The notes beneath the pieces were generated by a model. It was given only the letters and a program-made list of their open reading frames with translations. It was not told where the DNA came from and made no database searches. Shown piece by piece: positions 1-34,338 of a DNA stretch of 34,338 nt. The DNA lies in the NCBI GenBank assembly GCA_015493575.1, contig WGCX01000273.1:1-34338 (forward strand), given 5' to 3'. A program made the translations under genes and the position numbers. Source of the stretch: Desulfobacteraceae bacterium (lineage in GTDB: Bacteria; Desulfobacterota; Desulfobacteria; Desulfobacterales; Desulfobacteraceae). The stretch's first letter is position 1. Each line of letters opens with the position of its first letter.

Positions 1-25
1 GGATATATTATCAACTTTTTATTTA

Positions 26-95
26 TTTGTAAATATTCGGTTAGCATTCCATTTTTGTCCATTTTGGTCTGTTTCAAAGCATTAGTTAAAGGATA
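26..95 (+). repeat. Repeat family B copy B1
   Basis: tttgtaaatattcggttagcattccatttttgtcc...aagcattagtta aligns with 2530-2590 (tttgtaaatattcggccagcactccatcttcgcc...tagcattagta), with mostly C/T differences. Confidence 0.7.
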
Positions 96-104
96 AAATT
101 TAAA

Positions 105-296
105 ATGAAATTTTTTATATCTGTCATGGGAATGGTGATGATTGTGGAGGGGCTTCCCTATTTTGCATTTCCTGATAAAATGAAAAAAACAATCTCTGTT
201 ATGATAACGCTTCCCGATGATGTTTTGCGTAAACTCGGAGCGATGCTCATGCTCATCGGGCTTGGCGCTGTTTATTTTGTTAATAAAGTGGTGTAG
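105..296 (+). CDS. DUF2065 (YjeT-like) small membrane protein
   Basis: 63-aa ORF with two hydrophobic segments and the family-like pattern GMVMIVEGLPYFAFPDKMKK...LRKLGAMLMLIGLGAVYF; stop codon abuts queA start. Confidence 0.75.
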   Translation: MKFFISVMGMVMIVEGLPYFAFPDKMKKTISVMITLPDDVLRKLGAMLMLIGLGAVYFVNKVV

Positions 297-1385
297 ATGT
301 ATTTGCTTTCTGACTATAACTATGATCTTCCCGTGGATAGAATCGCCCAGGTGCCGGCTGCTGAAAGGGATGGATCAAGATTATTAAGGCTTGATAAAAA
401 TACTGGAGCGGTTTCTCACAATTTTTTCCGGGAAATTGAGAATTTTCTGCACCGGGGTGATCTTCTTGTTATCAACAATACAAAGGTTATACCTGCAAGA
501 CTTAAAGGGAAAAAAGAGACCGGCGGGAAAGTTGAAGTCCTTATTATTGATTATTACCAGGGACTGAAGCAATATGAAGAAACCGGATTTTTTAAGTGCG
601 ACTGCCTGATAAGGGCATCAAAAAGTCCGAAAAAAGGGGCTGTTCTTTTGCTTGGAAAGGATGATTCTCTTTCGGCAAGGGTGGAAAAATTAAAGGACGG
701 TATATTTGAGGTGAAATTTTTCACCAATGGAAATTTTTCTGAGATTTTAAGAAAAACAGGTGAAATCCCACTTCCCCCTTATATAAAGAGGACTCCTTCA
801 GCAACAGGAGATGATAAAATACAGGAAAGAACCGGAGATAAAGAAAATTATCAGACGGTCTATGCAGAGGAAGAAGGGGCTGTTGCAGCTCCTACGGCAG
901 GGCTTCATTTTACTGAATCCCTGATTAAAAGACTTACAAAAAAAGGAATTGAATTTGCCGGACTTACCCTTCATGTGGGTTATGGAACATTTGTTCCTGT
1001 AAGGGTGAATGATATAAGAGATCATCATATCCATTCAGAGTATTTCTCACTTTCTCCTGGAACAGCAGAACAGATAAATAAGGCAAAGGAAGATGGAAGA
1101 AGAATTGTTGCCGTTGGAACAACAAGTGTGCGAACCCTGGAATTTCTTGCAGATGATGATGGCAGGCTTCATCCGGCAAGCGGAATGTGTAATCTCTTTA
1201 TTTATCCTGGGTACAGATTTAAAATCATTGATGCCATGATTACAAATTTTCATCTTCCACAGTCCACTCTTTTAATGCTGGTATCAGCCTTTGCAGGAAG
1301 AAAAAATATACTTTCTGCATATGAAGATGCCGTTAAAAACAAATACAGGTTTTTCAGTTATGGCGATGCCATGCTGATCGATTAG
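297..1385 (+). CDS. queA: S-adenosylmethionine:tRNA ribosyltransferase-isomerase
   Basis: YDLPVDRIAQVPAAERDGSRLL, PTAGLHFTESL, TLHVGYGTFVPVRV, MITNFHLPQSTLLMLVSAF are typical QueA motifs. Confidence 0.97.
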   Translation: MYLLSDYNYDLPVDRIAQVPAAERDGSRLLRLDKNTGAVSHNFFREIENFLHRGDLLVINNTKVIPARLKGKKETGGKVEVLIIDYYQGLKQYEETGFFKCDCLIRASKSPKKGAVLLLGKDDSLSARVEKLKDGIFEVKFFTNGNFSEILRKTGEIPLPPYIKRTPSATGDDKIQERTGDKENYQTVYAEEEGAVAAPTAGLHFTESLIKRLTKKGIEFAGLTLHVGYGTFVPVRVNDIRDHHIHSEYFSLSPGTAEQINKAKEDGRRIVAVGTTSVRTLEFLADDDGRLHPASGMCNLFIYPGYRFKIIDAMITNFHLPQSTLLMLVSAFAGRKNILSAYEDAVKNKYRFFSYGDAMLID

Positions 1386-2635
<1,250 letters not shown>

Positions 2636-2682
2636 AGTAATTTGAAATAATTTTATATACATAAAAAAAGGAGAAAAATACA

Positions 2683-3867
2683 ATGACAATATCTGTAAAA
2701 ATTGAACAGACTCTTTCCAAAGCTTCATGGATACGCAAAATGTTTGAAGAGGGCGCAAGACTGAAATCCATACACGGCAATGAAAATGTTTTTGATTTCA
2801 GCATCGGAAATCCCAATCTTGCACCTCCAAAAGAGTTTCAGGAAGCTCTTGAAAAAGTGGCGGCACAGAATGAACCCGGTATCCACGGATATATGCCTAA
2901 TACAGGATATCCTTTTGTTCGAAAGGCCATTGCCGGGAACATCAAAGAAGATCAGGCAGCAGATCTTACAGCAGATGACATCGTCATAACCTGTGGTGCT
3001 GCAGGTGCCCTTAATGTTATTTTCAAGGCTGTTCTTAATCCTAATGAAGAGGTCCTTGTGCCACGGCCTTTTTTTGTGGAATATACTTTTTATGCAGATA
3101 ACCACGGTGGTGTATTAAAGACCGTACCTGTAAAAAAAGATTTTACCCTGGATATTGATGCCATTGAAAATGCCATAAATGACAAGACAAGAATCATGCT
3201 TATAAATTCTCCAAATAATCCAACGGGCCAGATATATTCGAAGGAGAGTCTTAAAGCCCTTGGCCAGCTTCTTGATAAAAAGAGCAGGGAATACGGCTCC
3301 ATCATTTATCTTGTCTCTGATGAACCATACAGGAAGATCATCTTTGATGATGTTTTTGTTCCTCCGGTGCTTGCCTGCTATAAAAACAGTATAATAGCAA
3401 CCTCTCATTCCAAAGATCTCTCACTGCCCGGGGAAAGGATCGGTTATATTGCCGTAAATCCGGAATCGGAATACAGGGAAAAATTACTCCAGGCCATGGC
3501 TTTAACCAATAGAATTCTCGGATTTGTAAGTGCTCCTGCCCTTATGCAGAGAGTTCTTCCTTTTCTCCAGGGGGCAAGTGTTGATGTTAATGCCTATAAA
3601 CGTAAAAGGGATCTGTTATGCGATGTCCTTGCCAGTGCAGGTATTAATTTTGTAACGCCTCCTGGAGCTTTATATCTTTTTCCGGAATCTCCATTAAAAG
3701 ATGATGTGAAATTTGTTCAGGCACTTCAGGAGGAACTGATACTTGCAGTTCCGGGAACAGGATTCGGCGCCCCAGGGTATTTCAGGCTTGCTTTCTGTGT
3801 GGAAGATGACACAATTAAAAAATCAATGCCGGCTTTTAAAAGGGTTATGGATAAATTAAAAGGTTGA
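2683..3867 (+). CDS. PLP-dependent class I/II aminotransferase (aspartate aminotransferase family)
   Basis: FSIGNPNLAPP, INSPNNPTGQIYS, VSDEPYRKI, SHSKDLSLPGERIGY (PLP-lysine region); RBS aaaaggagaaaaatacaATG. Confidence 0.93.
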   Translation: MTISVKIEQTLSKASWIRKMFEEGARLKSIHGNENVFDFSIGNPNLAPPKEFQEALEKVAAQNEPGIHGYMPNTGYPFVRKAIAGNIKEDQAADLTADDIVITCGAAGALNVIFKAVLNPNEEVLVPRPFFVEYTFYADNHGGVLKTVPVKKDFTLDIDAIENAINDKTRIMLINSPNNPTGQIYSKESLKALGQLLDKKSREYGSIIYLVSDEPYRKIIFDDVFVPPVLACYKNSIIATSHSKDLSLPGERIGYIAVNPESEYREKLLQAMALTNRILGFVSAPALMQRVLPFLQGASVDVNAYKRKRDLLCDVLASAGINFVTPPGALYLFPESPLKDDVKFVQALQEELILAVPGTGFGAPGYFRLAFCVEDDTIKKSMPAFKRVMDKLKG

Positions 3868-3869
3868 TT

Positions 3870-4217
3870 ATGCATGAACTTGGTATTGCCCGGCAGATGG
3901 CTGAGATAGCGATTAACTCCATCCCGTCTGATATTGAAAACCCAAGGGTGGAGCGCCTTAACCTGAAAATCGGCAAACTTGCAGCAGTTGTGGAGGACAG
4001 CCTCAGGTTCTGCCTTGAGATAATTTCAAAGGATACCCCCCTTGAGGGGGCAGAACTTTTCATAGAAGAGGTCCCTGTCAAGGCGCGGTGTAAAGAGTGC
4101 AATCATGAATGGGAAGTTGACGGCCCTGTGTTTAAATGCCCTGAATGCGGTATCGGCAGGGTCGACGTCCTTTCCGGAAGGGAGCTTCAAGTAACGTCCC
4201 TTGAACTTGCAGACTGA
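3870..4217 (+). CDS. hypA: Hydrogenase nickel incorporation protein HypA
   Basis: MHELGIARQMAEIAI N-terminus and CxxC...CxxC zinc site (CKECNHEW...KCPECG). Confidence 0.93.
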   Translation: MHELGIARQMAEIAINSIPSDIENPRVERLNLKIGKLAAVVEDSLRFCLEIISKDTPLEGAELFIEEVPVKARCKECNHEWEVDGPVFKCPECGIGRVDVLSGRELQVTSLELAD

Positions 4218-4233
4218 ATAAAATCTGTTTTTA

Positions 4234-4785
4234 TTACAGGCTTTGCCTTTGCTGACTTCCAAGGTCAATTCCCGTTTTAAGAGCTTTCTCGTTCATTTTT
4301 ATGAAATAGGATGGGATTTTGGTTTTTAAAACCTGCATAATGGAATCAAACTGCAGAAGATCTGTTATTCCAATTAGAGCTCCAAGCATGCAGATATTAA
4401 AAACAATGGGTTTCCCTATTTTTCCCATGACCGTCTCATACATGGGAAGTTCTATCTGCTTTGCGTCAATTTTTTTAAATGTCTGCACAAATTTTGAATC
4501 GGTTATAAGTAATCCCCCGGGCCTTATGATCGGTGAAAATTTTGCATATGCTTCCTGGGTCAGGCAGACAAGGATATTGGGGCTGGTCACTTCCGGAAAA
4601 TAGATGTTTGAATCAGAAAGTATAATATCTGATCTTGTTGAACCTCCCCTTGCAGCAGCCCCGTAACTCTGGGACTGCACAGCATTCATATTTTCATAAA
4701 TAACAGCAGCCTCGGCAAGAATGATTGCCGCTGTTATCACACCCTGACCTCCTGAACCTGAGAATACAAGTCTGGTCCGTTTCAT
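4234..4785 (-). CDS. korC: 2-oxoacid:ferredoxin oxidoreductase gamma subunit
   Basis: RLVFSGSGGQGVITAAIILAEAA and QSQSYGAAARGGSTRSDIILSD are typical of the gamma subunit; last gene of a 4-gene minus-strand operon. Confidence 0.9.
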   Translation of the reverse strand: MKRTRLVFSGSGGQGVITAAIILAEAAVIYENMNAVQSQSYGAAARGGSTRSDIILSDSNIYFPEVTSPNILVCLTQEAYAKFSPIIRPGGLLITDSKFVQTFKKIDAKQIELPMYETVMGKIGKPIVFNICMLGALIGITDLLQFDSIMQVLKTKIPSYFIKMNEKALKTGIDLGSQQRQSL

Positions 4786-5603
4786 TATTGTTTCCCCTTG
4801 ATTGCTTTTTGAGCTTTTTGAATAATTTTTTCATATTGTTCGCAGTATTCAGGTTTGTCCGATCTGTCAACAAAAATACCCCTGCTGATAAGCCCGGGGT
4901 TCTTTTTTATTTTCTCAGAATCTGCTTTTGCAGTCATTTCTCTGAAATGATCAAGCATTGCAGGCGCATCGCCTTCTTTGTTTTTCCTTCCGTACTGGGT
5001 CGGGCACTGTGACAGAATTTCAATAACAGAAAAACCTTTATGTTCAATGGCTTTCTTTAACAGGGCTGTCATTTCAAGGACATGGTATGTCGTGGTCCTT
5101 GCCACAAAAGTTGCTCCTGCAGCCGTTGCAAGCTCAACCGTATCAAAGGAATTATCGATATTGGAAAATGGTGTTGTGGAAGTGTTCTTATCAACTCCGG
5201 TCAAAGGAGAGAACTGCCCGCCCGTCATTCCATAAATTCTGTTGTTCATTACAATTGCAGTAATATCCATATTCCTGCGTGCCGCATGGATAAAATGATT
5301 GCCGCCAATGGCAAGCGCATCTCCGTCACCCATGGGCACAATAAGCTTAAGTTCCGGTTTGCTGAATTTAACACCAGCTGCAAAGGCAAGAGCCCTGCCG
5401 TGTATTGTGTGCAGGGAATGGAAATCAACATAGCCTGATATTCTTGCAGAACACCCGATACCCGACACCATTACAACATTGTTTTTATCAAGTCCAAGTT
5501 GGTCCACAGCCCTTAAAAGGGAATTTAACACGATACCGTGCCCGCATCCGGCACACCACATGTGAGGGAAAAATCTTTCTCTTATGTATTGTTTTGCCTG
5601 CAT
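4785..5603 (-). CDS. korB: 2-oxoacid:ferredoxin oxidoreductase beta subunit (TPP binding)
   Basis: MWCAGCGHGIVLNSLLRA, GIGCSARISGYVDFHSLHTIHGRALAFA, MGDGDALAIGGNHFIHAARRN, MTGGQFSPLT. Confidence 0.95.
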   Translation of the reverse strand: MQAKQYIRERFFPHMWCAGCGHGIVLNSLLRAVDQLGLDKNNVVMVSGIGCSARISGYVDFHSLHTIHGRALAFAAGVKFSKPELKLIVPMGDGDALAIGGNHFIHAARRNMDITAIVMNNRIYGMTGGQFSPLTGVDKNTSTTPFSNIDNSFDTVELATAAGATFVARTTTYHVLEMTALLKKAIEHKGFSVIEILSQCPTQYGRKNKEGDAPAMLDHFREMTAKADSEKIKKNPGLISRGIFVDRSDKPEYCEQYEKIIQKAQKAIKGKQ

Positions 5604-5605
5604 TA

Positions 5606-6754
5606 TTATACCCCCCTTCCCTGAATAACCCGTAGAATACTTTTAACATCTGACGGTGTTATAAGTTCACCATCAATTCGATTGGCGAGAAAAACTGTTT
5701 CAGGCCTGTCTATGCATGCCTTTACCTGGGCTAATACCTGGCCCATATTCATCTCCACCACCAGAACAGCTTTTGCATTCCTGCATTTTTCCCTGACCAT
5801 TTCTTTTGGAAAGGGCCACAGGGACTGAAGCTCAAGGACTCCGAGTTTCTCGTTTCTTGCCCTTCTGTTTTTGGCGATGTGAATTGCAGTTCTTGCGGAG
5901 GAACCATAGGAAATAAGAATGTACTCGGCATCTTCAAGATAATGTTCCTTATATCTTGTAATTCTGTGTATATTATTGCTGATTTTGTCATTTAAATGGT
6001 GAAGAAGACCTTTCACAACTTTTGGATCATTTGAAGGAAAGCCCCACATGTCGTGAAGCAGGCCGGTTACATTGTACCTGTGATCTCCACCGAAATCGGA
6101 CATTGGAAGTCTTCCGTCCTCCCTTGGCAGATACGGGTGGTAATCCACGCCTTTTTTCAGGGCGGTTCTTAACCTGTTAACAATGGGAATTTCGTTTTTT
6201 TCCGGAATTACAAGTTTCTCACGCATATGACCCACAGCCTCATCAAACAGAAGGATAACCGGAGTCCTGTATGTTTCAGCAAGGTTAAACGCCTCAATTG
6301 TCATTTCAAAAACATCCTGGTGATTGGAAGCTGTCAGGGCAATGATGGAATGATCACCATGTGTTCCCCACCTTGCCTGGTTAATATCTCCCTGGCCGAC
6401 ATGGGTTGGGTTTCCCGTTGAAGGACCGCCTCTCTGGACATTGACAATAACACATGGAATTTCAGCCATGCAGGCATATCCGATTGCCTCCTGTTTTAAG
6501 GAGAAACCCGGGCCGCTTGTGGCTGTCATAACCTTGTGGCCTGTCAGGGACGCACCGAGAATAGCACATACAGATGCGATTTCATCCTCCATCTGCACGA
6601 ATTTTCCACCTTTCTGTGGAAGCCTTCTCGAAAGCAGCTCAGCAATTTCAGTGGAAGGCGTTATGGGGTAACCTGCAAAAAAATCTATGCCTGCGTAAAT
6701 AGCACCCTCGACACATGCCTCATTTCCCTGAACAAATTTTATATTTTTATTCAT
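5606..6754 (-). CDS. korA: 2-oxoacid:ferredoxin oxidoreductase alpha subunit
   Basis: GNEACVEGAIYAGIDFFAGYPITPSTEIAE, ATSGPGFSLKQEAIGYA, QRGGPSTGNPTHVGQGD. Confidence 0.95.
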   Translation of the reverse strand: MNKNIKFVQGNEACVEGAIYAGIDFFAGYPITPSTEIAELLSRRLPQKGGKFVQMEDEIASVCAILGASLTGHKVMTATSGPGFSLKQEAIGYACMAEIPCVIVNVQRGGPSTGNPTHVGQGDINQARWGTHGDHSIIALTASNHQDVFEMTIEAFNLAETYRTPVILLFDEAVGHMREKLVIPEKNEIPIVNRLRTALKKGVDYHPYLPREDGRLPMSDFGGDHRYNVTGLLHDMWGFPSNDPKVVKGLLHHLNDKISNNIHRITRYKEHYLEDAEYILISYGSSARTAIHIAKNRRARNEKLGVLELQSLWPFPKEMVREKCRNAKAVLVVEMNMGQVLAQVKACIDRPETVFLANRIDGELITPSDVKSILRVIQGRGV

Positions 6755-7001
6755 TTTTCACATCCTGGTCAGTAACTACTTCAATTGCAAGATCAGGGCA
6801 CCTTAATTCGCACATCCTGCAGCATATGCAATCCCCGGGGCGCACAGCCACAACCTTTTCCATGGAATCCAGTTCAAGAACGTTTTTCGGACAAAAATGA
6901 ACGCAGATTCCGCACCCTTTGCACCAGTCTCTGTTTATTATATGTTCCTTTAATTTTGGCCTTGCCATAAAATCCTCTTTATAAAAAGATGAATCATTCA
7001 A
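6747..7001 (-). CDS. korD: 2x[4Fe-4S] ferredoxin-like delta subunit of 2-oxoacid oxidoreductase
   Basis: CKGCGICVHFCP and CICCRMCELRCP cluster motifs; overlaps korA start. True start may be the internal ATG (MARPKLKEH). Confidence 0.88.
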   Translation of the reverse strand: MNDSSFYKEDFMARPKLKEHIINRDWCKGCGICVHFCPKNVLELDSMEKVVAVRPGDCICCRMCELRCPDLAIEVVTDQDVKNE

Positions 7002-7062
7002 GTTAACGATAATCTATTCTTTATTCAATTTACTATGATATGTCAATTAGATATTTAGTGCC

Positions 7063-7130
7063 TATTCCTCAATTTCTGTACAAAAAAAACAGGAAATTAG
7101 GGAGATGTCAATGAACAGCGTGCAGCGAGC
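7063..7130 (+). repeat. Repeat family C copy C1
   Basis: ttcctcaatttctgtacaaaaaaaacaggaaatta...gagatgtcaatg...gcg...cgctttt aligns with the reverse complement of about 20840-20910. Confidence 0.55.
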
Positions 7131-7163
7131 GCTTTTGATAAGAAAACCATTGATGCACTAAAT

Positions 7164-7865
7164 TCATATTATTGGTTTGATTTTGATAATGGAACGGCTG
7201 TACTTTCCCATGGGAAGAGTATATGAAATATTTTCCATGCAAAATTTCTTCTGTCTAATTGGCAGTATCTCTTTTTCAGGGGCTTTCCCCTTCATGGCAA
7301 GAATAATTCCGTTTGTTGATAAAAACGGAAGGGAAAGATCAATAAACCGGTCAAGGGATGTGAAAGCCCTTGATACAACGAAGTCGAATTTGTGTTTAAA
7401 GTTTTTCTTCTCTGCAAGGTCTTCACACCTTGTATGCATGGCATTAATACCTGTTATCCCGAGACTTCGAATCATATAATTTAAAAAAGAAATTTTTTTT
7501 CTTGAAGAATCTATCATCATGATTTCAATGGAATGTCTGGCAATTTTCAGCGGTAATCCGGGGAAACCTCCTCCTGAACCGATATCAAGCACTTTTGCAT
7601 TATCCGGGATGTGGGGTACAATGGCAAGGCAGTCAATGAAATGTTTGACTGCAATTTCAAAGGGGTCAGTAATGGATGTGATATTAAATTTTTTATTCCA
7701 TTTAATCAATTCGCTGGCATGAAAAGAGATGCAGTTTAATTGATTGGAATTAAGGGGAACACCAAGTTCGCGGGCACCGGTATTGATTGTTTTTTCCCAT
7801 GAATCATTGAGACTGCTATGTTTTAAATCGATCAAATGGATAAACCTCTCTTTTCTTCTTGACAC
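7164..7865 (-). CDS. rsmG: 16S rRNA (guanine-N7) methyltransferase RsmG
   Basis: LIKWNKKFNITSITDPFEIAVKHFIDCLAI, VLDIGSGGGFPGLPLKIA, VVSRAF motif set. Confidence 0.95.
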   Translation of the reverse strand: MSRRKERFIHLIDLKHSSLNDSWEKTINTGARELGVPLNSNQLNCISFHASELIKWNKKFNITSITDPFEIAVKHFIDCLAIVPHIPDNAKVLDIGSGGGFPGLPLKIARHSIEIMMIDSSRKKISFLNYMIRSLGITGINAMHTRCEDLAEKKNFKHKFDFVVSRAFTSLDRFIDLSLPFLSTNGIILAMKGKAPEKEILPIRQKKFCMENISYTLPMGKYSRSIIKIKPII

Positions 7866-8064
7866 ATTTAATCATAATAGATATAATTATTAGATTTTTA
7901 TAAAGTAACTATATCAAAGATTCCAAGATGTTACTATTAGCAAAGCTTAATTTATTTATCAATCACAAAAAAATAAAAATCATTAAGATCACCGGTAATT
8001 GTCATTGTTATAGTGATGGCACGGAACTGCGTATTAATTTTTTGTCATAAGGAAAAGTTTAATC

Positions 8065-10134
8065 ATGCTTAAGGATTTAAAAAGGGTCAGAAATATCGGA
8101 ATCAGCGCTCATATTGATTCCGGTAAAACAACACTTACAGAGAGGGTGTTGTTTTATACAAACAGAATTCATCAGATTCACGAGGTGAGGGGAAAAGACG
8201 GAGCAGGAGCTGTCATGGATTCCATGGAGCTTGAGAAAGAGCGGGGAATTACCATTGCTTCGGCTGCTACGCACTGCAAATGGCAGGATCATGATATTAA
8301 TATTATTGATACTCCGGGGCATGTGGATTTTACCGTTGAAGTTGAAAGGTCACTTAGGGTACTTGACGGCGCCATCCTTATTCTGTGCTCGGTTTCAGGT
8401 GTTCAGTCTCAGTCCATTACCGTGAATCAGCAGATGAAAAGATACAAAGTGCCATGCATAGCCTTTGTAAATAAATGTGACAGAAGCGGTGCAAATCCGT
8501 TAAGAGTTGTAAAACAGCTCAAAGATAAACTCGGTCACAATGCGATTCCAATGCAGCTTCCCATTGGCCTCGAGGACAGGCATGAAGGAATTATAGACCT
8601 CATTAAAATGAAAGCTTTTTATTTTGAGGGTGAGAATGGGGAAAAAATTGTTGAAAAAGATATTCCTGCAGATTTAAAGGATGAAGCAGCTGAAAAAAGA
8701 GAAGAAATGATTGATGCTGCTTCCATGTTCTCCGATGAACTGACCGATGCCATTCTTGAAGAAAAAGAGATCAGTGAAGAGATGATCATTGAGGCGGTAA
8801 GAAAGGGAACAATTGAAAGGGAAATGACCCCTGTTTTCATGGGCTCCGCTTATAAAAACAAAGCTGTTCAGCCATTGCTTGATGCTGTTATCAGTTATCT
8901 TCCATCTCCCCTTGATATAGAAAATGAGGCAATTGATCTTGACAATCAGGAGGCTGTTGTACCCCTTGAAAGTGTTTTTGACAAACCAACCGTTGCCCTG
9001 GCATTCAAACTTGAGGACGGGCAATACGGCCAGCTTACCTATATTCGTGTATATCAGGGTGATCTGAAAAAAGGTGACACCCTGATTAACTCAAGAAACG
9101 GTCGAAAATTCAAAGTCGGAAGGCTCATCAGGATGCATTCTTCTGAAATGGAAGATATTGATGAAATTCCGGCAGGCCATATTGCTGCAATGTTTGGTGT
9201 TGACTGCGCATCGGGTGATACATTCATGAGTCCCGGTGTAAATTATACAATGATAGCAATGCATGTGATGGATCCTGTTATTTCTCTTGCCATTAAACCC
9301 GTTGATAATAAATCCCAGATAAATATGTCCAAGGCAATTAACAGGTTTACCAAGGAAGATCCAACCTTTAAAAGTTATGTTGACAAGGAAACCGGCGAAA
9401 CCATCATCCAGGGAATGGGAGAGCTTCATCTTGAAGTGTATGTTGAAAGGATGAAAAGGGAGTATAAGGCTGAAGTGGAAACAGGTCAGCCAAGGGTTGC
9501 ATACAGGGAAACCATTACAAGAAAAGCTGAGTTCAACTATACCCATAAAAAACAGACCGGCGGTGCAGGCCAGTTTGGCCGTGTGGCAGGATTCATGGAA
9601 CCCTGTGAAGATGAATTTGAATTTGTCAATAAAATCACCGGTGGTAAAATTCCAACCCAGTATATACCTGCATGTGAGAAGGGTTTTAAACTCTGTATGG
9701 ACAAAGGACCTAAAATGGAGTTCCCGGTTACCGGAATCAAGGTTACAATCAACGACGGTGCCTTTCACGCAGTGGACTCGTCTGAAATGGCTTTCCAGGC
9801 AGCTGCAAGGGGCGCGTTTCTTGAGGGATATACCAAGGCAAAGCCTGTCATCCATGAACCGATAATGAAAGTGGTTATTGAAACACCCAATGAATTCCAG
9901 GGCTCATGCATGGGACTTATCAACCAGCGCAGGGGGATAATTCTTGGCTCCCAGGAAGAGGGGATGATATCTGTTATTGAATCACAGGTTCCCCTTTCTG
10001 AGATGTTTGGATTTTCTACTGTCTTAAGGTCTGCAACCCAGGGGAAAGCCCAGTTTACGATGGAATTTTTATCTTATAAAATAGTACCCCAGTCCATTGC
10101 AGATGATATTGTTAAGGCAAAAGAAACCAAATAG
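8065..10134 (+). CDS. fusA: Elongation factor G, mitochondrial/spd EFG1-like
   Basis: [68 protein letters not shown], full-length 689 aa. The P-loop has Ser (HIDSGKTT) as in mitochondrial EF-G1. Confidence 0.96.
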
Positions 10135-10163
10135 TGTCCGACAGAAAATTTAAAAATTCTGGT

Positions 10164-10276
10164 ATAACGGCCATGAGGCCGATCTGGTTACTCCCGGACA
10201 GCCTCAAAGAATCAAAGATTTGACAAATATTGAAACTCTTACTCTGAAAGGAATTTTACAGGAGTTTCTTATAAAA
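10164..10276 (+). repeat. Repeat family A copy A1
   Basis: ataacggccatgaggccgatctgg...cctcaaagaatcaaagatttgacaaa...aggaattttacaggagtttctta; matches other A copies on either strand. Confidence 0.8.
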
Positions 10277-10290
10277 AAAGAGAGGTAAAA

Positions 10291-10992
10291 ATGCTTAGAA
10301 CGGATCTCACAAAAAAAAGCCCGGCTATCAGGATAATGGGTATGGAGAATCTTCACAAGGGAAAATTCGGGACAGTGCTTTCAAGAGCCGGAGTCGGCAA
10401 GACACAATTTCTTGTCCATGTTGCTCTTTCATGGCTTCTTGAAGGAGACAATATACTTCACATAAGCCTTGATGATCCAATGGATAAGATAAATATAAGA
10501 TATAAGGAAGCTTATTTTACCCTTGTCGACAGCATCGGATATGTTGATCCCCAGAAAGCACAGCGCCTGTGGGAAGATATTGATCTGTGCAAAACAGGAA
10601 TAAGTTACAATGAATCAACTTTTGCCCCTGAAAAATTAAGGGACTATCTGCATAGTTTTAAAAAAGAAGACTTGAGAATGCCAGCAATGATGGTTGTTGA
10701 CGGCCTGCATTTTGGCAGTGAAATGACTGGAGATTTCCTTGAAAACCTTGATAAACTCAAGGCCATATCCGATGATTTTTCCATTGCTTTATGGTTTTCA
10801 ATGCGGACCCACCGTGATGAGCCTTTAAGTGAAGATGGTTATCCAAAACCATTTGAAATCGTTGAGAAGCGTTTTGACAAAGCTGTTTTTCTAAATCCCA
10901 ATGAAAACATGATAGAGGCAGTTATATTAAAAGACGGCGAAAAAACCGATAAAAAATACCTTCTTGACCCTGCCACCATGATGATATATTGA
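10291..10992 (+). CDS. Uncharacterised RecA/KaiC-like P-loop ATPase
   Basis: Walker-A-like LSRAGVGKTQF and Walker-B-like MMVVDGLHF; RBS agaggtaaaaATG; otherwise unrecognised. Confidence 0.75.
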   Translation: MLRTDLTKKSPAIRIMGMENLHKGKFGTVLSRAGVGKTQFLVHVALSWLLEGDNILHISLDDPMDKINIRYKEAYFTLVDSIGYVDPQKAQRLWEDIDLCKTGISYNESTFAPEKLRDYLHSFKKEDLRMPAMMVVDGLHFGSEMTGDFLENLDKLKAISDDFSIALWFSMRTHRDEPLSEDGYPKPFEIVEKRFDKAVFLNPNENMIEAVILKDGEKTDKKYLLDPATMMIY

Positions 10993-11002
10993 TTATTTTC
11001 CT

Positions 11003-11034
11003 GAGCCTTCATTCTTTTGAAGGCTCTTTTTTTT
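11003..11034 (+). terminator. Rho-independent terminator of the ATPase gene
   Basis: gagccttca-ttcttt-tgaaggctc 9-bp perfect stem (11003-11011/11018-11026) followed by an 8-T run, 11 bp after the stop codon. Confidence 0.93.
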
Positions 11035-11100
11035 ATCATAATCTTTGATTGTTTGAGGTAAATCCAGGCCAATCCAGATCCGCCTCATATCGGTTATTTA
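11035..11100 (-). repeat. Repeat family A copy A2 (truncated/diverged)
   Basis: Reverse complement reads ataaccgatatgaggcggatctggatt...acctcaaacaatcaaagat, matching A1 and A7. Confidence 0.65.
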
Positions 11101-11116
11101 AAATTTTCGATCCTAA
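11097..11116 (+). repeat. Border motif TTTAAAATTTTCGATCCTAA
   Basis: 20-bp exact match to 20731-20750; near matches at 14500-14519 and 25986-26005. Confidence 0.8.
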
Positions 11117-11160
11117 TGTTTTACATAAAATTTATGTCTGAGATTTATATCCCACCTGCC

Positions 11161-11190
11161 TTGACTATGACTGTTTTATAGTGCTATTCT
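11161..11190 (+). promoter_or_regulatory. Candidate sigma70-type promoter
   Basis: TTGACT (11161-11166), 18-bp spacer, TATTCT (11185-11190), upstream of the actin-like gene. Confidence 0.3.
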
Positions 11191-11430
11191 CCATTCTTAA
11201 GAAAGAATTCCAAAAAAAACGGGCAAACACGCATTATAATCAAAAGAGATCTTTGTATAATGTTCAAATTAGTTTTCATGAATTTGTATTGGAAAAGGCT
11301 ATATTTTTAACCTCATGAATTTATAGAACTTTCTTGAGTGTTCAGTTGAGGTTGTCGTGGAAAACCGGCGATAAAGTTTGTTTTGCAAAGGTCTCACACA
11401 GGGAAACGGTCAAGCATAAGGAGAATAACC

Positions 11431-12597
11431 ATGGAAATTGTGGGAATTGATGTTGGATTTGGATTCACAAAAGCCTTTAACGGTAAAAATTCTGTTATTT
11501 TTAAATCACTTGTGGGAGATCCTGCGGATATACAGTTTAATTCTTCAATAGGGGAGAGTTCATCTGCCTCAAATCTTCATGTGACCATAGATAATAAATC
11601 GTATTTTGTAGGGAATTATGCGGAACTTCAATCCAACGTACGTGATTTTACACTTGATCAGAATAAATTGATAACGGATTTCGCTAAAATTCTTGCTGTC
11701 ACTGCAGCAGGAGTGTGCTGTGAAGATGTTACTTCCATGAATGTTGTTTCAGGCCTTCCCGTTGGATTTTTAAAAAGGGATTATAAAAAATTTACAGATA
11801 TTATACAGGGCAGCCATGAGATCACTTTCCATTACCAGAATGGAAAAGATGTCAGGAAAAAAATTCATATCAATAAAATTCATATGATCCCCCAGCCAAT
11901 CGGAAGTCTTTTTAACCTTATTATGAACGATAATGGGCAGATTGGAGACAAAACTCTTGCCATGCAGAAACTCGGAGTTGTTGATATAGGATTCAGAACA
12001 ACTGATTTCAGTATATTTGACCACCTTCAATATGTGGAAAGAAGCTCCACAACCATGGATACCGGTATATCAAAATGTTTTTCTGTGATTGCAAATAAGT
12101 TGAGGCGGGAAAGCGGTGTTAATATTGAACTTTACAGGATGTTTAAATATATTGAATCAGGCATGATAAAAATCAGGGGGAAAGAATATAATATTTCCAA
12201 TCTCAAACAAAGAGTTTATACCCACGCAGCTTCTGCCATTGCAGCGGATTTGAACAGGCTCTGGGAAGATGACTGGGATATCGATTCCATCATACTTTCA
12301 GGTGGTGGCAGCATGGAACTTGCAGAATATATTCAGTCCCGGGTGGAAGGAAATGTTATCCCTGTTTCAATAAATAAAGATGCAAGATTGAACAATGTCC
12401 AGGGCTATTTAAAATTCGGAAGGTATAAATGGGGATACACACCTTCATTATCCACCCATTCAGATGATAAAAATGGTGTCCGCACAGATAAAAAAAACGA
12501 TAATTATCAGGACCAAATTGTAAATGATTCCTCTGAAAATAAAAATAATGAAGTCAGTAAAAATCCAAAGGGGCTTGGATGGCTCAAACGACAATAA
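11431..12597 (+). CDS. ParM/StbA-like actin-family ATPase
   Basis: MEIVGIDVGFGFTKAFNG (phosphate 1), LGVVDIGFRTTDFSIF (phosphate 2), SIILSGGGSMELAEYI (adenosine motif); RBS taaggagaataaccATG. Track start at 11383 replaced with ATG 11431. Confidence 0.85.
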   Translation: MEIVGIDVGFGFTKAFNGKNSVIFKSLVGDPADIQFNSSIGESSSASNLHVTIDNKSYFVGNYAELQSNVRDFTLDQNKLITDFAKILAVTAAGVCCEDVTSMNVVSGLPVGFLKRDYKKFTDIIQGSHEITFHYQNGKDVRKKIHINKIHMIPQPIGSLFNLIMNDNGQIGDKTLAMQKLGVVDIGFRTTDFSIFDHLQYVERSSTTMDTGISKCFSVIANKLRRESGVNIELYRMFKYIESGMIKIRGKEYNISNLKQRVYTHAASAIAADLNRLWEDDWDIDSIILSGGGSMELAEYIQSRVEGNVIPVSINKDARLNNVQGYLKFGRYKWGYTPSLSTHSDDKNGVRTDKKNDNYQDQIVNDSSENKNNEVSKNPKGLGWLKRQ

Positions 12598-12633
12598 GCA
12601 TTATAATGACAGCGGGAAATAAATTTCAAAGCT

Positions 12634-13398
12634 ATGAATAATAAAAGACTTACTGATATTCTTAACAGTATAGCAGAGGGCAGTCTGTCTCCCACAGATG
12701 CGGAAAATCTCCTTGACAAACTTGCCTTTGAGGATATCAATTATGCACATATTGACCATCACCGTTCCATTAGAAAAGGCTTCCCCGAGGTTATATTCGG
12801 TCAGGGCAAAACCAGTTCCCAGATTATTGGCATTATTAATTCAATGTTAAACGAAGAAGATATAATCATGGTGACCAGAATTGAAAAAGAAAAAGCCATG
12901 ATTGTGAAAAAGGAATTTGAAAAGGCCTGCTTTCATGAGGATGCACGCATCCTTCTGATAAAACAGAAAGAACCTGAAATTTTGGCAAAAGGAGAAATTC
13001 TTGTTATATCGGCCGGAACTTCGGACATACCCGTAGCAAAGGAAGCTTTTATTACCGCAGGCATAATGGGGAACAAGGTATCTTCTGTTTTTGATGTAGG
13101 GGTTGCAGGAATACACAGGCTTTTTGCCCACAGGAAATTAATTGAACAGGCCTCAGTTCTCATTGTGGTTGCAGGTATGGAAGGAGCTCTGCCAAGTGTG
13201 GTTGCAGGTATGGTTAAAGCGCCTGTTATTGCAGTGCCAACAAGTATCGGCTATGGGACCAATCTCGGCGGAATGACAGCTCTTCTTGGCATGCTTAATT
13301 CCTGTTGCCCCAATATTGCAGTGGTAAATATTGATAATGGATTCGGAGCCGGTTATATGGCTTCAGCAATCAATCAGATGACAATACCATGTGGATGA
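12634..13398 (+). CDS. larB: Nickel-pincer cofactor biosynthesis protein LarB
   Basis: HIDHHRSIRKGFPEVIFGQGKT, SAGTSDIPVAKEAF, VVAGMEGALPSVVAGMVKAPVIAVPTSIGYGTNLGG...LNSCCPNIAVVNIDNGFGAGYMA. Confidence 0.93.
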   Translation: MNNKRLTDILNSIAEGSLSPTDAENLLDKLAFEDINYAHIDHHRSIRKGFPEVIFGQGKTSSQIIGIINSMLNEEDIIMVTRIEKEKAMIVKKEFEKACFHEDARILLIKQKEPEILAKGEILVISAGTSDIPVAKEAFITAGIMGNKVSSVFDVGVAGIHRLFAHRKLIEQASVLIVVAGMEGALPSVVAGMVKAPVIAVPTSIGYGTNLGGMTALLGMLNSCCPNIAVVNIDNGFGAGYMASAINQMTIPCG

Positions 13399-13474
13399 AC
13401 TGACTTCCAGAATGTAAAGTTATTTTTTTGAGTGGGTTTTTAAACAAGGGTTTGCTCTCTGCCCTGACATGGAC

Positions 13475-14485
13475 TCATATATTGTAGATATCCGGCTTGA
13501 ATAATTGTAGATTTTCAGGTTTTGTGTACCATTTGATACAAAGGTCAAGTCCTTTTTTAAATCCCTCAATTCCTGCAAATTCCGGCTTCCACTCAGTAAG
13601 TTCCATAATTTTCCTGTTTTCAGCCCAGAGCCTGTTGACTTCACTTTTTTCTGGCCTTAATCTCTGTTTATCCGATAAAATTTCAATTTCTGCATTCATC
13701 AACCCGGCAATGAGTTCTGCAGTTTTTCCAATGGAAATTTCAAAATTACTTCCTGCATTCATCACTTCACCAACGGAATTGTCAGATTCTGCCACTTTAA
13801 TAAAAGCCTCTGTTATGTCATTAACAAAATTGAAATCTCTTGTGGGCGTGAGGGCTCCAAGTTTAATTTTTCTGTTTCCCTTTGCGATCTGACTTATCAG
13901 AGTCGGGATAACGGCACGCAGAGACTGCCTTGGACCATATGTGTTAAAGGGACGTATTGTTGCCACGGGAAGATTGAATGATGTGAAAAAAGACCATGCC
14001 ATCTGATCGGCTCCTATTTTTGAAGCAGAATATGGGGACTGGCCCTGGAGGGGGTGATCCTCTGTTATGGGTACAAACTTTGCCGTACCGTAAACTTCAC
14101 TTGTTGAGGTATGAATAATTTTTTCAATATCGTTTGCCCTTGCAGCCTGCAGAATATTCAAAGTGCCATTGATATTTGTATCAACGTATGTTGCAGGGGA
14201 ATGATAAGAATAGGGAATGGCAATCAGGGCAGCAAGATGGAATATGATATTGCAGTCTTTCACAGCTTTGTTGACACCAAATGGGTCCCGTATATCACCG
14301 GTGAAAATTTCCAGTCTTTTTTTTATTTCTTTTGAAGAATGATCCAGCCATCCCCAGCTGTTAAAAGAGTTATAGAAAACAAATGCTTTTACACGGTATC
14401 CTCTTTTAACAAGTTTTTCCGTAAGATGAGAGCCGATGAATCCGTCTGCGCCTGTTACAAGTATTTTTTTGTTTTCAAGCTCCAT
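13475..14485 (-). CDS. NAD-dependent sugar-nucleotide epimerase/dehydratase, LegB-like 4,6-dehydratase
   Basis: KKILVTGADGFIGSHLTEKLVKRGYRVKAFVFYNSFNSWGWLDHS, IHTSTSEVYGTAKFVPITEDHPLQGQSPYSASKIGADQMA, RPFNTYGPRQS. Confidence 0.88.
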   Translation of the reverse strand: MELENKKILVTGADGFIGSHLTEKLVKRGYRVKAFVFYNSFNSWGWLDHSSKEIKKRLEIFTGDIRDPFGVNKAVKDCNIIFHLAALIAIPYSYHSPATYVDTNINGTLNILQAARANDIEKIIHTSTSEVYGTAKFVPITEDHPLQGQSPYSASKIGADQMAWSFFTSFNLPVATIRPFNTYGPRQSLRAVIPTLISQIAKGNRKIKLGALTPTRDFNFVNDITEAFIKVAESDNSVGEVMNAGSNFEISIGKTAELIAGLMNAEIEILSDKQRLRPEKSEVNRLWAENRKIMELTEWKPEFAGIEGFKKGLDLCIKWYTKPENLQLFKPDIYNI

Positions 14486-14499
14486 GTTTTATCCTGCCG

Positions 14500-14519
14500 T
14501 TTAAAATTTTTGATCCTTA
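14500..14519 (+). repeat. Border motif variant TTTAAAATTTTTGATCCTTA
   Basis: Two mismatches from the 20-mer at 11097; abuts A3. Confidence 0.6.
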
Positions 14520-14523
14520 TATA

Positions 14524-14745
14524 TATGAAACTCCTGTAAAGTTCTTTTAAGAATCAGGGCTGGCTGCGCTCCTGCTGCCCAATACCTGTAAGAGACTTTG
14601 ATTATTAGAGATCGTATGAGAGTCTCAGTACCAGCACATGGCCGTTTCTAAGAAAGAGCTCATTTTGACATAGTCATAAATACTCTCTTTATGTACGTTG
14701 TGAGGCTCTGTAACGCAGTCCAGCTCGGCCTCATGGCCGTTATAT
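14524..14745 (-). repeat. Repeat family A copy A3 (longest copy)
   Basis: Reverse complement begins tataacggccatgaggccgagctgg... and ends ttctta(aaa)gaactttacaggagtttcatat, combining end sequences seen separately in A1, A4 and A6. Confidence 0.8.
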
Positions 14746-14930
14746 CGTGTGATGCTTAAAGAAAAAGCCGGATTTTATTACAGAAGGTAAGGGAAAACAA
14801 GAACTTAATTACACATAAGGCTCAGATTGCAGACTGAAAATACGCAATCTTTTTTTAACCAATATTATTGCTTATCCTGAATTTGACCGCAATTGCAGTG
14901 TTCTGCAAAGGTTTTATTTTTCATAAAGAC

Positions 14931-15022
14931 TGGCGGAGAAAGAGAGATTCGAACTCTCGATGGACTATAACGCCCATACTCGCTTAGCAGGCGAGCGCCT
15001 TCAGCCACTCGGCCATTTCTCC
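14931..15022 (-). tRNA. tRNA-Ser (anticodon GCT)
   Basis: Reverse complement ggagaaatggccgagtggctgaaggcgctcgcctGCTaagcgag...gagagttcgaatctctctttctccgcca; long variable arm and encoded CCA. Confidence 0.96.
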
Positions 15023-15042
15023 GTATTGATAATTGAATATTC

Positions 15043-15130
15043 TGGCGGAGGAGGTAGGATTCGAACCCACGGAGCTTTGACACTCAACGGTTTTCAAGAC
15101 CGCCGCCTTCAACCACTCGGCCACTCCTCC
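15043..15130 (-). tRNA. tRNA-Ser (anticodon TGA)
   Basis: Reverse complement ggaggagtggccgagtggttgaaggcggcggtctTGAaaaccg...gtgggttcgaatcctacctcctccgcca; long variable arm and encoded CCA. Confidence 0.96.
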
Positions 15131-15314
15131 AAAACAATAAACGGGCTTATACCATTTTGATATATTTTGGTCAATAGTCAAATTAGATTTTTTAAATATG
15201 AAAAAAACTTGCAAAATATTAAAATAAGTGTATGTTTCTGTTTACAGAAACAAAGGCAATGGTACGGGTGAAAAGGACATAAATAATAAATTATGCGGGT
15301 TAACAGGAAAAAAT

Positions 15315-15587
15315 ATGCCGCTTGACAGGGAACTTTTAGAAGTAATTGCATCCATAAAAAATTTAGATGACCTTGAAACTTTTTTTGAGGAGATTATGAC
15401 TCCTGCCGAACTTGTTGACATTTCACTGAGATGGAAGCTTCTTGTGGAGCTGCATCATGGTGTGGCGCAGAGAAAAATAGCTGATAAATTCGGTATAAGT
15501 CTCTGTAAAATAACAAGGGGTTCCAGAATTTTAAAGAAAAAGGAATCGGTTGCCTTGAATATTTTAAATGATTTACATCCTTTGTAA
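15315..15587 (+). CDS. TrpR/YerC-YecD-family helix-turn-helix regulator
   Basis: LETFFEEIMTPAELVDISLRWKLLVELHHGVAQRKIADKFGISLCKITRGSRIL resembles Trp-repressor-like proteins. Start uncertain; the track starts at 15228. Confidence 0.8.
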   Translation: MPLDRELLEVIASIKNLDDLETFFEEIMTPAELVDISLRWKLLVELHHGVAQRKIADKFGISLCKITRGSRILKKKESVALNILNDLHPL

Positions 15588-15680
15588 CTGCCATGGGGCC
15601 AAGCTGAACTATGTTACAGCGCCTCACAATAAAAAAAGAAACCCAAATTCTAAAAAGGGAATTTACAGGAGTTTCATAGT
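15584..15680 (+). repeat. Repeat family A copy A4
   Basis: taactgccatggggccaagctgaactatgttacagcgcctcac...gggaatttacaggagtttcata; starts at the stop codon of the upstream CDS. Confidence 0.75.
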
Positions 15681-15791
15681 GTTTTGCATTGCGTGATTTT
15701 TTATTAAAACAAGATAAACAAAGAATGTAGTAGATATGTTGTAATCTGAAATTTGAATTACAGCTGAGTTTAGAAATGAAGGAGAAAAGGA

Positions 15792-17084
15792 ATGGGGTTT
15801 ATACCTGAAAATTTAACAAAAGAGAAAATTGAGGATATTCAGTTCAAGGGACTTAAATGGACATTAAACCATTGTTTGAACAATTCCTCGCTTTACATGG
15901 AAAAATATAGAAAAGCAGGAATAAAGGCAGATGATGTGAGAAAATTATCCGATCTTGAACATCTTCCTTTTCTTGATAAAAGCGATCTTATGGGAGATTA
16001 TCCGCTTCCGCTGAAATCCGTTAAAGACAAAGATGTGGTGAGGATTCACGGTTCTTCCGGCACAACGGGAAAAAGAAAAATAATGTGCTACACAAAAAAC
16101 GATATTGATGTGTGGGCTGACATGTTTGCAAGGTGCTATGAACTTTCCGGTATGACAAAAAATGACAGGGTACACATTGCCGTTGGCTATGGACTGTGGA
16201 CTGCAGGAGCAGGTTTTCAGCTTGGATGTGAAAGATTCGGGGCAATGGCTGTTCCCATGGGACCTGTGAATACCGACATGCACGTTGAAATGCTTGTTGA
16301 CATGCAGAGTACAGTGTTCTGTTCCACTGCATCCATGGCCCTTCTCATGGCAGAAGAGATAAATACAAGGGGGCTGAAGTCTAAAATAAATCTTAAAAAA
16401 ATTATACTTGGGGCAGAACGCAGCAGTGACACCATGAGATCTTATATTAAAGAGCTCACCGGCGTTAATGAAATATACGATATATACGGATTAACAGAAC
16501 TTTACGGTCCTGGAACGGGCCTTGACTGCACATATCACGAAGGGATTCATTTCTGGAATGATCTCTTTATATTTGAAATCATCGATCCTGACACATTAAA
16601 ACCTGTTCCGGATGGCAAAGAAGGTGAACTTGTCATTACAACTCTGAAAAAAGAGGCAAGCCCCCTTATCCGTTACCGCACACATGATATAACACGGATT
16701 ATTCCCGGAGAGTGCAGGTGCGGCCTTTCATTTCCAAGGCATGGAAGAATAATGGGCAGAAGTGATGACATGTTCATTTACAGGGCTGTTAATATCTATC
16801 CAAGCCAGGTGGATCTTGTTTTAAACACCATTGACGGGATAGGAAGTGAATACCAGATACACCTTGATCATAATAAAGATGGAAGAGATATGATGACAAT
16901 CAGGGTTGAAAGGGATTATTCATGTTCATCAGATGATGATAAAGCCCTTGCAGGACTTGTTGCAGACAAACTCAGAAGGAAACTTCTTGTGAGATCTGAG
17001 GTTGAGATATTAGCTTTTCATGAGCTTCCAAGAACACAGAAAAAGAGTAAAAGGGTATTTGATCACAGAAATGGTAATAAATAA
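15792..17084 (+). CDS. Phenylacetate-CoA-ligase-like AMP-forming acyl-CoA ligase
   Basis: RIHGSSGTTGKRKIMCYTKNDIDVWADMFARC, YDIYGLTELYGPGTGLDC, GELVITTLKKEASPLIRYRTHDITRII, GRSDDMFIYRAVNIYPSQV; RBS gaaggagaaaaggaATG. Confidence 0.92.
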   Translation: MGFIPENLTKEKIEDIQFKGLKWTLNHCLNNSSLYMEKYRKAGIKADDVRKLSDLEHLPFLDKSDLMGDYPLPLKSVKDKDVVRIHGSSGTTGKRKIMCYTKNDIDVWADMFARCYELSGMTKNDRVHIAVGYGLWTAGAGFQLGCERFGAMAVPMGPVNTDMHVEMLVDMQSTVFCSTASMALLMAEEINTRGLKSKINLKKIILGAERSSDTMRSYIKELTGVNEIYDIYGLTELYGPGTGLDCTYHEGIHFWNDLFIFEIIDPDTLKPVPDGKEGELVITTLKKEASPLIRYRTHDITRIIPGECRCGLSFPRHGRIMGRSDDMFIYRAVNIYPSQVDLVLNTIDGIGSEYQIHLDHNKDGRDMMTIRVERDYSCSSDDDKALAGLVADKLRRKLLVRSEVEILAFHELPRTQKKSKRVFDHRNGNK

Positions 17085-17099
17085 AAAAGGAGATTTATT

Positions 17100-18125
17100 A
17101 TGAAAAAATTATCTGTTTTGACAATGGCTGCAGTATTTGCAGTATTGTTTGTTATGCCGTATTTTTTAGGTGTAAGCACGGGTCAGACAAAATCTGTAAC
17201 TTTAAATTATGCAAATTTTCCACCGGCACCAACTTTTCCATGTGTTCAAATGGAAAGGTGGAAAAAACAGGTTGAAAAGAAAACAAACGGCAGGATCAAA
17301 ATTAATACATTCCCCGGTGGGACTCTTCTCGGGGCAAAAGGTATGATGGATGGCGTTATTGCAGGTCAGGCAGATATCGGGTGCCTGTGCATGGCATATC
17401 AGCCCGGACGTTTTACAGTCACCAATGCTGTAAGTCTGCCACTTGGTATTCCCGATTCAGAAACGGGAAGTCTTGTTCTTTTAGACCTTTATAAAAAATA
17501 TAAACCGGTTTCTTTTAATAAGGTGAAAGTACTTACCATGTTTACATCGGCTCCGGCCAGTATCATGTGCAAGAAACCGGTGAGAACCCTTGCCGATATA
17601 AAAGGTGTTGATTTAAGAGCTTCCGGCGGGGCTGCTGCAATTTTAAGGATCTGGGGTGCAAATCAGATCGGTATGCCAATGTCTGCAACACCTGAAGCCC
17701 TTCAAAAAGGCGTTGTTCAGGGGTTATTTTCATCCCTTGAGGTGATGAAGGACTTAAAATTTGCCGAGGACTGCAAGTTTGTCACCATGACCAACACAGT
17801 TGTTTATCCCTTTGCAGTTGTGATGAATTTAAATACATGGAAATCTCTGCCTGAAAACACAAAAAAAATTATGGACAATCTTGCAGAAGACCAGGCAGAA
17901 TGGACGGGAAATTACATGGATTCCCATGTAAAGGATGCCATTGCATGGTCTAAAAAAGTTCACGGGGTTGAATTCATAAAACTTGATAAAAAAAGTACTG
18001 CCAAGTGGAATGCTGTACTGTCCCCAATTGTTGAAAAATGGATAGTAAAAGCCGATAAAAAGGGTTTTAAGGGAAAAGAAATTGTAAGTTCAATTAAAAC
18101 CATGATCGCTGAACATTCAAAATAA
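17100..18125 (+). CDS. dctP: TRAP transporter substrate-binding protein (DctP family)
   Basis: N-terminal signal sequence; WKKQVEKKTNGRIKINTFPGGTLLG, DIKGVDLRASGGAAAILRIWGA, ATPEALQKGVVQGLFSSLEVM. Confidence 0.93.
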   Translation: MKKLSVLTMAAVFAVLFVMPYFLGVSTGQTKSVTLNYANFPPAPTFPCVQMERWKKQVEKKTNGRIKINTFPGGTLLGAKGMMDGVIAGQADIGCLCMAYQPGRFTVTNAVSLPLGIPDSETGSLVLLDLYKKYKPVSFNKVKVLTMFTSAPASIMCKKPVRTLADIKGVDLRASGGAAAILRIWGANQIGMPMSATPEALQKGVVQGLFSSLEVMKDLKFAEDCKFVTMTNTVVYPFAVVMNLNTWKSLPENTKKIMDNLAEDQAEWTGNYMDSHVKDAIAWSKKVHGVEFIKLDKKSTAKWNAVLSPIVEKWIVKADKKGFKGKEIVSSIKTMIAEHSK

Positions 18126-18137
18126 CGGCAAGTAACA

Positions 18138-18602
18138 ATGGATAAATTCTTAAAAAAATTAAACAGCCTTCAGGTGCTTGCCGGGGGCTGTTTACTTGTG
18201 CTTATGATGTCTCTTACCTGTGCCAATATCCTGTTAAGGCAGTTTGGGTTTCCGGTGAGGGGCACTTTTGAGATAATGGGTTTCCTGGGAGCTGTGATTT
18301 TTGCCCTTTCCCTTGGATATTCCCATGAAAAAAAAGAACATCTCTATGTCAGTATTTTTTTTGACAGATTTCCTGATATAATAAAAAAGACTGCACAGAT
18401 AATTAATTCTTTTGTCTGTATCGGTTTTTTTTCCCTGCTTTCATGGCAGCTTTTTAAAAAGGCTGTTGTGTTAAAAAATGTTCACGAGGTGTCTGAAACC
18501 TTAAGAATCTCTTATTATCCTTTTATACTGGTGTTCTCTTTTGGGGTTGCTGTGCTTGTGCTGCTTTTTATATATGAACTTTTCATCAAATTCAGGAGAT
18601 AA
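18138..18602 (+). CDS. dctQ: TRAP transporter small permease (DctQ family)
   Basis: Four hydrophobic segments, NILLRQFGFPVRGTFEIMGFLGAVIFALSLGYSHEKKEHLYVSI; between dctP and dctM. Confidence 0.9.
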   Translation: MDKFLKKLNSLQVLAGGCLLVLMMSLTCANILLRQFGFPVRGTFEIMGFLGAVIFALSLGYSHEKKEHLYVSIFFDRFPDIIKKTAQIINSFVCIGFFSLLSWQLFKKAVVLKNVHEVSETLRISYYPFILVFSFGVAVLVLLFIYELFIKFRR

Positions 18603-18605
18603 AAC

Positions 18606-19910
18606 TTGAATCTTGCATTTATTGGGATTATCGGGATTTTATCCCTGTTATTCATACTTTTCTTTTTAGGCATGCCCGTGGGTTTTGCCATGGCAATTGT
18701 CGGCTTTGCAGGGTTCTCCTATGTTATAAGTCTCAATGCAGGTATAAACATGGCGGGCTCTGTTTTCTGGTCTGTCTGCTCGAAATACGGTCTCACCGTC
18801 ATACCTCTTTTTATTTTCATGGGGCAGATCGGATTTTATTCCGGTGTTAACGAAAGGTTGTATAAATCAGCCTACACATGGGTGGGGCATATCAGGGGAG
18901 GACTTGCAATGGCAACGGTTATGGCGTGCAGTGCCTTTGCTGCAATATGCGGGTCAAATACGGCAACTGCCGCCACAATGAGTACCGTTGCCCTGCCTGA
19001 GATGAAAAAATACGGTTATTCCTCGATATTAAGTACCGGTGCCATTGCATGCGGTTCAACACTTGGGGTTGTTATCCCGCCAAGTATTGTCCTTATTATC
19101 ATTGGCCTTGCCACTGAGCAGTCCATCGCAAAATTGTTTTACGGAGGTGTTGGCGCAGGTGTTTTACTGACATTTCTCCTTGCTTTTACCGTTTATATCC
19201 TCTGCCTTATTTATCCTGACTGGGGTCCTGTGGGGGAGAAAACTTCCTTTAAGGATAAAATACGATCCCTTTCCGGAAGCGTTGAAATGCTTATTCTGTT
19301 TTTTCTCATAATGGCAGGTCTGTACTTTGGTTATTTCACTCCTGCAGAAGCCGGTGCTGCAGGTTCGTTTTTTGCCATTGTAATAAGTCTTGTCAGAAAA
19401 ACGCTATCATGGGCAGATTTTAAAAAAGCAGTCAAAGACACATTAAGAATATCATGCATGGTGATCATGCTCATTGCAGGTGCCATGATATTCGGAAGAT
19501 TCCTTGCCGTGACAAGGATACCATTTGATCTTGCTTCATGGGTGGCAGGTCTTCATGTTTCCGATTCAGTAATTATTGTCTGCATAACACTGATTTATAT
19601 TGCAGGGGGGGCTATCATGGATGCGCTGGCCCTTTTACTTGTCACAATACCGATTTTTTTCCCCCTTGCCATGAACATGGGCTATGACCCTGTCTGGTTT
19701 GCAGTTACAATTACAGTTGTTACAACTCTTGGTGCAGTGACTCCTCCTGTGGGAGCAACCACATATGTAGTGGCAGGTGTGGCAGATAATGTACCTTTAA
19801 AAAATGTCTTTAAAGGGGTTACGCTTTTCCTTCCTGCGTATATCATTACCATAGGACTGTTAATTGTTTTTCCTGCAATTATCACCTGGCTGCCGGGATT
19901 TATGAAATAA
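18606..19910 (+). CDS. dctM: TRAP transporter large permease (DctM family), TTG start
   Basis: Polytopic protein with GMPVGFAMAIVGFAGF, FAAICGSNTATAATMSTVALPEMKKYGYS, GSTLGVVIPPSIVLIIIG, GAVTPPVGATTYVVAGV. Confidence 0.94.
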   Translation: MNLAFIGIIGILSLLFILFFLGMPVGFAMAIVGFAGFSYVISLNAGINMAGSVFWSVCSKYGLTVIPLFIFMGQIGFYSGVNERLYKSAYTWVGHIRGGLAMATVMACSAFAAICGSNTATAATMSTVALPEMKKYGYSSILSTGAIACGSTLGVVIPPSIVLIIIGLATEQSIAKLFYGGVGAGVLLTFLLAFTVYILCLIYPDWGPVGEKTSFKDKIRSLSGSVEMLILFFLIMAGLYFGYFTPAEAGAAGSFFAIVISLVRKTLSWADFKKAVKDTLRISCMVIMLIAGAMIFGRFLAVTRIPFDLASWVAGLHVSDSVIIVCITLIYIAGGAIMDALALLLVTIPIFFPLAMNMGYDPVWFAVTITVVTTLGAVTPPVGATTYVVAGVADNVPLKNVFKGVTLFLPAYIITIGLLIVFPAIITWLPGFMK

Positions 19911-19995
19911 TTTCAAATGTTCAGCAGGTTTAAGATCCGTCTTATGCCCATACCATTTTCCCTGCCTGTAACCATTTTCTGTGGAGGAATTAACT

Positions 19996-20598
19996 TTATC
20001 CAATAAGCTCAAGGGCAAGATGAGACCAGAGTTCCATATTCATTAAGTCAAGATCTGAAGTTTTTTTCCATTGAAAATCCTTAAGTTCGTCACCGGGTAT
20101 AAATTGATCCGGCGTTTCCGTGATGAGTCTGAAAACCACTCCCATGTGAACACTTCCAACCTCGGTGTTCTCTTCGTTGATGATTCCAGCGAAAAAGGGC
20201 AGCTGATTTTTGGGTCTTAGTATCAGTTCTTCATCAAGTTCCCTTGCCATTCCTGCATAAAGAATTTTTTGGAAAGAAGCAGAACCGTCAAGATTGTCTT
20301 CAGGGTTAATATGCCCTCCAATACCGCATGACCAGAGATTATGGAGCCTTTTTTCCGTGCCATGCCTGTTGTAAATGGCAGTTTTTTTCCCTTTTTTTGT
20401 CTGCAGGACAATATATGGAATTATCTGTTTGAATGAAGGGTCTGTTTCTGCAGCATGACGGTTGACCCATTGGAATCCGGTTTTTTTGCATATATTATAA
20501 AAAATATTTTCTTCTAATTTTACAATATTTTTTCCCCCTACCCATTTTTCAGGGAGCAGTTTTCTCTGGATGCAGAGTATTTTTTCTTTTTTTTTCAT
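19996..20598 (-). CDS. NUDIX-like hydrolase
   Basis: IGGHINPEDN...ARELDEELIL resembles a Nudix box (GGxxxx..REL.EE); start MKKKEKILCIQRKLL. Confidence 0.7.
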   Translation of the reverse strand: MKKKEKILCIQRKLLPEKWVGGKNIVKLEENIFYNICKKTGFQWVNRHAAETDPSFKQIIPYIVLQTKKGKKTAIYNRHGTEKRLHNLWSCGIGGHINPEDNLDGSASFQKILYAGMARELDEELILRPKNQLPFFAGIINEENTEVGSVHMGVVFRLITETPDQFIPGDELKDFQWKKTSDLDLMNMELWSHLALELIG

Positions 20599-20621
20599 TT
20601 GTTTGAATCATCCTTTTTATA

Positions 20622-20680
20622 GATAACGGCCATGAGGCACAAGCTGAACTGTGCTGCAGGAGATAAGATACTTCAGTGCC
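20622..20680 (+). repeat. Repeat family A copy A5
   Basis: agataacggccatgaggcacaagctgaactgtgctgcagg matches A4 (gccatggggccaagctgaactatgttacag). Confidence 0.7.
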
Positions 20681-20730
20681 CGCCATATTTTTTCCATTTA
20701 CTATAGCAAAATAAGTTTATGATCAATATC

Positions 20731-20750
20731 TTTAAAATTTTCGATCCTAA
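20731..20750 (+). repeat. Border motif TTTAAAATTTTCGATCCTAA
   Basis: Exact 20-mer match to 11097-11116. Confidence 0.8.
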
Positions 20751-20839
20751 GTTGATATATTGTTGACATAAAAGATAATTGAACTATTATTAAGGATTTA
20801 TGATCTATAAATAATATAATTTAAATATATTTATGTATT

Positions 20840-20912
20840 TCCAAAGCGGTCCATGCCCGCAACCCATTTACCTCTCACGAATTTCCTGTTTTTGTACAGG
20901 AATAGAGGAAAA
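20840..20912 (-). repeat. Repeat family C copy C2 with hairpin
   Basis: Reverse complement ttcctctattcctgtacaaaaacaggaaattcgtgagaggtaaatgggttgcgggc...cgctttgg aligns to 7063-7130; hairpin TTCCTGT 20883-20889 / ACAGGAA 20896-20902. Confidence 0.55.
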
Positions 20913-20944
20913 AGGCACTAATGAAATACGCAAGGAGAAGAAAT

Positions 20945-21415
20945 ATGAAACAGAAATTTAGATTTGAGATTGATCATGACAATGATATTCTAACCCTTTT
21001 TGAATCAGCAGAGGCTGATGCAGGTACATTTTTTCCTGTTCATAATGAAAAATACGGTTTAAAGGAAATAAAGGACATTGTTTATGGGGAGGGCAGAGAT
21101 GCATTTATCGAAAAATTGAGGAAAAAAAATCTTTTCCCCCCCTTTGACCTTGCTTCCAAGCTTTTTGATACTGTTAAAGAATTTTTTGAGAGTGGAACGG
21201 AAAATAAGCTTGTTGTCGATTATGATGATGCTGAATCATTTCCGGTACTGGAAGCAGAAATAGAAGATGAGATAGAGGAGATTGATGAAATCGTTGAGGT
21301 TGATAAACTTCTCGATGAAGACGGAAGTGTAAGTGAGGATGATATCAAGGAAATAGATTCCGATGATGATACACCAAAATTCAAACTGGAAGATAACTCT
21401 GAATTTGAGAAGTAA
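20945..21415 (+). CDS. Hypothetical protein with acidic low-complexity C-terminus
   Basis: RBS caaggagaagaaatATG; C-terminus EAEIEDEIEEIDEIVEVDKLLDEDGSVSEDDIKEIDSDDDTPKFKLEDNSEF; directly upstream of argS. Confidence 0.75.
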   Translation: MKQKFRFEIDHDNDILTLFESAEADAGTFFPVHNEKYGLKEIKDIVYGEGRDAFIEKLRKKNLFPPFDLASKLFDTVKEFFESGTENKLVVDYDDAESFPVLEAEIEDEIEEIDEIVEVDKLLDEDGSVSEDDIKEIDSDDDTPKFKLEDNSEFEK

Positions 21416-21424
21416 AAATATATA

Positions 21425-23095
21425 ATGAAAAATACAATAAAAAAAATTATCCTTAAAGGTGCTGAAAAAGCATTTAAAAAAGGCCTGCTTAAATCTGATA
21501 ATTTTCCTGAAATGGAAATAGAAGAGCCCAAACATGATGCTCATGGTGATTTTTCTACTAATTTTGCCATGGTTTCTGCATCTGTTCAGAAAATGGCACC
21601 AGGGAAAATAGCCGAGGCCATTGTAGCTTCCATGGATGATTTTCAGGGTATTATAGACAAAACTGAGATTGCGGGCCCTGGATTCATTAATTTTTTCTTA
21701 ACCGATGACGCGTGGTACCCTGTATTAGAGGATATATTTAAAAAAGATTTCCAATACGGGAGTTCTGATTCAGGTAAGGGCAGGAAAGTTCAGGTTGAAT
21801 TTGTCAGTGCCAATCCAACAGGGCCATTGCACATCGGCCATGGCCGTGGTGCCGCAATTGGAGATTCCGTGGGGAATATACTTTCATTTGCAGGTTATGA
21901 AGTAGAAAAGGAGTATTATATAAATGATTCGGGAAGGCAGATCAGGACCCTTGGCCTTTCCGTATGGCTTCGATTAAATGAAATTACCGGTAAAAAAGTT
22001 GATTTCCCCGATGACTGTTACCAGGGAGATTATATAAGGGAAATTGCAGCTGAATTGAACGAACTCAAAGGAGATGATCCTGCACTGCAGAATAAAGATG
22101 ACGGTGTTTTGATATGTGCGAGATATGCAGCTGACAAAATTCTTAATAATATAAAACAGGATTTGTCCTGTTTTGGCGTGAAATTTGATAAATGGTTCAG
22201 TGAACAGAGCCTGTACGATTCAAAAAAAGTCTGGAACACCATTGAAGATTTTAAGAACAGGGACCTTATATATGAAAAAGACGGGGCACTTTGGTTCAGA
22301 ACAGAAAAATTCGGAGATGAAAAAGACAGAGTAGTGGTGAGAAATAATGGGCTTACGACATATTTTGCCTCTGATATTGCCTATCACATGGAAAAATTTG
22401 AACGTGGATTTGACAGGGTCATTGATGTCTGGGGAGCTGATCATCACGGTTATGTAAAAAGAATTAATGCATCCATAGATGCTGCAGGCGGGAAAAGTGA
22501 GAATTTTGATGTTATACTGGTTCAGCTTGTCAATCTGCTGAGAGGTGGTGAGCCCGTTGCCATGTCAACAAGATCAGGGCAGTTTGTCACATTAAAAGAT
22601 ATTGTTGATGAAGTTGGGAAAGATGCGGCAAGGTTTATTTTTCTAAGCAGGAGCTCTGACAGCGGCCTTGATTTTGACCTTGAACTGGCAAAACAGCAGA
22701 CCAGTGAGAATCCTGTCTATTATGTGCAGTATGTACATGCAAGGATAACCGGAATCCTTATAAAGGCTGATCGTGAAGGAATTATAAATGATGCTGCTTT
22801 AAACTGGACTTGTTATGCCTCAAAACTTAAAGAACCCGAAGAGATAAAACTTATCAGGATACTTGCCTCATTTCCTGAAGTTGTGGAAAAAAGTGCACGT
22901 GATCTTCATCCACACATTATTTTTACTTTTCTCATGAATCTTGCTTCTTCGTTTCATGGATATTACAACCGGCACAAAGTGATTACAGAGGACAGAGAGC
23001 TTACCATGGCAAGGCTCTGCCTGATTTCTGCCGTTAAAATCGTTATAAGAAACGCTCTTTGTCTGCTTGGTGTTTCAGCTCCTGAAAGAATGTAG
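21425..23095 (+). CDS. argS: Arginyl-tRNA synthetase
   Basis: [55 protein letters not shown], class I core. Confidence 0.97.
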
Positions 23096-23107
23096 GATAC
23101 GATTATT

Positions 23108-23899
23108 TTGGCCGGTAAAAAAATAACTGCCCGTAATTTGCTGAAGTATTCTGGTATTTTTCTACTCTGCGGCTGGATGTTTTTTCTCGGGGTGCTTGTG
23201 GGCAGGGGCACAGCTCCTGTGTCCTTTGATACGAAAAAATTTCAGGAAAAACTTGCAGAAATTGCAGGTGTCAAGGTAAATGAAAAAAAAATAGAGAAAA
23301 AATCCGGGCTTGATTTTTATGAAATGCTTAAAAAACCTGTATCAACCATGGATGCAAAATTTCCTGAATCACTTGGAAAAGACGGTGCTAAGAATGATGG
23401 AGCTAAAGGAAACAGCAGAGGAAAAATTTCAGAAAAGAGCATACAAATAAAAAAAAGCAGAAAAACCATGAGTATGGCGCTGCTGCATGGGGGAAAAAAA
23501 AGGCATGAATCTGATTTAAAACCTGTAAATGGAAAAATAACGGCATTGTCTCTTAAAAATAATTTTCATATTCCAAAAAAGATCAAAAAATCAGAACAGA
23601 TCAATTCAAGTTATAAAAACATAAAACACGGTGAAGATTTTAATGCTGATGCTTCTGATGAAACTGTTGTATATACAATTCAGATTGCTGCATACAGAAA
23701 TTTAAATGATGCTTTGAAATTGATGGAAAACCTGAAGAAAAAGGGATATACAGCGTACAGAACCATGGGAAAAAAAGGAGATAAGCTCTGGCACCGTGTG
23801 AGAATAGGTTCTTTTGTGAACAGGAAAAAAGCGATGCAGTTTGAGAAGCAGCTGGAATCAAAACAATTGAAAGGTATTATCGTAATAAAGGGTAAATAA
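23108..23899 (+). CDS. Membrane-anchored SPOR-domain protein
   Basis: N-terminal TM (YSGIFLLCGWMFFLGVLVGRG), Lys-rich linker, C-terminal SPOR-like TIQIAAYRNLNDALKLMENLKKKGYTAYR...HRVRIGSFVNRKKAMQFEKQL. TTG start. Confidence 0.82.
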   Translation: MAGKKITARNLLKYSGIFLLCGWMFFLGVLVGRGTAPVSFDTKKFQEKLAEIAGVKVNEKKIEKKSGLDFYEMLKKPVSTMDAKFPESLGKDGAKNDGAKGNSRGKISEKSIQIKKSRKTMSMALLHGGKKRHESDLKPVNGKITALSLKNNFHIPKKIKKSEQINSSYKNIKHGEDFNADASDETVVYTIQIAAYRNLNDALKLMENLKKKGYTAYRTMGKKGDKLWHRVRIGSFVNRKKAMQFEKQLESKQLKGIIVIKGK

Positions 23900-23950
23900 C
23901 TTTCCGGATGAATGGATAGAATAGTTCTTCTGTCAGGCTCAATGACACAA

Positions 23951-23980
23951 AAGATAAAAAAGGATAAAAAAGGATAAAAA
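23951..23980 (+). repeat. Three tandem 10-bp units over the gatC ribosome-binding region
   Basis: aagataaaaa aggataaaaa aggataaaaa directly before aATG of gatC. Confidence 0.85.
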
Positions 23981-23981
23981 A

Positions 23982-24269
23982 ATGAAAATTACAAAAGATG
24001 ATGTTGAGTACATAGCCCATCTTTCCCGCCTTGAAGTGGATGATGCATTAACGGAAAAATTTGCTGATCAGATAAGCAGAACCCTGAAATATATTGATAA
24101 ATTAAAGGATGTAGATGTCTCAGGGGTTCTTCCCGCATCCAATATTGTTTTTACAACTAATGTACTGAGGGAAGATGTGGAAAAAGAATCTCCGGGTCCT
24201 GAAGTTACACTTTCCAATGCACCTGAAAGGGATGATGATTTTTATACGGTTCCAAGAGTTGTGGGATAG
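23982..24269 (+). CDS. gatC: Asp/Glu-tRNA amidotransferase subunit C
   Basis: MKITKDDVEYIAHLSRLEVDD...LKYIDKLKDVDVSGVLP, 95 aa, followed by gatA. Confidence 0.95.
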   Translation: MKITKDDVEYIAHLSRLEVDDALTEKFADQISRTLKYIDKLKDVDVSGVLPASNIVFTTNVLREDVEKESPGPEVTLSNAPERDDDFYTVPRVVG

Positions 24270-24283
24270 AGGAGTGATATAAT

Positions 24284-25792
24284 ATGGATTTACATGAATT
24301 GACCATACACCAGGCAGAAGCACTTTTAAAAAAAAGAGAAATTTCTTCAAAAGAACTTGTTAAAGCTCTGCTTGAAAGAATTGACACCTTTGATGATACA
24401 ATTGGTGCATATTTAACAATTGATGAAAAAGGTGCATTAAAACAGGCTGAAGATGCAGATAAAAGGCTTGCAGATTTAACTCCGGACGCTTACGCTGCTG
24501 ATGATGCCCCGCCTCTGCTTGGAATCCCCATCGCCTTGAAAGATCTCCTCTGTACAAAGGGCTTAAAGACAACATGTGCATCTAAGATACTTGAAAATTT
24601 CGTTCCCCAATATGACAGCTTTGCAGTGTCTAAGCTGAAAAAAGCAGGTGCTGTTATTCTTGGAAAAACCAATATGGACGAATTTGCCATGGGATCTTCA
24701 ACGGAAAATTCCGGATTTAAACTGACAAGAAACCCCTGGAACCCTGACCATATTCCGGGTGGCTCAAGCGGAGGGTCTGCCGCCTCCATTGCTGCATGCA
24801 TGGCAACAGGATCCCTTGGAAGTGATACCGGCGGCTCCATCCGCCAGCCTGCTTCCCACTGCGGAGTTGTGGGCTTAAAACCGACCTATGGCAGGGTGTC
24901 AAGATTTGGTCTGGTTTCATATGCTTCTTCCCTGGATCAGATAGGCCCCATAACAAGGGATGTTAAGGATGCTGCTTTAATGATGAATGTTATTTCAGGC
25001 CATGATGAAATGGATTCCACATCTGCTGATATTGATGTGCCTGATTTTACATCGGGTCTTTCAATGTTTGAAAAAAACGGGCTTAAGGGAATGAAAGCCG
25101 GGATTCCAAAGGAATTTTTATCGGTGAAAGGGCTTGATCCCGATGTTGAGAAAGCTTTTATGAATTCAAAGAAGATACTTGAGAATCTCGGCGTTGAAAT
25201 AATTGAGGTTTCCCTGCCCCATACTGAATATACCATTGCAGCTTACTATGTAATAGCTCCTTCCGAGGCAAGTTCAAACCTTGCACGCTTTGACGGAGTT
25301 AAATACGGTTTCAGGGATAAAACCTGTGATAACCTTATTGATATGTATAAAAAAACCAAGTCAAAGGGCTTTGGCAATGAGGTGCAGCGCAGGATCATAA
25401 TCGGTACTTATGCACTTTCCGCAGGGTATTACGATGCATATTATGGCAGGGCATCAAAGGTGAGATCCCTTATCATGGATGATTTTAAAAATGCATTTAA
25501 GCAATGTGATATCATTATTTCTCCTGTGGCGCCTACCCCTGCATTTAAAATAGGTGAGCACATTGATGATCCACTTACAATGTATTTAAGTGATATTTTT
25601 ACCCTTTCTGCAAATATGGCGGGAATCCCCGGAATATCCATACCATGCGGATTATCATCAAAGGGGCTTCCAATAGGACTCCAGATGATGGCTGACCGCT
25701 TTGACGAATTAAGTCTTATAAGGGCAGGGTATGGATTTGAGCAGAATGTGAATTTAAGCATGAGATTTCCTGATCTGAAAAATCTGGGATAG
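24284..25792 (+). CDS. gatA: Asp/Glu-tRNA amidotransferase subunit A
   Basis: [91 protein letters not shown]. Confidence 0.97.
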
Positions 25793-25855
25793 ATTTTAAA
25801 CATAAACATCAGGTTAAAGGCCGGATTGTTTTTTTGTATTCGGATTGGAGATGAA

Positions 25856-25988
25856 ATAAGTTGAACAGAAATAGCGCAGAATTCCGGCCCATGTACAAGG
25901 CGCATTAAAGGTTGCATACTCGACGTATTTTTGCCTTTGATGCAACGAAGTAGATGAGCCGGAAGACAAGCAATCTCGTTCAACTTAT
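25856..25988. repeat. 133-bp element with three nested perfect inverted repeats
   Basis: ATAAGTTGAAC 25856-25866 / GTTCAACTTAT 25978-25988 (11 bp); TTCCGGC 25883-25889 / GCCGGAA 25958-25964 (7 bp); GTTGCAT 25911-25917 / ATGCAAC 25940-25946 (7 bp). Confidence 0.85.
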
Positions 25989-26005
25989 AAAATTTTCGAT
26001 CCTTA
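25986..26005 (+). repeat. Border motif variant TTATAAAATTTTCGATCCTTAA
   Basis: Shares AAAATTTTCGATCCT with the motifs at 11097 and 20731; overlaps the end of the 133-bp inverted-repeat element. Confidence 0.65.
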
Positions 26006-26043
26006 AAGGCATGACTATATTTTTGTATTAAGGAGATGCAGTT

Positions 26044-26220
26044 ATGACACATCCTCTTCCCGAAGGTGAAAATTTAAGAAAAGCTGTAAAATGGATATCA
26101 AATCAGAGAAAAGCTGATCCTGATCTGGATATTAAGGCCCTTGCAGAAAAGGCAAGTGTGCGTTTTGATTTAAGCCCCGGTGATTCAGAATTCCTTGCAA
26201 GGTTTTTAAAAGAATCTTAA
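26044..26220 (+). CDS. Small conserved-looking hypothetical protein, 58 aa
   Basis: Not in the supplied track: MTHPLPEGENLRKAVKWISNQRKADPDLDIKALAEKASVRFDLSPGDSEFLARFLKES*. RBS aaggagatgcagttATG. Confidence 0.75.
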   Translation: MTHPLPEGENLRKAVKWISNQRKADPDLDIKALAEKASVRFDLSPGDSEFLARFLKES

Positions 26221-26327
26221 ATTTTAATCCGTCCGGGTTTTATTTGTCCGGGTGAGAAACTGCTGCCGGGATGCCTTATAAATCGTCCTGGATCATATTT
26301 TGTTAAAAAAGGGCAGTGGGGTATAAA

Positions 26328-28256
26328 ATGTCCGATGTAAGAATACTTCCTGAAATTATTTCCAACAGGATTGCAGCAGGAGAGGTTGTTGAACGACCTG
26401 TATCCATTGTAAAAGAGCTTGTTGAAAACAGTCTTGATGCAGGTGCTGCAAGGATTACGGTTGAGGTTAACAGGGGGGGCAGAGACCTTGTGAGAGTGTC
26501 TGATGATGGTGAGGGCATGACAAGGGATAATGCACTGCTTGCCATTGAAAGATATGCAACAAGTAAAATATACTCAAATGATGATCTTTTTTCCATAAAG
26601 AGTTTCGGGTTCAGGGGAGAAGCGCTTCCATCCATTGCATCGGTCTCAAAGTTTTCCCTTGTCACAAGGGCAAAAGGCTGTGATTCCGGGACGAAAATTT
26701 TTATTAACGGCGGCAGGGTCGTGGATGTCTGTGATGTGGGTGCCCCGTTTGGTACTGAAATTGAGGTGAAGAATCTTTTTTTCAATACTCCTGTGCGGCG
26801 CAAATTTTTAAAATCCATAAATACGGAAATGGGACATATAGGTGATGCTTTTTCCGGTATGGCACTTGGGAATCCAGGTGTTGGATTCCGTTTGTTTCAT
26901 AATTCCCGCATGGTCAAGTCTTTTCTTCCTTCAGATGATCTGCTTAAAAGAACCGGGGATGTGTTTGGAAATGAGACTGTGAAGGATTTCTGTGATGTTT
27001 CCTTTAAAAGTCGCGATGTGAAGATCAATGGTTATGTTTCCAACCCTTCATTGACAAGAAGTACACCAAGAACGATCCGGCTGTTTGTCAATAACAGGAT
27101 GATAAGTGACAATGGTCTTGTTTCTGCCATATTTCGGGGATTTCAGGGCAGAATTATGAAGGGAAGATTTCCCATGGCCGTCCTTTTTATCAGTCTTCCG
27201 TTTGATGAAGTGGATGTTAATGTACATCCTGCAAAACTCATGGTCAGGTTTGCCCATCAGAACCATATTTACTCAACGGTTGTTGATGCTGTTAATGAGG
27301 CTCTGTGCAGTTCGGAGAAAAAAATATTTTCAGGCTCATTCGAACCCGGAACACAGGAAAATTTTGAAGCAGTTCAGCATGTAAAAGAGGAATTTAATGA
27401 TTTTACCGGCAGTTTTCCGTCAACAACAGGATTTAAAGATAAGAAAACAGTAAGCAAATCTGATAATCGAAAATTTGAGGAAAAAGCAAAACAGGAAAAG
27501 AAAAGTATTGCAGAGTCATCTTTTGTCTGGCGTGCCCATGACAATAAAGAGCATCAACCGGATATATCGGTTGAAAAATCTTTAAAACCGCTTTCAAAAC
27601 CGGAAATTTCAGAGCAAAGACAAACAACAGAGTCCTGGACAGAACAAAAATCAGATGATTTTTCCTTATCTTTCCATGTTACAGGCCAGGTGTTTGGCAC
27701 ATATATTGTCGCAGAATCAGGTAATGAGATGTTTCTTTTTGATCAGCATGCAGCCCACGAAAGAATCGTTTATGAAAAATTGAAAAAACGGTCTGAATCC
27801 TTTAAGCCTCCTTCCCAGAGCCTTATTGTGCCGGAAACACTGGAGCTTGGATTCAGGGAAGCTGACCTTCTTGAAAAAATAATGGACGATTTGACCTTGC
27901 TTGGTATAATTGTGGAACCGTTTGGAGGAACAGGTTTTATCGTTAAATCCGTTCCGGCAATTATTGATGACAGGCAGATCGGCCCTTTTATCAGGGAAAT
28001 GCTTGATAAAATTATTGAATCAGGGATAGATACAGGTGATGATATCCATAAGAGAAAATGGCTTGATGATGTGATGATCCTTATGGCATGCCATTCTGCC
28101 ATTCGTGCAAATCACAGCTTGAATTTAAGAGAGATGGAAAAGCTGATTAAAGATCTTGAAAAATGTGAGAATCCATTTCACTGTCCCCATGGCCGGCCCA
28201 CAAGGATTCAATGGTCAAAAACTGAAATTGAAAAGCGCTTTAAAAGAATAGTATAA
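26328..28256 (+). CDS. mutL: DNA mismatch repair protein MutL
   Basis: ILPEIISNRIAAGEVVERPVSIVKELVENSLDAGA, DDGEGM, FGFRGEALPSIASVS, NVHPAK; endonuclease motif DQHAAHERIVYE. Confidence 0.97.
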   Translation: MSDVRILPEIISNRIAAGEVVERPVSIVKELVENSLDAGAARITVEVNRGGRDLVRVSDDGEGMTRDNALLAIERYATSKIYSNDDLFSIKSFGFRGEALPSIASVSKFSLVTRAKGCDSGTKIFINGGRVVDVCDVGAPFGTEIEVKNLFFNTPVRRKFLKSINTEMGHIGDAFSGMALGNPGVGFRLFHNSRMVKSFLPSDDLLKRTGDVFGNETVKDFCDVSFKSRDVKINGYVSNPSLTRSTPRTIRLFVNNRMISDNGLVSAIFRGFQGRIMKGRFPMAVLFISLPFDEVDVNVHPAKLMVRFAHQNHIYSTVVDAVNEALCSSEKKIFSGSFEPGTQENFEAVQHVKEEFNDFTGSFPSTTGFKDKKTVSKSDNRKFEEKAKQEKKSIAESSFVWRAHDNKEHQPDISVEKSLKPLSKPEISEQRQTTESWTEQKSDDFSLSFHVTGQVFGTYIVAESGNEMFLFDQHAAHERIVYEKLKKRSESFKPPSQSLIVPETLELGFREADLLEKIMDDLTLLGIIVEPFGGTGFIVKSVPAIIDDRQIGPFIREMLDKIIESGIDTGDDIHKRKWLDDVMILMACHSAIRANHSLNLREMEKLIKDLEKCENPFHCPHGRPTRIQWSKTEIEKRFKRIV

Positions 28257-28295
28257 GGGGTTCTGAAAGATTTCAGCACATTATACGAGTTTATT

Positions 28296-28324
28296 CCCGG
28301 GCAGATGTAATATGTCTGCCCGGG
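28296..28324. terminator. Hairpin between convergent mutL and fadL (possible terminator)
   Basis: CCCGGGCAGA-tgtaatatg-TCTGCCCGGG perfect 10-bp stem; no clear T-tract on either side. Confidence 0.5.
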
Positions 28325-28357
28325 CTAATCCGGATCGGATCCGTTCCATGACCGTTA

Positions 28358-29683
28358 TTAAAATGTATAGGAGACAGTCAGACCATAACTAAAGATTGAT
28401 CCACTGCCTTTCAGATTAACTTGTGGATTGTTGCCAAGACCAGCATACGAGTGGTTCAGCCCATTGCTTTCCCCGCTTATTTTTCTGTCTTCCGTTGTCT
28501 TGACATATTGCACTACTCCATCAATAGTCCAGTGGCTGGCAAGATTGAGCCCAAACCCCATGCTGAAGGATTGTTTATCGCCATCTGGCCATGGTATGTC
28601 AAACGTTGAATCCGGGATTGGACTCGGGTCATAATAATAACCTGCCCTTAAAGTAAATATATTATTTACAAACCATTCTGTTCCAAGTTTCAATTGAAGA
28701 GTATTTTTCCAATTTCTTTGAATAACGTCTCTAATTCCAAGTTCTTTTACAGTTAGTGTCTGATTTTCTACAATATTCCAATGCGTCCAGACAAGGTCTG
28801 TTTCAATAGAGAATTTTTTATTCGGCAGATAACGCATTCCACATTGAACCTGTTCTGGGAAATCCACATCGTTTAAAGTAGCATGAAAACTTGTCTTTGT
28901 CGTAAAAGGCGGGACGTAAGCCTGCAAAAATGCTACACCTGGTCCCCTGAATTTAATATCACCATCGTAACTTGCACTTGTTCGACTTCTATAAGTTAGG
29001 CCAAAGCTCAGGTTACTAATTGGTTTGAACATAACACCAATATTATAAGAGTAGTTAGAATCATCATTAAGGTCCACATCTGCATATACAGGACTTCCGG
29101 TAAGTGCCGAAAACTTCAGAATCTGATATTTTTGTCCTGCTTCAGATTTTCCGAGGGATACGCCAAATCCAATTGACAATTTGCTGTTAATTTTATAGGC
29201 GATAGTCGGTGTTATGGCAATCCTGTCAATCCATGCTTCATAGGCGTTATAAGTACCAGGATTGCTAATATTGTTTTTTTGCCATTTCAGATCAAGGCCA
29301 AAAGGGGCATACAGTGCAATTCCTGCTGAAAGTTTATCTGACACAGGCATGGCAAAGCCTGCTGAAGGGACAATAAGATTCGGTGACGTATCTGACATTT
29401 TTTCCGGCCCAGAATTTGGAATAGCCGCGGAGTTTTTTACAGTATAATCGTCAATATTAAGATCAGGATTCAGCACAGCAAAACCTGTTGAAATAGTAGT
29501 GCTTTTAATTTGAGTTAAACCGGCTGGGTTGTAATACGGTGCATAGACGTCATCTGCATTGGCACTAAATGCTCCTCCAAGAGCGGTGGCTTTGGCTCCA
29601 ATGCCGTATGTGTCCATGTTGCCGGCCAATGCAATACCGCATGTGAAAAGATATACTGCTAACACCAATAGTAATTTTTTCAT
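28358..29683 (-). CDS. fadL: OmpP1/FadL/TodX-family outer-membrane transporter
   Basis: Signal peptide; MDTYGIGAKATALGGAFSANADDVYAPYYNPAGLTQIKST; SFGLTYRSRTSASYDGDIKF; C-terminal ...FSYGLTVSYTF aromatic end. Confidence 0.92.
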   Translation of the reverse strand: MKKLLLVLAVYLFTCGIALAGNMDTYGIGAKATALGGAFSANADDVYAPYYNPAGLTQIKSTTISTGFAVLNPDLNIDDYTVKNSAAIPNSGPEKMSDTSPNLIVPSAGFAMPVSDKLSAGIALYAPFGLDLKWQKNNISNPGTYNAYEAWIDRIAITPTIAYKINSKLSIGFGVSLGKSEAGQKYQILKFSALTGSPVYADVDLNDDSNYSYNIGVMFKPISNLSFGLTYRSRTSASYDGDIKFRGPGVAFLQAYVPPFTTKTSFHATLNDVDFPEQVQCGMRYLPNKKFSIETDLVWTHWNIVENQTLTVKELGIRDVIQRNWKNTLQLKLGTEWFVNNIFTLRAGYYYDPSPIPDSTFDIPWPDGDKQSFSMGFGLNLASHWTIDGVVQYVKTTEDRKISGESNGLNHSYAGLGNNPQVNLKGSGSIFSYGLTVSYTF

Positions 29684-29700
29684 CTTCTTTCCTCCCTTGT

Positions 29701-29714
29701 TAAATGATCATTTA
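29701..29714. promoter_or_regulatory. Perfect 14-bp palindrome in the fadL 5' region
   Basis: TAAATGATCATTTA equals its own reverse complement; lies just upstream of the fadL start and RBS-like aagggagg. Confidence 0.45.
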
Positions 29715-29896
29715 GAATTCTTGCGGACAATTATCATTGCTTCTGCAGGTAGCAAATAAAATCAACAACATAAACGACGTTTAAAAAAAACTTAAACAAT
29801 AGTCAAGATTTCAAATATATTTAATTTTGTTCAACAAATTTTTATAAAAGTGCAGTTTTAATTTAAATTTAAAATAATTATGCAATATAAAAAAAT

Positions 29897-29908
29897 GAAC
29901 GTTCGTTC
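29897..29908. promoter_or_regulatory. Candidate TetR-family operator upstream of etfB
   Basis: GAACG-tt-CGTTC perfect inverted repeat, 11 bp upstream of a -35-like TTGACA (29919-29924). Confidence 0.5.
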
Positions 29909-29953
29909 TTATTTTGCTTGACACGCTGTTTTTTTCAGTTTAAATTTCATTCC

Positions 29954-30712
29954 ATGAGAATTTTAGTGTGCATAAAACAGATAAATGATAACGGGGATAT
30001 GAACAGGTTTGATGAATTCGCACTGGAAGAAGCTCTTAAAATAAAGGAAAAAGCTGAAAAACAACAGCAAACTCCGGGAAATTCTGTGTCTGTGGATGTG
30101 ATCACTGCCGGAAAATCAAATTCTTTTAAAATTATCAGGCGAGCCTTTGGTATGGGCGCGGATAGCGGGTTCCTGATTGTTCTTAAAACTAAAGAAAAAG
30201 CAACAGAATATATACCTCCCTTTACCATTGCTTCTCTTTTGTCTGCTGTTGCAGATAAGATGCATTATGATCTGATCTTAACGGGAATTATGTCCCAGGA
30301 TATGATGCATGGCCAGACCGGTCCCATGCTTGCTGAGTTATTGAATTTTCCATGTGCAACCGGAGTGACAAAAATCAGGTTTCCCGTTAAAAATAATTTT
30401 ATTCAGGTTGAGCGGGAACTTGAAAATGGATTTATAGAATGCCTTGAAATTAAACTGCCAGCTCTTTTGACCATCCAGGCGGGTATTAATATCCCGAGAT
30501 ATCCCAGCCTTTCCAATTTGCTTGCTGCAGAGCAGAAAACCATCATGACCCGGAAAGAGACAGATATTTTCCCCCACCGGGGCGGGGTAAAAGAATTTTA
30601 CGTTTCAATTGAAACGCCGGAAAAAACGAGGGATGGTCTTGTATTAGAGGGAGATCTGGCAGGCAGAGTCAATCAGTTGCTTAATTTTTTTAAAAAACAT
30701 GATCTTAATTAA
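29954..30712 (+). CDS. etfB: Electron transfer flavoprotein beta subunit
   Basis: MRILVCIKQINDNGDMNRFDEFALEEALKIKE, LILTGIMSQDMMHGQTGPMLAELLNFPCATGVTKI; start moved to ATG 29954. Confidence 0.92.
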   Translation: MRILVCIKQINDNGDMNRFDEFALEEALKIKEKAEKQQQTPGNSVSVDVITAGKSNSFKIIRRAFGMGADSGFLIVLKTKEKATEYIPPFTIASLLSAVADKMHYDLILTGIMSQDMMHGQTGPMLAELLNFPCATGVTKIRFPVKNNFIQVERELENGFIECLEIKLPALLTIQAGINIPRYPSLSNLLAAEQKTIMTRKETDIFPHRGGVKEFYVSIETPEKTRDGLVLEGDLAGRVNQLLNFFKKHDLN

Positions 30713-30716
30713 ATTA

Positions 30717-30847
30717 TGGCCTCATTGCGGTTTATGAGAAAGAGCTCTATTTTGACAAAATAACAAGTACTCTTTCTATGTTTGTCAAAATCTCTGATTT
30801 TTTGAGGTATAGTAACACAGTTCAGATCTGCCTCATGGCAGTTATAA
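30717..30847 (-). repeat. Repeat family A copy A6, between etfB and etfA
   Basis: ggcctcattgcggtttatgagaaagagctctattttgacaaaat...tttttgaggta...acacagttcagatctgcctcatggcagttataa; shares agaaagagctc..attttgaca with A3. Confidence 0.8.
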
Positions 30848-30871
30848 AAAAATGGATAAAGGTTTTATTAT

Positions 30872-32092
30872 ATGAAACAAATAATTGTCATTGCTGAAAT
30901 TTTTCAAGGCCTGATCCGGCCTGTAACCTGGGAACTTGCCGGAACTGCCCTGAGGATTGCAGAACTTGAAGCAGACAGTAAATATTTAGTCAATGATCGT
31001 GGAAAAGGGCAGAATGATAAAAAGAAAAATATAAGAAGACAAAAAAAATCAGGGAATATACAGTTACAAAAGGAGCTGAAAAGCCGGATCAGGATTATTG
31101 TTCCAGGAGAAGATCCTTTGCCCGTTGCGGAAAAGATTGCGGAACATACTTCAATGGATGTGATCTGCCTTAAAATTAAAGGACTTGAAACCTATGACTG
31201 TGATGCGTATAAAACCTGTCTTTTCCGTGTGATCAGTGAAATGGATGTTGTTTCCCATGTATTAATTGCCCACACATCACAGGGCAGGGATTTTGGTTTT
31301 GGTCTTGGTGTTAAATTGAATGCAGCATCAATATCAGGGGTGAACTCAATTTTTTCAGATGATGACGGCCTTGTTTATTCCCGTGCTGTTTATGGCAATG
31401 AAAAAAACATGATGATACGTCCTGCACCTGATATCCCTGTTGTTCTTACCATAATGCCCGGTATGTTCAGGGATAATATTATGAATAATTTGAATAACCG
31501 TACAATGGAAAAGGGAAAAATCACTGTGTGCGAAATCCCTTTTAACGGATCTTACCCCCTTAAGAAAACAAAACCGGTTTCAGATACTGGAGTGGATACT
31601 GATTCTGCAGAGGTTGAAAATATTCATGTAAAAGGAAAATTATGCCAGAAAAGCACAGCTTATCCATGTCAATTTGCCAGTCGGATCATCCACGGGCAGA
31701 TTTTGAGGAAAGCGTGTGGAAACAAGGCGTTAAAAGGTGCGAAAATTATTGTGTCGGCAGGCCGGGGAATAGGAGAAAAAGACGGGCTTAAGGAGATTTT
31801 TGAGTTTGCAGAATGTTTTTCGTCTTCAGCTGTTGGTGCATCAAGACCACTTGTTGACATGGGGTGGATTGGATATGATCATCAGGTTGGCATTACAGGT
31901 GCTGAGGTTTCTCCGAGGCTTTATATCGCCTGCGGTATTTCAGGGTCCTCCCAGCACATTGCCGGCATGAAAGGAAGTGAAATTGTTGTAAGCATAAATA
32001 AAAATCCGGATGCACCGATATTCCGTCATTCAGATATCTGCATCATAGCGGATGTGCATGAGTTTATAAAAGAATTTTTAAAGCAAAGATAA
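30872..32092 (+). CDS. etfA: Electron transfer flavoprotein alpha subunit
   Basis: KQIIVIAEIFQGLIRPVTWELAGTALRIAEL, IIVSAGRGIGEKDGLKEIFEFAECFSSSAVGASRPLVDMGWIGYDHQVGITGAEVSPRLYIACGISGSSQHIAGMKGSEIVVSINKNPDAPIFRHSD. Confidence 0.95.
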   Translation: MKQIIVIAEIFQGLIRPVTWELAGTALRIAELEADSKYLVNDRGKGQNDKKKNIRRQKKSGNIQLQKELKSRIRIIVPGEDPLPVAEKIAEHTSMDVICLKIKGLETYDCDAYKTCLFRVISEMDVVSHVLIAHTSQGRDFGFGLGVKLNAASISGVNSIFSDDDGLVYSRAVYGNEKNMMIRPAPDIPVVLTIMPGMFRDNIMNNLNNRTMEKGKITVCEIPFNGSYPLKKTKPVSDTGVDTDSAEVENIHVKGKLCQKSTAYPCQFASRIIHGQILRKACGNKALKGAKIIVSAGRGIGEKDGLKEIFEFAECFSSSAVGASRPLVDMGWIGYDHQVGITGAEVSPRLYIACGISGSSQHIAGMKGSEIVVSINKNPDAPIFRHSDICIIADVHEFIKEFLKQR

Positions 32093-32110
32093 ATTAAAGC
32101 AAAGATAAAT
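32079..32110 (+). repeat. 16-bp perfect tandem duplication
   Basis: taaagcaaagataaat x2 (32079-32094, 32095-32110), covering the etfA stop codon and abutting repeat B3. Confidence 0.9.
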
Positions 32111-32122
32111 ATTCGGCCAGCA
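32106..32122 (+). repeat. Repeat family B core, copy B3
   Basis: TAAATATTCGGCCAGCA, exact 17-mer match to 2534-2550. Confidence 0.7.
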
Positions 32123-32167
32123 TTTTTGATTTTTTACGAGACCATCAACATTAAAGAGGAAATAACA

Positions 32168-33367
32168 GTGGATTTTAAAATTTCAGGCAGGATAGAGACT
32201 ATTGTCGGCATGATAAATGAGTTTGTTGATAAAGAACTCATTCCCCTTGAAGCACAATTTCTTACAAAAGATTTCAGGGAACTGCTGCCAATACTTAAGG
32301 AAAAACAGAAAATTGTAAAAAAAATGGAACTTTGGGCACCCAATTTTCCAGTTGAATGCGGCGGGATGGGGCTTTCTCTTCTTGAACACGGCCTGGTATC
32401 CGAAGCGCTTGGAAGATCTCCCCTGGGGCATTATGTGTTCTGGTGTCAGGCACCGGATGCAGGTAATGTTGAAATTCTCCATGAACACGGCACAAAAGAG
32501 CAGAAAGAAATGTATTTAAATCCCTTAGTTAAGGGAGATATCAGATCGTGTTTTGCCATGACAGAGGTTGATATGCCGGGTTCCAATCCTGTGATGCTTG
32601 AAACAACTGCTGTAAAGGATGGCGATGATTATGTGATCAACGGGCATAAATGGTATACAACCGCTGCTGACGGGGCAGATTTTGCCATCACCATGGCAGT
32701 TACAGATCCTGATGGGCCCACCTATGGCAAGGCAAGCATGATCATTGTCCCTGCAGACACAAAGGGGTTTAACCTTGTGAGAAATATTCCGGTTATGGGG
32801 CATGAAGGAAGTGATTATTTCAGCCATGGGGAGATTATTTTTGAATCATGCAGGGTCCCTCAAAAAAATCTCCTTGGAAAAGAGGGCAAAGGGTTTGTTA
32901 TTGCACAGGACAGGCTCGGACCGGGCAGAATTCACCACTGCATGCGCTGGCTTGGCATATGCAGGCGCGCCTTTGAGTTGATGTGCAGGCGGGCAAGTGA
33001 GCGGGTGATTTCTCCTTCGGGACAAACCCTTGGCACAAGGCAGACCATACAGAACTGGATTGCCGAGTCAGCGGCAGAACTTAAGGCTGCAAGGCTTCTC
33101 ACTCTAAATTCTGCCTGGCAGATCGATAATAATGGAGCCTCAAAGGCAAGGGATTCCATTTCAATGATAAAATTTGTTGTGGCCAATACCATGCAGAAAA
33201 TTGTGGACAGGGCCCTGCAGGTTCACGGTGGACTTGGAATGACCGATGATACAATTCTGGCATATTTTTTTCGCCATGAAAGAGCTGCAAGGATTTATGA
33301 TGGCGCCGACGAGGTTCACAAAACCTCACTGGCAAAGCGTATATTAAAAACATATAAAGAACTTTAA
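32168..33367 (+). CDS. Acyl-CoA dehydrogenase family protein
   Basis: GGMGLSLLEHGLVSEALG, FAMTEVDMPGSNPVMLETTAVKDGDDYVINGHKWYTTAAD, QVHGGLGMTDDTILAYFFRHERAARIYDGADEVHKTSLAKRIL. Start GTG 32168 after aaagaggaaataaca preferred over TTG 32126. Confidence 0.94.
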   Translation: MDFKISGRIETIVGMINEFVDKELIPLEAQFLTKDFRELLPILKEKQKIVKKMELWAPNFPVECGGMGLSLLEHGLVSEALGRSPLGHYVFWCQAPDAGNVEILHEHGTKEQKEMYLNPLVKGDIRSCFAMTEVDMPGSNPVMLETTAVKDGDDYVINGHKWYTTAADGADFAITMAVTDPDGPTYGKASMIIVPADTKGFNLVRNIPVMGHEGSDYFSHGEIIFESCRVPQKNLLGKEGKGFVIAQDRLGPGRIHHCMRWLGICRRAFELMCRRASERVISPSGQTLGTRQTIQNWIAESAAELKAARLLTLNSAWQIDNNGASKARDSISMIKFVVANTMQKIVDRALQVHGGLGMTDDTILAYFFRHERAARIYDGADEVHKTSLAKRILKTYKEL

Positions 33368-33377
33368 TTTGTTTTTT

Positions 33378-33460
33378 TAACTGCCATAAGGCAAATCTGG
33401 ATTCAGGCTCTTGTTCTGCTCAAGGAATCAAAGATTCCGGCAAACTATGAAAACCGTGGT
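33378..33460 (+). repeat. Repeat family A copy A7
   Basis: ttaactgccataaggcaaatctggatt...ctcaaggaatcaaagattccggcaaac matches A1 and the A2 reverse complement. Confidence 0.75.
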
Positions 33461-33500
33461 CTACTTAAAACTATTAAGGTGAAAAAAGAAAGTATTCAGT

Positions 33501-34184
33501 ATGGATTATACGGAATTTAAAAAAATATATGGTATTTCAAACCAGAATCTTTCAAGGGAAGTGTTTCGCAATAATAAGAATCTGATGCGGATTAAAAAGG
33601 AAAAAACAGCTGTAAATAACCTGGAGAAAATTTTTAAGGCAGTGTTTAGAATTGCTTATAAAAAGGGTTTCCAGGCGATGACCATGCGGGATCTCAGTAA
33701 AAAAACCGGTATCAGCCTTGGTGCATTGTACGCATATTTTCCAGGTAAGGAAAAGCTGCTTGGTATTATCCACACCCAGGGGTGGATAATTATCAGGAAG
33801 GATCTTGAACAGATTTCCGGTCTTCATGAAGATCCACGGGAGAAATTAAGGGCAGTGATCAAAGCCCACATTTTTCTGTCCGAATTGTTTCGGCCCTGGT
33901 TCTATTTTACATTCATGGAGGCGAGAAATATAAAACCCCTTGAGTTTGAAGAGGTTAAATCCATGGAGGAGTATACACAGAAAATTCTTGCTGATATACT
34001 TACAAAAGGAGAAAAACAGGGAGCCTTTAAGCCAGGGGATCATGAATTAACTGCCAGCATGATCAAGGCCATGCAGCAGGAATGGTACCTTAAACGGTGG
34101 AAATACAGGAAACTCAAGGTCTCAGTGGATGAATTTGCCGATCATCTGATTGGTATTGTTGAGGCCTTCTGTCTTTTTGAATGA
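33501..34184 (+). CDS. TetR/AcrR-family transcriptional regulator
   Basis: IFKAVFRIAYKKGFQAMTMRDLSKKTGISLGALYAYFPGKEKLLGII TetR HTH. Confidence 0.92.
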   Translation: MDYTEFKKIYGISNQNLSREVFRNNKNLMRIKKEKTAVNNLEKIFKAVFRIAYKKGFQAMTMRDLSKKTGISLGALYAYFPGKEKLLGIIHTQGWIIIRKDLEQISGLHEDPREKLRAVIKAHIFLSELFRPWFYFTFMEARNIKPLEFEEVKSMEEYTQKILADILTKGEKQGAFKPGDHELTASMIKAMQQEWYLKRWKYRKLKVSVDEFADHLIGIVEAFCLFE

Positions 34185-34232
34185 TTTTCATGAAGTAAAA
34201 TTTTTTAAGAGATAAAAACGGAGAACATATTT

Positions 34233-34338
34233 ATGCAGACAATCGACAGTGCAGTAAGTGTGAGGCCCGGAGAGGAAATTGATCCTGCAGCTGTAAAAGC
34301 TTTTTTACAGGAACATCTAAATGACATTACAGGGGATA
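34233..34338 (+). CDS. Start of a gene, likely phosphotransferase (APH-like) family; truncated by window end
   Basis: MQTIDSAVSVRPGEEIDPAAVKAFLQEHLNDITGD...; RBS-like cggagaac; resembles N-termini of APH-like proteins encoded near acyl-CoA dehydrogenases. Confidence 0.5.
   Translation, partial: MQTIDSAVSVRPGEEIDPAAVKAFLQEHLNDITGD

Follow-up and report, generated by a model that had tools for sequence, protein, structure and literature searches.

A chromosomal ParM-like actin family of sulfate reducers without an adjacent ParR-type partner and with a docking-like C-terminal peptide in one clade

Introduction

Plasmid ParMs of the pCBH and pSK41 type serve segregation as part of ParMRC systems. 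Genome-encoded ParMs are known from Desulfitobacterium (Dh-cParM1) and Clostridium (Cb-cParM); they are chromosomal, conserved across species and intact in their motifs, a role beyond plasmid segregation has been proposed for them, and those studied come with a cParR (PMC12270681). FcmB of filamentous cyanobacteria is a ParM-derived shape protein, i.e. a chromosomal actin from a plasmid-partition group with a role in cell shape; it is membrane-associated through a partner and is followed directly by the partner gene fcmC (PMC12645912). The PRTRC system protein D (TIGR03739) is also ParM-like, yet usually plasmid-borne among the matches listed. Other chromosomal actin-like proteins of the Desulfobacterota are Mad28, MamK and Bbp (PMC12713370, PMC12748827, PMC10580974), of which Mad28 and MamK are encoded in magnetosome clusters and Bbp is placed between MamK and MreB.

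The window analyzed here is a stretch of 34,338 nucleotides from a Desulfobacteraceae bacterium (assembly GCA_015493575.1, contig WGCX01000273.1). It encodes, at positions 11431-12597 of the forward strand, an actin-like protein of 388 amino acids with an ATG start. The protein shares the ALP_N/MreB-like_C actin fold and the nucleotide motifs with plasmid ParMs but is chromosomal and monocistronic, has no adjacent parR or parC, and carries a C-terminal linker with a conserved peptide. It is a cParM in the broad sense, being a ParM-like actin that is chromosomal and conserved in its lineage. Unlike the cParMs studied, the actin family described here occurs in many families of the Desulfobacterota, is distant in sequence (profile 1.8e-22), has a tail motif and lacks, in the loci compared, the cParR in the cassette that is usual in cParMs and reported absent in some. 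While FcmB is followed by its partner gene, larB lies downstream of the window actin, and larB or unrelated genes lie downstream of its relatives. No paper describing this actin family was found in the open-licence literature.

Results

An intact actin core of the ParM type

The core of the protein is formed by the Pfam domains ALP_N (PF17989, E 4.6e-36, residues 5-158) and MreB-like_C (PF21522, E 1.8e-19, residues 183-300), and matches were obtained to ALP_N but not to the MreB/MamK-type Pfam models. The best solved relative is the pCBH ParM (3.2e-22; profile 2.5e-40), and other solved structures with matches are Dh-cParM1 (1e-9), a pSK41-type ParM, CorM and Ta0583. The scores for the NCBIfam ParM model NF010498 (105.6 bits), the FcmB model (45.8 bits) and TIGR03739 (90.8 bits) are below the respective cut-offs of 417, 300 and 214.8. 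The actin is found on the ALP_N/ParM side, and from Mad28, MamK and Bbp it is set apart by their descriptions. Separate FtsA and MreB genes are present in the same genome and the window actin is neither of the two. An AlphaFold2 model built with only five sequences was poor (mean pLDDT 48.7).

The initial annotation had recognized the actin-fold nucleotide motifs, and their residues proved to be invariant in an alignment of 53 orthologues that extends to sequences of 38% identity (Table 1). The catalytic residues were checked for degradation and are intact across the same set. Within the clade that carries the tryptophan-containing tail, the mean pairwise identity of the core is 0.73.

Table 1. 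Features of the actin locus, in window coordinates
Feature	Position	Strand	Basis or remark
Terminator-like hairpin with T run	11003-11026	+	between the ATPase gene (10291-10992) and the actin gene
Sigma-70-like promoter TTGACT-18-TATTCT, TG before -10	11161-11190	+	corresponds to the conserved upstream promoter of family orthologues
Ribosome-binding site AAGGAG	11418-11423	+	sequence
Actin-fold core, residues 1-337 (ALP_N and MreB-like_C)	11431..12441	+	Pfam
Phosphate-1 motif IDVGFGFTKA, residues 6-15	11446..11475	+	D7, G9, F10, G11, T13 and K14 invariant, 53 orthologues
Connect-1 region PQPIG, residues 154-158	11890..11904	+	P154, Q155, P156 and G158 invariant, 53 orthologues
Phosphate-2 motif VVDIGFRTTD, residues 183-192	11977..12006	+	D185, G187, F188, T190 and D192 invariant, 53 orthologues
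Adenosine motif LSGGGSM, residues 289-295	12295..12315	+	G291-G293 invariant, 53 orthologues
Hypervariable, probably disordered linker, about residues 338-379	12442..12567	+	mean pairwise identity 0.14
Conserved C-terminal peptide KGLGWLKRQ, residues 380-388	12568..12594	+	alignment A2
larB (nickel-pincer cofactor biosynthesis), next gene downstream of actin	12634..13398	+	NCBIfam LarB, 1.2e-88

A gene with its own promoter

As read by eye, members of the window's family share a promoter of the type TTGACt-(17-18)-TAtcTa at a distance of 70-100 bp upstream of the actin gene, and other families show the type TTTTGACTTTT...TATAA. The window promoter lies ~240 bp upstream of the actin start, compared with the usual 70-100 bp in relatives, and the leader from promoter to start codon (11191-11417) is ~150 nt longer than in relatives. 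A riboswitch or other RNA element in this leader was rejected because no Rfam match exceeded the threshold; the best weak matches correspond to the terminator at 11003-11026.

Gene neighborhoods were compared across 40 loci, and the arrangement of ATPase, actin and larB genes that the initial annotation had singled out did not hold up as a unit. A terminator intervenes between the first two genes, and the RecA/KaiC-like ATPase of unclear family is found beside no other orthologue among the compared loci, which also revealed no conserved upstream gene family. The adjacency of larB is a feature of close relatives: it follows the actin gene in the majority of loci from the window's family and in a single further family, f18, and the downstream gene of the other families is unrelated or points in the opposite direction. 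On these grounds the actin was not linked functionally to either the ATPase or larB, and larB is regarded as a neighbor that is not thought to be part of the actin system. The actin core is also more conserved than the adjacent LarB (e.g. 82% versus 74%). It is the promoter, not the neighbors, that travels with the actin gene, and the gene has its own conserved promoter.

The 34-kb contig carries the core genes queA, tgt, fusA, argS, gatA and mutL (named from their translations) and two tRNA-Ser genes. An acidic 164-aa protein without a Pfam match is encoded upstream of argS (20921-21415). The actin gene is present as a single copy in its genome.

Absence of a partition cassette

It had been proposed from the window alone that this actin lacks an adjacent ParR-like partner, and this is borne out. 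No ParR-type gene is located directly downstream, where larB is the next gene, and the 440-bp upstream gap contains no parC-like multi-copy repeat, with only two-copy, chance-like repeats in 10990-11460. No match to Plasmid_stab_B (PF10784) above the cut-off was obtained in the genome, which is 88.75% complete; the sensitivity of PF10784 is low, with one of five small downstream genes of mobile relatives giving even a sub-threshold match. An ORF of 62-141 aa overlaps or abuts the actin gene downstream in five plasmid/phage relatives and one viral contig (6/6), and for the orthologues a weak small downstream candidate was seen in 1 of 81 loci.

ParB, MreB and FtsZ are each encoded in all well-assembled genomes of the family (42/42), ParB with or without the actin. 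As ParB is universal in these genomes regardless of the actin, chromosome segregation is not likely to be the job of this protein, and the presence of all three proteins throughout indicates that the actin does not replace the segregation, shape or division systems.

Distribution and descent

The window's family is represented by 86 genomes, of which 54 gave matches to the actin: 53 contain a complete or partial gene and one has a pseudogene. The matches cover 12 of the 14 genera. For the order, 55 of 194 sampled genomes gave matches, about 49 of which are orthologues, and nearly all are single copy. Scattered members occur in other classes of the phylum and in Ghiorsea (Pseudomonadota). Identities amount to 44-77% within the phylum (46-77% across the family and order counts) and 40% in Ghiorsea, and the best plasmid, phage and viral contig sequences reach 28%, 28% and 31%. 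The tree places the family in a clade apart from plasmid and phage actin-like proteins, with long branches between them. The small outgroup sample and the long branches make the deep placement in this tree uncertain.

Actin distances track ftsZ distances within the family (Mantel r 0.86, 0 of 2000 permutations). The actin gene is dispensable, as presence on the family ftsZ tree requires 10 changes by parsimony and individual copies are decaying. The decaying copies belong to one subclade: G014, a complete genome of 4.0 Mb, has only a pseudogene (locus L098), and in L099 (G028) a change of frame and a stop codon interrupt the tail. Additional ParM-like genes were noted outside the orthologous set. 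Three loci of family f69 (L087, L088 and L089) show a second divergent paralogue (31-36% identity) in a partly syntenic neighborhood of its own, beside the orthologue in the same genomes. The single-contig 6.9-Mb genome G200 (L090, L091) contains five distant ParM-like genes (22-28% identity), two of which are adjoined by a related small gene of about 110 aa.

A possible functional association was seen with flagella. Within the family, genomes with the actin tend strongly to encode FlhA as well (Fisher 2e-7 for genomes of at least 85% completeness outside genus g3; logistic test given genome size 7e-7), and the co-occurrence is weak in the order (p 0.013). On the ftsZ tree, about 2-4 independent pairs were concordant versus about 1 (p 0.125-1). 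This flagellar link is a lead that is strong by simple counts and unsupported after correction for relatedness. Genus g3 is flagellated and does not contain the actin.

A variable linker that ends in a conserved peptide

The protein had initially been described as carrying a charged, probably disordered tail of ~45 aa. Charge and disorder are supported (34% charged residues, few hydrophobics and a disorder-promoting fraction of 0.83 in the linker of the window protein), but the tail is not merely disordered, as it ends in a conserved peptide. Its last nine residues, KGL(S/A/G)WL(R/K)RQ, have a mean pairwise identity of 0.64 versus 0.14 in the linker, with W384-L385 invariant in the 22 aligned sequences of alignment A2 and KGLsWLRRQ as the consensus of the window's family. 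The motif is a clade trait of the families f1, f14 and f47; L101 has lost it secondarily, and in L099 it is disrupted. The loss in L101 concerns the small genome G001, where the actin gene is located ~4 kb from ftsZ. Retention of the motif in f14 (L072/L036), where larB is not adjacent, argues for a constraint at the protein level and against an explanation by overlapping larB signals. Judged by its sequence pattern, the combination of a variable linker with a conserved terminal peptide has the build of a docking motif.

An acidic conserved tail, EIExIxExELSxV or (TL)EEIEELVEE, is present instead in several further families of the order (L052, L053, L055, L058-L062 and L085), suggesting a second docking mode. 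Some other families have short tails.

Discussion

The protein is reasonably likely to be an ATP-driven, chromosome-resident ParM-like actin of the cell's own cytoskeleton, not of a plasmid-partition cassette, with a filament whose tail would dock to a partner from another locus. Like its relatives, the window protein would bind ATP and polymerize into filaments. The disordered linker may then, in the window's family, carry the KGLsWLRRQ peptide outward from the filament, and many copies along the polymer could dock by avidity to this partner, which may be the membrane or a protein involved in division or polarity. Such docking would position or link the filament. The idea of a cell-biological filament voiced in the initial annotation is supported with respect to a chromosomal, vertically inherited and intact actin, and filament formation itself is extrapolated from relatives.

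Two rival explanations concern the relation of the gene to plasmids. The window copy might be a recent, functionless plasmid or phage remnant, for which the degrading copies in one subclade (the G014 pseudogene and the L099 tail) could be cited. This is highly improbable, and the recent-remnant reading of the window copy is effectively refuted: catalytic residues are invariant across families, the signal of vertical inheritance is strong, the promoter is conserved and conservation exceeds that of LarB. The initial suggestion of a plasmid-derived remnant with a new role likewise runs counter to an intact, strongly conserved gene that is inherited with ftsZ, resides among core genes behind its own conserved promoter and is separated by long branches from mobile relatives; that the family as a whole arose long ago from a plasmid gene is conceivable. 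The actin could also drive the partition of chromosome or plasmids together with a divergent ParR and a centromere encoded elsewhere. Its closest characterized relatives are ParMs, and among chromosomal ParMs there are some with a functional cParR and parC and others that seem to lack a nearby ParR (PMC12270681). ParRs are too divergent for reliable detection, so that a distant ParR elsewhere in the genome is possible. We nevertheless regard partition as distinctly unlikely, given a locus without a small adjacent gene, repeats or a Plasmid_stab_B match over the cut-off, a ParB that is already universal in well-assembled genomes, and a contig with chromosomal core genes.

If the actin is a cytoskeletal filament with a docking tail, the binding partner of the tail has to be considered. 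As a lead, and a sub-case of this preferred explanation with a named partner, the peptide may mimic the C-terminal peptide of FtsZ, by which the filament would bind receptors of the FtsZ tail (FtsA, MinC and the like) and couple to or compete with the Z-ring. The E. coli FtsZ tail, DYLDIPAFLRKQAD, is bound by ZipA, FtsA, MinC, ZapD and SlmA, and its residues I374 and L378 are critical (PMC4117426). FtsZ C-termini in 30 family genomes end in (V/I)PTFLRRKAD and the actin tails in GLSWLRRQS/N or GLAWLRRQNA, at a near-equal distance from the C-terminus. In both proteins a disordered, variable linker precedes a short conserved aromatic-Leu-Arg-Arg peptide, and the aromatic-Leu-basic-basic core at the extreme C-terminus is present in the actin tail. 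Many family tails score 12-18 against TFLRRKA (BLOSUM), and among 404 other C-termini only FtsZ exceeds 13. However, FtsZ is a tubulin, and the actin tail does not retain the Ile-Pro portion of the FtsZ core: the invariant Leu corresponds to L378, but the position of I374 aligns with Gly in most members and the Pro is missing. Deviating members end in GLAWLKGNRV, GRGWLKGSRT or SMGWLRK, the window tail GLGWLKRQ ends early and has a BLOSUM score no better than background, and the comparison was chosen post hoc, after the motif had been seen. Mimicry of FtsZ is therefore a tentative and rather unlikely proposal, and we are slightly more hesitant about its wider form, in which a widespread actin of sulfate reducers with an FtsZ C-terminal peptide mimic plugs its filament directly into the receptors of tubulin-based division. 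Still more doubtful is the view that the filament is held at the membrane by the tail, acting as a short amphipathic targeting sequence of the kind found in FtsA or MinD. The tail is basic and would place Leu-Trp-Leu on one face of a helix, an actin anchored by its tail has a precedent in FtsA, and polymer avidity might offset the shortness of the anchor. Yet the tail has only three bulky hydrophobics, the membrane helices that FtsA has in these genomes (RMKQWFKDII) are of greater length and unlike it, and 53-64 of 404 other C-termini reach the score of the actin motif against these helices; an FtsA-type membrane helix was rejected as a poor match. Among the possible binding modes of the tail, FtsZ mimicry ranks above membrane anchoring, and the largest share falls to a protein partner of another kind.

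Taken from its sequence features, the actin thus represents an intact, vertically inherited chromosomal ParM-like family without a cis partner and with a clade-specific, docking-like peptide, and it probably belongs to the cell's own skeleton as a component not described before. Chromosomal ParM-like actins with non-plasmid roles, such as cParM and FcmB, are only now being recognized. The family described here adds one that is distributed over dozens of sulfate-reducer families of environmental importance and has no cis-encoded partner. The putative docking site, a short C-terminal peptide in one clade, makes the discovery of a partner directly testable.
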